DNA from: Streptomyces sp. SS1-1
GTDB taxonomy: Bacteria; Actinomycetota; Actinomycetes; Streptomycetales; Streptomycetaceae
Direction: 5' to 3'
Assembly: GCF_008973465.1 (NCBI RefSeq)
Contig: NZ_WBXN01000004.1
Span: 1,302,001-1,366,000, forward strand
Length of the DNA stretch: 64,000 bases
Each line of letters begins with the position of its first letter. Position 1 is the stretch's first letter. Both the position numbers and the translations under genes were made by a program. The notes below the pieces were generated by a model. That model saw nothing but the letters and a program-made list of their open reading frames with translations. It searched no databases and was not told the DNA's origin. Of this stretch, positions 1 through 64,000 are shown in pieces.

Positions 1-36
1 CCCGGCGCGGTACGTCTCCCCCGCCTGCTCGCTCAT
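1..36 (-). CDS. 5' end of a protein gene running off the window
   Basis: An ATG at 36 on the minus strand opens a frame of twelve codons (MSEQAGETYRAG) that continues past the window edge without a stop. The divergent spacing to the TDT gene (about 70 bp) and the Streptomyces-like codon use make a real start plausible, but the ribosome binding site is weak and the product cannot be identified from twelve residues. Confidence 0.35.
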   Translation of the reverse strand, partial: MSEQAGETYRAG

Positions 37-106
37 AAGGTCAGTTTATGTCGCCATAGGCAGAGACTCCCTGGTGGGCGGAGATCCACGCCCCGACACT
101 CGGGTC

Positions 107-1234
<1,128 letters not shown>

Positions 1235-1864
1235 CGAGCGCGCAGGGCAGCGGGGCGAACGCCTCGGGTCCGTCGCCGGCCGTGAAGCGGTACGGCTCGT
1301 CCGCCAGGACGACGACATCGGGGGCCGCCGCGCGCAGGTCGTCCAGCGGGACGCGCGGGTAGCGGTCCGGGTCACCGGCGTACAGGTGGTCCACGCCGAG
1401 GCGGGCCAGGACGTCCCCGGCGAAGGTGTCGCGGCCCAGCACCATCCAGGGCCGCCGCCACACCGGCACGACGGCCGTCACCCGGCGCGGGAGCCGGGGC
1501 GGGGACGCCCAGGCGGCCTCCGCCTCGTCCAGCCAGCGCGGGCGGGTCCGCACCCCGCACGCCTCCAGCACCCGCGTCAGCTCACGGAAGGACGCGGGGA
1601 CGTCCCGCACCTCGGTGAGCAGGACGCCGACGCCCGCGGCGCGCAGCGCGTCGAGGTCGACGGGGCGGTTCTCCTCCTCGTTGGCGACCACCAGGTCGGG
1701 GGCGAGGGCGGTGATCCGGTCGAGCGCGGGGCTCTTGGTGCCGCCGATCCGGGCGACGTCCAGATCATGGGGGTGCGTGCACCAGTCGGTGGCGCCGACG
1801 AGGACGCCGGGTGCCGACACGGCGACGGCCTCCGTCAGCGACGGCACCAGGGAGACGACGCGCA

Positions 1865-2434
1865 TCAGCGGCGCGGCCGGTCCCGGACCGCCTCGATGTG
1901 CTCCGCCACGGCGACGACGACGATCCGGGTCTCCGGCACGGTCGCCCGCCACCGGTGGCGCACCCCGCCGGTCAGGTACAGGGTGTCGCCGCGGCCCAGA
2001 CGGTAGGCGCGGCCCTCGGCCTCGATCTCCACGGCGCCGTCGGCGACGTACAGCAACTGGTCGTTGCGGTGCTGGAGTTCCCGCCCCGCGTCATGGTCGC
2101 CGGTGTACTCGGAGGCGTGCATCTGGTGGTGGCCGCGCACCAGGGACCGGGTCCGCGGCTCCGGTGCCAGGTCGGCGGTGTCGGCGCGGACCACGTCGAC
2201 GCTGCACGCCGGGTCGGCGGCGGCGAGGAGTTCCACGGCGGTCGTGCGCAGTGCGTCGGCGACCTTCTCCAGGGAGCTCTGGCTGGGCCGCGCCCGGTCG
2301 TTCTCGACCTGGCTCAGGAAGGGCACGGACAGGCCGCTGCGCTCGGCCACGACGGCGAGCGTCAGATTCAGGGCACGTCGGCGCCGGCGCACCGCCGCGC
2401 CCACCCGGAGGGGCTGTTCTTTGTGGTCGCCCAT
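1865..2434 (-). CDS. XRE-family regulator with C-terminal cupin domain
   Basis: This is a 189-residue DNA-binding regulator. Residues about 12-67 form an XRE helix-turn-helix (LAVVAERSGLSVPFLSQVEN, the classical recognition helix). Residues about 110-180 form a small cupin barrel (RNDQLLYVADGAVEIEAEGR), which in this family binds a small effector. A GGAGGGAG ribosome site lies about 8 bases ahead of ATG 2434. It is translationally coupled to the metal-receptor gene that follows. The effector is unknown; polyamines, sugars or metal complexes are possible for the family. Confidence 0.85.
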   Translation of the reverse strand: MGDHKEQPLRVGAAVRRRRRALNLTLAVVAERSGLSVPFLSQVENDRARPSQSSLEKVADALRTTAVELLAAADPACSVDVVRADTADLAPEPRTRSLVRGHHQMHASEYTGDHDAGRELQHRNDQLLYVADGAVEIEAEGRAYRLGRGDTLYLTGGVRHRWRATVPETRIVVVAVAEHIEAVRDRPRR

Positions 2435-2860
2435 CGCTTCGGCTCCCTCCTTCGCCCGCCGGTCCGTCCGTCTCGCGCCGGCCGTCCGGCGCCCGCCTTC
2501 TGCTGGGTTCTCTGCACCCTACGCAGGTTCGGCAAACCGTTTCATGCGGCCGTCACATCGACGACACATCAGGGGGGAGCGCGACCCGCCGGATCGCGCC
2601 AGCGCGACCGGCCGCCGGACGCCTCACGGGCCCGGGCGCAGGGCCCGGCCGGCCACGCCCCGCTGCCTTGTTCAATGCCCCCGCCGGCTCCGGTGTTCCC
2701 GGGGCTCCGGAACCGGCGGCCTGCTCCCGAACCGCCCGCCGGCCGTCGAAGTGGCCCCGCCGCGCGGGCGGTTCACGCACCCCGGTCCGGCGCCGACGAT
2801 CGCCGTATGTGGTTGGCCGGATCCTTACCGTAGGGGCGGTGCCGCTCCGGAGACGGAGAA
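2435..2860. other. Gene-free interval upstream of the cupin regulator
   Basis: No open frame here looks coding. The 75-codon minus-strand frame near 2553-2780 is low-complexity Pro/Ala/Arg/Gly. The stretch presumably holds the promoter of the cupin regulator (right beside 2434) and ends in the terminator of the betaine operon. No clear -35/-10 pair or palindromic operator was found. Confidence 0.5.
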
Positions 2861-2922
2861 CCCCGAGGGGTGGGCGCGCCGTACGGAGGGGAAGAACGTA
2901 CGGCGTGACCCACCCCTCGGGG
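2861..2922 (-). terminator. Terminator of the betaine transporter operon
   Basis: A long dyad lies 22 bp past the permease-binding protein stop. The outer arms are CCCCGAGGGGTGGG and CCCACCCCTCGGGG and the inner arms CGCCGTACG and CGTACGGCG, with a short internal loop and an 11-base apical loop. There is no U-tract, as is usual in Streptomyces. Confidence 0.8.
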
Positions 2923-2943
2923 GCGGCGGTCGGGTCCGTCAGG

Positions 2944-4770
2944 TCACCCGGCCGCCTGGCTCGTGTGCTCCGATCCGCCGACCGGGGCCCACTTGTCGAC
3001 CAGCCCCGGGTTGCGGTCCAGCCAGGCGCGCACGGCGTCCTGCTCCTTGCCCTTGCCGGCCTTGGTGATCTCCGACTCCAGGCCGGTGAGCTGCTTCTCC
3101 GTCATGGAGAAGTCCTTCAGCCACGCGCCGACCTCGGGGTTGTCGTCGGCGAACCCCTTGCGGGCCAGGGTGTGGACGTCGTCGCCGCTGCCCCAGGCGC
3201 CCTTGGGGTCCTCGAGCTTCTTCAGGTCGTAGTCGCTGTACGCCCAGTGCGGCGACCAGAGCGTGACGACGATGGGCTCCTTCTTGGCGTACGCCCGCTT
3301 GAGCTCGGCGAGCATCGCGGGCGTGGAGCCGTCCACCACGTCGTACGAACCCTCCAGGCCGTACTCCTTGAGGACCTTGTCCTTGAGCAGGCCCATCATC
3401 CCGGCGCTCGGCTCGATGCCGACGATCTTGCCCTTGAAATCGGCGGACTTGTTCTTCAGGTCCGCCAGCGACTTCACGTCCTTCATGTACGACGGGACGG
3501 ACAGCTCCAGCGAGGTCGGGCCGTACCAGGAGCCCAGGTCGTCGAGCTTGTCGCCGTACTTCTTCCAGTACTCCTCGTGCGTGACGGGCAGCCAGGAGTC
3601 GGTCTGGAAGTCGATCTGCCCGGTGGCGAGGCCGGTGTAGAGCGGCCCGGCGGCGTACTGGGTGGTCGTGACATCGAAGCCGCGCCGCTCCAGCAGCTCC
3701 TTCCACAGGAACGTGGAGGCGATGCCCTCGTCCCAGGGGATGTAGCCGAGCTTGATCTTCTGGCCCTCGCCGATGTTCGTGGCGGACGCCTCGGTGGTGC
3801 CGGAGGAGGGGCGGAAGACGCCCATGCCGCCCGCGACGAGGGCGAGCACGGCGATGCCGGCCACGGCGACGACCGGGCGCGGCCGGTAGGTCCACGCGGT
3901 GCGGGTGCCGGTCGCGCGGGCCTTGGCGGCGCTGCGGCGGCCGAGCGGGGAGATCTGCGTGCCGAGCGCGCCGGTGATGCGGTCGAGGTAGATGGCGAGG
4001 ACGACGATGCCGACGCCCGCCTCGAAGCCGAAGCCGATGTCGAGCTGGCCGATGGCCTCGTTGACCGCGCCGCCCAGGCCGCCGGTGCCGACCATGCCGG
4101 CGATGACGACCATCGACAGGCTCAGCATGATGACCTGGTTGATGCCCGCCATGATCGTGGGCAGGGCCAGCGGCAGCTGCACGCGCAGCAGGGTGTCGCG
4201 GGGTGAGGTGCCGAAGGCCTCGGCGGCCTCCACCAGCTCGCCGTCGACCTGCCGGATGCCCAGCTCGGTCATGCGGACGCCGGGGGCGAGCGCGAAGATC
4301 AGGGTGGCGATGACACCGGCGGCGGTGCCCAGCCCGAAGAACAGGATCGCCGGGATGAGCAGCACCATCGACGGCATCGTCTGGAGCAGGTCCAGGACGG
4401 GCCGCAGCACCGCGCTGACCGTCCGGGACCGGGCCGCCCAGATGCCCAGCGGGACCGAGATCACCAGGGCGATGACGGTCGCGACCAGCACCAGGGCGAG
4501 CGTGGACATCGCCCGGTCCCACAGGTCGAGCGAGTCGATCAGGGCGAACCCGGCGAAGGCGAGGACGCCCGCGACGAGGCCGCGCAGCCACCACGCCAGC
4601 ACGGCGAGGATGCCCGCGAGCAGCAGGGGCTCGGGGGCGGTCAGGACGGTGTTCACACCGTCGTACATGCCTTCGACGACGGCCTTCACGGCGTCGAAGA
4701 GCCAGCCCATGTGGGCGACGAGCCAGTCGACTCCGGAGTCGACCCAGTCGCCGAGACGCAGCCTAGGCAC
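2944..4770 (-). CDS. Glycine betaine/choline ABC transporter permease fused to its substrate-binding domain
   Basis: A 608-residue fusion protein. Residues about 50-275 form a ProW/OpuAB-type permease with about six membrane spans and the coupling loop VEAAEAFGTSPRDTLLRVQLP. After a linker and a further membrane segment near 305-320, residues about 335-600 form an OpuAC-type binding domain (KIKLGYIPWDEGIAST, IDFQTDSWLPVTHEEYWKKY). The Trp-rich pocket typical of quaternary ammonium ligands is visible (W344, W396, W511 region). The binding domain is tethered to the outer face of the membrane. The GTG start at 4770 overlaps the ATPase stop by 8 bp, so the genes are coupled. Role: uptake of betaine-type compatible solutes under osmotic stress. 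Confidence 0.9.
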   Translation of the reverse strand: MPRLRLGDWVDSGVDWLVAHMGWLFDAVKAVVEGMYDGVNTVLTAPEPLLLAGILAVLAWWLRGLVAGVLAFAGFALIDSLDLWDRAMSTLALVLVATVIALVISVPLGIWAARSRTVSAVLRPVLDLLQTMPSMVLLIPAILFFGLGTAAGVIATLIFALAPGVRMTELGIRQVDGELVEAAEAFGTSPRDTLLRVQLPLALPTIMAGINQVIMLSLSMVVIAGMVGTGGLGGAVNEAIGQLDIGFGFEAGVGIVVLAIYLDRITGALGTQISPLGRRSAAKARATGTRTAWTYRPRPVVAVAGIAVLALVAGGMGVFRPSSGTTEASATNIGEGQKIKLGYIPWDEGIASTFLWKELLERRGFDVTTTQYAAGPLYTGLATGQIDFQTDSWLPVTHEEYWKKYGDKLDDLGSWYGPTSLELSVPSYMKDVKSLADLKNKSADFKGKIVGIEPSAGMMGLLKDKVLKEYGLEGSYDVVDGSTPAMLAELKRAYAKKEPIVVTLWSPHWAYSDYDLKKLEDPKGAWGSGDDVHTLARKGFADDNPEVGAWLKDFSMTEKQLTGLESEITKAGKGKEQDAVRAWLDRNPGLVDKWAPVGGSEHTSQAAG

Positions 4771-5839
4771 GGGCGGTCACCTTCCCCTCGGGGTTGTCGC
4801 AGGGCGAGGGATCGGCGCTCTCGTCGCCGAGGAAGCCGAGGAGCCGGCGGCGCGGTACGACGCCGACGAGGCGGCCGGCGTCGTCCACGACCGAGACGCG
4901 GTGCGTCAGCCGGGCGCTGATCGCGCACAGCTCGGCGAACGTCGTGTCGGGGGTCGCGGTCTCGCACGCGCACAGCGGGGCGTCCGCGGTGACGCCGGTG
5001 TCCATGAGCGCGCTCGCGGTGAGCACGCGGGAGCGGTCGACGTCCTGGATGAAGGAGGCGACGTAGTCGTTCGCGGGGCGCAGCAGGATGTCCTCGGCGG
5101 TGCCGGTCTGGACGATGCGGCCGTCGCGCATGACGGCGATGCGGTCGCCGAGCCTCATGGCCTCGTTGAGGTCGTGGGTGATGAAGACGATGGTCTTCTT
5201 CAGGGTCTTCTGCAGCTGGAGCAGCTGGTCCTGCATGTCACGGCGGATCAGCGGGTCGAGCGCGCTGAACGACTCGTCCATGAGGAGCAGGTCGGCGTCG
5301 GTGGCGAGGGCGCGGGCGAGGCCCACGCGCTGCTGCATGCCGCCGGACAGCTCGTCGGGCCAGGACTTCTCCCAGCCGCCGAGGCCGCACAGCTCGAGCG
5401 CCTCGGCGGCGCGTTTCTCCCGCTCGGCGCGGGGTACCCCCTGCACGGCCAGGCCGTAGGCGGCGTTCTCCAGGACGCTGCGGTGCGGGAAGAGAGCGAA
5501 GTGCTGGAACACCATGCTGATCTTGTGGGCGCGGACGTCGCGCAGCTCGCGGTCGCCGAGCGCCGTGAGGTCCTGCCCGTCGAAGCGGACGTGGCCCGCG
5601 GTCGGCTCGAGCAAGCCGTTCAGCATGCGCAGCAAGGTGGACTTGCCGGAGCCGGACAGGCCCATGACGACGAAGATCTGGCCGGGTTCGACCGTGAAGG
5701 AGGCGTCGATCACGGCGGCGGTGGTGCCCTCGGCGCGCAGTTCCTCCCGGTCGGCTCCCTGGCGGAGCCTTTCGACAGCCTCGTCCGGTCGTCTGCCGAA
5801 CACCTTGAACAGATGGTCGGCCTCAAGCCTGGATGACAC
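4763..5839 (-). CDS. Glycine betaine/choline ABC transporter ATPase with CBS region
   Basis: The 358-residue nucleotide-binding subunit belongs to the OpuAA/ProV family. It has Walker A GLSGSGKST, the signature LSGGMQQRVGLARAL, Walker B LLMDESFSAL and an H-loop FITHD. The last 90 residues carry a CBS-type segment (HRVSVVDDAGRLVGVVPRR), which in OpuA senses ionic strength. GTG 5839 was chosen because AAGAGG lies about 6 bases upstream and the ProV N terminus (SSRLEADHLFKVFG) starts there; the frame stays open further upstream. It is the first gene of a two-gene operon, divergent from the exonuclease gene. Confidence 0.92.
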   Translation of the reverse strand: MSSRLEADHLFKVFGRRPDEAVERLRQGADREELRAEGTTAAVIDASFTVEPGQIFVVMGLSGSGKSTLLRMLNGLLEPTAGHVRFDGQDLTALGDRELRDVRAHKISMVFQHFALFPHRSVLENAAYGLAVQGVPRAEREKRAAEALELCGLGGWEKSWPDELSGGMQQRVGLARALATDADLLLMDESFSALDPLIRRDMQDQLLQLQKTLKKTIVFITHDLNEAMRLGDRIAVMRDGRIVQTGTAEDILLRPANDYVASFIQDVDRSRVLTASALMDTGVTADAPLCACETATPDTTFAELCAISARLTHRVSVVDDAGRLVGVVPRRRLLGFLGDESADPSPCDNPEGKVTARA

Positions 5840-6032
5840 GCGTACCTCTTGTCTCGACGGCAGATGAACGGAGCGGCCTGCGCAACAGTTGCGCAGGGAG
5901 CACCCCGGGGCCGCCCCTGCCCTGGTTCTCCGACCACAAACGCACAAGTGGCCCAGCACACACGGCCGCCACGGTGCGTGCCCGGACGCTCACGCGCGGG
6001 CCGCTGTCGGTGCCGTGCGGCATGATGCGTGC

Positions 6033-6953
6033 GTGACCGGACGACTGATGCTCCTCGATACCGCCTCGCTTTACTTCCGTGCCTACTTCGGCGTCCCGGA
6101 CTCCGTGAAGGCCCCCGACGGCACCCCGGTGAACGCCGTGCGCGGGCTCCTCGACTTCATCGACCGCCTCGTCAAGGACCATCGCCCGGACGAGCTGGTG
6201 GCCTGCATGGACGCCGACTGGCGACCGCAGTGGCGGGTCGACCTGATCCCCTCCTACAAGGCGCACCGCGTCGCCGAGGAGCGCGAGACGGGTCCCGACC
6301 AGGAGGAGGTCCCGGACACGCTGTCGCCGCAGGTGCCGGTGATCGAGGCGGTCCTTGACGCGCTCGGCATCGCCCGCGTCGGCGTCGAGGGGTACGAGGC
6401 GGACGACGTGATCGGCACGTTCACCGCGCGCGCGAAGGGCCCGGTCGACATCGTCACCGGCGACCGCGACCTGTACCAGCTGGTGGACGACGCGCGCGGC
6501 GTGCGCGTGCTGTACCCGCTGAAGGGCGTCGGCACCCTGCAGGTCACCGACGAGGCGTGGCTGCGCGAGAAGTACGGTGTGGACGGCCGGGGGTACGCGG
6601 ATCTCGCGCTGCTGCGGGGCGACCCGAGCGACGGCCTGCCGGGCGTGCCGGGGATCGGTGAGAAGACGGCGGCGAAGCTGCTCGCGGAGTTCGGCGACCT
6701 GGCCGGGATCATGGCGGCGGTCGACGACCCGAAGGCGAAGCTGACGCCGTCGCAGCGCAGGCGGCTGGACGAGTCCCGGCCGTATGTGGAGGTCGCGCCG
6801 ACGGTGGTGCGGGTCGCGGCCGACGTCCCGCTGCCGGACGTCGAGGTCGCCGTGCCGCGCGCCCCGCGCGACGCGGAGGCGCTGGAGGCACTGGCGGCGC
6901 GCTGGGGGCTCGGCGGTTCGCTGCAGCGGCTGCTGACGACGCTGGCCGAGTGA
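6033..6953 (+). CDS. 5'-3' exonuclease (PIN/FEN-like, PolI N-terminal-domain family)
   Basis: This stand-alone 306-residue homologue of the DNA polymerase I 5' nuclease domain has the metal-binding acidic clusters LLDTASLYFRAYFG, CMDADWRP, EADDVIGTF and DIVTGDRDLYQLV. These are followed by a helix-hairpin-helix GVPGIGEKTAAKLL that grips duplex DNA. It should process 5' flaps or RNA primers, or act in repair. The start is taken at GTG 6033, just ahead of the conserved N terminus; ATG 6048 is an alternative. Confidence 0.88.
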   Translation: MTGRLMLLDTASLYFRAYFGVPDSVKAPDGTPVNAVRGLLDFIDRLVKDHRPDELVACMDADWRPQWRVDLIPSYKAHRVAEERETGPDQEEVPDTLSPQVPVIEAVLDALGIARVGVEGYEADDVIGTFTARAKGPVDIVTGDRDLYQLVDDARGVRVLYPLKGVGTLQVTDEAWLREKYGVDGRGYADLALLRGDPSDGLPGVPGIGEKTAAKLLAEFGDLAGIMAAVDDPKAKLTPSQRRRLDESRPYVEVAPTVVRVAADVPLPDVEVAVPRAPRDAEALEALAARWGLGGSLQRLLTTLAE

Positions 6954-6985
6954 GCGGTACGCCGCGCGCGGCCACCCGGACGCAT

Positions 6986-7029
6986 GGGACGGCCGGGATG
7001 GGGGCATTCGTCCCGCACCCGGCCGTCCC
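6986..7029 (+). terminator. Terminator after the exonuclease gene
   Basis: Perfect 12-bp arms GGGACGGCCGGG and CCCGGCCGTCCC enclose a 20-base loop, starting 32 bp past the exonuclease stop. Confidence 0.7.
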
Positions 7030-7088
7030 GGTGGAACGCGGCGGCACGTACACGCCACAGGACTACCCCACGTGACGCGGCCGGGGTG

Positions 7089-7107
7089 CTAACTTAGGTA
7101 AACCTAA
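7089..7107 (+). promoter_or_regulatory. Iron box (DmdR1/IdeR-type operator)
   Basis: CTAACTTAGGTAAACCTAA matches about 15 of 19 positions of the actinobacterial iron-box consensus TTAGGTTAGGCTAACCTAA as I recall it. It lies about 20 bp ahead of the start of the siderophore-interacting protein gene. A repressor bound with Fe(II) would block the promoter in iron-replete cells. Confidence 0.8.
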
Positions 7108-7127
7108 GCTCAGCAGAGGAGGCCGTC

Positions 7128-7973
7128 ATGGCAGAACGCCCTGCCCGCAAGCCGCGGAAGGTCCGCTCCGCGCAGGTCGTCCGTACCGAACGGCTGACCC
7201 CGCACATGCAGCGCGTCGTCCTGGGCGGCGACGGCCTCGCCGACTTCGCGGCGGACACCTGCACGGACCACTACCTCAAGATCCTCTTCTGCCCCGAGGG
7301 CGTCACGTATCCCGAGCCCTTCGACCTGGAGCGCATCCGCGAGGACCTTCCGCGCGAGCAGTGGCCGGTCACCCGGACGTACACCGTGCGGTCCTGGGAC
7401 CCCGAACACCGTCAGCTGACGCTGGACTTCGTCATCCACGGCGACGAGGGCCTCGCGGGCCCCTGGGCGATGCGCGCCCGGCCCGGTGACACGGTGCGGT
7501 TCATGGGCCCCGGCGGTGCGTACGCCCCCGACCCGGCGGCCGACTGGCATCTGCTCGCCGGCGACGAGAGCGCCCTGCCCGCCATCGCCCGCGCCCTGGA
7601 GTCGCTGCCCGACGGCGCCGCCGCCCACGCCTTCGTGGAGGTCTCCGGCCCCGAGGAGGAGCAGAAGATCGACTCCGACGCCGAGGTCGTCTGGCTGCAC
7701 CGCGGCTCCCGCCCGGTCGGCGAGGCCCTGCTCGACGCCGTACGCTCCCTCCCCTTCCCCGAGGGCCGCGTCCACGCCTTCGTCCACGGCGAGGCGCACT
7801 TCGTGAAGCAACTGCGCCACCTGCTCCGCGTGGAGCGGGGCGTCCCCCGCGAGGACCTGTCGATCTCCGGCTACTGGCGCCTCGGCCACAACGAGGACGG
7901 CTGGCAGGCGTCGAAGCGGGATTGGAACGCCCGGATCGAGGCGGAACAGGAGGGGGCTGCGCCGGTGGCGTAG
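7128..7973 (+). CDS. Siderophore-interacting protein (FAD-dependent ferric-siderophore reductase)
   Basis: The 281-residue protein belongs to the ViuB/SIP family. The N-terminal FAD-binding barrel contains TRTYTVRSWD (the RxYS/T-type flavin motif) near residue 85, and the C-terminal half is NAD(P)H-binding-like with LLAGDESALPAIARAL. It reduces Fe(III) from imported siderophores in the cytosol. ATG 7128 is preceded by GAGGAGG at ideal spacing. An iron box overlaps the promoter region, so the gene should be derepressed on iron starvation. It is monocistronic. Confidence 0.93.
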   Translation: MAERPARKPRKVRSAQVVRTERLTPHMQRVVLGGDGLADFAADTCTDHYLKILFCPEGVTYPEPFDLERIREDLPREQWPVTRTYTVRSWDPEHRQLTLDFVIHGDEGLAGPWAMRARPGDTVRFMGPGGAYAPDPAADWHLLAGDESALPAIARALESLPDGAAAHAFVEVSGPEEEQKIDSDAEVVWLHRGSRPVGEALLDAVRSLPFPEGRVHAFVHGEAHFVKQLRHLLRVERGVPREDLSISGYWRLGHNEDGWQASKRDWNARIEAEQEGAAPVA

Positions 7974-8528
7974 CCCGACGGCGGGCGGCAGCGCGCACTT
8001 CGGCCGCCGGACACGTCCCACGCGCCGGAGCGCACGCCCTGTTCGGCGGCCGGAAATCGTCGCATGGTGCGAAGCAGGGTTCCCGTGAGCCCCGGGAACG
8101 GCTCCACCAGTTTGAACAGTTGACGAAACGCACGGCGGCGAAGGAAGGTGGAGGTGATCCACGACCGCGTCGCCGACGCCGCGGTCGTGGCGTGGTGGCC
8201 GCCGATCACCTGCACCGTCCGGCGGGCGCCTCGTAGGTCCTGGCTGACGGCACCACCCCGTACGTGATCGACGATGCCCCGTTCGGCCGGTTCCGTCCGC
8301 GGGCCTCATCCGTGCACGAGTCAGCCACACCGCGGCAGCAGCGTAGGGAAGCACAGCGCGTAGTTCCTGGACTTGGTCGACTCCGCCACTCGGGGGGCGT
8401 CGTGAAGGGCACTGTCCCCGCCTGGTTGCCTTGGGCTCCGTCCCGCGACGGTGCCCTGGCGTCGTGGGCGAGCCGCCCGCGCGGAGGGACCGACCTCGTC
8501 CGTGGACCCCTGATTCCGGGAGAGGCTC
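7974..8528. other. Gene-poor interval before the terpene synthase
   Basis: This 555-bp stretch has no convincing gene. It contains a perfect 11-bp hairpin at 8159-8190 (CCACGACCGCG / CGCGGTCGTGG, 10-base loop), which could terminate the reductase transcript. A 37-codon GTG frame at 8154-8267 overlaps that hairpin and is probably chance. The last part must hold the terpene synthase promoter. Confidence 0.5.
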
Positions 8529-9554
8529 ATGCCCCAGAACGTCGCCATAAACTTACCCATTCCGTCCCGGCTGAACCCCGGTCTCGCCGCCGCCAGGGAG
8601 CGGCATCTGGAGTGGATGCGCCGCCGTGGACTCGTGGTCGGCGATACGGCCGCGCGCCGCTACCGGTTCTCGGCGGTGGCGGACCTGGCCGCCTACAGCT
8701 ACCCGGACGCCGTCGGCGAGGATCTCGATCTGGCCTTCGACACGATGGGCTGGTTCTTCCTGTTCGACGACCTCTTCGACGTACCTGAGGGATGTGAGGC
8801 CGACGAGGCCGTCGACGTCTGCCAGCGGCTCGTCGCGCTCCTCAGTGACGGCACACGGTCCCACCCGGACGACGAGCCGCCCCTGGTGGCGGCCTTCGCG
8901 GACATCTGGCGCCGCACCAGGGCCGGCATGTCCGAGGAGTGGCGGCAGCGCGCCGCGCACAACTGGGTCGACTACCTGGTGGGCAACCTGACCGAGGAGA
9001 TCGACCGGCGCACCTGGGTTCCCCAGGACTTCGCCACCCGGATGCGGATAGGACACCGCACCCTGGGACTGATCCCCTCCCTCGATCTCGCCGAGCGGCT
9101 GGGGCACTTCGAGATCCCGCCGCTCGTCTGGCACAGCAGCCACCTGGACGCGATGCGCCGGGCGGCCGTCGACGCCGTCAAACTCATCAACGAGATCATG
9201 TCCCTGGAGAACGACGACGCGCGCGGGGACCCGAACCTCGTGCACTGCCTCATGCGGCAGCGCGACTGCTCCCGGCAGGAGGCCATCCCGATGGCCGTCG
9301 CCCTCGTGCAGTCCTCGGTCGCCCGGCTCCACGAACAGGCCCGGACCATCCCGCTGTTCTCCTCCCGGCTCGGGCTCACCGGCGCCCAGTCCGAGAAGCT
9401 GCACCGCTATGCGACGGCCATGCTCACGTGGATACGCGGCAGCTACGACTGGAGCCGGAGCAACGGCCGTTACTCCCCCCACACGGCCGACGCCCTGAGC
9501 CCGGACGAGTCGGGTCAGCTCCACCCGACGAACCTGGCACCGGTGTCCCACTAG
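8529..9554 (+). CDS. Class I terpene synthase with an N-terminal TTA codon
   Basis: A 341-residue single-domain bacterial terpene cyclase of usual length. The Asp-rich metal motif DDLFD is at 80-84. The NSE triad region reads NEIMSLEND from residue 221: N221 and S225 are kept but the canonical final Glu is Asp (D229). The late RY pair is R314-Y315. It should ionise a prenyl diphosphate and cyclise it, but the product cannot be predicted. It does not look like geosmin, 2-methylisoborneol or epi-isozizaene synthase. Codon 9 is TTA (8553-8555), the rare leucine codon read only by the bldA tRNA. GGGAGAGG lies ahead of ATG 8529. It lies next to the conservon, whose P450 may be a partner. Confidence 0.9.
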   Translation: MPQNVAINLPIPSRLNPGLAAARERHLEWMRRRGLVVGDTAARRYRFSAVADLAAYSYPDAVGEDLDLAFDTMGWFFLFDDLFDVPEGCEADEAVDVCQRLVALLSDGTRSHPDDEPPLVAAFADIWRRTRAGMSEEWRQRAAHNWVDYLVGNLTEEIDRRTWVPQDFATRMRIGHRTLGLIPSLDLAERLGHFEIPPLVWHSSHLDAMRRAAVDAVKLINEIMSLENDDARGDPNLVHCLMRQRDCSRQEAIPMAVALVQSSVARLHEQARTIPLFSSRLGLTGAQSEKLHRYATAMLTWIRGSYDWSRSNGRYSPHTADALSPDESGQLHPTNLAPVSH

Positions 9555-9575
9555 CCTCTCGTAGGCTGGGCGGCG

Positions 9576-10520
9576 ATGAGACGCCGTACGCCGCCCCCAC
9601 CCTCTCCCCTGCCACAGCTCCGCGGGGTGGACCCGGTGCGCGTACGGCTGCCCGCCGCGGACGGCTGGGCGACCGTCCGGGACCATCTCGTGGAGCGCCT
9701 CGCCGCCGGGGCCGCCGTCATCGACGGCATGCTCGACGCGGGCCGGATCGTGGACGCCACCGGACACCCGGTCACCCGCGGCACCCCGTACGCCCCGGGG
9801 ATGTACGTCTGGTTCCACCGGGAGCTCGCCGACGAGGAGACGGTGCCCTTCCCGATCGAGGTCGTCCACCGGGACGAGCATCTGGTGATCGCCGACAAGC
9901 CCCACTTCCTGGCCACCACGCCCCGCGGCAGCCACGTCGCCGAGACGGCGCTCGCCCGGCTGCGGCGGGACCTCGGCGTACCGACGCTCAGCCCGGCGCA
10001 CCGGCTGGACCGGCTCACCGCGGGACTGGTGCTGTTCACGGTCCGGCCCGAGGAGCGCGGCGCCTACCAGTCGCTGTTCCGCGACCGGCGGGTGGCGAAG
10101 GAGTACGAGGCGGTGGCCCCGTACGACCCCGGCCTCGGCCTGCCCCGCACCGTGCGCAGCCGCATCGTGAAGGAGCGCGGGGTACTGGCGGCCCGGGAGG
10201 TGGCGGGCGAACCCAATGCGATCAGCCGGATCGAGCTGGTGGAACACCGCGACGGACGCGCCCGCTACCGCCTCACCCCCCGCACCGGCCAGACGCATCA
10301 GCTGCGCGTGCACATGAACGCCCTGGGGGTGCCGATCCTGGGCGACCCGCTCTACCCGGTGGTGACCGCCCCGGTCCCGCCCGGTGACTTCCGGCGCCCG
10401 CTCCAACTGCTGGCGCGGACGCTGGAGTTCACCGACCCGATGACCGGACGCCGGCACCGGTTCGTCAGCTCGCGTGCCCTGGAGTCCTGGTCGTCGTACG
10501 ACGACTGGGCCTCCGGCTGA
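9576..10520 (+). CDS. RluA-family RNA pseudouridine synthase
   Basis: The 314-residue protein carries the family catalytic motif AHRLDRLTAGLVLF near residues 143-156; the Asp attacks the target uridine. The substrate-fold motif RTGQTHQLRVHM follows near residue 237. An N-terminal S4-like region is reduced. It isomerises uridines in rRNA or tRNA; the target site is not deducible. It starts 21 bp after the terpene synthase stop and may be read through from it. It sits between the terpene synthase and the convergent conservon P450, with an end-to-end gap of only 17 bp. Confidence 0.9.
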   Translation: MRRRTPPPPSPLPQLRGVDPVRVRLPAADGWATVRDHLVERLAAGAAVIDGMLDAGRIVDATGHPVTRGTPYAPGMYVWFHRELADEETVPFPIEVVHRDEHLVIADKPHFLATTPRGSHVAETALARLRRDLGVPTLSPAHRLDRLTAGLVLFTVRPEERGAYQSLFRDRRVAKEYEAVAPYDPGLGLPRTVRSRIVKERGVLAAREVAGEPNAISRIELVEHRDGRARYRLTPRTGQTHQLRVHMNALGVPILGDPLYPVVTAPVPPGDFRRPLQLLARTLEFTDPMTGRRHRFVSSRALESWSSYDDWASG

Positions 10521-10537
10521 CCCGGTGCCCGGCGGGG

Positions 10538-12001
10538 TCACTCGCCACGCCACCAACGCAGGAAGCGGCCCAGCGGACCGGGCCGGGCGGCCGGCTCGGG
10601 CGGCGCCGCCGGTGCCGGTGCCGCGGCGGGCGCCGGGATCCTCGGCCGTTCCGGTGTGCCGACCTGCCAGGTGCTGACGCGCGGCGAGGCCAGGGGGTGC
10701 GCGGGCCGGGCCATCACGTCCTGCTGCGGCTTGGGCGCGAACTTCACGGGCAGCTCGACCAGATGCCGGTTCGAGATGGACGACCACCAGCGCAGCTCGT
10801 CCTCGGGACAGGCGAGCTGCACATCGGGCAGCCGGGTCAGCAGCGCGTCGACGCCGACGTCGGCGATGGCACGGCCGATGTCCTGCCCCGGGCACTCGTG
10901 CGGGCCCCCGCCGAAGGCGAGATGGGACCGGTTGCCCTGCATATGGGCGGAGAGGTCGGGCCGGACCCGGGGGTCGACGTTGCCGGGCGCGATCCCCATG
11001 ATGAGGGCGTCGCCCTTGCTGATGTGCTCCCCGCCCAGCTCCGTGTCGTGCTTGGCGACGTACGGAAGGACCGTGCTGAACGGCGGCTCGTCCCACAGGG
11101 ACTGCTCGACCGCCTCGGGGACCGTCATCTGCCCGCCCTTGAGCTGCGCGCGGAACCGGGGGTCGGTGAGCACCACCCGCAGCACGTTGGCGATCAGGTT
11201 GGCGGTCGCCTCGTAGGCGGCGACCAGGATGATCCGCAGATGCTGGCTGACCTCGTCGTCGGTCAGCCGCGCCGGGTGGTTGATCAGATGGCTGGTGAAG
11301 TCGTCCGCGGGCTCGGCGCGCCGGCGGGCGGTCAGCCGCATCAGCACGTCCATCAGGTACGCGTTGCTGGCGATGGCCGTCTCGCTGCCCTTGGGCATGT
11401 CACGGGCGGCCTGCACGATCCGGTCGTTGTACTCGTCCGGCATGCCGAGGATCTCGCACATCACCATCATCGGCAGGTGCTCGGCGAACTGGCTGACCAG
11501 GTCGGCGCCTCCGGCCTCGCAGAACTGGTTCACCAGGTGCTGGGTGGCACGGTTGATGTACCGGCGGATCCCGCGGTGGTCGATGGTGGAGATGGCGCCG
11601 GTGACCGCGCCCCGCAGCCGCAGGTGCTCGTCGCCCTCGGCGTGGACGCAGATGGGCTGCCAGGCGAAGTGCGGCATCATCGGATGGTCGGGCTTGACCG
11701 TGCCGTCCTGCAGGGCCGACCACAGCCGGGTGTCGCGGCAGAACTGCGAAGGGCTGCGCACCATGTGGAGGTTCTCCGCGTGGCCGAGCACCACCCAGAC
11801 GGGCACGTCGTCGTGCAGCAGCACCGGGGCCACGGGTCCGCGTTCGGCGCGCAGTTTCTCGTACACGGCTCCCAGGTCCTCCGCCTCGGGCCCGTACAGC
11901 CGGCGCAGCCCGCCGGGGCCGATGCCGTGTGCGGGGCAGCCCGGGGGCGGGGTGGCCATGGGATCGTCCATACCGGGTGGGAAAAGGGATTCAGACGTCA
12001 C
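10538..12001 (-). CDS. cvnE: Conservon cytochrome P450 lacking the ExxR arginine (CYP157-like, cvnE)
   Basis: The product is a P450 of about 487 residues. The heme loop is FGGGPHECPGQD with C370 as iron ligand, and the I-helix reads AAYEAT. The K-helix ExxR motif, otherwise nearly invariant, reads EQSLW (299-303), so the Arg of the E-R-R triad is absent. From memory this is the hallmark of the CYP157 family found in Streptomyces conservons. A Pro/Ala-rich tail ends in RFLRWWRGE, possibly for membrane contact. GTG 12001 was chosen because GGAG precedes it and the homologous N terminus TSESLFPPG begins there; ATG at 11971 and GTG 12073 are alternatives. It follows cvnD by 91 bp. The substrate is unknown. 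Confidence 0.88.
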   Translation of the reverse strand: MTSESLFPPGMDDPMATPPPGCPAHGIGPGGLRRLYGPEAEDLGAVYEKLRAERGPVAPVLLHDDVPVWVVLGHAENLHMVRSPSQFCRDTRLWSALQDGTVKPDHPMMPHFAWQPICVHAEGDEHLRLRGAVTGAISTIDHRGIRRYINRATQHLVNQFCEAGGADLVSQFAEHLPMMVMCEILGMPDEYNDRIVQAARDMPKGSETAIASNAYLMDVLMRLTARRRAEPADDFTSHLINHPARLTDDEVSQHLRIILVAAYEATANLIANVLRVVLTDPRFRAQLKGGQMTVPEAVEQSLWDEPPFSTVLPYVAKHDTELGGEHISKGDALIMGIAPGNVDPRVRPDLSAHMQGNRSHLAFGGGPHECPGQDIGRAIADVGVDALLTRLPDVQLACPEDELRWWSSISNRHLVELPVKFAPKPQQDVMARPAHPLASPRVSTWQVGTPERPRIPAPAAAPAPAAPPEPAARPGPLGRFLRWWRGE

Positions 12002-12092
12002 GATGGGGGCTCCGAAACGAGGTGGTCCGGTTGCGGGAGGTAAGGGGGAGGATCCGGTCGGCACCGGTGGCACGGCGCGACCGGTGCGTGGC

Positions 12093-12713
12093 TCACACAG
12101 GCGCCTTCGCCGTCGCCAGCGCGTGCAGGAAGTGCATGAGGGTCATCAGGACGTCCCGGCTGGAGGCCCGGCGCCGGACGTCGCACTCGACGATGGGGAT
12201 CTCCTCGGCCAGGTCGAGGGCCGTGCGCAGTTCGGAGACGGCGTAACGGGGCGCGTCCGGGAAGGTGTTGACGGCCACGACGAACGGCACACCGCGCTCC
12301 TCGAGCCGACCTATGACGTCGAAGCTGACCTCCAGGCGCCGGGTGTCGACCAGGACGACCGCACCCAGCGCGCCTTCGAACAGTCCGTTCCACAGGAACC
12401 AGAAGCGCTCCTGGCCCGGCGTGCCGAACAGGTACAGCACGAGCTGTTCCGTGATGCTGATGCGGCCGAAGTCCATGGCGACGGTGGTGGCCGTCTTGGT
12501 GTCCGAGCCGTAGTTGTCGTCGACGCCGATACCGGCCTGCGTCATGGTCTCCTCGGTGGTCAGCGGTTTGATCTCGCTGACCGACCCGACCATGGTCGTC
12601 TTGCCGACACCGAAGCCACCCACGATCACGATCTTGACCGCGGCCTCGGCCGTGTGCGGCAACTGGTCCTCGGTCCGTGGACCAGGGACGACGTCAGAGC
12701 TTTTGAAGTCCAT
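12093..12713 (-). CDS. cvnD: Conservon small GTPase CvnD
   Basis: This 206-residue Ras-like GTPase of the bacterial conservon family (also called MglA/ATP_bind_1-like) has a P-loop GGFGVGKTT near residues 32-40. A switch II-like DFGR segment follows, then LYLFGTPGQERFWFLW (DxxG variant with PGQ) and VVAVNTFPDA in the position of the N/TKxD motif. It forms, with CvnA, CvnB and CvnC, a membrane-associated complex reminiscent of a G-protein-coupled signalling unit. Its start overlaps the cvnC frame by 20 bp, showing tight coupling. Confidence 0.93.
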   Translation of the reverse strand: MDFKSSDVVPGPRTEDQLPHTAEAAVKIVIVGGFGVGKTTMVGSVSEIKPLTTEETMTQAGIGVDDNYGSDTKTATTVAMDFGRISITEQLVLYLFGTPGQERFWFLWNGLFEGALGAVVLVDTRRLEVSFDVIGRLEERGVPFVVAVNTFPDAPRYAVSELRTALDLAEEIPIVECDVRRRASSRDVLMTLMHFLHALATAKAPV

Positions 12714-13095
12714 GCATCACCGCTTCGAGGATTGAACGGTCAGCGACGGCCTGGCGCACGATCGGAGCGCGGGCGGTCACCAGCCCGGCCGTGAGCATGT
12801 CGGTGAGGACGACCGTCATCATGCTGAACGGCAGGTTGAGGTAGGCCGAGAGCTCGGCCACGGACAGGGGGGCGGTACACAGGCGGAGCAGTGCCGACTG
12901 TTCCGGTGTGGCCGACGGCGGGGGGTCGGCGCGCGCCACGATCAGCGTGACGAGGTCGAGGTCCCCGTCCCGCTCTCCACCGTCCGGGCCGGCCACGACG
13001 AACAGCCGTTCGGGGTTCTTCTGCTTCCCGGCGGGGGCGGGCGGTGGCGGTAAGTGCTCCTGGGATTCTCGCCGCTGGCGTTTCGGAGGCGTCAT
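12694..13095 (-). CDS. cvnC: Conservon DUF742 protein CvnC, with a TTA codon
   Basis: The 133-residue DUF742 protein is the conservon component with a winged-helix-like C-terminal half (LSVAELSAYLNLPFSMMTVV). ATG 13095 overlaps the cvnB stop by 4 bp (ATGA). Codon 15 is TTA (complement of 13051-13053), so its translation should depend on the bldA leucyl-tRNA. The N-terminal 30 residues are Pro/Lys-rich and disordered. Confidence 0.92.
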   Translation of the reverse strand: MTPPKRQRRESQEHLPPPPAPAGKQKNPERLFVVAGPDGGERDGDLDLVTLIVARADPPPSATPEQSALLRLCTAPLSVAELSAYLNLPFSMMTVVLTDMLTAGLVTARAPIVRQAVADRSILEAVMHGLQKL

Positions 13096-13499
13096 ACGGT
13101 CTGCCCGTTCCGCCGGGGCGGACTCGTGAGATGGGCGCCGATGCGGGCCACGAGGTCGGACATGCGGTTGCTCATCAGGCCGGGCTCGGCGAACGTGTCG
13201 GAGAGGACCGCGAGATACGCGTTGGCGCCGGCGGCCATCAGATAGAAGTATCCGCCGTTGATCTCGATCAGGACCATCTTCATCTTGCCGTCGCTCTTCG
13301 GGATCTCCTGGGCGACCGCGCTGGCCAGGCTCTGCAGTCCGGCGCAGGCCGCGGCGACCCGGTCGGCGGTGTCGGGTTCGCCGCCGTAGCGGGCGATGCG
13401 CAGACCGTCGGCGGACAGCACGACGATCATCTGGATGCCTGGTACGCCGTCGTAGAGCTCCTTGAGCATCCAGTCGAAGTTGGCACGCTGCTGGATCAC
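13092..13499 (-). CDS. cvnB: Conservon roadblock/LC7 protein CvnB
   Basis: A 135-residue roadblock/LC7 fold protein (GVPGIQMIVVLSADGLRIA, then YLAVLSDTFAEPGL). In other systems this fold regulates Ras-like GTPases, consistent with an MglB-like role toward CvnD. GTG 13499 overlaps the cvnA stop by 4 bp (GTGA). Confidence 0.93.
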   Translation of the reverse strand: MIQQRANFDWMLKELYDGVPGIQMIVVLSADGLRIARYGGEPDTADRVAAACAGLQSLASAVAQEIPKSDGKMKMVLIEINGGYFYLMAAGANAYLAVLSDTFAEPGLMSNRMSDLVARIGAHLTSPPRRNGQTV

Positions 13500-15091
13500 T
13501 TGAGGTCCCCCTCGTCATCGGCCTCGGGGTGGGCCGGTTGGGTTCGCGGTTGGAGTGTGAGCGGGTCCGGCTTGTCCTTGAGTCCGTTCCAGAACGCCTC
13601 CACCCAGGCGCCGGGCACGGGCTCGTCCTCCGCCGGCACCGCGGGCTCGGGCTCGGGCGCGCGCGTCGACCAGATGGTCGGACGGCCCTCCCGCTCCGCC
13701 TGCTCGATGGCCGCCTGCTCGGCGATCCGCTTGCTGAGCGGGGTCTTCACCCGGCTGCGGCGCTGGGGCAGCCCGTTCGGGGTCCACTCCGTGACGACGG
13801 GGACGTCGTCCTCCATGGAGACGGCGGCGGGGATCTTGGGGCTGGTGGGGCGGCGCTTCTTGGGGGCGCGCTTGGGGCCTTCGAGAACGTCGGGGCCCTC
13901 CGCCTTGGGGGCGGAGCCGGCGCCGATGCCGTGGGCGAGACCGGGAGCCGGTTCGGTGGTCATCATGTCGCGCGGCACGACGAGGACGGCGCGGACACCG
14001 CCGTACGCCGAGGACCGCAGCGAGACCTGCATGTTGTACGCGGTGCACAGGCGTCCCACGACGGCGAGGCCGAGGCGCGGGGACTCGCCGAGCTCCTGGA
14101 GGTCGGTGCCCTGCTTGGCCCGTTCGAGCATGCCCTCGACCCGGGCGCGGGCCTCCTCGCTGAGGCTGACGCCGGCGTCCTCGATCTCGATGGCGACGCC
14201 GGTCTGCACCTCGGTGGCGGTGACGTGCACCTTGGTCTGCGGCGGCGAGTAGCGCGTGGCGTTGTCGAGGAGTTCGGCGGCGGCGTGGATGACGGGCTCG
14301 ACGGAGATGCCGGCGATGTTGACCTTGGCGATGGAGTCCAGGCTGATGCGCCGGTACTCGAGGATGCGCGACATGGCGCCGCGCAGCACGCTGTACAGCG
14401 GGACGGGGTCGGGCCACTGGCGTCCGGGGCGGCCGCCGCCGAGCACGGAGATGGAGTCGGCGAGGCGGCCGATCAGCATGGTGCCGTGGTCGATGCGCAG
14501 GAGGTCGTCGAAGACCTCGGGGTTGCGGCCGTGGTCCTCCTCCATCTCCCGCAGTTCGACGGCCTGCTGGTGGACGATGGACTGGACGCGGCGGGCGATG
14601 CTGACGAACGAGCGCTGCGCGGAGTCGCGGAGGGCTTCCTCGTGGTCGACGAGGTCGATCATGCGGCGCACGAACTCGATCTGCACAGGTGGGAGTTCCG
14701 CGTACGACGGGTCGATTTCCGCCAGGTCCCGCATCACCTCGTACGGTGAGGCGCCGCACCGCAGCCGGTGGATGGCGGCCGGTGTGATCTCCGTGGCGAG
14801 GCGGACCATCTCCTCCTCGTGGGCGGCGACGCGCCGTTCCAGATACGCGGTGTGACGGGCGTGCTCGACCTGTGCGTCCCGCAGGGCGCGTCCGCGGCGC
14901 ACCGCCTCGGCGGCGCAGGCCAGTACGAGCGTCAGGGCCACGGCACCGCACACGCCGACGGCCGTCCGGGCCGGTTCCGCCACGACGGCGACGGCGGCTC
15001 CGGTGGCCGCGGCCATCGCTATGGCCGGCAGCAGAAGCACGCGCGCGTAAGGGAGTTCACGCCGACGGGGCGGGGATTGAACGCTCACCAT
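13496..15091 (-). CDS. cvnA: Conservon sensor histidine kinase-like protein CvnA
   Basis: The 531-residue membrane sensor has two hydrophobic segments near residues 17-60 followed by a long helical region. A GHKL-type ATPase domain is centred on ELLDNATRYSPP (N box, about residue 286), with a degenerate G box LGLAVVGRL. The C-terminal 150 residues are charged, disordered and Pro-rich. A canonical phospho-acceptor His box is not evident, and there is no cognate response regulator next to it. It heads the cvnABCD(E) operon; AGAGGG precedes ATG 15091. As I recall, the homologous set (rar/cvn9) affects aerial mycelium formation. Confidence 0.92.
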   Translation of the reverse strand: MVSVQSPPRRRELPYARVLLLPAIAMAAATGAAVAVVAEPARTAVGVCGAVALTLVLACAAEAVRRGRALRDAQVEHARHTAYLERRVAAHEEEMVRLATEITPAAIHRLRCGASPYEVMRDLAEIDPSYAELPPVQIEFVRRMIDLVDHEEALRDSAQRSFVSIARRVQSIVHQQAVELREMEEDHGRNPEVFDDLLRIDHGTMLIGRLADSISVLGGGRPGRQWPDPVPLYSVLRGAMSRILEYRRISLDSIAKVNIAGISVEPVIHAAAELLDNATRYSPPQTKVHVTATEVQTGVAIEIEDAGVSLSEEARARVEGMLERAKQGTDLQELGESPRLGLAVVGRLCTAYNMQVSLRSSAYGGVRAVLVVPRDMMTTEPAPGLAHGIGAGSAPKAEGPDVLEGPKRAPKKRRPTSPKIPAAVSMEDDVPVVTEWTPNGLPQRRSRVKTPLSKRIAEQAAIEQAEREGRPTIWSTRAPEPEPAVPAEDEPVPGAWVEAFWNGLKDKPDPLTLQPRTQPAHPEADDEGDLK

Positions 15092-15672
15092 GTGGGCCCT
15101 CTGAAATGAATCGGGTGGGTGTACTGGGGGCTTGCAGGGGGGTACGTCATGGGTATGTCGGACTTTCCCGAGCTATAGGGAACAAGCGCACGAATACACC
15201 TCAACTCGGTGCGCTGCGGGCGAGCTTAGTCCGACCGGATCATCGCCGTGTCATATTCAGCAAGCACCTGAAATGGCCCGTACGACAGGAGTACCCTCGG
15301 CTCTTTTGCACGCTGGGCATGCGTTCGAACACGCAGTGTCATGGCGTACGGACGTGCGAACGCGACTCACCGTGACGGGTGAGAGGGGCCGTCCCCGGGC
15401 GACGCGAGCGGGCGAGAGGCAGACGGGGCGGGCGAGGCGCGCCAAACGGATGTGGCACGCGAGACGAACCGAACACGCGCCCGCCGCAAGGAGCGAGAAA
15501 CACGAAGGGCGGCGAGAAACACGAAAGGCAAAGAGTCACGCACTCCTTGCCACTCTCAACATATAGCGCACAGGGGGCCTTGCGGCAAGGCCCCCTCGAT
15601 GGCGCACAATCTCCGGTCCGACCAGGAAACACACCTCTTCCCGGCACCTCGGCCTCTGATCGGAGACCCCGC
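15092..15672. other. Divergent control region between cvnA and helR
   Basis: This 580-bp gene-free region must hold the promoters of the conservon (leftward) and of helR (rightward). It is less GC-rich than its surroundings in places. Seen in it are two direct copies of GCGAGAAACACGAARG at 15493-15508 and 15512-15527, a TATAGC-like -10 at 15562-15567, and the RAE palindrome at 15573-15595. Long frames crossing it are compositionally unlike genes. Confidence 0.6.
15573..15595 (+). promoter_or_regulatory. Rifamycin-associated element (RAE)
   Basis: This is a perfect palindrome with 10-base arms, GGGGGCCTTG and CAAGGCCCCC, around CGG. It corresponds to the inverted repeat known from memory as the RAE (core GGGGCTTGCGGCAAG...), found upstream of rifamycin-inactivating genes and helR in actinomycetes. 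It sits just after a TATAGC box and 77 bp before the helR start. Rifamycin induction is inferred, not shown. Confidence 0.8.
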
Positions 15673-17856
15673 TTGCACCCCCTCCCCACCACCGCGTTCG
15701 CCCTCGACGACCGTCGGCGGGCCAAGGCCGACCCCGCCCTGATCGCCGACGACGACCGGCACTTCGCCGCCATCGCCCGCTGCCTCGAGGAGACGACGGC
15801 TGACCTCACCGAGCGGCTCGCCGCCGAACGCAGGGCGGAGGGCGGCCTGGGCCGCCAGGCCATGGACCGGGACACCGAGATCCACCGCCTCACCGCCCGG
15901 CTGCGCACCCTGCGCCGCTTCGGCCTGGACCTGTGCCTGGGCCGGATGGTCTTCGCGGACGACCCGCGGCCCGTGTACGTGGGGCGGCTCGGCCTGACCG
16001 ACAGCACGGGCCGCCGGCTGATGATCGACTGGCGCTCCCCCGCCGCCGAGCCGTTCTTCGGCGCCACCCACGCCCGCCCGATGGGCCTGGCCAGCCGCCG
16101 CCGCTACCGGTGGACCGGCGGCCGGATCAGCGACTACTGGGACGAGGTGTTCACCCCGGACGGCCTGTCCGGGCACGCCGCGCTCGACGACCAGTCCGCG
16201 TTCGTCGCGAGCCTCGCCGGGAACCGCTCGTCCCGGATGCGGGATGTTCTCGGCACCATCCAGGCCGACCAGGACGCCATCATCCGCGCCGGGTCCCGGG
16301 GCGCGCTCGTCGTCGACGGCGGGCCGGGCACCGGCAAGACCGTGGTCGCCCTGCACCGCTCGGCGTACCTCCTGCACGCCGACCCGCGCCTCGGGCACCG
16401 CAGGGGCGGGGTGCTGTTCGTCGGCCCGCACCGGCCCTATCTGGCGTACGTCTCCGACGTGCTCCCCAGCCTCGGCGAGGACGGCGTGCAGACCTGCGTG
16501 CTGCGCGACCTCGTCGCCGAGGGCGCCACCGCCGGCGTCGAGACGGACCCGGAGGTGGCCCGGCTGAAGTCGTCCGCGGACCTGGTGCGGGCGATCGAGA
16601 AGGCCGTGCGCTTCTACGAGGAACCGCCCACCGAGGGCATGACGGTGACGACCCCCTGGTCCGGGATCCGGCTGAGCGCGGGCGACTGGGCGGCGGCGTT
16701 CGACGCGGCGGAACCCGGCACCCCGCACAACGAGGCCCGCGAGCAGGTCTGGGAGGAACTGCTCACCCTCCTGACCGACCGGCACGAGGAGGACGCCTCC
16801 GGCGACGACGCCGAGATCCCCGCGCAGATGCTGCGCCGGGCCCTGGAGCGGCACCGGGAACTGCGGACGGCCTTCGACCGGGCGTGGCCCCTGCTCGAGG
16901 CCGCCGACCTGGTCGGCGACCTGTGGACGGTCCCCGCGTATCTGCGGCTGTGCGCCCCCTGGCTCACCCCGGACGAGGTACGGCTGCTCCAGCGCGAGCG
17001 GCCGGACGCCTGGACGGTGTCCGACCTTCCGTTCCTGGACGCGGCCCGGCAGCGGCTCGGCGACCCGGAGGCGGCCCGGCGCCGTCGGCGGCACGCACGG
17101 ACGCTGGCGGCGCAGCGGGAGCGGATGACACGGGTCGTGGACAACCTGATCGACGCCGTCGCGGACTCGGGCGCGGACGGCGACGACGGCGAGGGCCTGG
17201 TGCGGATGCTGCGCGGCCAGGACGCCCAGGTCAGCCTGGTCGACGAGACGGAGCTCGACGAACCGGACCCGGATCAGCTGGCGGGACCGTTCGCGCACAT
17301 CGTGGTCGACGAGGCGCAGGAACTCACCGACGCCGAGTGGCAGATGCTGCTGCGGCGCTGCCCGTCCCGGAGCTTCACCATCGTCGGTGACCGCGCCCAG
17401 GCCCGGCAGGGCTTCACCGAGTCCTGGCGGGAACGTCTGGAACGGGTCGGCCTGGACCGGGTCGAGGAGGCCTCCCTGACCGTCAACTACCGCACACCGC
17501 GGGAGATCATGGCGGAGGCGGAGCCGGTGATCCGGGCCGTGCTCCCGGACGCCAACGTGCCGACGTCCATCCGCAGCGGAGGCTTCCCCGTCGTGCACGG
17601 CCGGGTCGCGGACCTGGACGCGGTCGTGGACGCCTGGCTGGCCGACAACGCCGACGGGGTCGCCTGTGTCATCGGCGCCCCCGGCTTCCCGTCGGGCGAG
17701 CGGGTGCGGTCCCTTCCGCCGGAGCTGACGAAGGGACTCGAGTTCGACCTGGTCGTGCTGGTGCGGCCCGAGCGGTTCGGTGAGGGCGTCCAGGCCGCCG
17801 TGGACCACTATGTGGCGATGACCCGGGCCACCCGGCACCTCGTCGTCCTGCGGTGA
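15673..17856 (+). CDS. helR: RNA polymerase-recycling helicase-like ATPase HelR (HelD family)
   Basis: The product is about 727 residues. A charged coiled-coil N terminus (about 25-85) is followed by IDWRSPAAEPFF, typical of HelD-type proteins, then the Q-motif IQADQDAIIR and Walker A GGPGTGKT (216-223). Walker B is VVDEAQELTDAEW (about 542-554). Late motifs are SLTVNYRTPREI, KGLEFDLVVLV and AMTRATRHL. HelR removes stalled or rifamycin-bound RNA polymerase from DNA and confers rifamycin tolerance in Streptomyces. TTG 15673 was chosen because CGGAGA lies 6 bases upstream and the family N terminus (LPTTAFALDDRRRAKAD) follows. The upstream RAE supports this identity over a generic UvrD-like helicase. 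Confidence 0.88.
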   Translation: MHPLPTTAFALDDRRRAKADPALIADDDRHFAAIARCLEETTADLTERLAAERRAEGGLGRQAMDRDTEIHRLTARLRTLRRFGLDLCLGRMVFADDPRPVYVGRLGLTDSTGRRLMIDWRSPAAEPFFGATHARPMGLASRRRYRWTGGRISDYWDEVFTPDGLSGHAALDDQSAFVASLAGNRSSRMRDVLGTIQADQDAIIRAGSRGALVVDGGPGTGKTVVALHRSAYLLHADPRLGHRRGGVLFVGPHRPYLAYVSDVLPSLGEDGVQTCVLRDLVAEGATAGVETDPEVARLKSSADLVRAIEKAVRFYEEPPTEGMTVTTPWSGIRLSAGDWAAAFDAAEPGTPHNEAREQVWEELLTLLTDRHEEDASGDDAEIPAQMLRRALERHRELRTAFDRAWPLLEAADLVGDLWTVPAYLRLCAPWLTPDEVRLLQRERPDAWTVSDLPFLDAARQRLGDPEAARRRRRHARTLAAQRERMTRVVDNLIDAVADSGADGDDGEGLVRMLRGQDAQVSLVDETELDEPDPDQLAGPFAHIVVDEAQELTDAEWQMLLRRCPSRSFTIVGDRAQARQGFTESWRERLERVGLDRVEEASLTVNYRTPREIMAEAEPVIRAVLPDANVPTSIRSGGFPVVHGRVADLDAVVDAWLADNADGVACVIGAPGFPSGERVRSLPPELTKGLEFDLVVLVRPERFGEGVQAAVDHYVAMTRATRHLVVLR

Positions 17857-17864
17857 CGACGCCT

Positions 17865-17893
17865 GGGGCCCGCGCCGGACCGGCGCGGGCCCC
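17865..17893. terminator. Bidirectional terminator between helR and helY
   Basis: Near-continuous 14-bp arms GGGGCCCGCGCCGG and CCGGCGCGGGCCCC lie between two convergent stops 47 bp apart, so the element should serve both genes. Confidence 0.8.
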
Positions 17894-17903
17894 GGGCGTC
17901 CGC

Positions 17904-20711
17904 TCAGCTCACCGACGAGTAGGCGACGACGCCGCGCAGCAGTCCCTCCACGGCCTTGCGCGCGTTCTTCGCCACGGTCGAACCCTCCACCGGGGAGGCC
18001 GCCGCGATCTGCCCGAGCACGTCGATCACGTGCTTGCACCAGCGCACGAAGTCCCCCGCCGGCATCTCCGCCTCGCGCAGCACCTCGTCCAGGCCCTTGC
18101 CGTTGGCCCACATGTAGGCGGCCCAGGCGAAGCCGAGATCGGGTTCGCGCTGGCCGACGCCCTCGGACTGGGTGATCCGGAAGTCCTCCTCCAGGGCGTC
18201 CAGGCGCCCCCAGATGCGGACCATCTCGCCGAGCGCGGCCTTCGCCTTGCCGGACGGCAGCTTCGGGGCCATCGCGTCGTCCCCGACGCGGGACTCGTAG
18301 ACCAGCGCAGAGACGCACGCGGCCAGTTCGGCCGGGTCCAGGCCCTCCCAGACCCGCTCACGCAGGCATTCGCTGGCCAGCAGGTCGAGTTCGCCGTAGA
18401 GCCGGGCGAGCCGCTTGCCGTGCTCGGTGACCTCGTCGCCGCGCAGGTAGTCCATCTCGGTGAGCAGGGCGACGATCCGGTCGAAGGTGCGCGCGATGGT
18501 GTTCGTGCGGCCCTCGATCCGGCGCTCCAGCTGCGAGGTGTCGCGCAGCAGGCGGTGGTAGCGCTCGGCCCAGCGGGCGTGGTCCTCGCGGTCCTGGCAG
18601 CCGTGGCAGGGGTGCGCGCGGATCGCCTTGCGCAGCCGGGCGATCTCCCGGTCGTCGGCGGCCTGCGAGCGCTGCTTGCGGTGGCGCTCCGGCGCGATGT
18701 GCCCGGCCTTGGTGCGCAGCGCGGACGCGAGGTCCCGGCGCGACTGCGGGGAGCGCGGGTTGAAGGACTTCGGGATGCGCATCCGCTCCAGCGCCTCCAC
18801 GGGCACCGGGAAGTCGATGGACGCCAGCCGCTTGACCTGCCGTTCCGCGGTGAGGACCAGGGGGCGCGGGCCGTCGTGGTGGTCGAAGCCGCGGTGCCCG
18901 TTGGACCGGCCGGCCGGCAGCCCGGGGTCCAGCACGAGGGCGAGGCCCGCGTACTTGCCCGTCGGCACGTGGATGACGTCCCCCGGCTTGAGGCGTTCCA
19001 GCGCGACCGCGGACTCCGCGCGGCGCTGGGCGGCGCCCTGCCGCGCCAACTCGGTCTCACGGTCCTTGAGTTCGCGGCGCAGCCGCGCGTACTCGTCGAA
19101 GTCGCCGAGGTGGCAGGTCATGGACTCCTTGTAGCCGGAGAGCCCTTCCTCGTTGCGCTGCACCTGACGGGAGATGCCGACGACCGACTTGTCGGCCTGG
19201 AACTGGGCGAACGACGTCTCCAGCAGCTCGCGCGAGCGGTGCCGGCCGAACTGCTCGACCAGGTTGACCGCCATGTTGTACGACGGCTTGAAGCTGGAGC
19301 GCAGCGGATAGGTCCGGGTGCCGGCGAGACCCGCGAGGTGCTCGGGGCTCATGCCGCGCTGCCACAGCACCACGGCGTGCCCCTCGACATCGATGCCGCG
19401 GCGGCCCGCACGGCCGGTGAGCTGCGTGTACTCGCCGGGGGTGATGTCGGCGTGCTGCTCGCCGTTCCACTTGACGAGCTTCTCCAGGACCACCGAGCGG
19501 GCCGGCATGTTGATGCCGAGGGCGAGGGTCTCGGTGGCGAAGACGGCCTTGACGAGGCCGCGGACGAACAGCTCCTCGACGACCTCCTTGAACGTGGGGA
19601 GCATCCCGGCGTGGTGGGCGGCTATACCGCGCTCCAGGCCCTCCAGCCACTCGTAGTACCCGAGGACGTGCAGGTCCTCGGTGGGGATGGCGGCGGTGCG
19701 CTCCTCGACCAGGGCGCGCACCCGCTCCCGGGCCTCGTCGTCGTTGAGCCGCAGCCCCGCGTACAGGCACTGCTGGACGGCGGCCTCGCAGCCGGCGCGG
19801 CTGAAGATGAACGTGATGGCGGGCAGCAGGCCCTCGGCGTCGAGCCGTTCGATGACTTCGGGGCGGCCCGGGGTCCAGACGCGGGAGCGCTGGCGGCGCT
19901 CCCGCTCGCGGTCGGCCTCGCGCATGGCGCGGCCGCGTCTGCGGTCCTGGTAGGAGGGCCGGGTGGCCTCCATGCGCGCCAGCCGGGTCAGGTCCGGGTT
20001 GACGGCCTTGCGGTTGCCCTCGCCCTCCTCGAACAGGTCGTACATCCGGCGTCCGGCGAGCACGTGCTGGAACAGCGGCACGGGCCGGTGCTCGGAGACG
20101 ATCACCTCGGTGTCGCCGCGGACGGTGTCGAGCCAGTCGCCGAACTCCTCGGCGTTGGAGACGGTCGCCGACAGTGACACCAGCGTGACCGACTCGGGGA
20201 GGTGGATGATCACTTCCTCCCAGACGGCGCCGCGGAAGCGGTCGGAGAGGTAATGCACCTCGTCCATGACGACGTAGCCGAGACCGAGGAGGGTCGGCGA
20301 CCCGGCGTACAGCATGTTCCGCAGGACCTCGGTCGTCATCACGACGATCGGGGCGTCGGAGTTGATGCTGTTGTCACCGGTGAGCAGGCCGACCTTGTCG
20401 TCCCCGTAGCGGCGGCACAGGTCGGCGTACTTCTGGTTGGACAGCGCCTTGATCGGCGTGGTGTAGAAGCACTTCTTGCCCTGCAGCAGGGCGAGGTGGA
20501 CGGCGAACTCGCCGACGATCGTCTTGCCCGAGCCGGTGGGCGCGGCCACCAGGACGCCCTTGCCCTCCTCGAGCGCCTGGCACGCCTCGATCTGGAAGGG
20601 GTCGAGGCCGAAGTCGTACATCTCGCGGAAGGAGGCGAGCGCGGTGGCCTGCTCGGCAGCGCGCCTGCGTGCTGCCGCGTACCGCTCGGCCGGTGAGAGG
20701 TCCTCTGTCAT
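17904..20711 (-). CDS. helY: Ski2/Mtr4-like DEAD/DEAH-box RNA helicase HelY
   Basis: A 935-residue helicase with Walker A APTGSGKT, motif Ia TTPIKALSNQKY, DEVHYL (DExH), SLSATVSN (motif III) and QLTGRAGRRGID (motif VI). A long C-terminal region carries a DSHCT-like helical domain (LYGELDLLASECLRERVWEGLDPAELAACVSALVYESR). Four Cys/His residues near CHGCQDREDHARW may bind zinc. It should unwind structured RNA or RNA-DNA hybrids. ATG 20711 gives the family N terminus TEDLSPAERYAA. It follows tatC as in mycobacteria (tatA-tatC-helY). Confidence 0.9.
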   Translation of the reverse strand: MTEDLSPAERYAAARRRAAEQATALASFREMYDFGLDPFQIEACQALEEGKGVLVAAPTGSGKTIVGEFAVHLALLQGKKCFYTTPIKALSNQKYADLCRRYGDDKVGLLTGDNSINSDAPIVVMTTEVLRNMLYAGSPTLLGLGYVVMDEVHYLSDRFRGAVWEEVIIHLPESVTLVSLSATVSNAEEFGDWLDTVRGDTEVIVSEHRPVPLFQHVLAGRRMYDLFEEGEGNRKAVNPDLTRLARMEATRPSYQDRRRGRAMREADRERERRQRSRVWTPGRPEVIERLDAEGLLPAITFIFSRAGCEAAVQQCLYAGLRLNDDEARERVRALVEERTAAIPTEDLHVLGYYEWLEGLERGIAAHHAGMLPTFKEVVEELFVRGLVKAVFATETLALGINMPARSVVLEKLVKWNGEQHADITPGEYTQLTGRAGRRGIDVEGHAVVLWQRGMSPEHLAGLAGTRTYPLRSSFKPSYNMAVNLVEQFGRHRSRELLETSFAQFQADKSVVGISRQVQRNEEGLSGYKESMTCHLGDFDEYARLRRELKDRETELARQGAAQRRAESAVALERLKPGDVIHVPTGKYAGLALVLDPGLPAGRSNGHRGFDHHDGPRPLVLTAERQVKRLASIDFPVPVEALERMRIPKSFNPRSPQSRRDLASALRTKAGHIAPERHRKQRSQAADDREIARLRKAIRAHPCHGCQDREDHARWAERYHRLLRDTSQLERRIEGRTNTIARTFDRIVALLTEMDYLRGDEVTEHGKRLARLYGELDLLASECLRERVWEGLDPAELAACVSALVYESRVGDDAMAPKLPSGKAKAALGEMVRIWGRLDALEEDFRITQSEGVGQREPDLGFAWAAYMWANGKGLDEVLREAEMPAGDFVRWCKHVIDVLGQIAAASPVEGSTVAKNARKAVEGLLRGVVAYSSVS

Positions 20712-20815
20712 CGTGCTTTCGAGCGTACCGGGCGCCACTGACAACGGGACGATCATTATCCGTATCAGCGGCCGGCGCCCCGGCGTCCGCCCGGCGCGCG
20801 ACCGCGGAGCGCGAG

Positions 20816-20847
20816 CGGCCGGGTACGCCCTGTGGGCGCCCCGGCCG
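20816..20847 (-). terminator. Terminator after tatC
   Basis: Arms CGGCCGGG and CCCGGCCG with an inner GCCC/GGGC pair lie 25 bp past the tatC stop. This suggests helY also has its own promoter within 20712-20815. Confidence 0.65.
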
Positions 20848-20871
20848 TGTGCGCTGGGTGGTGGCCGACGG

Positions 20872-21807
20872 TCAGGTCACGTCGTCGTAGCCGTTGATCC
20901 TGTCCCTCTCCGAGGTGGCCTGCTCCGGCAGGGCGCGGCCCGGGGAGACGCGCTCGACCTCGCCGATGCTCTCGGGGGTCAGGTCGAGGTCGGAGGCCTC
21001 GTCGTCGTCGAGGGCCGCGTCGGGGTCGTCGCGATGGCGGCGGCGGTCGTTCAGGAGGGCGATCCCGACGGCGATGAAGTAAAGGATCACGATCGGCCCG
21101 GCGAGGGCGATCATGCCGACCGGGTCGGTGGTGGGCGTGGCGACCGCGCCGAAGATGAAGACGCCCATGACGACACCGCGCCACCAGCCGAGCATCCGGC
21201 TGCCCGTGACCACGCCGGTGAAGTTCAGCATGATCAGCAACAGCGGCAGTTCGAAGGCCGCGCCGAAGACGAGGACCATCCGGACGCTGAAGTCGAGGAT
21301 CTTGTCCATCGGCAGGATGTTCGCCGAGCCCTCGGGCGTGATGCCGAGCAGCACACGCATGCTGACCGGCATGATCGTGTACGCGAGCCAGGCACCGCCG
21401 AGGAACAGCGGGACCGCGGCCGCCACGAAGTAGTACGTGTACTTGCGCTCGTGCTTGTGCAGACCCGGGGCGATGAACGCCCACAGCTGGTACAGCCAGA
21501 ACGGGGTCGACAGGACGATGCCCGCCATGAGGCTCACCTTCACCGTGGTCGTGAAGGGAGAGAGCAGATCGGTGTACGCGACGACCGCGCAGCCGCCGCC
21601 CGTGGTCTCGCCGAGCCCCCGCTCACACTTCGGCACGGGGTCGGAGAGGAACTCCATCAACTGCTGGTTGTAGAACGCGGCCACGATGGTGACGACCGTG
21701 ATGGCCAGCATGCCCTTCGCGAGCCGGTTGCGGAGCTCGCGAAGGTGCTCGGCGAGCGGCATCCGCCCCTCGGGGTCCTTCTCCTGTTTGCGGGCAGACT
21801 TCAGCAA
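20872..21807 (-). CDS. tatC: Sec-independent protein translocase subunit TatC
   Basis: The 311-residue integral membrane protein has six hydrophobic spans. The conserved N-terminal signal-peptide docking region (MPLAEHLRELRNRL, with Glu) and the FGxAFELP motif (FGAAFELPLLL) are present. It recognises twin-arginine signal peptides of folded cofactor proteins. It starts at TTG 21807, since the family N terminus LKSARKQEKDPEGRM begins there and no ATG is nearer. The acidic C-terminal tail of about 60 residues is typical of actinobacteria. It forms an operon with tatA, 47 bp upstream. Confidence 0.96.
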   Translation of the reverse strand: MLKSARKQEKDPEGRMPLAEHLRELRNRLAKGMLAITVVTIVAAFYNQQLMEFLSDPVPKCERGLGETTGGGCAVVAYTDLLSPFTTTVKVSLMAGIVLSTPFWLYQLWAFIAPGLHKHERKYTYYFVAAAVPLFLGGAWLAYTIMPVSMRVLLGITPEGSANILPMDKILDFSVRMVLVFGAAFELPLLLIMLNFTGVVTGSRMLGWWRGVVMGVFIFGAVATPTTDPVGMIALAGPIVILYFIAVGIALLNDRRRHRDDPDAALDDDEASDLDLTPESIGEVERVSPGRALPEQATSERDRINGYDDVT

Positions 21808-21854
21808 CCCACGTTCCCATCTCGTGCGGCGGGCCGGAGTTCACCGGCCCTGCG

Positions 21855-22145
21855 TCAGCGCTGCGTGGTGTCCGTCGGCTCGTTGACCGGGCGCGAGCTG
21901 TTCACGTCGCCGGGGGAAGCCTGGATGACGCGCTGGGCGGGGGGCTGCTGGTCGCCGGTGGTGTTGTTCGGCGGGTCGGCGGGGGCGGCGGACTTGTCGT
22001 CCTCCTTCATCGCCTTGGCCTCGCTCTTGAGGATGCGGGCCGACTTGCCGAGGGAGCGGGCCATGTCCGGGAGCTTCTTCGCACCGAACAGCAGGATGAT
22101 GACGACGAGGATCAGGATGATCTCGGTGGGGCCGAGCCTACCCAT
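21855..22145 (-). CDS. tatA: Sec-independent translocase pore subunit TatA
   Basis: A 96-residue protein with a single membrane helix (TEIILILVVIILLFGAKKLP). The hinge FGAKKLPDMARSLGKS and an amphipathic helix follow, then a charged, disordered tail. It polymerises to form the translocation path. ATG 22145 is preceded by AGAAGG. It lies first in a tatA-tatC pair. The 257 bp upstream carry its promoter; no operator was recognised. Confidence 0.95.
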   Translation of the reverse strand: MGRLGPTEIILILVVIILLFGAKKLPDMARSLGKSARILKSEAKAMKEDDKSAAPADPPNNTTGDQQPPAQRVIQASPGDVNSSRPVNEPTDTTQR

Positions 22146-22402
22146 AGCTGTATACCTTCTTCACCGAGGCGACATGGTCCGAATACCCGGCCGGTCGGAC
22201 ATACATCCGACCACCGTGCTGCCAGCGATCGTAACGCTCGGGGGTGAACGCAGGACAATCCCTGTGCATGCTCCCAGTCGCGTGCCCGCGCCTCGCTCCC
22301 GGGCCGCAAGTCTGCAGCGTACCTGCCACCCACAACCCGACGACAGGGCGAAGCGGTGCAAAACGTACACGACTCGGCACTCACACCGATTCCTTGCACG
22401 CC

Positions 22403-22597
22403 CTACAGGGAGTCCGCCGCACGGGCCACACCGACCGAGGCCCGTTCCAGGTCCTCCGCCGCCCTGTTGATCCGCCGGGCCGACTCCGTCACCTGAAGAC
22501 CGAGGCGCCGCGCCTCCACGAACACCCGCACGGCGAGCACACCGAGAACGGCGAGACCCACGAAACCCACAGCTACCGCGAACATCGGCCAGAACAT
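22403..22597 (-). CDS. Small single-span membrane protein
   Basis: A 64-residue protein with one N-terminal membrane helix (FAVAVGFVGLAVLGVLAVRVF) and an amphipathic, charged C-terminal helix (VTESARRINRAAEDLERASV). The architecture resembles TatA/TatB-like or bacterial DUF948-type proteins, but it lacks the FG hinge. It sits immediately upstream of tatA on the same strand in the paf-tat cluster. I do not recognise a named family; a membrane scaffold role is possible. Confidence 0.7.
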   Translation of the reverse strand: MFWPMFAVAVGFVGLAVLGVLAVRVFVEARRLGLQVTESARRINRAAEDLERASVGVARAADSL

Positions 22598-22618
22598 GAG
22601 CCGAGCCTAGACCGTGTC

Positions 22619-22780
22619 AGGGGGTGTCTTGTCGATCGGGCCGGATCAGCTCTCGGTGTCTGGTGCCGTGCATCGCAAGGCGGAGGAGGGAGTCGATGCG
22701 GCGCATCGGCGACCGACGACAACGCCGCGAGGCGCGGTGCCAGACACCGAGAGCCCGGCCCGATCGGCAAGACACCCCCT
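22619..22780. mobile_element. MITE-like palindromic element, 162 bp
   Basis: The ends are perfect 13-base inverted repeats AGGGGGTGTCTTG / CAAGACACCCCCT. Homology continues inward for about 45 bases with small interruptions (GATCGGGCCGG..CTCTCGGTGTCTGG). It encodes no transposase. A clear target duplication was not resolved. The right end abuts a short perfect palindrome at 22772-22790, and its last base lies in the stop codon of the zinc-ribbon gene. Such elements are known as non-autonomous MITEs in Streptomyces; the transposase family is not assigned. Confidence 0.65.
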
Positions 22781-23010
22781 CAGGGGGTGTGCAGCCGCAG
22801 GGTGCTGACGCCGCCGCCGGTGAGCAGTTCCACGATCCGCTCCCCCGCCGGCTTGCGGACGCCGGCCCCGCAGGCGGGGCACGTGAACGAGTAGAACGTC
22901 GTACGGCTGCTGGCGCCGATGACGAGTCTCAGGGCCTGCGCGGCGAGTTCGAACCGGCCACGGCAGTCCGGGCAGCCCGCCCGGAACATCACCGGGGTCA
23001 CGCTTCTCAT
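22780..23010 (-). CDS. Small zinc-ribbon protein
   Basis: A 76-residue protein with two knuckles, CPDCRGRF (near residue 12) and CPACGAGV (near 43), forming a four-Cys zinc ribbon. It sits between pafC and the tat genes and is the usual size for this small actinobacterial family as I recall it. It starts at ATG 23010; a GTG further upstream is less likely. The final codons HTP and the TGA stop lie at the edge of the MITE-like element, so the native C terminus may have been altered by the insertion. Function unknown; nucleic-acid or protein binding is plausible. Confidence 0.72.
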   Translation of the reverse strand: MRSVTPVMFRAGCPDCRGRFELAAQALRLVIGASSRTTFYSFTCPACGAGVRKPAGERIVELLTGGGVSTLRLHTP

Positions 23011-23137
23011 CCCGGCGAAAGCGGATGCCACCGTCACTGCCCGCACCCCGGACGTCGCCGACTCGCTCAAAGTCCCGCTCCCGCCTGTCGCCTGCTGCCG
23101 TGCCACCGGCCCGGCCGACCGCCGGGCCGCTTCGCCC

Positions 23138-24154
23138 CTACTGTCCGTCGTGCACCGCGTGGGCCGCGCCCGGGCCCCGTATCTCCATCCCGTCGTACGC
23201 CGCCAGCGCCTCGCGGGCCGCCCGCCGGGCGCTGTCGGCCAGCTCGGGCGGCGACACGATCCGGCCGTCCCCGCCGAGCCGCAGCGCCAGCCGCCGCAGG
23301 GACGCCGGGTCGGGCGTACGCAAGGTGATACGCAGCCCGCCGTCGGGAAGCTCATCGGCGCTGTCGTGCGGGTAGTACTCGGCGACCCACCGGCCGCCCG
23401 GGCCGACCTCGACCACGACCTCCGGGTCCTCCGCCGCGGGCTGCACCAGCCCCTCGGACAGGTCCCGCAGCTCCACCTCAGGCGGCGCGGACGGCTCGTC
23501 GAGGATCTTGATCTCGGCGACCCGGTCCAGCCGGAAGGTGCGCCGCGCCTCGGAGCGCCGGCACCACGCCTCCACATAGGTGTGGCCGACGCTGACCAGC
23601 CGGATCGGGTCGATCTCCCGCTCGGTCACCTCGTCCCGGGCCGGCGAGTAGTAGCGGATCCACAGCCGGCGCCGCTCGGAGATCGCCCGGTCGACGTCGG
23701 CGAAGACCCCGCCCTCGGACTCGAACGTCACCGACAGCCGGGCACTGGAGACGGCCGCCTCGCCGGCCGCCGTCTCCACCTTCGCGGTGGCCCGCAGCAG
23801 CGCCTGCCGGTCGCTCTCGCGCAGCCCCGGCAGCGTGGCCACCGCACGCGCGGCCACCAGCAGCGCCGTCGCCTCGTCGGCGGCGAGCCGCAGCGGCTCG
23901 GCGACGTCGTCCGGGTTGTGCCACCAGATGCGCTCGCCGTCGGTGTCGATGTCGAGCAGATCACCACCGCGGAAACTGGTGCCGCACATGGGCAGCACGT
24001 CGAGGTCGGAGACCAGCTCGTCCTCGGAGATGCCGAAGGCACGGGCGACATCCTCGACACGCGCGCCGGGCCGCTCCCTCAGATAGGTCACCAGGGAGAG
24101 CATCCGCCGCGTCTGATCGATGGCGCTCGTGGGCCTGACCGGTTTGCCTGCCAC
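23138..24154 (-). CDS. pafC: WYL-domain transcription activator subunit PafC
   Basis: The 338-residue protein has an N-terminal winged HTH (LSLVTYLRERPGARVEDVARAF) and a WYL domain (RRLWIRYYSPARDEVTEREIDP), plus the C-terminal WCX extension. With PafB it forms PafBC, the activator of the LexA-independent DNA-damage response in mycobacteria. GTG 24154 is preceded by GGAG and lies 19 bp after the pafB stop. The gene belongs to the pafA-linked cluster. The ligand sensed by the WYL domain (probably single-stranded DNA) is inferred from the family. Confidence 0.92.
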   Translation of the reverse strand: MAGKPVRPTSAIDQTRRMLSLVTYLRERPGARVEDVARAFGISEDELVSDLDVLPMCGTSFRGGDLLDIDTDGERIWWHNPDDVAEPLRLAADEATALLVAARAVATLPGLRESDRQALLRATAKVETAAGEAAVSSARLSVTFESEGGVFADVDRAISERRRLWIRYYSPARDEVTEREIDPIRLVSVGHTYVEAWCRRSEARRTFRLDRVAEIKILDEPSAPPEVELRDLSEGLVQPAAEDPEVVVEVGPGGRWVAEYYPHDSADELPDGGLRITLRTPDPASLRRLALRLGGDGRIVSPPELADSARRAAREALAAYDGMEIRGPGAAHAVHDGQ

Positions 24155-24173
24155 TGTCTTGCTCCGCTCCCCC

Positions 24174-25127
24174 TCAGCCCTTGGCCACGGCACGCAGCCG
24201 GTCCACCACATCGGCCCGCAGCTCGGCGGGCTCGAGCACCACCACGTCCGGTCCGAACTCCACCAGCCAGGCGTCCAGCCCGTGGCCGTACGGAATCTCC
24301 AACTCGTCCCAGCCGTCCCCGAGTTCCCGGACAGAGGTGGCCTTCGCCCGAAGGGGGTACCCGGAGCCCGCGCGCAGCCGGATCAGCGCGGACCGGTCGG
24401 CGATCTCCCCCGCCCAGCTCGCCACGGTCTCCCGCACGGTCACCACGTCGGGCACCTCGGCGGTGAAACGGCCGCCGCGGCTGCGCACCCTCCCCGTGAT
24501 CCGGGACAGCCGGAACACCCGCTCGGCGCCCCGGTCGCGGTCCCAGCCCGCCAGATACCAGTGGCCGCGCCAGCACTCCAGCGCCCACGGCTCCACATGC
24601 CGGGGCTCCGGGTGCGCCGCGGTGGCCTTGCGGTAGTCGAACATGACCGGCCGCCGGTCCCGGCAGGCCAGCATCAGCGGCTCGAAGGCCGCCTCGTGCA
24701 CCGGGATCCGGGGCTCCAGGGCGCTGTGCGGCTCGTAGGGGTCGACGTCCTCCGGCAGGCCGGCCGCGCGCAGCTTCTGCAGGGCGCCGCTCGCCGCGCC
24801 CGCCAGCCGGGCCTGCTGCCACACCTTCGCGGCCAGCCCCAGCGCGGCGGCCTCCTCGGCGTCCAGGGTGATCGGCGGCAGCCGGTTGCTGTCACGACGG
24901 GCCAGGTAGCCGACCTCGCCGTCCAGGTTCTCCACGGTCTCGATGACCAGGCCCAGCTCGCGCAGATCGTCCTTGTCGCGCTCGAACATCCGGTTGAAGG
25001 AGTCGTCGGAGCCCGCTTCCAGGTAGGCCTCGAGGGACTCACGCAGCTCGCGCTTGCTCAGTGGCCGCCGCGTCCCGAGCAGACACAGCGCCAGATTCAT
25101 GAGCCGCTCGGCCTTGGCAATGGCCAT
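24174..25127 (-). CDS. pafB: WYL-domain transcription activator subunit PafB
   Basis: The 317-residue paralogue of PafC has an N-terminal wHTH (MNLALCLLGTRRPLSKRELR), a linker, a WYL domain (MFDYRKATAAHPEPRHVEPW, DRDRGAERVFRLSRI) and WCX. It acts as a heterodimer with PafC. ATG 25127 matches the family N terminus AIAKAERLMNLAL. Confidence 0.92.
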   Translation of the reverse strand: MAIAKAERLMNLALCLLGTRRPLSKRELRESLEAYLEAGSDDSFNRMFERDKDDLRELGLVIETVENLDGEVGYLARRDSNRLPPITLDAEEAAALGLAAKVWQQARLAGAASGALQKLRAAGLPEDVDPYEPHSALEPRIPVHEAAFEPLMLACRDRRPVMFDYRKATAAHPEPRHVEPWALECWRGHWYLAGWDRDRGAERVFRLSRITGRVRSRGGRFTAEVPDVVTVRETVASWAGEIADRSALIRLRAGSGYPLRAKATSVRELGDGWDELEIPYGHGLDAWLVEFGPDVVVLEPAELRADVVDRLRAVAKG

Positions 25128-25205
25128 CGACGCCCTTCGCCTTCCCTATGGTGCTTACGACCGATGACCGTACCGCCCCGCGGGGGCGCCGCAAAAGCCG
25201 AGGGC

Positions 25206-25225
25206 CCATGCCCGGACAGGCATGG
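25206..25225 (-). terminator. Hairpin between the FKBP gene and pafB
   Basis: CCATGCC and GGCATGG around CGGACA lie about 60 bp past the FKBP stop and 80 bp before pafB. It is a modest 7-bp stem that could attenuate read-through into pafBC. Confidence 0.45.
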
Positions 25226-25283
25226 ACCCCAGGTAGTCGGCTTCGGTCGCCCACCGATCACAGGCGGCGACCGGAGGCGACGC

Positions 25284-25655
25284 TCAGACGCCGAGCAGGT
25301 CGACCACGAAGATCAGCGTCTCACCGGGCTTGATCGCCGGCGTCGGGCTCTGGTTGCCGTAGGCCAGGTGCGCCGGGATCGTCAGCTGACGGCGGCCACC
25401 GACCTTCATGCCCTGCACGCCCTGGTCCCAGCCCTTGATGACCCGGCCGCCACCCAGCGGGAAGCGGAACGGCGTGCCGCGGTTCCAGCTGGCGTCGAAC
25501 TCCTCGCCCGTGCTGAAGGCCACACCCACGTAGTGCACGGTGACGGTCTGACCCGCCTCCGCGACCGGACCGTCGCCCTCCCAGATGTCCTTGATCTCGA
25601 GGTCCGCCGGGGGCTCGCCGCCCGGGAAGTCGATCTCGGGCTTGTCGATGCTCAC
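25284..25655 (-). CDS. FKBP-type peptidyl-prolyl isomerase, cytoplasmic
   Basis: This 123-residue single-domain FKBP has the full set of active-site features: VTVHYVGVAFSTGEEFDASW, FPLGGGRVIKGWDQGV (Trp in the pocket), GGRRQLTIPAHLAYG and LIFVVDLLGV. It catalyses cis-trans proline isomerisation and would be the target of FK506/rapamycin-type macrolides. It has no signal peptide. It lies between the larger FKBP lipoprotein and pafB. Confidence 0.94.
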   Translation of the reverse strand: MSIDKPEIDFPGGEPPADLEIKDIWEGDGPVAEAGQTVTVHYVGVAFSTGEEFDASWNRGTPFRFPLGGGRVIKGWDQGVQGMKVGGRRQLTIPAHLAYGNQSPTPAIKPGETLIFVVDLLGV

Positions 25656-25719
25656 GTCTTACGCTCCATGCTTTTCGTGGAAAGACAACACGGTCAGTCT
25701 TTCATCCCCAGGGCGGCCG

Positions 25720-26721
25720 TCACATCTTGGCGAGGATGTCCACGCTGAACACCAGCGTGGCGTTCTTCTCGATGCCGCTGCCCTGCGGCGGCTGGTCTCC
25801 GTATCCCAGCTCCGGCGGGATGACGATGAGCACCCGGCTACCCACCTTCTTGCCGGTCAGGCCCTGCGACCAGCCCTTGACGACCTGCGCCAGCGGGAAC
25901 GACACCAGCTGCTTCGCGTCGTACGACGCGTCGAACTTCTTGCCGTTCGACCACTGCACGCCCACGTACTGCACCAGGACGGTGTTCTCGGCGGCGACCT
26001 CGTCGCCGTCACCCTCCAGGATGTAGTTCGACACGAGCTTCTTCGGCGGGTCCGTCTTCGGAACCGTGAGGGAGGGCTCCTTGCCGTCCGTGTTCGTCCC
26101 CACCTTCGGCAGGTTCGCGTCGGTCTGGGGGACCTTCTTGCCCTTCGCTGAGCTCGACGCGTTGAACGAGTCCTCGATGTCGACCACGAACACCAGGGTG
26201 TCGGTACCCTTGATCCCCGCCTGCTCGTTGCCGTCCTTGCCGTACCCCCAGGTCGGCGGCACCGCCATCTCGACCCGGCTGCCGACCTTCTTGCCGGTCA
26301 GCGCGTACCGCCAGCCGTCGATGATGCGGCCCTGCGACAGCTGGATCAGCAGCGGCGTCTTGCGGTCGTACGAGTTGTCGAAGACCTTGCCGGTCGCCCA
26401 GATCTGCCCCAGGTAGTTCGCCTGGAGATAGTCGTTCTCCGCGACCGTCTTGCCGTTGCCCGCGATGACCGTGCGCACCGCCAGGTCCTTCGACGGCTCA
26501 CCCTTGCCCTTGGCGACCGTCGGCTTCTCACCGAACTTCGTCCCCGCGGTGATCGCCGGCAGCGGACCGTCCACGATCTTCGGCGACGGCGCGGCCGACT
26601 GCTCCGGCGCCGACGGCGACACACTGTCACTCGCCTCGCCCCCCGAGTCCTTGTCGTCACCGCAAGCGGCGAGCGTGACCATTCCTGCGGGTACGGCGAT
26701 GAGAAGGGAGCGTCGGCGCAC
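25720..26721 (-). CDS. Lipoprotein with two tandem FKBP-type isomerase domains
   Basis: A 333-residue exported foldase. The signal peptide RRRSLLIAVPAGMVTLAAC ends in a lipobox (LAAC, Cys about 20), followed by a Ser/Pro-rich linker. The first FKBP-like domain spans about 85-200 (FDNSYDRKTPLLIQLSQGRIIDGW) and the second about 230-333 (FDASYDAKQLVSFPLAQVVKGW). Both keep the Tyr/Asp/Trp pocket, but the first lacks part of the usual loop. It is anchored outside the membrane. It starts at GTG 26721 with GAGG upstream. Confidence 0.9.
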   Translation of the reverse strand: MRRRSLLIAVPAGMVTLAACGDDKDSGGEASDSVSPSAPEQSAAPSPKIVDGPLPAITAGTKFGEKPTVAKGKGEPSKDLAVRTVIAGNGKTVAENDYLQANYLGQIWATGKVFDNSYDRKTPLLIQLSQGRIIDGWRYALTGKKVGSRVEMAVPPTWGYGKDGNEQAGIKGTDTLVFVVDIEDSFNASSSAKGKKVPQTDANLPKVGTNTDGKEPSLTVPKTDPPKKLVSNYILEGDGDEVAAENTVLVQYVGVQWSNGKKFDASYDAKQLVSFPLAQVVKGWSQGLTGKKVGSRVLIVIPPELGYGDQPPQGSGIEKNATLVFSVDILAKM

Positions 26722-26853
26722 GGTGGGGGCCTCGTAATCAGTCGATCTTGTGGACAGGCGTGCGCGCAACTCTACGGCGTGCGACGGGCGCCGTACGGGA
26801 AACGTACGGCGCCCGTGTTGCGTTCCGGCGGGTACGGCCGGCACGCACCGGCC

Positions 26854-28215
26854 TCACATACCGGCGATCAGCTTCTCCACCCGGTCGTCCACCGAACGGA
26901 ACGGGTCCTTGCACAACACCGTGCGCTGCGCCTGGTCGTTCAGCTTCAGATGCACCCAGTCGACCGTGAAGTCCCGGCGCTGCTCCTGCGCCCGGCGGAT
27001 GAAGTCACCCCGCAACCGGGCCCGAGTGGTCTGCGGCGGCACCGACTTGCCCTCGAAGATCTTCAAGTCGTTGCAGATCCGGGTCGCTTGCCCCTTCTTC
27101 TCCAGCAGGTAGTACAACCCGCGGCGCCGGTGGATGTCGTGGTACGCGAGGTCTATCTGCGCGACCCGCGGATGCGACATCGTCATGTTGTGCTTGGCCC
27201 GGTACCGCTCGATGAGCTTGTACTTCATGACCCAGTCGATCTCGGTGCCGATCCGGTCGAGATCCTCCGTCTCGATCGCGTCCAGCGTCCGGCCCCACAG
27301 CTCCAGGACCTGCTCGACCGTGCCCGTGCGGATACCGCGGCGCTCACAAAAGTCCACGGCCTTCTCGTAGTACTCGCGCTGCACCTCCAGCGCCGACGCC
27401 TCCCGGCCACTGGCCAGACGCACCTTGCGCCGGCCCGTGATGTCATGGCTGACCTCGCGGATCGCCCGGATCGGGTTCTCCAGGGTCAGGTCCCGCATCA
27501 CCGTGCCCGCCTCGATCATGCGCAGCACCAGATCGGTCGCGCCGACCTTCAGCAGCATCGTCGTCTCGGACATGTTCGAGTCGCCCACGATGACGTGCAG
27601 ACGCCGGTAGCGCTCCGCATCCGCGTGCGGCTCGTCCCGCGTGTTGATGATCGGCCGGGAACGCGTCGTCGCCGACGAGACGCCCTCCCAGATGTGCTCC
27701 GCCCGCTGGCTCACGCAGTACACCGCACCACGCGGCGTCTGCAGCACCTTCCCGGCGCCGCACAACAGCTGCCGGGTCACCAGGAACGGGATGAGGATGT
27801 CCGCGAGCCGGGAGAACTCGCCATGGCGTGCCACCAGATAGTTCTCATGGCAGCCGTACGAGTTCCCGGCGGAGTCCGTGTTGTTCTTGAAGAGGTAGAC
27901 GTCGCCTGCGATTCCCTCCTCGTGCAGGCGTCGTTCCGCGTCTACCAGGAGTCCTTCGAGAATGCGCTCGCCGGCCTTGTCGTGGGTGACCAGCTCGGTC
28001 ACGTTGTCACATTCGGGTGTCGCGTATTCCGGATGTGAGCCCACGTCGAGATAGAGGCGGGCGCCGTTTCGCAGAAAGACATTGCTGCTGCGGCCCCATG
28101 ACACGACACGGCGGAAGAGGTACCGCGCCACCTCGTCGGGAGACAGGCGGCGCTGTCCCCTGAACGTACACGTGACGCCGTACTCGTTCTCCAGCCCGAA
28201 AATGCGGCGGTCCAT
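26854..28215 (-). CDS. pafA: Pup-protein ligase PafA
   Basis: The 453-residue carboxylate-amine ligase related to glutamine synthetase has the N-terminal [11 protein letters not shown] (metal-binding Glu), [40 protein letters not shown] and [10 protein letters not shown]. It attaches the C-terminal glutamate of Pup to substrate lysines using ATP, marking them for the proteasome. ATG 28215 is used. It lies far from pup/dop but in the same 20-kb neighbourhood. The MFS gene ends 10 bp upstream, so it may be co-transcribed with it. Confidence 0.96.
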
Positions 28216-28224
28216 GACTGAACA

Positions 28225-29484
28225 TTACGCCCGATCCCCTGAGCTGAAACGGGGTTCGACAGCACGGTTCGGATCATTTTCCGATGAAGCCGCAACGACC
28301 GCACCCCGCGCGGGAGCTGCGAGGACCCGCCCCGTGGCCATCAGAACCAGCAACGACACGGCCCCCGCCGCACCCGGCACCGCGAACCCCCACAGGGCCC
28401 CGCCCGCCTGCACCACCGGCCCCGCCACACCCGTACCGACCGACGCGCCCACCGTGAACGTCGTCACCAGCCAGGAGAACGCCTCCGTCACCGTGCCCCG
28501 CGGAGCGTGCCGGTCCACCAGCACGAACGCACACGCGATCGACGGCGCCAGGAACACCCCCGCCAGCACCGCCAGCCCCGTCATCGCCACCACACCCGGC
28601 ATCAGCATCAGCGGCAGGTAACACACCGCCAGGAACGCCACCAGTGTCCGCAGCCGCCGCGCCGGCTCACCACCCCACTGCCGCGCCCCGTACACCACAC
28701 CACCCAGCAGCGCGCCCAGCCCCAGCCCGGCCATCAGCCAGCCGTACACCACGTCCCCACCGTGATCGTCCGCGTACGACACCGCCGCCACCGCGATCGA
28801 GCCCATCGCCATCCCGACGAACAGGAACGCCCCCAGCAGCGCCAGCAGCCCCGGCGACCGCAACGCCCCCAGCCAGTGCGCCTCGCGCGGCTCCGAACGC
28901 CACGCGCGCGACGGCGGCGACACCACCACCGACAGCGCCCCCAGCACCCCGACCACGTTCAGCAGCACCAGGGCGACCTGCGCCGACCACAGCGCCGCCC
29001 CCAGCGTCAGCAGCAACGGGCCCAGCGTGAACATGACCTCCTGCGCCACCGCGTCCATCGCGTACGCCGTGTGCACCTGCCCCTCCTTGGGCAGCACCGA
29101 CGACCACAGGGCCCGCAGCCCGCCCTCCAGCGGCGGAGTGAACAGACCCGCCAGCACCACGGCCGCGTACGCCGCCCCCAGCGCGTCGATCCCCACGAAG
29201 GCGAACACCGCCGTCGCCACCGCCGACGCGACGGCCGCCGGCAGCTGCACTCGCGGCTGCCCGAACAGGTCCACCAGCCGCCCCAGCACCGGCTGGCCCA
29301 CCGCGTTGGCCACCCCGTACGCCGCCGCCAGTCCCCCGGCCAGACTGTACGAACCGCCCTCCGCGCGAACGAACAGCACGATCGCGAGCGCCGCCACCGC
29401 GTTCGGCAGCCGGCCCACCAGCGTGCCCACCAGCAGCCGGGCGGCGTGCCTCGCCCTGAGGACCTCCAGATAAGCCCCGGCCAT
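28225..29484 (-). CDS. MFS transporter
   Basis: A roughly 420-residue major-facilitator protein with twelve predicted spans. The family loop GRLVDLFGQPRVQLP lies between spans 2 and 3, and FSWLVTTFTVGASVGTG in the second half. The substrate is unknown; it is probably a drug/metabolite exporter. I used ATG 29484; GTG 29493 has GGAGG 3 bases upstream and is also possible. Divergent from a LacI-type regulator with a shared control region, so it is likely under that regulator. Confidence 0.85.
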   Translation of the reverse strand: MAGAYLEVLRARHAARLLVGTLVGRLPNAVAALAIVLFVRAEGGSYSLAGGLAAAYGVANAVGQPVLGRLVDLFGQPRVQLPAAVASAVATAVFAFVGIDALGAAYAAVVLAGLFTPPLEGGLRALWSSVLPKEGQVHTAYAMDAVAQEVMFTLGPLLLTLGAALWSAQVALVLLNVVGVLGALSVVVSPPSRAWRSEPREAHWLGALRSPGLLALLGAFLFVGMAMGSIAVAAVSYADDHGGDVVYGWLMAGLGLGALLGGVVYGARQWGGEPARRLRTLVAFLAVCYLPLMLMPGVVAMTGLAVLAGVFLAPSIACAFVLVDRHAPRGTVTEAFSWLVTTFTVGASVGTGVAGPVVQAGGALWGFAVPGAAGAVSLLVLMATGRVLAAPARGAVVAASSENDPNRAVEPRFSSGDRA

Positions 29485-29514
29485 CGGCCGCACCGCCCTC
29501 CACCCCGTTAGTTT

Positions 29515-29541
29515 TACGTATAACGTCGCTCGTCATACGTA
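29515..29541. promoter_or_regulatory. Paired TACGTA operator between MFS gene and LacI regulator
   Basis: A perfect inverted repeat TACGTAT-N13-ATACGTA. Each half contains the self-palindrome TACGTA, with centres 21 bp (two helical turns) apart. It lies between the divergent starts 29484 and 29585 and overlaps likely -10 elements (TATAAC). It is a good candidate for autoregulation by the LacI-family protein. Confidence 0.6.
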
Positions 29542-29584
29542 CCATGTGCGCTGTCCGCAGTCCAGACGAAAGAGCAGGCCCACC

Positions 29585-30601
29585 GTGGCAACAGGCAGCA
29601 CCCGCCCCACCAGCCGGGACGTCGCCCAGGCCGCGGGAGTCTCCCAGGCAGCCGTCTCACTCGTCCTCGGCGACAAATGGCGCGGCCGCGTCTCCCCCAC
29701 CACCGCCGAACGCGTCCGCGAAGCCGCCCGCCGCCTCGGCTACCGGCCCAACCTCGCCGCCCGCAACCTCCGCCTCGGCCACACCCGCACCGTCCTCCTG
29801 GTGGTCCCCGCCCTCACCACCGAATTCTTCGCCGGCGTCTACACCGGAGCCGCCCGCATCGCCGCACACCACGGCTTCGGCGTCGTCCTCTACCCCTCCC
29901 CCGAAGGCATCGGCCCCGCCCGCGACCCCTTCGCCTCCGCCCAGGCCGCCCTCGACGGCGTCATCGCCTCCTCCATGGCCGCCGACGCCCTCACCACCAT
30001 CCGCGGCGACCAGCTCCCCCTCGTCATGCTCGACAGCGACCCCGCCGGCAGCCACGGCGCCACCACCGTCAACCTCGACATCGCCGACGGCGTCCGCCAG
30101 GTCACCGACCACCTCCTCGGCCTCGGCCACCGCCACTTCCTGCACCTCGCCGCCGACATCCCCTCCTGGACCTTCGACGTCCGCGCCCGCGAACTCACCA
30201 CCCGCCTCGCCACCGCACCCGGCACCACCCTGCGCACCGCACACGCCCCCATCGCCATCGACGCCGCCCGCACCGCCACCGCCGACGCCCTCGCCGCAGC
30301 CCACCCCCACCCCACCGCCATCGTCTGCGACGACGACAAACTCGCCGCCGGCGCCTACAAGGCCATCCGCCGCCTCGGACTCCGCGTCCCCGACGACATC
30401 TCCGTCACCGGCCTCGACGACCTCGCCCTCGCCACCGCCATCGACCCCGAACTCACCACCGTCCGCCTCGACGCCGAACTCTTCGGCGAACGCGGCATGC
30501 AGGCCCTCCTCGCCGTCCTCGAAGGCCGCACACCCGACAAGGACGACATCCCCGTCCAGCTCGTCGTCCGCGGCTCCACAGCACCCCCCAGAGCCTCCTG
30601 A
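29585..30601 (+). CDS. LacI-family transcriptional regulator
   Basis: The 338-residue LacI/GalR protein has an N-terminal HTH (TSRDVAQAAGVSQAAVSLVL), a hinge helix (YRPNLAARNLR) and a periplasmic-binding-like effector domain with DDDKLAAGAYKAI and PDDISVTGLDDLALA. GTG 29585 was chosen because AGCAGG lies upstream and the HTH starts within ten residues; the frame stays open upstream of the start. The gene is unusually rich in C-ending codons (almost every codon ends in C) compared with its neighbours. The effector is unknown. Confidence 0.93.
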   Translation: MATGSTRPTSRDVAQAAGVSQAAVSLVLGDKWRGRVSPTTAERVREAARRLGYRPNLAARNLRLGHTRTVLLVVPALTTEFFAGVYTGAARIAAHHGFGVVLYPSPEGIGPARDPFASAQAALDGVIASSMAADALTTIRGDQLPLVMLDSDPAGSHGATTVNLDIADGVRQVTDHLLGLGHRHFLHLAADIPSWTFDVRARELTTRLATAPGTTLRTAHAPIAIDAARTATADALAAAHPHPTAIVCDDDKLAAGAYKAIRRLGLRVPDDISVTGLDDLALATAIDPELTTVRLDAELFGERGMQALLAVLEGRTPDKDDIPVQLVVRGSTAPPRAS

Positions 30602-30620
30602 CCGCCCCGGGAACGCCGAG

Positions 30621-30645
30621 GCCCCGGCCGCACAGCGACCGGGGC
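30621..30645. terminator. Hairpin between the LacI gene and prcA
   Basis: Arms GCCCCGG and CCGGGGC lie between convergent stops (30601 and 30675). Confidence 0.6.
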
Positions 30646-30674
30646 ACACAAGCAGGGTCTTGGTTGAAGGCGGA

Positions 30675-31439
30675 CTACTTCTCCGAACCGCCGGACGAAC
30701 CCTCCGACTCGTCCGCGCTCTCCGCCTCCGTCGCCGCGCCACCCGCCTCCAGCAGACGGTCCAGCTGACGGCCCACGATCCGCTTGAACTTCCGCGACTG
30801 CGGACGCGTACGATCCAGCACCGCCACCTCCAGCCGCTCCGCCGGAATCTCCCGCTGCGAACCGTTCGACTCCCGCGACAACGCTTGCACGGCCAGCTGC
30901 AACGCCTCCGCCAGACTCATCCCGTCCTGATGCCGCTGATCCAGATAGCTGCTGATCAACTCCGCGTTACCACCGACCGCGACCGAACCGTGCTCGTCCA
31001 CGATCGAACCGTCATGCGGCAACCGATAGATCTGATCACCCTCCGGAGTCTCACCCACCTCCGCCACGACCAGCTCCACCTCGTACGGCTTCTCCGCCGC
31101 CGACGAGAAGATCGTGCCCAGCGTCTGCGCGTACACGTTCGCCAGACCCCGCGCCGTCACATCATCACGGTCATAGGTGTAACCCCGCAGATCGGCATAC
31201 CGCACACCACCGATCCGCAGATTCTCGTACTCGTTGTACTTACCGGCGGCCGCGAAACCGATCCGGTCATAGATCTCACTGAACTTGTGCAGCGCACGGG
31301 ACGGGTTCTCACCGACGAACACAATGCCGTCGGCATACTGCAGCACGACAAGGCTGCGACCACGCGCGATGCCCTTCCGGGCATACTCCGCCCGGTCCGC
31401 CATCGCCTGCTGGGGTGACACATAGAACGGCGTCGACAC
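30675..31439 (-). CDS. prcA: 20S proteasome alpha subunit PrcA
   Basis: The 254-residue alpha-type subunit is nearly identical in layout to the S. coelicolor one I remember. It opens [20 protein letters not shown] (H0 gate helix), then [21 protein letters not shown], and ends in an acidic C-terminal tail. It forms the outer rings that gate substrate entry and dock the ARC ATPase. GTG 31439 lies 60 bp after the prcB stop. Last gene of the pup-endonuclease-prcB-prcA operon. Confidence 0.97.
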
Positions 31440-31499
31440 CGGTTATCCGTCCCTTTCTGTCGAAGTCACACGATCACCTGGAAACAACCGGCCACGCCG

Positions 31500-32345
31500 C
31501 TACAGCAGCGAAGCCCGCGGACCGTCGGGCTGCTCCAGACGCCGCTCCAGGATGGAACGCGCGATCTCGGAGGACTCCTCGTCGCCGAGCCGACGGAAAC
31601 CGTCCTCGGTGATCACCGTGACGATCGGATAGATCCGGCGCGCGACATCGGGACCACCGGTCGCCGAGTCGTCGTCAGCCGCGTCGTACAGGGCCTGCAC
31701 CACCAGCGTCGTGGCCTCGGCCTCGCTCAGATCCTCACGGAACAGCTTCTTCATCGCACCCCGCGCGAAGATCGAACCCGAACCCGTGGCCGCGTAACCG
31801 TGCTCCTCCGAACGCCCGCCCGTGACGTCGTACGAGAAGATCCGGCCCCGCTCACGATCCACGTCGTACCCGGCGAACAACGGCACCACGGCCAGACCCT
31901 GCATCGCCATGCCCAGATTCGAACGGATCATCGTCGACAGCCGGTTCGCCTTTCCCTCCAGCGACAGCTGCGCGCCCTCGACCTTCTCGAAGTGCTCCAG
32001 CTCCAGCTGGAAGAGCTTCACCATCTCCACGGCCAGACCCGCCGTGCCGGCGATACCCACCGCCGAGTACTCGTCGGCCGGGAACACCTTCTCGATGTCC
32101 CGCTGCGCGATGACATTGCCCATCGTGGCCCGCCGGTCACCGGCGAGGACCACACCGCCCGGGAACGTCACGGCGACGATCGTGGTGCCGTGCGGCGCCT
32201 CGATCACACCCTGCGTGGGCGGAAGTTGACGCTTGCCGGGCAGCAGCTCGGGCTGGTGCTCGGCGAGAAAGTCCATGAACGAGGACGACCCAGGCGTCAG
32301 GAAGGCAGCTGGTAGACGCCCGGTGCTACGAGTGTTGGCTTCCAC
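31500..32345 (-). CDS. prcB: 20S proteasome beta subunit PrcB (catalytic)
   Basis: The 281-residue pre-protein carries a 53-residue propeptide ([20 protein letters not shown]...) removed at Gly-Thr in [11 protein letters not shown], exposing Thr54 as the N-terminal nucleophile. The catalytic Asp and Lys (GDRRATMG, with the Lys near FPADEY) are present. GTG 32345 was chosen by similarity to the known Streptomyces start. The first 49 bp of prcB lie inside the 3' end of the endonuclease gene in another frame, an unusually deep overlap. Degrades pupylated proteins. Confidence 0.96.
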
Positions 32346-32890
32346 GCGATTCCTTCCAAGTAAGCGGCGGCCCGGCGGACGGCGTCGGGGTCGTCCCCCA
32401 ACTTGCCGATGGCCGAATTGCAGTTGAAGCACAGTACGCCACGGACCTTACCCGTCTTGTGGCAGTGATCCACATGGATCGCGGGGGACCTTAGGCAGAT
32501 GACGCACAGCCCCTTCTGCGCTGCGACCATGGCGTCACGCTCGGCTTGGGTGAGGCCGTAGTGGCGCATCAGATGACCTTCCCGGCCTTCGATGGCCCGG
32601 CACGCCTTGCAGCGCGTGGACAGCCCGTCGGACGCTGTGGCATTGCGGTGCCATTCGCTCCACGGCTTCACCTCGCCGCACCTCAAGCAGAGCTTGTGCC
32701 CTTCGGGCACCTCCACCTGGGGACGCACCTTCCGACCCAGACTCTTCTGACGTGCCCGGTGATAGTCCGATGCGCAGTCCCGGCAGTGCCGCTGAAGACC
32801 GTCCAGGGTGGATCGCTTACGAGCGAAGGCTGCGTACGGCTTCTCCTCGCCGCACCGTACGCAGCGCTTCACACCCTCTTCATTTGCCAC
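32297..32890 (-). CDS. Recombination endonuclease VII-like nuclease embedded in the pup-proteasome operon
   Basis: A roughly 197-residue protein. Two N-terminal zinc knuckles occur, [13 protein letters not shown]...CRDC (about 10-40) and [16 protein letters not shown]...CKAC (about 68-97). An HNH/beta-beta-alpha-metal fold follows, [20 protein letters not shown] with [16 protein letters not shown], which is the endonuclease VII family core (HxDHxHxTGKVRGxLCxxCN). T4 endonuclease VII resolves branched DNA. GTG 32890 has GGGGGAC upstream and lies 32 bp after pup; GTG 32914 would add eight residues. Its 3' end overlaps prcB by 49 bp. Its role in proteasome biology is undescribed as far as I know. 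Confidence 0.88.
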
Positions 32891-32922
32891 TTTGAAGTCC
32901 CCCGTAGCCTTCACTTCGAAGG

Positions 32923-33141
32923 CTACTGGCCGCCCTTTTGAACAAACGATCGAACGAAATCCTCTGCGTTCTCTTCCAAGACATCGTCGATCTCGTCCAG
33001 GACCGAGTCGACGTCGTCGCTCAGCTTTTCCTGGCGCTCCTTGAGGTCTTCCGCGGCCTGTGTGTCCGCGGACTGCTCCTCGACCTCCTCGGTGGAGCGC
33101 GTGGCCTTCTGCTGTCCGCCGCCGGTGTCCTTGGTTGCCAT
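32923..33141 (-). CDS. pup: Prokaryotic ubiquitin-like protein Pup
   Basis: A 72-residue, mostly disordered protein with the coiled helix DVDSVLDEIDDVLEENAEDF, which binds ARC, and a C-terminal GGQ. The Gln must be deamidated by Dop to Glu before ligation by PafA. ATG 33141 has GAGGG just upstream. First gene of the operon with the endonuclease and prcBA; its promoter must lie in the 200 bp before it (33142-33340). Confidence 0.97.
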   Translation of the reverse strand: MATKDTGGGQQKATRSTEEVEEQSADTQAAEDLKERQEKLSDDVDSVLDEIDDVLEENAEDFVRSFVQKGGQ

Positions 33142-33303
33142 ATCCCTCACCCCGCTCAGTTCGCCCGACATGGTCGACAGGTCGGCTTTCCTGCCGATCG
33201 GTGATGATCAGACCCTACAAGCCGGGTCCGACATCGGCCCCGCAGTTTCCTCAACGTACGGGGGCCATCTCGATGATTCCCGGCCGCCGGGTTTTCCACC
33301 CTG

Positions 33304-33328
33304 CCGGGCCGGTGCGGAACCGGCCCGG
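33304..33328 (-). terminator. Terminator after dop
   Basis: Perfect 10-bp arms CCGGGCCGGT and ACCGGCCCGG with a 5-base loop lie 13 bp past the dop stop. This separates dop from the pup operon. Confidence 0.75.
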
Positions 33329-33340
33329 TCCGTGTACCCC

Positions 33341-34852
33341 TCAGTGGCCCGACAGGACCCTGACCAGGTCTTCCGCGGTGCGGCAGCGGTCCAGGAGCTC
33401 CTTGACGTGATTTCGCGTTCCGCGAAGTGGTTCGAGGGTTGGGACGCGCTGGAGGGAGTCGCGTCCGGGGAGGTCGAAGATGACGGAGTCCCAGGAGGCC
33501 GCGGCAACGTCGTCGGCGTACTGCTCCAGGCAGCGGCCGCGGAAGTAGGCGCGGGTGTCCTCGGGCGGCGTCGTCTTGGCCCGCTGGACGGTGTCCTCGT
33601 CGAGAAGGCGCTTGATGCGGCCGCGCTCGGCGAGGCGGTTGTAGAGGCCCTTGTCGGGCCGTACGTCGGCGTACTGGAGGTCGAGGAGGTGGAGCTTGGC
33701 GGCGTCCCAGTCGAGGCCGTCGCGGCGCCGGTAGCCCTCCATGAGTTCGCGTTTGGCGATCCAGTCGAGTTCGCCGGCGAGGCTCATGGGGTCGTTCTCG
33801 AGCCGGTTGAGGGTGTCCTCCCAGCGGGTGAGGACGTCCTTGGTCTGGTCGTCGGCGTCGGCTCCGTAGCGTTCCTCGATGTACTTGCGGGACAGCTCGT
33901 AGTACTCCATCTGGAGCTGGACCGCGGTGAGGGTGCGTCCGCTGCGCAGCGTGATGAGGCGCTGCAGTGTGGGGTCGTGGGAGACCTGGTGGAGGGTGCG
34001 GACGGGCTGGTCGACGGCGAGGTCGACGGCGATGAAGCCGTCCTCGATCATGGACAGGACGAGGGCGGTCGTGCCGAGTTTGAGGTAGGTGGAGATCTCG
34101 GAGAGGTTGGCGTCGCCGATGATGACGTGGAGGCGGCGGTATTTCTCGGCGTCGGCGTGGGGTTCGTCGCGGGTGTTGATGATGGGCCGTTTGAGTGTCG
34201 TCTCGAGGCCGACCTCGACTTCGAAGTAGTCGGCGCGCTGGCTGATCTGGAAGCCGTGTTCGTGGCCGTCCTGGCCGATGCCGACGCGTCCGGCGCCGGT
34301 GACGACCTGGCGGGAGACGAAGAAGGGGGTGAGGTGGCGCACGATGTCCGAGAAGGGGGTTTCCCGTTTCATCAGGTAGTTCTCGTGCGTGCCGTAGGAG
34401 GCGCCCTTGTTGTCGGTGTTGTTCTTGTAGAGGTGGATGGGCTGGGCGCCGGGCAGCTGGGCGGCGCGTTCGGCGGCCTCGGCCATGATGCGTTCGCCGG
34501 CCTTGTCCCAGAGGACGGCGTCGCGGGGGTTGGTGACCTCGGGGGCGCTGTATTCGGGGTGGGCGTGGTCGACGTAGAGCCGTGCGCCGTTGGTGAGGAT
34601 GACGTTGGCGAGGCCGATGTCCTCGTCGGTGAGCTGGGTGGAGTCGGCGGCCTCGCGGGCAAGGTCGAAGCCTCGCGCGTCGCGCAGGGGGTTCTCCTCC
34701 TCGAAGTCCCAGCGGGCCCGGCGGGCCCGGTGCATCGCCGCCGCGTAGGCGTTGACGATCTGGGATGAGGTGAGCATGGCATTGGCGTTGGGGTGGCCGG
34801 GGACGGAGATTCCGTACTCGGTCTCGATGCCCATTACTCGCCGTACGGTCAT
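33341..34852 (-). CDS. dop: Pup deamidase/depupylase Dop
   Basis: The 503-residue paralogue of PafA has the same fold: [35 protein letters not shown] and [20 protein letters not shown]. The Dop-specific insertion near residues 40-80 distinguishes it from the ligase. It converts Pup-GGQ to Pup-GGE and can remove Pup from substrates. ATG 34852 is used. It is monocistronic, with a terminator on its 3' side. Confidence 0.96.
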
Positions 34853-35052
34853 GCGGCCCTCCTTGCCCGGCGGCGCCCTCGGTCGTGGGCGCCGCGCAGA
34901 TACCGCTGGCGCTCGGTGGCGTGTGCGGTGCCCGTCCCCGCACTGCGCGACTGCGCGGTATGGAAGAGCCTAGAACGCCTTTGCGCTGGTGGGGAGATCA
35001 TTTGCGTCATTGCGTTGGTCGCCTTCGGTCCGGCGTGGCCGGAAAAACAGTC

Positions 35053-35084
35053 GGCTGCGGGTTCCCGGTGGGGAGCCCGCAGCC
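35053..35084 (-). terminator. Terminator after arc
   Basis: GGCTGCGGGTTCCC and GGGAGCCCGCAGCC (one G-T mismatch) around GGTG lie 11 bp past the arc stop. Confidence 0.8.
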
Positions 35085-35094
35085 GCCCTGCCTT

Positions 35095-36861
35095 TTACAG
35101 GTACTGACCGGTGTTCGCCACCGTGTCGATGGAGCGTCCGGTGTCCGCGCCCTGCTTTCCGGTGATGAGGGTGCGGATGTAGACGATCCGTTCGCCCTTC
35201 TTTCCGGAGATGCGGGCCCAGTCGTCGGGGTTGGTGGTGTTGGGCAGGTCCTCGTTCTCCTTGAACTCGTCCACGCAGGCCTGGAGGAGGTGGGAGACGC
35301 GGAGGCCCTTCTGGTTGTGCTCGAGGAAGTCCTTGATCGCCATCTTCTTGGCGCGGCCGACGATGTTCTCGATCATGGCGCCGGAGTTGAAGTCCTTGAA
35401 GTAGAGGACTTCCTTGTCGCCGTTGGCGTAGGTGACTTCCAGGAAGCGGTTCTCCTCGGATTCGGCGTACATCTGCTCGACGGCGGTCTGGATCATGCTC
35501 TGGACCGTCATCGACTTGTCGCCGCCGTGTTCTCCGAGGTCTTCGGAGTGGAGCGGGAGGCGTTCGGTGAGGTACTTGCCGAAGATGTCCTTGGCGGCCT
35601 CGGCGTCGGGGCGCTCGATCTTGATCTTCACGTCGAGCCGGCCGGGGCGCAGGATGGCGGGGTCGATCATGTCCTCGCGGTTGGAGGCGCCGATGACGAC
35701 CACGTTCTGCAGGCCTTCGACGCCGTCGATCTCGGCGAGGAGCTGCGGGACGATGGTGTTCTCCACGTCCGAGCTGACGCCGGAGCCGCGGGTGCGGAAG
35801 AGGGATTCCATCTCGTCGAAGAAGACGATGACGGGTGTGCCCTCGGAGGCCTTTTCCCGGGCGCGCTGGAAGACGAGGCGGATCTGCCGCTCGGTCTCGC
35901 CGACGTATTTGTTGAGGAGCTCGGGTCCCTTGATGTTGAGGAAGAAGCTCTTGCCGGCGGCCTGGCCGGTGACTTCGGCGACCTTCTTGGCCAGCGAGTT
36001 GGCGACGGCCTTGGCGATGAGTGTCTTTCCGCATCCGGGGGGTCCGTAGAGCAGGACGCCCTTGGGTGGGCGCAGTTCGTGCTCCTTGAACAGGTCCGGG
36101 TAGAGGTAGGGCAGTTCGACGGCGTCGCGGATGGCCTCGATCTGGCCGCCCAGGCCGCCGATCTGTTCGTAGCCGATGTCGGGGACTTCTTCGAGGACGA
36201 GTTCTTCGACCTCGCTCTTGGGGACGATCTCGTAGACGTAGCCGGATCGGGGTTCGAGCAGGAGGGCGTCGCCGGGACGGATGTTGACGCCGCGCAGTGG
36301 TTCGGCGAGGCGTACGACGCGCTCTTCGTCGGTGTGCCCGAGGACGAGTGCGCGTTCGCCGTCCTCGAGGATCTCCTTGAGGGTGACGATGTCGCCGACG
36401 CTCTCGAACTCCATGGCCTCGACCACGTTGAGCGCTTCGTTGAGCATGACCTCCTGGCCGCGCCGGAGGTCGTCGAGTTCGACGCTGGGGCTGACGTTCA
36501 CGCGGAGTTTGCGGCCTCCGGTGAAGATGTCGGCGGTGCCGTCCTCGTTGGCCTGCAGGAAGACACCGAAGCCGGCCGGTGGCTGGGCAAGCCGGTCGAC
36601 CTCCTCCTTGAGGGCCACGATCTGGTCGCGGGCCTCACGGAGCGTGTTCGCGAGTCGCTCGTTCTGGGCGGACACGCCGGCCAGATTGGTCTGCAGTTCG
36701 ACGATCCGCTCTTCGAGGATCCTCGTGTGCCGCGGAGAGTCGGCGAGCTTGCGTCGCAGGACGGCGATCTCCTGCTCAAGGTAGGCGATCTGCCCGGCCG
36801 GGTCGTCGGACCCTCGTCCCGGGCGGATGCCGCGGTTCATGTCGTCGTCGTGGGCTGCCAC
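35095..36861 (-). CDS. arc: Proteasomal AAA+ ATPase ARC (Mpa)
   Basis: A 588-residue hexameric unfoldase. The N-terminal coiled coil (about 20-75) captures Pup. Two OB folds (about 80-220) precede the AAA+ module with Walker A GPPGCGKT, Walker [10 protein letters not shown] and sensor 1 IGASNRED. The C terminus ends TGQYL, whose penultimate Tyr is the proteasome-docking HbYX-like tail. It recognises and unfolds pupylated substrates. GTG 36861 fits the family start [10 protein letters not shown]; a TTG at 36879 is possible. It is transcribed away from the ferredoxin gene. Confidence 0.95.
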
Positions 36862-37106
36862 GGTCCTCACCTCCTCCAAGGGGAGCTGGACGCTTCCAGA
36901 CCCTACCTGGGTGGGTGTCGATTGAAACCCCTAGATCACAAAGACGGTCGGGGTGTGTCCGATCTTCACCCTTGCGCTCTCCCTCACGCCAGGGGAATAC
37001 CCACCGAACATGATTGGAACCCAGGCGGGGGTAGTGTCGAGGTGTTCAACACCCGTCGGAGCTGGCCGGATTCCCGTGCGGCTCGGCGGGGGAAGCGGTG
37101 GGAGAG

Positions 37107-37412
37107 ATGAGCGTGGAACAGGCGGCCGGGGTCGAGGGTGAGCCGCTGGAGGTCTGGATCGATCAGGCGTTGTGCACGGGTGACGGCATCTGTGCCCAGT
37201 ATGCGCCTGAGGTGTTCGAGCTGGACATCGATGGTCTGGCGTACGTGAAGGGCGCCGACGACGAGCTGTTGCAGGCGGAGGGGGCGGCAACGCCCGTGCC
37301 GCTGCCGCTTCTCACGGATGTGGTGGACTCGGCGCGGGAGTGTCCGGGCGAGTGCATCCATGTACGTCGTGTTCTGGACAAGGTCGAAGTGTTCGGTCCG
37401 GACGCCGAGTGA
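37107..37412 (+). CDS. Ferredoxin (3Fe-4S/4Fe-4S type)
   Basis: The product of about 101 residues has the iron-sulfur motif CTGDGICAQYAPEVFELD (CX5C with PEVF) and a distal CPGECI. This resembles the small [3Fe-4S]/[4Fe-4S] ferredoxins that donate electrons to P450s in Streptomyces; the extra Cys in the second motif leaves the cluster type open. It starts at ATG 37107 (or GTG 37098). It is divergent from arc and not beside any P450; the orphan conservon P450 in this window is a possible but unproven partner. Confidence 0.82.
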   Translation: MSVEQAAGVEGEPLEVWIDQALCTGDGICAQYAPEVFELDIDGLAYVKGADDELLQAEGAATPVPLPLLTDVVDSARECPGECIHVRRVLDKVEVFGPDAE

Positions 37413-37469
37413 CCTTGCGCGTACGGGGCGTTGTCGCTGTCTGATTCCTCACACGTTCCGTGACGGGGT

Positions 37470-38048
37470 TCAGACGCTGTGTGCGGCGGCGGGTGTCGAG
37501 CGTACGAACGAGCCGTTCTTCCACTGCCACTTCGCGCTGTCGTTCACGTCGGGGCAGCAGCGGGGCACGTCCGGTGACGAGTAGCCGTAGAGGTGCGCGG
37601 TGACGGCTCCGTCGCGTACGGCGATGTCACGGACGGTGATGCTGTCCTTGGGGTCGATGAGGGTGGCGACGATGCGGGGCTCGGCGGTGCCGGCGGCCTG
37701 GGTGAGGACGTAGACGCCGTCGGGCGGGGTGCCCATGGGTGAGTCGCAGTGGACGACGGCGACGGTCTCGGGGCGGTGGTCGCCGTCGAGGTCTCCGGTG
37801 GCCTTCTTGACGACGAGGGCTTTGACCGGTCCGCAGGTGAGCGGGAAGTCGGCCTTGGCGGCGTCGGGGGGCGCGGCGGCCGCGGGGGCGTTCCTGGCGT
37901 CGTCGGGGGTCGGCTGGGCGGCGGTCGCCGAGTCGGGCTGGAGGACGCTGGAGAGCGCCACGACGCCGGCCAGCGCTGTGGCGGTGGCCACCCAGTGGAT
38001 GGGCCGGGTGTGGGTGTGTGCCAGTTCCGGGACCGCGGTCTGCTGCAC
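37470..38048 (-). CDS. Membrane-anchored exported protein of unknown function
   Basis: A 192-residue protein with one N-terminal membrane anchor (WVATATALAGVVALSSVL), then an Ala/Pro/Asp-rich linker. The folded domain of about 110 residues contains four Cys (LTCGPVKAL, VHCDS, RCCPDV). The domain VKKATGDLDGDHRPETVAVVHC resembles FG-GAP/beta-propeller repeat loops (DxDGD), suggesting an extracellular calcium-binding loop. GTG 38048 has GGAG about 9 bases upstream. No catalytic motif was recognised. Confidence 0.75.
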   Translation of the reverse strand: MQQTAVPELAHTHTRPIHWVATATALAGVVALSSVLQPDSATAAQPTPDDARNAPAAAAPPDAAKADFPLTCGPVKALVVKKATGDLDGDHRPETVAVVHCDSPMGTPPDGVYVLTQAAGTAEPRIVATLIDPKDSITVRDIAVRDGAVTAHLYGYSSPDVPRCCPDVNDSAKWQWKNGSFVRSTPAAAHSV

Positions 38049-38197
38049 TAGGAGCGTCTCCTGTGAGGGCTGTGCCGGTGGGGGTGGCCAGCATCGTGCC
38101 ACACGTCACAGTGCGGGGGAACGGCGGGGTGGGTACTTGGTGGGGTTTCCCGTGGGGCCGGGTCTGCGAGGGGCCGACGGGGTGGGCGGCGAACGAA

Positions 38198-38251
38198 AAG
38201 GCGCTGGGGTGGAGTTCCCGGGTGGTTCCGGGAACTCCACCCCAGCGCCTT
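38198..38251 (-). terminator. Strong terminator after trmI
   Basis: A perfect 23-bp stem has an eight-base loop (38221-38228). The arms begin AAGGCGCTGGGGTGG and end CCACCCCAGCGCCTT. It lies 28 bp past the trmI stop and is one of the longest perfect hairpins in the window. Confidence 0.85.
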
Positions 38252-38278
38252 CGCGTTGTCGGTGGTGCGGGCCTCGGG

Positions 38279-39181
38279 TCAGCGGCCGGCGCCTCGGTCG
38301 GCGTTGGGGCCTTCGTAGTCCTCGCCGTAGGCGCCCTTGGCGGGGCGGCGGCGGCGCATGGGCGGCTCGACGCCGTCGGCGAGGCGGCGGGCGGTGAGGA
38401 GGAAGCCGGTGTGCCCGATCATGCGGTGGTCGGGGCGGACGGCGAGGCCCTCGATGTGCCAGTTGCGGATCATCGTCTCCCAGGCGGTCGGCTCGTTGAA
38501 GCAGCCGATCTCGCGGATGGACTCGACGGTCCGGGCGAGCTGGGTGGTGGTGGCGACGTAGCAGCAGACGATGCCGCCGGGGACGAGTGCCTTGGAGACG
38601 GCTTCGAGGCATTCCCAGGGGGCGAGCATGTCGAGGATGACGCGGTCGACGTCGGTGTCGCTGAGGTTGTCCTGGAGGTCGCCGACGGTGAGCTGCCAGG
38701 CGGGGTGGGGGCCGCCGAAGTAGCGTTCGACGTTCTGCCGGGCGATGTCGGCGAAGTCCTCGCGGCGCTCGTAGGAGTGCAGCATGCCGTGGTCGCCGAT
38801 GGCGCGCAGGAGGAAGCTGCTGAGCGAGCCGGAGCCGACGCCGGCCTCGACGACGCGGGCGCCGGGGAAGATGTCGGCGAAGGCGAGGATCTGCCCCGCG
38901 TCCTTCGGGTAGACGACGGCCGCCCCGCGGGGCATGGACAGGACGTAGTCGGGGAGCAGGGGGCGCAGCGCGAGGTAGGCGACGTTACCGGTGGTGCGGA
39001 CAACGCTGCCCTCGGGAGCGCCGATCAGCTCGTCGTGGGGGAAGGAACCCTTGTGGGTGTGGAAGTTCTTTCCCTCTTCGAGCGTGAACGTGTAGTGGCG
39101 GCCCTTGGGGTCGGTCAGCTGAACCTGGTCCCCGACCTTGAAGGGCCCGCGCCTGCGGGCGGCACCGGTCGGTTCGGACAT
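38279..39181 (-). CDS. trmI: tRNA (adenine-58-N1)-methyltransferase TrmI
   Basis: The 300-residue Rossmann-fold methyltransferase of the TrmI family has an N-terminal OB-like domain (VQLTDPKGRHYTFTLEEGK). The SAM loop is VVEAGVGSGSLSSFLL and the catalytic region is VILDMLAPWECLEAV. It methylates adenosine 58 of tRNA to m1A as a tetramer. ATG 39181 is used. It is first in the leftward run after the M50 protease gene, with its own strong terminator. Confidence 0.93.
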   Translation of the reverse strand: MSEPTGAARRRGPFKVGDQVQLTDPKGRHYTFTLEEGKNFHTHKGSFPHDELIGAPEGSVVRTTGNVAYLALRPLLPDYVLSMPRGAAVVYPKDAGQILAFADIFPGARVVEAGVGSGSLSSFLLRAIGDHGMLHSYERREDFADIARQNVERYFGGPHPAWQLTVGDLQDNLSDTDVDRVILDMLAPWECLEAVSKALVPGGIVCCYVATTTQLARTVESIREIGCFNEPTAWETMIRNWHIEGLAVRPDHRMIGHTGFLLTARRLADGVEPPMRRRRPAKGAYGEDYEGPNADRGAGR

Positions 39182-39233
39182 GTGAACAGCCTACCGGCGT
39201 TTCGGGGGGTCGCTGACCACGGGCGGCGGGTGG

Positions 39234-40694
39234 TCAGCTGGGGCGGGCCATGGCCTTGACGAAGGCGCGTTCCACGTCGGCGGCGGACAGGACGCCGTAG
39301 ATCTCGCCGGTCTCCTCGACGACGAGGTACTCGGTGGCGGGGGTCGCGCGCAGGGCGTCGAGGAGTTCCTCGCCGGAGAGTTCGGCGGAGACGCGCATGC
39401 CTTCGGTGATGTCCTGGGCGAGGCCGCTGACGGCGACCCAGGGGCGGCGGTGTTCGGGGACGCCGACGATGGCGGCTTCGCGGACGAGGGAGAGGGGGGT
39501 GCCGTCGGTGTCGACGACGACGAGGGCGCGGGCTCCGGCGGCGTTGGCGCGGCGGAGGGCTTCGGAGAGGGGGGTGTCGGGTTCGACGGGGACGGCGCGG
39601 CGGGTGAGGGCGCGGGCGCGCAGTTCGGGGAGGTGTTCGCGCAGGCGGGCCATGCGCAGGCTGTTGCCGGCTCCGGTCCAGATGATCGCGGCGAGGATGG
39701 CGGCGAGCAGGGCGTCCATGACGGTGTCCATGCCGACGTTGTCGACGGCTTCGGAGCCGAGGGCGCCGGACTGGGTGAGCCAGGGCAGGCCGATGAGGAC
39801 GGAGACGGCGAGGGCGCGGCCGACCCAGGCGGCGGCGATGGTGCCGCTCATGGGCTTTCCGGTGATCTTCCAGACGACGGCGCGGAGCATGCGGCCGCCG
39901 TCGAGGGGGAGGCCGGGGAGCAGGTTGAACACGGCGACGATGAGGTTGGAGATCATCAGGCCGGCGAGGAGGACGCCGGGGACGGTGCCGGGTTCGACGA
40001 GGCGGAGTGCGCCGTAGAAGACGCCGGAGAGGACGAGGGAGAGCAGGGGGCCGACGAAGGCGAGGACGAATTCGCGGCCGGGTGTCTCGGCTTCCTTCTC
40101 GATCTCGGAGACGCCGCCGAAGAACTGGAGCTGGATGCGGCGTACGGGCAGGTCGAAGCGGAGGGCGGCGACGGTGTGGGCGAGTTCGTGGACGAGGACG
40201 GAGGCGTAGAAGGCGACGGCGAAGAAGAGGGAGACGAGGTAGCGGGCGGCGCCGAGTTCGGGCAGGACGCGGTCGAGCTGGCCGCCGAAGACCCAGGTGA
40301 TGAGGGCGGCGACGAGGAACCAGCTGGGGGCGACGTAGACGGGCACGCCGAAGGGGCGGCCCATGAGGAGGCCGCCCCGGGGGTCGCGGGGGCGCCGGGG
40401 CGGGCGGGGCTTGGTGCCGGGGCCGGTGCCGGTGCCGCCGTCGGTGGAGTGGGCGAAGGCGCGGTCGTCGTGCTGGGGGCGGGGCTCGTGCGGTGGCCGG
40501 GCGGTGTGGGGGTCGTCTGTTCCGTCCCCGTCCCTCGGGTCCGGCCTGTTCTGCCGGTCCTGCCGGTCCTGTGGGTCGTCGGGGCCGGTGGGTGCGTCGG
40601 GCCGTTCGGGGTCGGGGGCCGGCCGATCCGTGCGGTGCTCGGTCGGCTCGTCGGTCCCGGAGCGCGGCTTCCCGCTCCCGCCGCTCTCGTCCAC
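39234..40694 (-). CDS. M50 site-2-type metalloprotease with CBS domains
   Basis: This integral membrane protease of about 486 residues begins with a disordered, highly charged 110-residue N terminus. The zinc motif HELAH lies in LVHELAHTVAAL (about residue 168) and the second motif in NLLPGLPLDGGRML (Asp). Two CBS domains at the C terminus (VPVEPDTPLSEALRRANAAG, TEYLVVEETGEIYGVLSAADV) bind nucleotides in related proteins. It cleaves membrane-spanning substrates such as anti-sigma factors. GTG 40694 was chosen because GAGGGG precedes it by 6 bases; the frame continues upstream in shadow sequence. Substrate unknown. Confidence 0.9.
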   Translation of the reverse strand: MDESGGSGKPRSGTDEPTEHRTDRPAPDPERPDAPTGPDDPQDRQDRQNRPDPRDGDGTDDPHTARPPHEPRPQHDDRAFAHSTDGGTGTGPGTKPRPPRRPRDPRGGLLMGRPFGVPVYVAPSWFLVAALITWVFGGQLDRVLPELGAARYLVSLFFAVAFYASVLVHELAHTVAALRFDLPVRRIQLQFFGGVSEIEKEAETPGREFVLAFVGPLLSLVLSGVFYGALRLVEPGTVPGVLLAGLMISNLIVAVFNLLPGLPLDGGRMLRAVVWKITGKPMSGTIAAAWVGRALAVSVLIGLPWLTQSGALGSEAVDNVGMDTVMDALLAAILAAIIWTGAGNSLRMARLREHLPELRARALTRRAVPVEPDTPLSEALRRANAAGARALVVVDTDGTPLSLVREAAIVGVPEHRRPWVAVSGLAQDITEGMRVSAELSGEELLDALRATPATEYLVVEETGEIYGVLSAADVERAFVKAMARPS

Positions 40695-40868
40695 GGTGTC
40701 CCCTCGTTGGATGCGTCGTCCGCGCCTGCCGGGCGGAAGGTCTCGAGTCGATGGTATGCGGCCCTCGTCACGCGGTCCGCCCCGGCACCCCGCAGGGGCC
40801 GCTCCCCCGGGGGCCGCCGGTGCCCGGGGCTGGGTCACTGTCAGTGCCGGGCCGTAAGGTCTGTGGTC

Positions 40869-41888
<1,020 letters not shown>

Positions 41889-41902
41889 CGAAGGAGACTT
41901 AC

Positions 41903-42574
41903 GTGGCCATCCGCGTCCTACTGGTCGACGACCAGCCCCTGCTGCGCACCGGGTTCCGGATGATTCTGGAGGCCGAGCAGGACCTCGCGGTCGTGGGCGA
42001 GGCCGGTGACGGTCTGCAGGCCCTCGATCAGGTGCGGGCCCTGCAGCCCGATGTGGTCCTGATGGACATCCGTATGCCCCGGATGGACGGGGTGGAGGCG
42101 ACGCGGCAGATCACGGGGCCCGGGCGGGACGGTCCGGCGAAGGTGCTGGTGCTGACCACGTTCGATCTGGACGAGTACGTGGTGGAGGCGCTGCGGGCGG
42201 GGGCCAGTGGCTTTCTGTTGAAGGACGCGCCCGCGCATGAGCTGGTCCAGGCGATCCGGGTGGTCGCGGCGGGTGAGGCGATGCTCGCGCCGAGCATCAC
42301 GCGCCGGCTGCTGGACAAGTACGCCACGCATCTGCCGTCGGGGGACGAGCCGGTGCCGGACACCCTGCACACGCTGACCGACCGTGAGGTCGAGGTGCTG
42401 AAGCTGGTGGCGCGCGGGTTGTCGAACGCGGAGATCGCGGCGGACCTGTTCGTCAGCGAGACCACGGTGAAGACGCATGTGGGGCATGTGCTGACGAAGC
42501 TGGGGCTGCGGGACCGGGTGCAGGCGGCGGTGTACGCGTACGAGAGCGGGCTGGTGCGTCCGGGCGCCCAGTAG
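41903..42574 (+). CDS. NarL/LuxR-family response regulator (orphan)
   Basis: The 223-residue regulator has a receiver domain (VLLVDDQPLLR, phospho-Asp in VVLMDIRMPRMDG near residue 54) and a LuxR HTH (LTDREVEVLKLVARGLSNAEIAADLFVS). GTG 41903 has AAGGAG 6 bases upstream and lies 14 bp after the nuclease gene, so they are co-transcribed. No histidine kinase gene is adjacent. Confidence 0.93.
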   Translation: MAIRVLLVDDQPLLRTGFRMILEAEQDLAVVGEAGDGLQALDQVRALQPDVVLMDIRMPRMDGVEATRQITGPGRDGPAKVLVLTTFDLDEYVVEALRAGASGFLLKDAPAHELVQAIRVVAAGEAMLAPSITRRLLDKYATHLPSGDEPVPDTLHTLTDREVEVLKLVARGLSNAEIAADLFVSETTVKTHVGHVLTKLGLRDRVQAAVYAYESGLVRPGAQ

Positions 42575-42592
42575 GGCGGGGCTCGGGCGGAT

Positions 42593-42636
42593 ACGACAGA
42601 GGGCGTCCCTTCGGTGGAAGGGACGCCCTCTGTCGT
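42593..42636. terminator. Bidirectional terminator
   Basis: A perfect 20-bp stem (ACGACAGAGGGCGTCCCTTC and its complement) with a 4-base loop GGTG lies between the response regulator (plus strand) and the first binding lipoprotein (minus strand). Confidence 0.9.
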
Positions 42637-42651
42637 GGTGCGGGGCCGGTG

Positions 42652-44235
42652 TCAGCCCTTCTTAAGCTCCCAGAAGCGGAAGACGGTGGAGGCGTCGAGG
42701 CAGTACTCCAGGCCGTACACGTTCTCGTGGACGATGGCGTACTGCTTGCCCTGCCAGACCGGGATGATGGGCAGTTCCTGGGCGACGATGTCCTGGAGCT
42801 GTCCGAAGGCGTCGTCGGTGGCGGCGCGGTCGCTCTCGGCGGCGGTGCTCGGGATCAGCGTGTTGGTGATGCGCTTGTTCGTGTAGTTGTTGCTGAGGAC
42901 GTTGTCCTTGCCGAAGAAGGGCGCGGTGAAGTTGTCGGCGTCCGGGTAGTCCGGGACCCAGCCCTTGACGTAGACGCCGTACTTGCCCTTGGCGATGTCC
43001 TTCTCGTACTGGTCGAAGGCGACGGAGCGGACGTCGGCCTGGAAGAGGCCGCTGTCGTTGAGCTGCTTGGCGATGGCCTTCAGCTGCTGGTCGGTGGCCG
43101 GGCCGTAGCGGGACGGGGTGGACCACAGGGTCAGCTTCACCTTGGCGGTGATGCCGTCGCTCTGGAGGGCGGCGGCGGCCTTGGCGCGGGAGGGGCGGGC
43201 GCCGTAGGTGTCGAAGAAGGCGGTGTTGTGGCCGCCGATGCCGGCCGGGATGATCGAGTACAGCGGGCTGGCGGTGCCCTCGTGGACGTCGCGGATGAGG
43301 GCGTCGCGGTCGAGCAGGTAGGCGATGGCCTTGCGGACGCCGAGCTGTCCGGCGACCGGGTCGTCCATGTTGAAGACGAGGTGCTGGACCTCGGCGCTGC
43401 TGCCTTCGACGACCTCGACGCCGGAGGAGTCGGTGCCGGCCTTCTCGATGTCGGCGATGTCGCCGGCGGTGAGGCCTCGGTAGGCGATGTCGACGTCCTC
43501 GGCGAGCAGGGCCTGCTTGAGGCGCTGCTGGTCGCCGCGGAAGAACTTCAGGGTGACGCCGCTGTTGCGGACCTCGGCGGTGCCCTTGTAGTTCTCGTTG
43601 ACGGTGAAGACGGCCCGGTCGTCGTTGAACTCGGCGAGCTTGTACGGGCCGGAGCCGACGGCTTCGCCGTCCTCGCGGAGCCCGGTGGCGTCGTAGGAGT
43701 CCTTGTCGACGATGGAGCCGGCGCCGGAGGCGATCTTGCTGGGGAAGGTCGCGTCGGGGGTGTTGAGCTTGAAGACGATGGTGCGCGCGTCGGGCGTCTC
43801 GACCTTGTCCAGGGTGGAGAACATGACGGCGGGGCCGTCGGGGTCGTCGATCTTCAGCATGCGGTCGAACGAGAACTTGACGTCCTCGGCGGTGAGTTCG
43901 TCACCGTTGCTGAACTTCAGGCCGTCCTTGAGCGTGCACTTGTAGACGGTGGCGCCGCCGTCGGAGAACGAGCATGCCTCGGCGGCCTCGGGCTGGGGTT
44001 CCGTGGCGCCCTTGGGGAAGCTGAGCAACGACTGGAAGACGTTGTTGAACAGCAGCCACGACCCCGGGTCGTAGCCGGAGGCGGGGTCGGTGGCGAGGAC
44101 GTCGTCCGACATCCCCACGACCACGGAGTTCCCGTTGTCGCCGGCGTCCCCGGATTCCGTTCCGCAGCCGGTCAACAGGCCGGAGGCCAGCCCTGCCACA
44201 AGGGGCAGCACCGGCCAGTGATTGCGCATGTTCAC
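42652..44235 (-). CDS. Oligopeptide/dipeptide-type ABC substrate-binding lipoprotein (1)
   Basis: A 527-residue family-5 (DppA/OppA) binding protein with the lipobox LASGLLTGCG (Cys about residue 24). The family core includes ATVYKCTLKDGLKFSNGDELTAEDV, VGSGPYKLAEF and GWVPDYPDADNF. It binds peptides or other ligands outside the membrane. GTG 44235 with ATG 44229 as alternative. It lies 94 bp downstream of a second, similar binding protein, and neither has a permease or ATPase neighbour here. Confidence 0.9.
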   Translation of the reverse strand: MNMRNHWPVLPLVAGLASGLLTGCGTESGDAGDNGNSVVVGMSDDVLATDPASGYDPGSWLLFNNVFQSLLSFPKGATEPQPEAAEACSFSDGGATVYKCTLKDGLKFSNGDELTAEDVKFSFDRMLKIDDPDGPAVMFSTLDKVETPDARTIVFKLNTPDATFPSKIASGAGSIVDKDSYDATGLREDGEAVGSGPYKLAEFNDDRAVFTVNENYKGTAEVRNSGVTLKFFRGDQQRLKQALLAEDVDIAYRGLTAGDIADIEKAGTDSSGVEVVEGSSAEVQHLVFNMDDPVAGQLGVRKAIAYLLDRDALIRDVHEGTASPLYSIIPAGIGGHNTAFFDTYGARPSRAKAAAALQSDGITAKVKLTLWSTPSRYGPATDQQLKAIAKQLNDSGLFQADVRSVAFDQYEKDIAKGKYGVYVKGWVPDYPDADNFTAPFFGKDNVLSNNYTNKRITNTLIPSTAAESDRAATDDAFGQLQDIVAQELPIIPVWQGKQYAIVHENVYGLEYCLDASTVFRFWELKKG

Positions 44236-44292
44236 TTACGAGTGCCTTGTCGTCGGTTGTGAGGAACCCGGGCCCGTGGAGGAACCGGGTGG

Positions 44293-44322
44293 GTCCGGCG
44301 CCCCGGGTGGGGGGCGCCGGAC
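44293..44322 (-). terminator. Terminator between the two binding-protein genes
   Basis: Perfect 12-bp arms GTCCGGCGCCCC and GGGGCGCCGGAC with a 6-base loop lie 7 bp past the second binding-protein stop. Confidence 0.8.
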
Positions 44323-44328
44323 GGGTGC

Positions 44329-45933
44329 TCAGCCGCTCACGCCGCGGCCGAGCTCCCAGAGCTGGAGGGTGGAGGAGGAGTTCATCACATAGGCCGTGCC
44401 CGTGATGTCGTCGCCGGCGGCGACGAACTGCTTGCCCTGCCACAGCGGGATGACCGGCACGTCGTTGGCGACGATGTCCTGGATCTCGGTGAGGCTGCCG
44501 GTCGCGGCGATCCGGTCGGCGGCGCGCCGCGACTCGGGGATCAGGCTGTTGCGGATCCGGGCGTTGGCGTAGGGCGAGCCGAGGAAGTTGTCCTTGTCGA
44601 GGAAGGGGGCGACGTAGTTGTCGGCGTCGGGGAAGTCGGGGAACCAGCCCATGCCGTAGACCTCGTACTTGCCCTTCTGCTCGGCGGGCCGGAAGACGTC
44701 CCAGGGGGTGCCCTTGATGTCGACGTCGAACAGGCCGCTGCTGTTGAGCTGCTCCTTCAGCAGCTCGAACTCCTTCTTCGTGGCCGGACCGTAGTGGTCG
44801 GTGGTGTAGTGCAGGGTCAGCTTGACGGGGGTGGTGATGCCGGCCCGCTCCAGGATGTTCCCGGCCTTGGCGGCGCTGGGCTCGCCGTACTTGTTGAAGA
44901 ACGAGTTGGAGTGCCCGGTGATGCTGGCGGGGACCAGGGAGAACAGGGGCTCGGCCTGGCTGCCGTACACCTTGGAGACGAGTTCGCCGCGGTCGATGAC
45001 CTGGGCCATGGCCTGGCGGACGGCCTTGCTGCGCACGGCGTCGTCGTTGGTGTTGAAGGCGAGGTAGCGGATCTCGAGGCCGGACATGTCGACGAGGTCG
45101 ATGTCGTCGTCGGAGTCGGCGGCCAGCTTGTCGATCTGCTCGGGCGACATGGCGCGGGTCATGACGTCGATGTCACCGCTGTCGAGGGCGGCGCCCATCG
45201 CGTCGGCGCTGTCGAAGTTGCGCAGCTCGACCTTGTCGTTGTCCACCTTGAGGCTCCCCTTGTACTCGGGGTTCTTGGTGAACACGGCGGAGACGAGCTT
45301 GTCGTCCTCGACCTTGGCCTTGAAGGTGTAGGGGCCGGAGCCGTCGACCTCGAAGCCGCTGCGCAGTTCCTTCTTGTCGTACACGTCCGGGTCGACGATG
45401 CCGGCGACGGGGGTGGACAGCTTGTACGGGAAGGTGGAGTCGGCGGTCTTGAGGTGGAAGACGACCTCGCGGTCGCCGCGCGTCTCGACGGTGTCGATGG
45501 TGGACAGCAGGGCGAAGACGCCGCTGTCGGCCTTCAGGGAGAGGGCGCGGTCGATGGAGTACTTCACGTCGGCCGCGGTGACGGTGTCGCCGTCGGCGAA
45601 CTTGAGGTCCTTGCGCAGGGTGCAGGCGTAGCGTTCGTTGCCGCTGTCCGTGAAGCCGCAGCTCTCGGCGGCCTCGGGGACGGGCTCGCCCTCGCCGCGG
45701 GGCTGGATCATCAGGGTCTGCACGGTCTGGCGCAGGATGTTCCACAGGCCGACGTCGTAGGCCCAGGCCGGGTCGAGCGGTGCGGGGCTCTCCTCCGAGG
45801 CAGTGAACACGTCCGTGGTGCCCACGACGATCCCGTCGCCGCCGCCACTGCCGCTGTCGGTTCCGCCACAGGCGGCGAGAACCGGCGCGAGCAGGCCGAT
45901 GACGACCGGCAGCACCAAAGTCTTGCGGTTCAT
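44329..45933 (-). CDS. Oligopeptide/dipeptide-type ABC substrate-binding lipoprotein (2)
   Basis: This 534-residue paralogue of the preceding protein has the same architecture: a lipobox PVLAACGG (Cys about 22), then LRKDLKFADGDTVTAADVKYSIDRAL, VDGSGPYTFKAKV and GMGWFPDFPDADNY. The pair likely arose by tandem duplication. Permease partners must lie elsewhere, so both proteins may load a shared transporter. Ligand unknown. Confidence 0.9.
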   Translation of the reverse strand: MNRKTLVLPVVIGLLAPVLAACGGTDSGSGGGDGIVVGTTDVFTASEESPAPLDPAWAYDVGLWNILRQTVQTLMIQPRGEGEPVPEAAESCGFTDSGNERYACTLRKDLKFADGDTVTAADVKYSIDRALSLKADSGVFALLSTIDTVETRGDREVVFHLKTADSTFPYKLSTPVAGIVDPDVYDKKELRSGFEVDGSGPYTFKAKVEDDKLVSAVFTKNPEYKGSLKVDNDKVELRNFDSADAMGAALDSGDIDVMTRAMSPEQIDKLAADSDDDIDLVDMSGLEIRYLAFNTNDDAVRSKAVRQAMAQVIDRGELVSKVYGSQAEPLFSLVPASITGHSNSFFNKYGEPSAAKAGNILERAGITTPVKLTLHYTTDHYGPATKKEFELLKEQLNSSGLFDVDIKGTPWDVFRPAEQKGKYEVYGMGWFPDFPDADNYVAPFLDKDNFLGSPYANARIRNSLIPESRRAADRIAATGSLTEIQDIVANDVPVIPLWQGKQFVAAGDDITGTAYVMNSSSTLQLWELGRGVSG

Positions 45934-46391
45934 GCTCGGGTTTCTCCAGCTGTCTTCTCCGTGTATCCACCATGCAGAGGGTGGTGTGGTGGATCACGGG
46001 GGTAAGGGCGATGTTCTCGCGATGAGATTAGTCCGCGCCCACAGGACGGTTGGAGGGGACCGGAGTTGGGGCTTGTTCACTCAGTGGAATCGGGCGTGGA
46101 CGCACCGGAAGGCTGAGGCGGGAAGGATTGGCGCACCGGTCCATCAATCGGGACACAAGGGTGCGCTCAAAACCGTTGTTCGGGGGCGAGCGGCGCGAGG
46201 CGGGCACCCCGCCGCACCCCCAGGGAGTGGCGAACGTCACAGATTGGACGATCTCGTCGACCGTTGGAATTCGGCCGTCCGGCCCGATCGAATTTACTTG
46301 CGGAATTTCTCCGCCCGCAATGCGCCATCAAAGCAGCACGCTCGGTGAACGGCAGGCGCATTCAGGTTGTCATGCCAGTGACGAGTCGTTC
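45934..46391. other. Gene-free promoter region upstream of the binding-protein genes
   Basis: About 460 bp with no coding frame that looks real. The 46.26-46.33 kb part is noticeably AT-richer than its surroundings. It contains the dyad at 46298-46320 and must carry the promoter of the leftward binding-protein gene 45933. Confidence 0.5.
46298..46320. promoter_or_regulatory. Operator-like inverted repeat TTGCGG-N11-CCGCAA
   Basis: A perfect 6-base inverted repeat with an AT-rich core (AATTTCTCCGC) and spacing of about two turns. It is 365 bp upstream of the binding-protein gene and 72 bp past the HAD gene stop. The regulator is not identified. Confidence 0.45.
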
Positions 46392-47087
46392 TCAGCCTGT
46401 CATCAGGCCGCGCAGAAATGGCAGATCCACGTGTTCGAGCGTGGGAACGACCGTGCGGCGGGCGGCCGGGGCGATGGGGGCGATCGAGGGGACGGCCACC
46501 ACCTGGCAGCCGGCGGCCTCGGCGGCGGCGACGCCGGTCGCCGTGTCCTCGACGACCGCGCACCGGGCGGGGTCGGCGCCGAGACCGGCCGCGGCGAGCA
46601 GATAGGGGTCGGGATGGGGCTTGGTGCGGGCCACCTCGTCACCGGCGACGGTCAGCGAGAAGTGCTGCGGGCCGAGCGTGGTGAGCACCCGGTCGATGAT
46701 GCGGCGGTGCGAGGCGGAGACGAGGGCGGTGGGGATGCCGTGCTCGGACAGCTCGGCGAGCAGCCGGGCGGCTCCCGGCATCAGCGGCAGGGAGTGGCCG
46801 ATACGGTCCTCGAAGCCCTGGTTGAGCAGCACCGTGAGCTCGTCGAGGCCGATGTCGGCGCCGGTGGCCTCGATCAGGAAGCCGGCGCTGCGGGTCATGG
46901 GCCCGCCGACCACGACATGGCGCCAGGTGTCGTCCAGGGTGTGCCCGAGGGAGGCGAAGACCTCGACCTCGACGTCCCACCAGAAGCCCTCGGAGTCCAC
47001 CAGGGTGCCGTCCATGTCGAGGAGTACGGCCTGCAGGGCCGAGCCGTCGGCCGTACGGGTCGACGGGGCGGGGACGGTGCTGGTCAT
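46392..47087 (-). CDS. HAD-superfamily phosphatase (beta-phosphoglucomutase-like)
   Basis: The 231-residue protein has the DxDGT nucleophile motif LLDMDGTLVDSE at its N terminus, motif II TALVSASHRR, motif III Lys in EVARTKPHPDPYLLAA and motif IV VEDTATGVAAAEAAGC. The helical cap is of the beta-PGM/phosphatase subclass. It probably dephosphorylates a small metabolite. ATG 47087 has an ideal AGGAGG 7 bases upstream. It is separated from metH by a terminator. Confidence 0.9.
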   Translation of the reverse strand: MTSTVPAPSTRTADGSALQAVLLDMDGTLVDSEGFWWDVEVEVFASLGHTLDDTWRHVVVGGPMTRSAGFLIEATGADIGLDELTVLLNQGFEDRIGHSLPLMPGAARLLAELSEHGIPTALVSASHRRIIDRVLTTLGPQHFSLTVAGDEVARTKPHPDPYLLAAAGLGADPARCAVVEDTATGVAAAEAAGCQVVAVPSIAPIAPAARRTVVPTLEHVDLPFLRGLMTG

Positions 47088-47113
47088 CCACGTACCTCCT
47101 TGAAGGGACGACC

Positions 47114-47142
47114 AGGCCGGTTCCCACGGAGGGAACCGGCCT
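47114..47142 (-). terminator. Terminator between metH and the HAD phosphatase gene
   Basis: Perfect 12-bp arms AGGCCGGTTCCC and GGGAACCGGCCT around ACGGA lie about 95 bp past metH. Confidence 0.8.
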
Positions 47143-47237
47143 GCGGTGGACCGTCCAGTGTACGACGCTCGTCGGCGTATCGCCCGATGCGCCGGTTCTG
47201 CCCTCCGGCACACCGGCGCACCGGCGCGGGTCCGGCG

Positions 47238-50200
47238 TCAGCGGGCGTTGAAGTACTTCGCCTCGGGGTGGTGGATGACGATGGCGTCCGTGGACTGCTC
47301 GGGGTGGAGCTGGAACTCCTCGGACAGCTGGACGCCGATCCGCTCGGGCTGCAGCAGGTCGGCGATCTTGGCGCGGTCCTCCAGGTCGGGGCAGGCGCCG
47401 TAGCCGAGCGAGAAGCGGGCGCCGCGGTACTTCAGGGAGAACATGTCCTCCATGGCGGCCGGGTCCTCGCCGGCGAAGCCGAGCTCGGCGCGGACGCGGG
47501 CGTGCCAGTACTCGGCGAGGGCCTCGGCGAGCTGGACGGACAGGCCGTGCAGCTCCAGGTAGTCGCGGTAGGCGTTGGCCTCGAAGAGCCGGGCGGTCTC
47601 CTCGCCGATGCGGGAGCCGACGGTGACGACCTGGAAGCCGACGACGTCGGTCTCGCCGGACTCCTGGGGGCGGAAGAAGTCCGCGAGGCACAGACGGCGG
47701 CCGCGGCGCTGGCGCGGGAAGGTGAAGCGGGTGCGTTCGTTGCCGTGCTCGTCGAGGACGATCAGGTCGTCGTCCTTGGAGACGCACGGGAAGTAGCCGT
47801 GGACGACGGCCGCCTCGAGGAGGTTGTCGGTCTGGAGCCGGTCGAGCAGGCCGCGCAGCCGCGGGCGGCCCTCGGTCTCGACGAGTTCCTGGTACGACGG
47901 GCCGTCTCCGGCGCGGGACTCCTTCAGGCCCCACTGGCCCTTGAACAGGGCGCCCTCGTCCAGCCAGGAGGCGTACTCCTTGAGCTGGATGCCCTTGCTG
48001 ACGCGGGTGCCCCAGAACGGCGGCTCGGGGACGGGGTTGTCGGTGGCGACGTCGGAGCGGACGTGCCCGTCCTCGGGGCGCTCCTCGACCACGGTCTGCG
48101 CGGTGGCCCGCACCCGGCGCTGCCGCAGCTCGGGCAGCTTGGCGCCGGGCACGCCCCGCTTGACGCCGATGAGGGCGTCCATCAGGCGCAGCCCCTCGAA
48201 GGCGTCGCGGGCGTAGCGGACCTCGCCCTGGTAGATCTCGTGCAGGTCCTGTTCGACGTACGAGCGGGTCAGGGCGGCACCGCCGAGGATGACCGGGTAG
48301 TCGGCGGCGAGGCCGCGCTGGTTCAGCTCCTCGAGGTTCTCCTTCATGATCACGGTGGACTTCACCAGGAGCCCGGACATGCCGATGACGTCGGCGCGGT
48401 GCTCCTCGGCGGCTTCCAGGATCGCGGAGACGGGCTGCTTGATGCCCAGGTTGACCACGTTGTAGCCGTTGTTGGACAGGATGATGTCGACGAGGTTCTT
48501 GCCGATGTCGTGGACGTCGCCGCGGACGGTGGCGAGGACGATGGTGCCCTTGCCGGCCTCGTCGCCCTCGACCTTCTCCATGTGCGGTTCGAGGTGGGCG
48601 ACGGCGGTCTTCATGACCTCGGCGGACTGCAGCACGAACGGCAGCTGCATCTGTCCGGAGCCGAACAGCTCGCCGACGACCTTCATGCCGTCCAGCAGGG
48701 TGTCGTTGACGATGTCCAGGGCGGGCCGGTCCCGCAGGGCCGCGTCGAGGTCGGCCTCCAGGCCGTTGCGCTCGCCGTCGATGATGCGCCGCTTGAGGCG
48801 TTCCTCCAGCGGCAGGGCGGCCAGCTCCTCGGCCTTGCCGGCCTTGAGGGACTTGGCGGTGGCGCCCTCGAACAGGGCCATGAGCTTCTGCAGCGGGTCG
48901 TAGCCCTCGGCGCGGCGGTCGTAGATGAGGTCGAGGGCGGTGCGCACCTCTTCCTCGTTGAAGCGGGCGATGGGCAGGATCTTGCTGGCGTGCACGATCG
49001 CCGAGTCCAGGCCGGCCTTCACGCACTCGTCGAGGAACACGGAGTTCAGCAGGATGCGGGCGGCCGGGTTGAGGCCGAAGGAGATGTTCGACAGGCCGAG
49101 CGTGGTCTGCACGTCGGGGTGGCGGCGCTTGAGCTCGCGGATGGCCTCGATGGTGGCGAGGCCGTCCTTGCGGGACTCCTCCTGGCCGGTGCAGATGGTG
49201 AAGGTCAGGGTGTCGATGAGGATGTCGGACTCGTGGATGCCCCAGTTGCCGGTCAGGTCCTCGATCAGCCGTTCGGCGATCTCGACCTTCTTCTCGGGGG
49301 TGCGGGCCTGTCCCTCCTCGTCGATGGTCAGCGCGATCAGGGCCGCCCCGTGCTCCCGGGCCAGCTTCGTGACGCGCGCGAACCGCGACTCGGGGCCGTC
49401 GCCGTCCTCGTAGTTCACGGAGTTGATGACCGCGCGTCCGCCGAGCTTCTCCAGGCCGGCCTGGATGACGGGCACCTCGGTGGAGTCCAGCACGATCGGC
49501 AGTGTGGAGGCGGTGGCGAAGCGGCCGGCCAGTTCCTCCATGTCGGCGACGCCGTCACGGCCGACGTAGTCCACGCACAGGTCGAGCATGTGCGCGCCCT
49601 CGCGGATCTGCTCGCGCGCCATCTCCACGCAGTCGTCCCAGCGGCCCTCCAGCATGGCCTCGCGGAACTTCTTGGAGCCGTTGGCGTTGGTGCGCTCGCC
49701 GATGGCCAGGTAGGAGGTGTCCTGGCGGAACGGCACGGTCTGGTAGAGGGAGGCGGCGCCGGGCTCGGGGCGCGGGTCGCGCGGGGTCGGCTCCAGGTCC
49801 CGGACCCGCTCGACGAGCTGGCGCAGGTGCTCGGGGGTGGTGCCGCAACAGCCGCCGACCAGGGACAGCCCGTAGTCGCGGACGAAGGTCTCGTGGGCGT
49901 CCGCCAGTTCCGGCGCGGTGAGCGGGTAGCTGGCGCCGTCCTTGCCGAGGACGGGCAGGCCCGCGTTCGGCATGCAGGACAGCGGGATGCGGGAGTGCCG
50001 GGAGAGGTAGCGCAGGTGCTCGCTCATCTCGGCGGGGCCCGTGGCGCAGTTCATGCCGATCATGTCGATGCCGAGCGGTTCCAGGGCCGTCAGGGCGGCG
50101 CCGATCTCGGAGCCGAGCAGCATGGTGCCGGTCGTCTCGACGGTGACGGAGACGATGATCGGCAGGTCGAGGCCGGAGAGCTCGCGGGCGCGCTGGGCGC

Positions 50201-50759
50201 CGATCACGGCGGCCTTGGTCTGCAGCAGGTCCTGGGTGGTCTCGACGATCAGCGCGTCGGCGCCGCCGGAGATCAGGCCCTCGGCGTTCTGCTGGAAGGC
50301 GTCCCGGATGGTGGTGTAGCCGATGTGGCCGAGCGTGGGGAGCTTGGTGCCGGGGCCGATGGAGCCCAGCACCCAGCGGTCGCGGCCGTCGCGGGCGGCG
50401 TAGGCGTCGGCGGTCCGACGGGCGATGCGGGCGCCGGCCTCGGACAGCTCGAAGACGCGCTCGGGGATGTCGTACTCGGCCATCGCGGCGTGGTTGGCGC
50501 CGAAGGTGTTCGTCTCGACGCAGTCCACGCCCGCGTCGAAGTACGCCTCGTGGACGGAGCGCACGATGTCCGGGCGGGTGACGTTCAGGATCTCGTTGCA
50601 GCCCTCGAGATTCTGGAAGTCGTCCAGTGTGGGGTCCTGGGCCTGCAACATGGTGCCCATCGCTCCGTCGGCGACGACCACTCGGGTGGCGAGGGCCTGA
50701 CGGAGGGCGGACACACGGGTCCGGCTGTCGGCGGAAGGGGTCGGTGGCAACGAGGCCAT
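47238..50759 (-). CDS. metH: Cobalamin-dependent methionine synthase MetH
   Basis: The 1173-residue multidomain enzyme transfers methyl from 5-methyl-tetrahydrofolate to homocysteine. The order is homocysteine-binding barrel (about 1-330, zinc cysteines in GMNCATGP and VGGCCGTTPE), pterin-binding barrel (about 350-620, ERTNANGSKKFREAM), and cobalamin cap and Rossmann domain (about 650-890). The B12-ligating DVHDIG motif is near residue 750. A C-terminal AdoMet reactivation domain (about 900-1173) contains RGARFSLGYGACPDLEDR. ATG 50759 is preceded by GGGAG. No cobalamin riboswitch was recognised in the 296 bp upstream. Confidence 0.97.
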   Translation of the reverse strand: MASLPPTPSADSRTRVSALRQALATRVVVADGAMGTMLQAQDPTLDDFQNLEGCNEILNVTRPDIVRSVHEAYFDAGVDCVETNTFGANHAAMAEYDIPERVFELSEAGARIARRTADAYAARDGRDRWVLGSIGPGTKLPTLGHIGYTTIRDAFQQNAEGLISGGADALIVETTQDLLQTKAAVIGAQRARELSGLDLPIIVSVTVETTGTMLLGSEIGAALTALEPLGIDMIGMNCATGPAEMSEHLRYLSRHSRIPLSCMPNAGLPVLGKDGASYPLTAPELADAHETFVRDYGLSLVGGCCGTTPEHLRQLVERVRDLEPTPRDPRPEPGAASLYQTVPFRQDTSYLAIGERTNANGSKKFREAMLEGRWDDCVEMAREQIREGAHMLDLCVDYVGRDGVADMEELAGRFATASTLPIVLDSTEVPVIQAGLEKLGGRAVINSVNYEDGDGPESRFARVTKLAREHGAALIALTIDEEGQARTPEKKVEIAERLIEDLTGNWGIHESDILIDTLTFTICTGQEESRKDGLATIEAIRELKRRHPDVQTTLGLSNISFGLNPAARILLNSVFLDECVKAGLDSAIVHASKILPIARFNEEEVRTALDLIYDRRAEGYDPLQKLMALFEGATAKSLKAGKAEELAALPLEERLKRRIIDGERNGLEADLDAALRDRPALDIVNDTLLDGMKVVGELFGSGQMQLPFVLQSAEVMKTAVAHLEPHMEKVEGDEAGKGTIVLATVRGDVHDIGKNLVDIILSNNGYNVVNLGIKQPVSAILEAAEEHRADVIGMSGLLVKSTVIMKENLEELNQRGLAADYPVILGGAALTRSYVEQDLHEIYQGEVRYARDAFEGLRLMDALIGVKRGVPGAKLPELRQRRVRATAQTVVEERPEDGHVRSDVATDNPVPEPPFWGTRVSKGIQLKEYASWLDEGALFKGQWGLKESRAGDGPSYQELVETEGRPRLRGLLDRLQTDNLLEAAVVHGYFPCVSKDDDLIVLDEHGNERTRFTFPRQRRGRRLCLADFFRPQESGETDVVGFQVVTVGSRIGEETARLFEANAYRDYLELHGLSVQLAEALAEYWHARVRAELGFAGEDPAAMEDMFSLKYRGARFSLGYGACPDLEDRAKIADLLQPERIGVQLSEEFQLHPEQSTDAIVIHHPEAKYFNAR

Positions 50760-50975
50760 GAAAGGGCTCCCTGGAGTGCGACGGCTGTCGGCTTTGCGCC
50801 CGCAGGGCAGGTTCCGCGGCGGGCGCACCTCGCCAGCGTAGCCGGGAGCGCGGCGCGATGGTCGGGGAGTCCACGGGCCGGGACGGGGAGGGCCCCGGGG
50901 ACGGCACCCGGTATACGTGTGACGCGGTCCGGACGGATGAAGTCCGACGGACCATTAGCGGTGGGTCGACATCGA

Positions 50976-51000
50976 CCGGTAGTGTTCGACATTGCCGAAC
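50976..51000 (+). promoter_or_regulatory. Candidate GylR operator upstream of gylR
   Basis: CCGGTAG is followed by GTTCGACATTGCCGAAC (GTTCG-N7-CGAAC dyad), ending 55 bp before the gylR start. The same block recurs, inverted, upstream of glpF. Autoregulation is inferred. Confidence 0.6.
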
Positions 51001-51055
51001 GACGGCAGCGACGTCGTGTAGGTCGACGGTCGAAGGGGACGGAGGCAGTACGGCG

Positions 51056-51829
51056 ATGGCACGGAACATCCAGTCGCTCGAACGGGCGGCCGCGATGCTG
51101 CGGCTGCTCGCGGGCGGTGAGCGACGCCTCGGCCTGTCGGACATCGCCTCCTCGCTGGGCCTCGCCAAGGGCACGGCCCACGGCATCCTGCGCACCCTCC
51201 AGCAGGAGGGGTTCGTCGAGCAGGACGAGGCGTCCGGGCGGTACCAGCTGGGCGCCGAGCTGCTGCGCCTGGGGACGACCTATCTGGACGTCCACGAGCT
51301 GCGCGCCCGCGCCCTGGTGTGGACGGACGACCTGGCGCGTTCCAGCGGCGAGAGCGTTTATCTGGGCGTGCTGCACCAGCAGGGCGTCCTGATCGTGCAC
51401 CACGTCTTCCGTCCGGACGACAGCCGTCAGGTGCTGGAGATCGGCGCCATGCAGCCGCTGCACTCCACGGCGCTGGGCAAGGTGCTGTCGGCGTACGACC
51501 CGGTGGCGCACAGCGAGGCCATCGAGGCCGGCCGCAAGGCGTTCACCGAGCGCACGGTGTGCGAGCTGGACGACTTCGAGCAGCTTCTCGATCTGACCCG
51601 CGCGCGCGGGTACGCGGCCGACGTCGAGGAGACCTGGGAGGGCGTCGCGTCGATCGCCGCCCCCATCCACGACCGGCGCCGCATGCCGGTCGGCTCGGTC
51701 GGCATCACCGGCGCGGTGGAGCGGCTGTGCCGGGAGGGCGAGGCCCGCGAGATCCGCCCGGAGCTGATCGCCGCGGTGCGGGACTGCGCCCGCGCGGTGT
51801 CGCGGGACCTGGGCGCCGGTCGCTTCTGA
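51056..51829 (+). CDS. gylR: IclR-family glycerol regulon regulator GylR
   Basis: The 257-residue IclR-type protein has an N-terminal winged HTH (LGLSDIASSLGLAKGTAHGIL, about 22-42) and a C-terminal effector domain (MQPLHSTALGKVLSAYDP; SIAAPIHDRRRMPVGSVGI). Its size and position directly before glpF-glpK-glpD match S. coelicolor GylR, which represses the glycerol operon until glycerol-3-phosphate or glycerol appears. ATG 51056 gives the family start ARNIQSLERA. It is divergent from metH. Confidence 0.92.
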   Translation: MARNIQSLERAAAMLRLLAGGERRLGLSDIASSLGLAKGTAHGILRTLQQEGFVEQDEASGRYQLGAELLRLGTTYLDVHELRARALVWTDDLARSSGESVYLGVLHQQGVLIVHHVFRPDDSRQVLEIGAMQPLHSTALGKVLSAYDPVAHSEAIEAGRKAFTERTVCELDDFEQLLDLTRARGYAADVEETWEGVASIAAPIHDRRRMPVGSVGITGAVERLCREGEAREIRPELIAAVRDCARAVSRDLGAGRF

Positions 51830-51839
51830 GCCACGCTCC

Positions 51840-51864
51840 CCGCCGCCGCCACGGCCGGCGGCGG
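51840..51864 (+). terminator. Hairpin after gylR
   Basis: CCGCCGCCG and CGGCGGCGG around CCACGGC lie 11 bp after the gylR stop. It separates gylR from the glpFKD transcript. Confidence 0.65.
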
Positions 51865-52239
51865 AACCCCCTGACGACAGCTGACGACCGGGACGCCGAG
51901 CGGCGTTCCGGGCCTTCGCACGCGCTGCCGCGGCGCTGCCCGTGGCGGGTCGCGGGCACGCAGCGTGTTCCCTACGCGCCCGTACGCACACGTGACGTCG
52001 TATCGACAAATCAACACAGCCGATAACGATCGAGCATTCGGGAACAGGACTCTTGACGCACCCCTGACGCCAGGGCAAGACTCCCGTCCATCGGTCGGCA
52101 TTGTCGAACACCTACCGGCAATACGCGTTAGAGTGGGACAACGCCAGAGGCCGGCATCGCTCTCATCCCGAGAGCAACGCGAACCACCGGAGGGACCCGG
52201 GGTTCGGCTTCCCCTGGACGAAGGACAAAGGAGTCGCGG
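51865..52239 (+). other. Promoter region of the glpFKD operon
   Basis: This 375-bp region holds the glpFKD promoter and the inverted candidate GylR site at 52095-52118. A weaker look-alike (ATCGAGCATTCGGGAAC) lies near 52028-52044. No coding frame is convincing. Confidence 0.5.
52095..52118 (-). promoter_or_regulatory. Candidate GylR operator upstream of glpF
   Basis: Read on the minus strand it is CCGGTAGGTGTTCGACAATG followed by CCGA. It matches the block upstream of gylR at nearly every position (one inserted G and one change). It lies about 120 bp before the glpF start. Confidence 0.6.
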
Positions 52240-53034
52240 GTGTCCAGCTCCGACATCTTCATCGGCGAGACCATCGGTACCGCCATACTCATCCTGCTCG
52301 GCGGCGGCGTCTGCGCCGCTGTCACGCTGAAGGCCTCCAAGGCCCGTAACGCCGGCTGGCTCGCCATCGCCTTCGGGTGGGGCTTCGCGGTGCTCACGGC
52401 GGTCTACACCTCGGCACCGCTCTCCGGCGCCCACCTCAACCCGGCCGTGACCGTCGGCATCGCGATCAAGGACAACGACTGGAGCGACGTCCCGACGTAC
52501 TTCGCCGGACAGCTCCTCGGCGCCATGATCGGCGCGGTGCTGGTGTGGGCCGCCTACGCCGGCCAGTTCCAGGCCCACCTCACCGACAAGGAGATCGTCG
52601 GCGGCCCGGGCGCGCAGGCCACGACCGCCAAGGCCGTCGAGGCGCAGGAGAAGGGCGCCGGTCCCGTCCTGGGCGTCTTCTCCACCGGTCCCGAGATCCG
52701 CCACGTCGTGCAGAACCTGATCACGGAGATCATCGGCACCGTCGTGCTGGTGCTCGCGGTCCTCACCCAGGGCCTCAACGACAGCGGCAAGGGCCTCGGC
52801 GCCCTGGGCGCCCTGATCACCGCGCTCGTCGTCGTGTCCATCGGTCTGTCCCTCGGCGGCCCGACCGGATACGCCATCAACCCGGCCCGTGACCTCGGTC
52901 CGCGTATCGTCCACGCCCTTCTGCCCCTGCCCAACAAGGGGGGCTCCGACTGGGGCTACGCCTGGATCCCCGTCGTCGGACCGCTCATCGGCGGTGCCGT
53001 CGCGGCAGGCATCTACAACGTCGCGTTCGCCTAG
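52240..53034 (+). CDS. glpF: Glycerol uptake facilitator GlpF (aquaglyceroporin)
   Basis: The 264-residue MIP-family channel has six membrane spans and the two half-helix NPA motifs, HLNPAVTVG (about residue 68) and AINPARDLG (about 210). The Asp after the second NPA (NPARD) is the mark of glycerol-conducting channels. GTG 52240 has AAAGGAG 6 bases upstream. First gene of the glpFKD operon. Confidence 0.96.
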
Positions 53035-53129
53035 GAACAGCGCTTCGCCCATCCGGGTGAGAGGCACCAGAACTTTCCGCGCACGCCGTACGTAAAGCCC
53101 CATAACCACGGAACTTCCAGGAGCTAACT

Positions 53130-54671
53130 GTGACCGACGCCCACACCGCCGGCCCCTTCATCGCCGCGATCGACCAGGGCACGACCTCGTCCCGCTGCAT
53201 CGTCTTCGACCGCGACGGCCGGATCGTCTCCGTCGACCAGAAGGAGCACGAGCAGATCTTCCCGAAGCCGGGCTGGGTCGAGCACGACGCCACCGAGATC
53301 TGGACCAACGTCCAGGAGGTCGTCGCCGGAGCCATCGAGAAGGCCGGCATCACCCGCGACGACATCAAGGCCATCGGCATCACCAACCAGCGCGAGACCA
53401 CCGTGCTGTGGGACAAGAACACCGGTGAGCCCGTCCACAACGCCATCGTCTGGCAGGACACCCGCACCGACGCCCTGTGCCGCGAGCTCGGCCGCAACGT
53501 CGGGCAGGACCGCTTCCGCCGCGAGACCGGTCTGCCCCTGGCCTCCTACTTCGCCGGTCCGAAGGCCCGCTGGCTGCTGGACAACGTCGAGGGCCTGAAG
53601 GAGCGCGCCGAGGCCGGCGACATCCTCTTCGGCACCATGGACACCTGGGTCATCTGGAACCTGACCGGCGGTGTCGACGGCGGCAAGCACGTCACCGACG
53701 TCACCAACGCCTCCCGCACCATGCTGATGAACCTGCACACCATGGAGTGGGACGCGAAGATCGCCGAGTCCATCGGCGTCCCGCTGCAGATCCTGCCCGA
53801 GATCCGCTCCTCCGCCGAGGTCTACGGCGAGATCACCGGCGGCAAGCTGGGCGACCTGCTCGGCGGCATCCCGGTGGCCTCCGCGCTCGGCGACCAGCAG
53901 GCGGCCCTGTTCGGCCAGACCTGCTTCGCCGAGGGCGAGACCAAGTCGACGTACGGCACCGGCACCTTCATGGTGATGAACACCGGCGACAAGATCATCA
54001 ACTCCTACGCCGGGCTGCTGACCACCGTCGGCTACAAGATCGGCGAGCAGGACACGGTGTACGCCCTGGAGGGCTCGATCGCCGTCACCGGTTCGCTGGT
54101 GCAGTGGATGCGGGACCAGATGGGCCTGATCTCCACCGCCGCCGAGATCGAGACGCTCGCGCTCTCCGTCGAGGACAACGGCGGCGCCTACTTCGTGCCG
54201 GCCTTCTCCGGCCTGTTCGCCCCGCACTGGCGCTCCGACGCCCGCGGTGTGATCGCCGGCCTGACCCGGTACGTCACCAAGGCGCACCTCGCCCGTGCCG
54301 TCCTGGAGGCCACCGCCTGGCAGACGCGGGAGATCGCCGACGCCATGGTCAAGGACTCCGGCGTCGAGCTCGTCACCCTCAAGGTCGACGGCGGCATGAC
54401 CGCGAACAACCTGCTGATGCAGCAGCTCGCGGACGTCCTGGACGCGCCCGTGGTGCGCCCGATGGTCGCCGAGACGACCTGCCTCGGCGCCGCCTACGCC
54501 GCCGGTCTCGCCGTCGGCTTCTGGAACAGCACCGACGACCTGCGCGCCAACTGGCGCCGGGCCGCCGAGTGGACCCCCCGCATGGACGCGGAGACCCGCG
54601 ACCGTGAGTACAAGAACTGGCTCAAGGCCGTCGAGCGGACCATGGGCTGGATCGAGGACGACGAGAGCTGA
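53130..54671 (+). CDS. glpK: Glycerol kinase GlpK
   Basis: The 513-residue FGGY-family kinase has the N-terminal phosphate loop [44 protein letters not shown] and [17 protein letters not shown]. It traps glycerol as glycerol-3-phosphate in the cytosol. GTG 53130 has AGGAG upstream and lies 95 bp after glpF. Confidence 0.97.
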
Positions 54672-54719
54672 CCCGCTTCTCGCCCGCCCTCGAACTCTGA
54701 TGAGGAGCAAGAACCCGAC

Positions 54720-56336
54720 ATGACCAGTCAGACCACCCTGCAGTCCGTGCCTGCCCTCGGTACGCACCCGGCCTCCGGCTCCCACCCGAGCCGCGCCGAG
54801 ACCCGGGAGCAGCTCTCCAAGGCGTCGTACGACCTCCTCGTGATCGGCGGCGGCATCCTGGGCATCTCCACCGCCTGGCACGCCGCGCAGTCCGGCCTCA
54901 GGGTGGCCCTGGTCGACGCCGGCGACTTCGCCGGCGCCACCTCCTCCGCCTCCTCCAAGCTCCTCCACGGCGGTCTGCGCTACCTGCAGACCGGCGCGGT
55001 GAAGCTGGTGGCGGAGAACCACTTCGAGCGCCGTGCGGTCTCCCGCCAGGTGGCCCCCCACCTGGCGAACCCGCTCACGTTCTACCTGCCCGTGTACAAG
55101 GGCGGGCCGCACGGCGCCGCGAAGCTCGGGGCGGGCGTCTTCGCCTACTCCGCGCTCTCCGCGTTCGGTGACGGCGTCGGCCACCTCCTGTCCCCCGCCA
55201 AGGCGGCGCAGGACGTGCCGGAGCTGCGCACCGAGAACCTGAAGGCCGTGGCCGTGTACGGCGACGACCAGATGAACGACGCGCGCATGGCGCTCATGAC
55301 GGTCCGCGCGGCCGTCGAGTCCGGCGCGGTCGTGCTCAACCACGCCGAGGTCACCGGGCTGCGCTTCACGCGGGGCCGGGTGACCGGCGCCGACCTGCGG
55401 GACCGGCTGTCCGGCGACGAGTTCGGGGTCAACGCCCGGCTCGTGCTGAACGCCACCGGCCCCTGGGTCGACCACCTGCGCCGGATGGAGGACCCGAACG
55501 CGGCCCCGTCGATCCGGCTGTCCAAGGGCGCGCACCTGGTCCTGAAGCGGACCGCGCCCTGGAAGGCGGCGCTGGCGACCCCGATCGACAAGTACCGCAT
55601 CACGTTCGCCCTGCCGTGGGAGGACATGCTGCTGCTGGGCACCACGGACGAGGCGTACGAGGGCGACCCCGCGGACGTCGCCGTCAACGACAAGGACATA
55701 GCCCAGATCCTGGACGAGGCGGCCTTCTCCGTCCGCGACCAGCAGCTGGACCGCGACCTGATCACGTACGCCTTCGCGGGCCTGCGGGTGCTGCCGGGCG
55801 GCCCCGGTGACACGGCGAAGGCCAAGCGCGAGACGGTCGTGACCGAGGGACGCGGCGGGATGCTGTCCGTGGCGGGCGGCAAGTGGACGACGTTCCGGCA
55901 CATCGGCCGGACCGTGATGAAGAAGCTGGAGGCGCTGCCGGGCGCGCCGCTGGGCGACGACTTCGAGCCCGTCTCGGCGCTGCCGAGGAAGCTGCCGCTG
56001 CCGGGCATCGCGAACCCGCGCGCGGTCGCCCACCGGCTGCTGACGGACCGTCCGGCGCCGGGCCCGCGCATGGCGGCGGACACCGCCCGCCACCTGGCCA
56101 CGCACTACGGCTCGCTGGCCTTCGACATCGCCCGTATCGCCAACGAGAATCCGGAGCTGGGCGAGCGGGTCCACCCGGACGCCCCGGAGATCTGGGCGCA
56201 GGTCGTCTACGCCCGGGACAACGAGTGGGCGGAGACGGCGGACGACGTGCTGCGCCGCCGGACGACGCTGACGATCCGGGGCCTGGCCACGGACGACGTC
56301 CGGGCGAAGGTGCAGGACGTGCTCGACAAGAAGTGA
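54720..56336 (+). CDS. glpD: Glycerol-3-phosphate dehydrogenase GlpD (FAD-dependent)
   Basis: The 538-residue flavoprotein has the FAD fingerprint LLVIGGGILGISTAWHAAQSG near residue 38, SSASSKLLHGGLRYLQ and the C-terminal domain DDVLRRRTTLTIRG. It oxidises glycerol-3-phosphate to dihydroxyacetone phosphate at the membrane and passes electrons to menaquinone. It lies 48 bp after glpK. Last gene of the operon. Confidence 0.96.
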   Translation: MTSQTTLQSVPALGTHPASGSHPSRAETREQLSKASYDLLVIGGGILGISTAWHAAQSGLRVALVDAGDFAGATSSASSKLLHGGLRYLQTGAVKLVAENHFERRAVSRQVAPHLANPLTFYLPVYKGGPHGAAKLGAGVFAYSALSAFGDGVGHLLSPAKAAQDVPELRTENLKAVAVYGDDQMNDARMALMTVRAAVESGAVVLNHAEVTGLRFTRGRVTGADLRDRLSGDEFGVNARLVLNATGPWVDHLRRMEDPNAAPSIRLSKGAHLVLKRTAPWKAALATPIDKYRITFALPWEDMLLLGTTDEAYEGDPADVAVNDKDIAQILDEAAFSVRDQQLDRDLITYAFAGLRVLPGGPGDTAKAKRETVVTEGRGGMLSVAGGKWTTFRHIGRTVMKKLEALPGAPLGDDFEPVSALPRKLPLPGIANPRAVAHRLLTDRPAPGPRMAADTARHLATHYGSLAFDIARIANENPELGERVHPDAPEIWAQVVYARDNEWAETADDVLRRRTTLTIRGLATDDVRAKVQDVLDKK

Positions 56337-56458
56337 CCTCGCGCGCGGTGGGCGGTTTTCGCCGGATGAGCCGTCCGCCGCGCGGGGTCCGGCCACTCCC
56401 CTGACCGTGCCGGACCGTACGAGGGCGGCCCCTTCCGCACCGGGGCCGGCCACCACCG

Positions 56459-56492
56459 AGGGGGCGGCTCCGTGCCGACGGGGCCGCCCCTT
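56459..56492 (+). terminator. Terminator of the glpFKD operon
   Basis: GGGGCGGC and GCCGCCCC, extended by an AG/TT pair, lie about 120 bp past glpD. Confidence 0.65.
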
Positions 56493-56531
56493 CGCGCTGC
56501 CCGGACCGCGTACGGGGCATGATCGTCTCGG

Positions 56532-57032
56532 GTGCCCTGCGGCCTCCAGCAGCGACTGCGCGTCCAGGCCGGTCACATACGTCCCGTCGCGCTGAGCTTC
56601 GTCGTCGACTTCCACCGCGACGACACGGTGCTGGAGTTCCTGGCGGTGCGCCGCATCCTGGAACCGGCGGCCACGGCGATGGCGGCGGCCCGGATCGACG
56701 AGGAGCGGCTCGACGCGCTGGCCGAGGGGCTGGACCGGCTCGGTGACGACCCGTCGGTGGAGGAACTCGTGCCGAGCGACCTGGAGTTCCACCGGGCCGT
56801 CGTCGCCTGCGCGGGCAACTCGGTGCTGTGTTCGCTGCTCGACGGTCTGCCGGGGCCGACGGCACGGGCCCGTATCCGGCGGGGGCTGACCCAGGAGGAC
56901 GCGGTCCGCCGGACCCTGTACGAGCACCGGGCGATCCTGGCGGCGCTGCGGGACCGGGACGCGGAGACGGCGCGGTCGTGGGCGACCGTGCGCATCGCGA
57001 GCGTGGAGCAGTGGCTGCGCTCGGCGCTGTGA
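56532..57032 (+). pseudogene. FCD-domain remnant of a FadR/GntR-family regulator
   Basis: Only the ligand-binding FCD part is left: VLEFLAVRRILEPAATAMAA, DLEFHRAVVACAGNSVL and YEHRAILAALRDRDAETARSW, about 140 residues. The N-terminal winged HTH of GntR proteins is missing; the upstream frame is unlike an HTH in any frame I checked. The start at 56532 is uncertain. It could be a degraded regulator or a stand-alone FCD sensor. Confidence 0.65.
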
Positions 57033-57174
57033 CGTCGGATCTCTGCCGGGGGTGTTCCCGGGTGGGGATCGGGGCAGTGATCCGGCATCCCCCGTGCGAG
57101 GGGGCTGCGGGCGCCCCCGCCGCACGCCGTAAGGTTGGTTCGTCAGGCGAGGGCACGTCGGAAGGAGGCGCTGG

Positions 57175-58173
57175 GTGATCGAGCTCGAGGGGGTTCCCGA
57201 GCTGATCGACCCGGTCATGGTGGCCGCGTTCGAGGGCTGGAACGATGCCGGCGACGCCGCCTCCACCGCGGTCGCGCATCTGGACAGGGAGTGGAAGGGC
57301 GAGGTGTTCGCGGCGCTGGACGCCGAGGACTACTACGACTTCCAGGTGAACCGGCCCACGGTGTGGATGGACGCCGGAGTGCGCAAGATCACGTGGCCGA
57401 CGACCCGGCTGTCCGTGGTCCGGGTCGGCGGTGACAAGCCGCGCGACCTCGTGCTGGTCCGCGGTATCGAACCGTCCATGCGCTGGCGCTCGTTCTGCAA
57501 CGAGCTGCTCGGCTTCGCGCACGAACTGGGCGTGGAGCTGGTGGTCATCCTGGGCGCCCTGCTCGGGGACACCCCGCACACCCGTCCGGTCCCGATCAGC
57601 GGGACCACCTCCGACCCGGACCTGGCCCGCCGGATGGATCTGGAGGAGACCAAGTACGAGGGCCCGACGGGCATCGTCGGCATCCTCCAGGAGGCCTGCA
57701 CGCACGCCGGGGTGCCGGCGGTGTCGCTGTGGGCGGCGGTCCCGCACTACGTGTCGCAGCCGCCGAACCCGAAGGCGACGCTGGCGCTGCTGAACCGCCT
57801 CGAGGACCTGATCGACGTGCGGATCCCGCTGGGCGAGCTGCCCGAGGACGCGCGCGCCTGGCAGGTCGGCGTGGACCAGCTGGCCGCGGAGGACAGCGAG
57901 GTCGCCGAGTACGTGCAGACGCTGGAGGAAGCCCGGGACACCGCGGAGCTCCCGGAGGCGTCGGGCGAGGCGATCGCCCGCGAGTTCGAGCGCTATCTGC
58001 GCCGCCGGGACGGCGGCGGGCCGACGGCGGGCGGGCACGCCACCGACGGCCAGGACGGCCCCTCGGGACCGCCGTACCGGCGGGAGGGCCCCGGTGGCCG
58101 GACGCGTCCGCCGAAGCCGCCGCGGTCCGGCGGCAAGGGCACGGACGAGGACGGCGAGTCGTCGGAGGACTGA
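57175..58173 (+). CDS. parJ: PAC2-family protein ParJ
   Basis: The 332-residue PAC2-fold protein has a Gly-rich N-terminal VAAFEGWNDAGDAASTA, RGIEPSMRWRSFCNELL and LWAAVPHYVSQPPNPKA, and a disordered Gly/Pro/Asp tail. From memory this actinobacterial signature protein (S. coelicolor SCO1662) binds ParA and regulates its polymerisation during sporulation septation. GTG 57175 has GGAAGGAGG 7 bases upstream. It lies beside mshC, the known gene order in this phylum. Confidence 0.88.
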   Translation: MIELEGVPELIDPVMVAAFEGWNDAGDAASTAVAHLDREWKGEVFAALDAEDYYDFQVNRPTVWMDAGVRKITWPTTRLSVVRVGGDKPRDLVLVRGIEPSMRWRSFCNELLGFAHELGVELVVILGALLGDTPHTRPVPISGTTSDPDLARRMDLEETKYEGPTGIVGILQEACTHAGVPAVSLWAAVPHYVSQPPNPKATLALLNRLEDLIDVRIPLGELPEDARAWQVGVDQLAAEDSEVAEYVQTLEEARDTAELPEASGEAIAREFERYLRRRDGGGPTAGGHATDGQDGPSGPPYRREGPGGRTRPPKPPRSGGKGTDEDGESSED

Positions 58174-58205
58174 CGACTGGTGGCCGGACGGGAAGCCACG
58201 CAGGA

Positions 58206-58247
58206 ACGAACGAGGGCGGTGCGCACCGGCGCACCGCCCTCGTTCGT
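58206..58247. terminator. Bidirectional terminator between parJ and mshC
   Basis: A 19-bp perfect stem (AACGAACGAGGG... / ...CCCTCGTTCGT pattern, arms 58206-58224 and 58229-58247) with a 4-base loop lies between convergent stops. Confidence 0.9.
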
Positions 58248-58258
58248 GTTCCGGCCGG

Positions 58259-59488
58259 CTACAGGGCCACGCCCATGAGCGCGTCCACGGCGCGGGAGAC
58301 GACGCCGGGGGCGGCGGTGTCCGTGCCGCCGTGCTCCTCCTGGGCGGCGGCCCAGCGGTCGACGGCGGCGAGCGCGGTGGGCGCGTCCAGGTCGTCGGCG
58401 AGGGCGTCGCGGATCTCCTCGACGAGCGCGTCGGCGGACGGTCCGTCGGGCCGGGAGACGGCGGCGCGCCAGCGGTCCAGGCGGGCGACGGCGTCCCGGA
58501 GCACGTCGTCGGTGTACTCCCAGTCGGCCCGGTAGTGGTGGGCGAGCAGGGCGAGCCGGATCGCGGCCGGGTCGACGCCGTCGCGGCGCAGCTGGGAGAC
58601 GAAGACGAGGTTGCCCTTGGACTTGGACATCTTCTCGCCGTGCAGGGCGACCATGCCGGCGTGGACGTACGCCTTGGCCATGGGGAACTCGCCGGTCAGC
58701 ACCTGGGCGTGGGAAGCGCCCATCTCGTGGTGCGGGAAGGCGAGGTCGGAGCCGCCGCCCTGGACGTCGAAGCCCATGCCGAGGTGGTCGAGGGCGATGG
58801 CGACGCACTCGATGTGCCAGCCGGGGCGGCCCCGGCCGAGGGAGCCGCCGTCCCAGCTGGGCTCGCCGGGCCGGGCCGCCATCCACAGCATCGGGTCGAG
58901 GGGGGTCTTCTTGCCCGGCCGGTCCGGGTCGCCGCCGCGCTCGGCGGACAGCAGCCGCATGGCGGCGGCGTCCAGGTGGGAGACCTGGCCGAAGTGCGGG
59001 TCGGACTCGACGGAGAAGTAGATGTCGCCCTCGAGCTCGTAGGCGGCGCCGGCCTCCCGGAGCCGTTCGACCAGCGGGACGATGCCCGGTATGGCCTCGA
59101 CGGCGCCGATGTAGTGCCGGGGCGGCAGCATCCGCAGGGCGGTCATGTCCTCCCGGAAGAGGGCGGTCTCCTGCTCGGCGAGGGCCACCCAGTCGACCGA
59201 GTCGCGTTCGGCCCGCTCCAGGAGGGGGTCGTCGACGTCGGTGACGTTCTGGACGTAGTGGACCTGGCGCTTGGTGTCGAGCCACACGCGCTGTACGAGG
59301 TCGAACGCGTTGTAGGTCGCCGCGTGCCCCAGGTGGGTGGCGTCGTACGGGGTGATGCCGCAGACGTAGATACGGGCGACGGGACCGGGGTCGAGGGTGA
59401 CGAGTCCGCCGGTCGCGGTGTCGTGGATCCTCAGGTCGCGGCCCTGACCAGGCAGGGCGGGGACCTCAGAAGCGGGCCAGGCATGCAT
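58259..59488 (-). CDS. mshC: Mycothiol synthesis ligase MshC (cysteine:GlcN-Ins ligase)
   Basis: This 409-residue cysteinyl-tRNA-synthetase-like enzyme has the HIGH-equivalent [12 protein letters not shown], the zinc site in the [14 protein letters not shown] and [14 protein letters not shown] region, and the signature KMSKSKGN. It joins cysteine to GlcN-Ins in mycothiol biosynthesis instead of charging tRNA; a short anticodon-binding tail distinguishes it from CysS. ATG 59488 is used. First neighbour of the conserved SCO1664/DUF3090/phosphatase block. Confidence 0.93.
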
Positions 59489-59602
59489 GTCATGAGCCTA
59501 ACCGGACTGGAGTTCCGTATACGAACCGGATCGGGCCGGATGGCCGGTAAGGCGTTCTTGCGCGGGTGGCGGCCGGTGTGCATGGCCGGCCGCCGTGCGG
59601 TC

Positions 59603-60421
59603 CTACACGGGGGGCCAGGGGATGGCCGGCCACTCGCCGCCGGGCTCGGGGTGGACGCCGGTGCTCAGCAGGGTGGCGACCCGCGCGCGGGTGGCGTCCA
59701 GCTCGGCGGGGGTGATCAGCCGCGCGAGGCGGGCCGCGAGTGCGCCGCCCTCCTCGAGGCCGCCGTCCAGGGTGCGCAGGACGCGCAGGGCGTCGTCGGT
59801 GAGCGGCTCCCCCGCCCAGCCCCACAGCAGGGTGCGCAGCTTGTCGTCGACGTGGAAGGTGACGCCGTGGTCGATGCCGTGGAGCCGGCCGTCCGCGGTG
59901 GGCAGCAGGTGCCCGCCCTTGCGGTCGGCGTTGTTGATCACGGCGTCCAGGACGGCGAGCCGTCGCAGCCGTGCGTCGTCGGCGTGCACGAGGAGCGCGG
60001 TGCGGCCCTCGCCGACCTCGGCGAAGCCGATCGCCTTCCAGCCGGGCTCCGGCTCCTCGCCGTCCACGAGGGCGAGGAGTTCCGCGTCGGGGGCCACGTC
60101 GATCCACAGCTGGACCATGCCCTCGCCGTACGGCCCGTCCCGCAGCACGGTCGGCGGGACGAGCCCCCAGCCGGTCGCCTCGGAGACCTCGTAGGCGGCG
60201 ACCTCGCGCTCGGCGAGGGTGCCGTCGGGGAAGTCCCACAGCGGCTGCTCGCCGGCGACCGGTTTGTACACGCAGGACGCCTCACGTCCGTCCAGGGCGA
60301 CGGTGCACAGGAGGGCGGCGTTGGACGCCTCGCGGATGCGGCCGCGCACGGTCAGCTCACCCTCGGTGAGCAGGTCCACGGGGGTCACGCTCCGCGGCGG
60401 TATCCGTTCTGGCGCGGACAT
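59603..60421 (-). CDS. SCO1664-family protein (PI3/PI4-kinase-like fold)
   Basis: The 272-residue protein has a lipid/protein-kinase-like core: CVYKPVAGEQPLWDFPDGTL (ATP-binding Lys), then VINNADRKGGHLL and IDHGVTFHVDD (catalytic and DFG-like motifs). As I recall, the SCO1664 family (TIGR03843) is placed in the PI3/PI4-kinase-like fold. Substrate and function are unknown. ATG 60421 has AAGGA 6 bases upstream and overlaps DUF3090 by 37 bp, so the genes are coupled. It always accompanies DUF3090 and a phosphatase near mshC. Confidence 0.82.
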   Translation of the reverse strand: MSAPERIPPRSVTPVDLLTEGELTVRGRIREASNAALLCTVALDGREASCVYKPVAGEQPLWDFPDGTLAEREVAAYEVSEATGWGLVPPTVLRDGPYGEGMVQLWIDVAPDAELLALVDGEEPEPGWKAIGFAEVGEGRTALLVHADDARLRRLAVLDAVINNADRKGGHLLPTADGRLHGIDHGVTFHVDDKLRTLLWGWAGEPLTDDALRVLRTLDGGLEEGGALAARLARLITPAELDATRARVATLLSTGVHPEPGGEWPAIPWPPV

Positions 60422-60975
60422 ACGTGTCCTTCCGGGTCGAGCGGGAGGCTGCACAGCGGGCACGGCGGCCGCCCGGCGTTGACGACGTCCAGGGCGCGTT
60501 TGGCGAAGGCCCTCGCCTGCGCGCCGGTGAGCCGGACCCGCAGCATCGGCGGGCCGTTCTCCTCGTCCTGGAGGAGGCGCTCCTCGGCCTCGGCGAGGTC
60601 CTCCTCGGTCTCGGCGTCGAGCTCCACCAGGGCCTGCGCCTCGACGATCATGCGCTGTTCCTCGCCGTCCCAGGCCAGGGCCATGGTGCCGACGCGGAAC
60701 TCCTCCTCGACGGGGGTCTCCAGCGGGTCGGTGTCGGCGATCTCGCTGGGGGCCACGGCGGGGACGGCCGCGCTGCCCCCGCTGCGCCGTACGACCTCGT
60801 CCAGCAGTTCGTCCATGCGCTCGGCGAGGGCGGCGACCTGCGTCTTCTCCAGGGCCACGCTGGTCACGCGGGGGCCGGCGGTGGCCTGGAGGAAGAACGT
60901 ACGGCGTCCGGGCAGTCCGACCGTGCCGGCCACGAAACGGTCCGGGGGGTCGTAGAGGAACACCTGACGGGACAC
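60385..60975 (-). CDS. DUF3090 family protein
   Basis: A 196-residue actinobacterial protein of unknown function. It opens RQVFLYDPPDRFVAGTVGLP, and its C-terminal CPLCSLPLDPEGHVC is a short zinc-binding ribbon. From memory the family (TIGR03847) is co-conserved with the SCO1664 and MSMEG_4193 families. GTG 60975 lies 99 bp after the phosphatase stop. Its 3' end overlaps the SCO1664-family start. Confidence 0.85.
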   Translation of the reverse strand: MSRQVFLYDPPDRFVAGTVGLPGRRTFFLQATAGPRVTSVALEKTQVAALAERMDELLDEVVRRSGGSAAVPAVAPSEIADTDPLETPVEEEFRVGTMALAWDGEEQRMIVEAQALVELDAETEEDLAEAEERLLQDEENGPPMLRVRLTGAQARAFAKRALDVVNAGRPPCPLCSLPLDPEGHVCPRQNGYRRGA

Positions 60976-61074
60976 GTCCTGTCTCCATGGGGGTCGTGAG
61001 TACGGCGGTTCGTGGAAGTCACGGGTGGTGCGGGCGGCGCTGCTTCGACCGCTTCACCCTACTGCGCCGGACGA

Positions 61075-61773
61075 TCACGGTGCGCCCGCGCCGCCCCCGA
61101 CGGCGGCGTCACCGGCCGCGTCAGCGGCGGCGGGCTCCTCGCGGGGGGCGAGGGACGCGAAGTCGCCGGTGTCCCCGAGGCGGACGAGGAACGGCCTCAG
61201 ACGGGTGTAACGGATCGCGGTGATGGAACACGGTTCCACGGAGATCCTCTGGAAGAGGTCGAGATGAAGACCGAGTGCGTCCGCGACGAGCGACTTGATG
61301 ATGTCGCCGTGCGAGCACATGACGTACACAGCGTCGGCGCCGTGGTCGCGCTCCACGCGCGCGTTCCACTCGCGGACGGCCTCGGCGGCGCGGCTCTGCA
61401 TGGCCCGCATCGACTCGCCGCCGGGGAACGCCGCGGCGGACGGGTGCGCCTGGACGACGTCCATCAGCGGCTCGTCCTTGAGGTCGGCGAGCTTGCGGCC
61501 GGACCAGTCGCCGTAGTGGCACTCGCCGATGCGCTCCTCGGTGTGCGCGGTGAGGCCGGGGCGGGCGTCCAGGAGGGGGCGGATCGTCTCCTGGCAGCGC
61601 TGCAGCGGGCTGCTGACGACCTCGGCGATCGGCAGGGCGGCGAGCCGGGCGGGCAGCGAGGCGGCCTGCCGGGTCCCGCGTTCGTCGAGGGCGACGCCGG
61701 GCGTCCAGCCGGCGAGCACGCCTTCGGTGTTGGCGGTGGAACGTCCGTGGCGGACCAGGATCAGCGTGGGCAT
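61075..61773 (-). CDS. Histidine phosphatase (MSMEG_4193 family)
   Basis: The 232-residue phosphoglycerate-mutase-like enzyme has the phosphohistidine motif LILVRHGRSTANTEGVLAGW at its N terminus and the second catalytic His in VMCSHGDIIKSLVADAL. The substrate is unknown; the TIGR03848 group sits in this mshC-linked module. ATG 61773 was used because the family starts PTLILVRHG; the frame is open upstream. It is divergent from corA. Confidence 0.9.
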   Translation of the reverse strand: MPTLILVRHGRSTANTEGVLAGWTPGVALDERGTRQAASLPARLAALPIAEVVSSPLQRCQETIRPLLDARPGLTAHTEERIGECHYGDWSGRKLADLKDEPLMDVVQAHPSAAAFPGGESMRAMQSRAAEAVREWNARVERDHGADAVYVMCSHGDIIKSLVADALGLHLDLFQRISVEPCSITAIRYTRLRPFLVRLGDTGDFASLAPREEPAAADAAGDAAVGGGAGAP

Positions 61774-61835
61774 GTCGTCCAGCCTAGGCACAGGGGCGGA
61801 CGGACTCGGGACCGGATGACGGGAGAACACACTCT

Positions 61836-62837
61836 GTGATCGTCGACTGCGCCATCTACCGTGACGGGCGTCGTGCGGAGGGGCCCCCTCGGGACTTCTC
61901 CGACGCCCTGGACTTCTGCCGTCTGCAGGACGACGCCTTCGTGTGGATCGGCCTGCACGAGCCGGCCGAGGACGAGTTCGGCAAGGTCGCCGAGGAGTTC
62001 GGACTGCATCCGCTGGCCGTGGAGGACGCGCTGAAGGCGCACCAGCGGCCGAAGATGGAGGTGTACGACGACTCGCTGTTCATGGTCCTCAAGCCGGTCG
62101 CCTACGAGCCGAAGAGCGATGTGGTCACCGCGGGTGAGGTGATGCTGTTCATCGGCGACTCCTTCGTGGTGACGGTCCGGCACGGCGACGAGACGCCGCT
62201 CGGGTCGATCCGCAGGCGTCTGGAGCGGGACCCGGAGATGCTGCGGCACGGCCCGACGGCGGTGCTGTACGGGGTCGCCGACGCAGTGGTCGACCACTAT
62301 CTCGAGGTCGCCGTGGAGCTGGGCGTCGACCTGGAGGAACTGGAGGCGGAGGTGTTCTCGCCGGAGACGAGCGGTTCACGGAACACGGCCTCGCGCATCT
62401 ACGCCTTCAAACGGCAGGTCCTGGAGTTCCGCAGGGCGACGGGCCCGCTGGCGCAGCCCCTGACCCGGCTCGCCCGGACCGGGCCGGCCGGCACGGAGGT
62501 GCCGTTCGTGCGCGACGAGGCGCAGCCGTTCTTCCGGGACGTCAGCGACCACCTCACGCGCGTGAACGAGTCCGTGGAGGGCCTGGACCGGCTGGTCTCC
62601 GACGTCCTGTCGGCCCATCTGGCGCAGACGGGGGTGCGGCAGAACGACGACATGCGCAAGATCTCCGCGTGGGCGGCCATGGCCGCGCTCCCCACGCTGC
62701 TCGCGGGGATCTACGGCATGAACTTCGAGCACATGCCCGAGCTGACCTGGGAGTGGTCGTACCCGGCGCTGCTCGCGATCATGGCCGCCCTGGAACTCCT
62801 GCTGTACCGGACGTTCAAGCGGCGGGGGTGGTTGTAG
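61836..62837 (+). CDS. corA: CorA-family magnesium/cobalt channel
   Basis: The 333-residue protein has a large cytoplasmic N-terminal domain with a long stalk helix and two C-terminal membrane spans. The selectivity motif GMNFEHMPE is near residue 302, and the C terminus ends in a basic KRRGWL. It forms pentamers that admit Mg2+. GTG 61836 is used. Confidence 0.95.
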   Translation: MIVDCAIYRDGRRAEGPPRDFSDALDFCRLQDDAFVWIGLHEPAEDEFGKVAEEFGLHPLAVEDALKAHQRPKMEVYDDSLFMVLKPVAYEPKSDVVTAGEVMLFIGDSFVVTVRHGDETPLGSIRRRLERDPEMLRHGPTAVLYGVADAVVDHYLEVAVELGVDLEELEAEVFSPETSGSRNTASRIYAFKRQVLEFRRATGPLAQPLTRLARTGPAGTEVPFVRDEAQPFFRDVSDHLTRVNESVEGLDRLVSDVLSAHLAQTGVRQNDDMRKISAWAAMAALPTLLAGIYGMNFEHMPELTWEWSYPALLAIMAALELLLYRTFKRRGWL

Positions 62838-62844
62838 ACAGCTG

Positions 62845-62874
62845 ACTCGTCCTGCCGCCGGGGCAGGGGAACGA
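62845..62874. terminator. Bidirectional terminator between corA and the ferritin-like gene
   Basis: CTCGT-CCTGCC and GGCAGG-ACGAG arms (with a 3-base bulge) around GCCGG lie between convergent stops. Confidence 0.7.
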
Positions 62875-62888
62875 GCGGACCCGGGCGG

Positions 62889-63677
62889 TCAGGCGAACTC
62901 GGGGGCCGAGGTGGCCGGGCCGCCGAGGGCGTCGCGGCGTTCCGGCATCGACAGGGACACCATGCGGCGCCAGCCCGCGATCCGTTCCCAGGCGTAGACC
63001 GCGTGGATGCCCGCGGCGAGGACGGCGGCCTTGGGCCGGGACCAGCCCAGGACGCGGCCCATGTGGTCCATGACCGCGAGGCTGACGTCCCGGTAGATGC
63101 GGATCTCGGCGAGCGCGCACTCGCGCAGGGTGCGCTGGATGGTCCGGCCGTGGCCCCGGGCGGCGTAGCGCAGGAGTTCCTCGTGGCAGTAGGCGAGGTG
63201 GTTGTCCTCGTCGCCGGAGATCATCCGCACCGCGCGGCCGATGTCGGGGTGGTCGGCGAAGTGCTTGCGCAACAGGTCCATCTGCTCGGAGGCCCGCTGC
63301 TCGGTGACCCGGCTGTGCGCGAGGTAGGTGACGATGTCTTGCACGGTGAGCGGCCGGTCGCTCTTGAGCTTGTCGTGGGCGAGGCCGATGCCGTGCCGTT
63401 CGAGGAGCATCGTGTAGTCGGTCTCGGGCGGGACGGGCACGGGTTCGAGGCCGCGCTTCTTCAGCAGGGCGTTGAAGATCCGCCCGTGCTTGTCCTCGTC
63501 GGCGCCGTGCCGGGTGATCTTGGGGGCGAGGGCTTGTTCGCTCGGGGGGACGAGCGCGGCGATGCGCGCGTTCTCCCAGCCGCCCTGGGACTCCCCGCTG
63601 GCCGCGATGGAGCAGAACAGCCGGAACGACTCGTCGTTGTCGAGGATCTCCTGGAACAGACTCTTGGCCGAAAGCAT
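62889..63677 (-). CDS. Ferritin-like diiron protein
   Basis: This 262-residue all-helical protein has two ExxH-type diiron motifs, ADEDKHGRIF (E61, H64) and GDEDNHLAYC (E157, H160), plus E126 in RVTEQRASEQ. This is the rubrerythrin/ferritin-like layout. It could be an oxidase or oxidative-stress protein. The C-terminal region (WERIAGWRRMVSLSMPERRDAL) may interact with the membrane. ATG 63677 is used. Confidence 0.85.
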   Translation of the reverse strand: MLSAKSLFQEILDNDESFRLFCSIAASGESQGGWENARIAALVPPSEQALAPKITRHGADEDKHGRIFNALLKKRGLEPVPVPPETDYTMLLERHGIGLAHDKLKSDRPLTVQDIVTYLAHSRVTEQRASEQMDLLRKHFADHPDIGRAVRMISGDEDNHLAYCHEELLRYAARGHGRTIQRTLRECALAEIRIYRDVSLAVMDHMGRVLGWSRPKAAVLAAGIHAVYAWERIAGWRRMVSLSMPERRDALGGPATSAPEFA

Positions 63678-63842
63678 CGTGGGGCACCTCTCTCAGGACG
63701 CCGCAGGAATCCCGCGAAGAACGAGTCAAATGCGGTGAGAGGGGTGCTGCAACAGCTGTGTCGGACAACTGGGCCGAACGGATGACACGCGGGGCACGAC
63801 GGAGGCGTAACCCCGCGGGGTCCGCGCCCGTTGTTCTCCGTG

Positions 63843-63885
63843 ACGGCCGTGGCGGGGAAGACCCCCGAGCCCCCACCACGGCCGT
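63843..63885 (-). terminator. Terminator of the gene at the right edge
   Basis: ACGGCCGTGG and CCACGGCCGT, with inner GGGG/CCCC, lie 35 bp past the partial gene's stop. Confidence 0.75.
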
Positions 63886-63920
63886 AGGAATGTCCGGGAC
63901 CGGCTCCCGGGGCCGGAGGG

Positions 63921-64000
63921 TCAGGCGAGGCCGGCGCGCTCCAGGGCCTCGACACCGGCGCGCAGCGAGCGCAGCCGCTCGTCGAGGGTGAAGCCGGCCG
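63921..64000 (-). CDS. 3' end of a gene running off the window
   Basis: The frame ends ..AGFTLDERLRSLRAGVEALERAGLA-stop on the minus strand and continues past the window edge. The amphipathic helical C terminus does not identify the family. A terminator lies 35 bp downstream, supporting a real gene end. Confidence 0.6.
   Translation of the reverse strand, partial: AGFTLDERLRSLRAGVEALERAGLA

What the first reader, a model, noticed from the sequence alone, without database searches (positions are those of the whole stretch)
15573..15595. RAE palindrome directly in front of a HelR-type helicase
The 23-bp perfect palindrome (arms GGGGGCCTTG / CAAGGCCCCC) matches the rifamycin-associated element and sits between a TATAGC box and the TTG start of a HelD/HelR-family gene. 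This predicts rifamycin-inducible expression and rifamycin tolerance by RNA polymerase displacement. It is known in Streptomyces venezuelae; here it is linked to a conservon and the paf-tat cluster.
Basis: partly seen in the sequence, partly recalled or inferred. Interest (0 to 1): 0.7.

Follow-up and report, generated by a model that had tools for sequence, protein, structure and literature searches.

The report
Two-way promoter behind rifamycin alarm
In front of a gene for HelR, a protein predicted to free RNA polymerase from rifamycin antibiotics, this actinobacterial genome carries the known rifamycin-response palindrome, and in related genomes that palindrome sits at the centre of two back-to-back promoter-like sequences, so RNA polymerase itself is likely the drug sensor.

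Summary
A perfect 23-bp palindrome (15573-15595) lies 77 bp before the TTG start of a HelR gene (NF041254, 1255.6 bits, cut-off 750). Only one other place in the 7.8-Mb genome comes within one mismatch; it precedes a rifamycin phosphotransferase (rph) gene. This is a rifamycin-associated element (RAE), so RAE-helR is known biology; 77 of 80 helR relatives have an RAE before helR or before an rgt-helR pair.

The "TATAGC box" reads as a sense -10 (TANNNT) in 0 of 191 gene-oriented sites. On the other strand, overlapping bases give TANNNT exactly 19 nt from TTGCCG in the RAE in 186 of 191 (58 of 61 fetched after the prediction was noted). A mirror-image sense promoter (TTGCGG-19-NANNNT) is in 188 of 191. 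The RAE is thus the predicted shared -35 core of two back-to-back promoters; in this window and many relatives the antisense one runs straight into a terminator-like hairpin.

I favour RNA polymerase competition at this core as the sensor (inferred, untested); an unknown RAE-binding protein is the main rival. The conservon/paf-tat neighbourhood is real here but not conserved.

The parts
15573..15595 (.). RAE palindrome, GGGGGCCTTG-CGG-CAAGGCCCCC
   Evidence: a near-identical element precedes an rph gene elsewhere in the genome
15580..15585 (+). predicted -35 (TTGCGG) of the sense helR promoter, inside the RAE
   Evidence: agrees with mycobacterial helD promoter 2, whose -35 overlaps the RAE (PMC10719064 passage)
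15605..15610 (+). predicted -10 (CACAAT) of the sense promoter, 19-nt spacer; start of RNA predicted near 15616
   Evidence: sense NANNNT at this position in 188 of 191 sites, CANNNT in 177 of 191
15583..15588 (-). predicted -35 (TTGCCG) of the antisense promoter, overlapping the sense -35
   Evidence: antisense TANNNT here in 186 of 191 sites; 58 of 61 in the set fetched after the prediction was noted
15527..15551 (-). hairpin of a predicted intrinsic terminator; its first base is the predicted antisense +1 (15551)
   Evidence: -16.2 kcal/mol, z -3.15, 2 of 200 shuffles as good; found by a blind scan, 0.5 expected; recurs with different arm sequences
15515..15526 (-). U-rich tail of the antisense terminator (UUUCGUGUUUCU)
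15662..15665 (+). GGAG, likely ribosome-binding site, 7 nt before the TTG start
   Evidence: sequence
15673..17856 (+). helR, RNA polymerase recycling motor ATPase HelR (727 aa, TTG start)
   Evidence: NF041254 1255.6 bits vs cut-off 750; HelD chain of 6yxu and 7 further entries, E 1.5e-103

Best explanation
The palindrome is the rifamycin-associated element of a helR gene, and it forms the predicted shared -35 core of two back-to-back promoter-like sequences, one pointing into helR and one pointing away, so that RNA polymerase itself likely acts as the rifamycin sensor by choosing between them. Shown by sequence comparison: the sense pair TTGCGG-19-CANNNT, the antisense pair TTGCCG-19-TANNNT, and in this window and many relatives a terminator-like hairpin that begins at the predicted antisense start. 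Inferred: both promoters are active; polymerases on them exclude each other because they need the same bases; without drug the antisense start is favoured (it keeps T at -12 where the sense -10 keeps C) and yields a terminated RNA of about 40 nt, keeping helR low; with sub-inhibitory rifamycin the antisense start is disabled more than the sense start and helR expression rises. HelR would then displace rifamycin from RNA polymerase, as published for its relatives. Rough separate odds: RAE/HelR identity 0.97, two-promoter anatomy 0.85, polymerase competition as sensor 0.4.
For: Identity. All six gene classes counted show the layout; antisense TANNNT at spacer 19: HelR 112 of 114, mycobacterial-type HelD 4 of 4, Rox 38 of 39 (two queries), Rph 15 of 15, Rgt 13 of 14, Arr 4 of 5. 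In 78 dereplicated sites outside the genus, found with a pattern that held only the RAE and oriented by the downstream gene, antisense TANNNT occurs at spacer 19 in 73 and at any other spacer from 12 to 26 in at most 3; sense NANNNT at spacer 19 in 76 and CANNNT in 70. Within the antisense -10 the positions -12, -11 and -7 are fixed (76 of 78 each) while -10 and -9 vary, the signature of a promoter. In the 61 oriented sites fetched after the prediction was written down (note), 58 fit. In 52 distinct sites found through the HelR protein, both -10s are present in 52. CC on the sense strand, a GG start for the antisense RNA, is conserved at the predicted +1/+2 (0.95 and 0.87). A hairpin starting within about 2 nt of there is found in 38 of 106 dereplicated sites versus 3.4% of shuffles, with 4.4 U in the next 8 nt. 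Among 45 stems there are 40 different 5' arms, and 414 of 426 pairs form, versus a mean of 314 when arms are re-dealt. A blind scan of 15200-15900 reported this terminator and no other (0.5 expected by chance). Closest tested analogue: B. subtilis helD, where a strong antisense promoter (spacer 19, alternatively 18) and a terminated ~90-nt RNA go with low helD, and rifampicin relieves it, in the authors' model without a dedicated regulator (PMC12802891).
Against: No transcript was measured. The generic sigma-70 scan (spacers 16-18) found no promoter in the region; both predicted spacers are 19. The -35s are part of the search pattern, so their conservation is by construction; only the -10s, starts and hairpins are independent evidence. 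The geometry differs from B. subtilis: there the promoters face each other, and a 17-bp shortening that made them clash abolished induction. Here they are back to back, a drug-arrested polymerase on the antisense side should also block the sense side, and no facing sense promoter is over-represented upstream (0 of 106 sites, 1.4 in shuffles). The GGG and CCC arms outside both -35 hexamers are 91-100% conserved (partly by construction, but also intact in 49 of 52 sites found through the HelR protein), which promoter overlap alone does not explain and a bound protein would. A strong hairpin was found in only 20 of 78 non-genus sites (21 of 32 others). By matches to TATAAT the two -10s are about equal, so the strength order is a guess.
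Confidence: 0.5

Rival explanations
1. The RAE is the operator of an unknown dimeric regulator that responds to rifamycin or to stalled RNA polymerase; the regulator sits on the palindrome and switches the sense promoter, and the antisense promoter is a by-product of the symmetry that is silenced by its terminator.
For: GGG/CCC arms beyond the -35 hexamers are 91-100% conserved and symmetric (partly by construction; 49 of 52 protein-found sites). The papers seen favour an unknown factor (PMC10719064; PMC12802891). Deleting half of the RAE of helR abolished induction (PMC10719064 passage), but that deletion also removes the promoter 2 -35.
Against: No regulator is named in the passages seen. 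It does not explain why both -10s are locked at 19 nt, why T at -12 on one side (189 of 191) and C on the other (180 of 191) are kept, or why terminator-like hairpins recur with changing sequence.
Confidence: 0.35
2. Ordinary tandem sense promoters: TATAGC is the -10 of an upstream sense promoter P1 and the RAE lies between P1 and P2.
For: TATAGC is exact in 49 of 52 sites found through the HelR protein, and M. smegmatis helD has a mapped promoter 1 start about 20 bp upstream of the RAE (PMC10719064).
Against: The block reads as sense TANNNT in 0 of 191 sites. Outside the genus exact TATAGC remains in 43 of 78, while the bases that read antisense -12, -11 and -7 remain in 76 of 78 each; the C at its sixth position mirrors a G on the other side (-16 of both promoters; 72 and 69 of 78). 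No -35 partner with suitable spacing was found by inspection.
Confidence: 0.08
3. The B. subtilis convergent dual-promoter alarm in its original form: the antisense promoter collides with a facing sense promoter upstream.
For: Antisense promoter with 19-bp spacer and a terminated antisense RNA.
Against: No over-represented facing sense promoter within 150 bp upstream (TTG-N16..19-TANNNT in 0 of 106 sites, 1.4 in shuffles); the mapped promoter-2 type starts on the far side of the RAE.
Confidence: 0.05

Closest known systems
RAE-controlled helR of Streptomyces venezuelae (SVEN_6029) and M. abscessus helR (Surette 2022, Hurst-Hess 2022; papers not held, known here only through passages of PMC10719064)
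   Same: 19-bp palindrome before a class II HelD/HelR gene; sense promoter whose -35 overlaps the RAE
   Different: No antisense promoter or antisense terminator is described in the passages seen; here both are predicted. In this genome the other RAE gene is rph, where S. venezuelae has rox.
B. subtilis helD/pps dual-promoter rifampicin alarm (PMC12802891)
   Same: Antisense promoter with 19-nt spacer, short terminated antisense RNA, same gene family, no dedicated regulator in the authors' model
   Different: There convergent with starts 39 bp apart; here back-to-back, sharing the -35 palindrome, predicted starts about 65 bp apart
Bidirectional bacterial promoters with a shared symmetric -10 (recalled, no call)
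   Same: One short symmetric core serves both directions
   Different: Here the shared part is the -35, and the antisense unit is often closed by its own terminator-like hairpin

Membership tests
Rifamycin-associated element (RAE) | about 19-bp palindrome of the conserved type | tested here: met
   matches the sites of the class-wide set. The published consensus letters were not read, only recalled.
Rifamycin-associated element (RAE) | lies in the 5' region of rifamycin-resistance genes | tested here: met
   helR here, rph-like gene at the genome's other site; a HelR/HelD, Rox, Rgt, Rph or Arr relative behind 143 of 158 loci examined, 13 not oriented, 2 lacking flank
Rifamycin-associated element (RAE) | overlaps the -35 of a sense promoter | tested here: met
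   by sequence only: TTGCGG-19-NANNNT in 188 of 191
Rifamycin-associated element (RAE) | mediates induction by rifamycins | not testable with these tools
   needs RT-qPCR or reporter
HelR (class II HelD) | matches the curated HelR model above cut-off | tested here: met
   NF041254 1255.6 vs 750 bits; HelR_2 and HelD_MYCSM models below cut-off; only copy over cut-off in the genome
HelR (class II HelD) | primary-channel loop with acidic tip near the rifampicin pocket | tested here: inconclusive
   an acid-rich stretch (DGDDGEG) lies between the WTVSD and VVDEAQ motifs; DGEG recurs in 22 of 27 relatives aligned; its place in the structure was not modelled
HelR (class II HelD) | dissociates rifamycin from RNA polymerase | not testable with these tools
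   needs biochemistry
B. subtilis-type dual-promoter alarm | convergent sense and antisense promoters | tested here: not met
   predicted promoters are back to back; no facing sense promoter upstream, 0 of 106
B. subtilis-type dual-promoter alarm | antisense promoter with terminated short RNA | tested here: met
   sequence only

The most novel reading that the evidence does not exclude
The RAE of Actinomycetes is not a regulator's operator but the shared -35 heart of a two-way promoter: RNA polymerase is its own rifamycin sensor, flipping from a short terminated antisense unit to the resistance gene when the drug poisons the antisense start. One regulator-free design would then drive helR, rph, rgt, rox and arr across the class.
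Probability: 0.38. Interest if true: 0.82.

Novelty: new variant of a known kind. Interest (0 to 1): 0.62.

Why it matters
How the RAE senses rifamycins is stated as unsolved in 2026 (PMC12802891, passage). If the RAE is a two-way promoter core, the missing regulator may not exist, and the question becomes testable with purified polymerase and one template. It would also join the actinobacterial and Bacillus helD alarms as two solutions to one principle: using antisense initiation to sense an RNA polymerase inhibitor. The RAE with its twin -10s is also a sharper search key for rifamycin-defence genes; it already points to a DrrA-like transporter.

Tried and rejected
RNA-hairpin or cruciform reading of the RAE: some sites extend the palindrome outwards, so pairing of outer flanks was tested on 199 sites. 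One outer position pair paired clearly above expectation, one marginally, the rest not, and the pair next to CTTG/CAAG paired less than expected (24% vs 42%). That set counted palindromic sites in both orientations, so the test is weak; it gave little support.

Leader-peptide reading: a GTGCGTGTG-like start downstream of many RAEs turned out in the cases looked at to be the start of an rgt gene, not a general leader ORF.

Rfam: no credible match around the element; two chance-level hits lie inside the gene.

Conservon/paf-tat linkage: rejected as a conserved feature.

helR without RAE: 27 of 80 relatives lacked an RAE within 1 kb. In 24 of them the RAE sits 1.33-1.71 kb upstream in front of an rgt-like gene that precedes helR. 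Of the other three, two have under 520 bp of upstream sequence and one (L070) shows none.

Sites dropped before the main counts: of 158 loci examined, 13 could not be oriented by a downstream resistance gene and 2 (L162, L165) lacked flank. The 13, looked at separately: 7 have both -10s, one only the antisense, one only the sense, four neither; the last four differ from the RAE pattern at one position and have no resistance gene that my queries found. Identical sites were counted once (191 distinct). Bias: 29 of the 191 sites came from a pattern that already held TATAGC; the conservation profile was drawn from hits selected for TATAGC and is not used as evidence for it. The 103 non-genus sites and the 52 sites found through the HelR protein carry no such bias.

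Labels: Rox (L111) passes its curated cut-off; Rgt (L115, 502.7 bits vs 800) and Rph (L002, 911.9 vs 1700, partial piece) do not reach theirs; Arr and mycobacterial-type HelD were named from recalled sequence features.

Papers: no description of an antisense promoter at the RAE was seen in searches (listings) or in the passages and sections read of PMC10719064 and PMC12802891; PMC13246000 was only searched for terms, none found. The primary RAE/HelR papers (2014, 2022) were not seen; the one I asked for is not held.

Full report
WHAT IS THERE. The window shows GGGGGCCTTGCGGCAAGGCCCCC at 15573-15595, TATAGC at 15562-15567, GGAG at 15662-15665 and an in-frame TTG at 15673. The core is unique in the window, with 0.03 matches expected by chance at up to 3 mismatches. 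In the whole 7.8-Mb genome only two places come within one mismatch of the core pattern: this one and one at contig C4:7260193-7260213. The second lies directly in front of a gene whose first 491 residues match rifamycin-inactivating phosphotransferase Rph (911.9 bits; only positions 1-457 of the 865-position model were in the fetched piece, so the full-length cut-off of 1700 could not be reached). The gene behind the window's palindrome matches the curated HelR model at 1255.6 bits (cut-off 750), and the mycobacterial HelD model and the second HelR model below their cut-offs. It aligns over nearly its whole length with M. smegmatis HelD structures. It is the only copy over cut-off in the genome; further HelD-like genes match below it, and the genome has no further RAE within one mismatch.

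A KNOWN PAIR. Papers seen in part describe the RAE as a 19-bp palindrome before rifamycin-resistance genes and before helR, with the -35 of mycobacterial helD promoter 2 overlapping the RAE, and call its mechanism unknown (PMC10719064 passages; PMC10194278 passage; PMC12802891 passages). The pairing in the window is therefore a new member of a known kind. Among 199 same-genus genomes, 167 carry the composite TATAGC-RAE pattern at up to 3 mismatches, with no match to the reversed control in any row. Among 394 genomes of the class 184 carry the RAE alone at up to 1 mismatch, and among 396 of the phylum 50 do; in these two looser searches the reversed control also matched in some rows, so a few hits are chance. 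Of 80 helR relatives, 53 have an RAE within 1 kb upstream and 24 more have it in front of an rgt-like gene that precedes helR.

WHAT THE TATAGC BOX REALLY IS. In distant families the TATAGC hexamer loosens (exact in 43 of 78 dereplicated non-genus sites), but A-n-n-n-T-A just to its left stays. Read on the other strand this is TANNNT, 19 nt from the TTGCCG in the middle of the RAE. Exactly mirrored, the sense strand has TTGCGG, 19 nt, and C-A-n-n-n-T. I wrote this down as a prediction, then fetched further loci and oriented all sites by the resistance gene downstream, not by these bases. In 191 distinct sites the antisense TANNNT is present in 186 and the sense NANNNT in 188; the TATAGC block reads as a sense TANNNT in none. 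In 78 dereplicated non-genus sites, TANNNT occurs at spacer 19 in 73 and at the other spacers tested (12 to 26) in 0 to 3. In the 52 distinct sites found through the HelR protein, both -10s are present in 52. The -12 base is T on the antisense side in 189 of 191 and C on the sense side in 180 of 191, so the element has a fixed polarity. The -35 hexamers themselves are part of the search pattern; their conservation is not evidence.

THE ANTISENSE UNIT HAS ITS OWN TERMINATOR. Seven bases past the antisense -10 lies a conserved CC on the sense strand (0.95 and 0.87 in non-genus sites), that is, GG as first bases of an antisense RNA. In the window a hairpin starts exactly there: GGCAAGGAGT-gcgtg-ACTCTTTGCC followed by UUUCGUGUUU, -16.2 kcal/mol. 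A blind scan of 15200-15900 found this and no other terminator (0.5 expected in shuffles); it found no promoter at its fixed 16-18 nt spacing. Across 106 dereplicated sites 38 have such a hairpin starting within about 2 nt of there, against 3.4% of shuffles, with on average 4.4 U in the next 8 bases; hairpin starts with a U-rich tail peak at this position. The arms change sequence together: 40 different 5' arms among 45 stems, 414 of 426 positions paired against a mean of 314 when arms are re-dealt (stems were selected for pairing, so the comparison with shuffles is the fairer control). The hairpin is common among the 32 other dereplicated sites (21 of 32) and less so outside the genus (20 of 78).

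MECHANISM. The best tested analogue is B. subtilis helD. There an antisense promoter with a 19-bp spacer (the authors note an 18-bp alternative) makes a terminated RNA of about 90 nt, is the stronger of two convergent promoters, and keeps helD low; with rifampicin it falls and helD rises; destroying the antisense -10 makes the promoter fusion high and uninducible (PMC12802891, sections read). The RAE locus has the same ingredients in another geometry: back to back, sharing the -35. I therefore favour competition of RNA polymerase between the two starts as the sensor. This step is inferred. A serious objection is that a drug-arrested polymerase on the antisense start should also block the sense start, and that in B. 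subtilis bringing the promoters too close abolished induction. The conserved GGG/CCC arms outside the -35s (intact in 49 of 52 protein-found sites) are unexplained by this model and leave room for a bound protein. No facing sense promoter is over-represented upstream (0 of 106), so the Bacillus model cannot simply be copied.

NEIGHBOURHOOD. The conservon and the DSHCT helicase, TatC, WYL and Pup ligase genes flank helR here, but of 59 helR loci with full flanks none has the conservon kinase and one has the helY-like gene. The linkage is local.

VERDICT. Observation confirmed; interpretation right on RAE and HelR, wrong on the promoter box and on the importance of the neighbours. The new content is the two-promoter anatomy of the RAE, strongly supported by sequence and directly testable.

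Noticed in passing
L002:1-1521 (G000 C4:7258693-7260213, - strand): The genome's only other RAE drives a rifamycin phosphotransferase-like (rph) gene just downstream of what looks like a catalase gene (recalled), with the same twin -10s and antisense terminator-like hairpin.
   Followed up: yes
L218:1248-2048, L220:79-1005, L222: In three genomes of one non-Streptomyces family an RAE with both -10s precedes a DrrA-type (drug exporter) ABC ATPase (TIGR01188 over cut-off for the first two; the third not tested): a candidate RAE target class beyond those in my query set.
   Followed up: partly
L010, L012, L027, L086 and 20 other helR loci: In 24 of 80 helR relatives the RAE drives an rgt-like glycosyltransferase gene followed by helR, a likely two-gene rifamycin-defence operon.
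   Followed up: yes
L199 and L229: RAEs in front of what look like decayed rgt and rox genes (start kept, frame lost): promoters outliving their genes. Described only.
   Followed up: no
G000 C4:4987581, 3255962, 3346735, 2764024: Further HelD-like genes in the same genome, all below the HelR cut-off; the genome has no RAE left over for them.
   Followed up: partly
15574-15577 and 15591-15593: The GGG/CCC arms of the RAE lie outside both predicted -35 hexamers yet are highly conserved across the class; the two-promoter model does not explain them.
   Followed up: partly
15551: The predicted antisense start lies 22 bp upstream of the RAE, close to where a promoter 1 start is reported for M. smegmatis helD (about 20 bp upstream); the strand of that published start deserves a re-check.
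   Followed up: no
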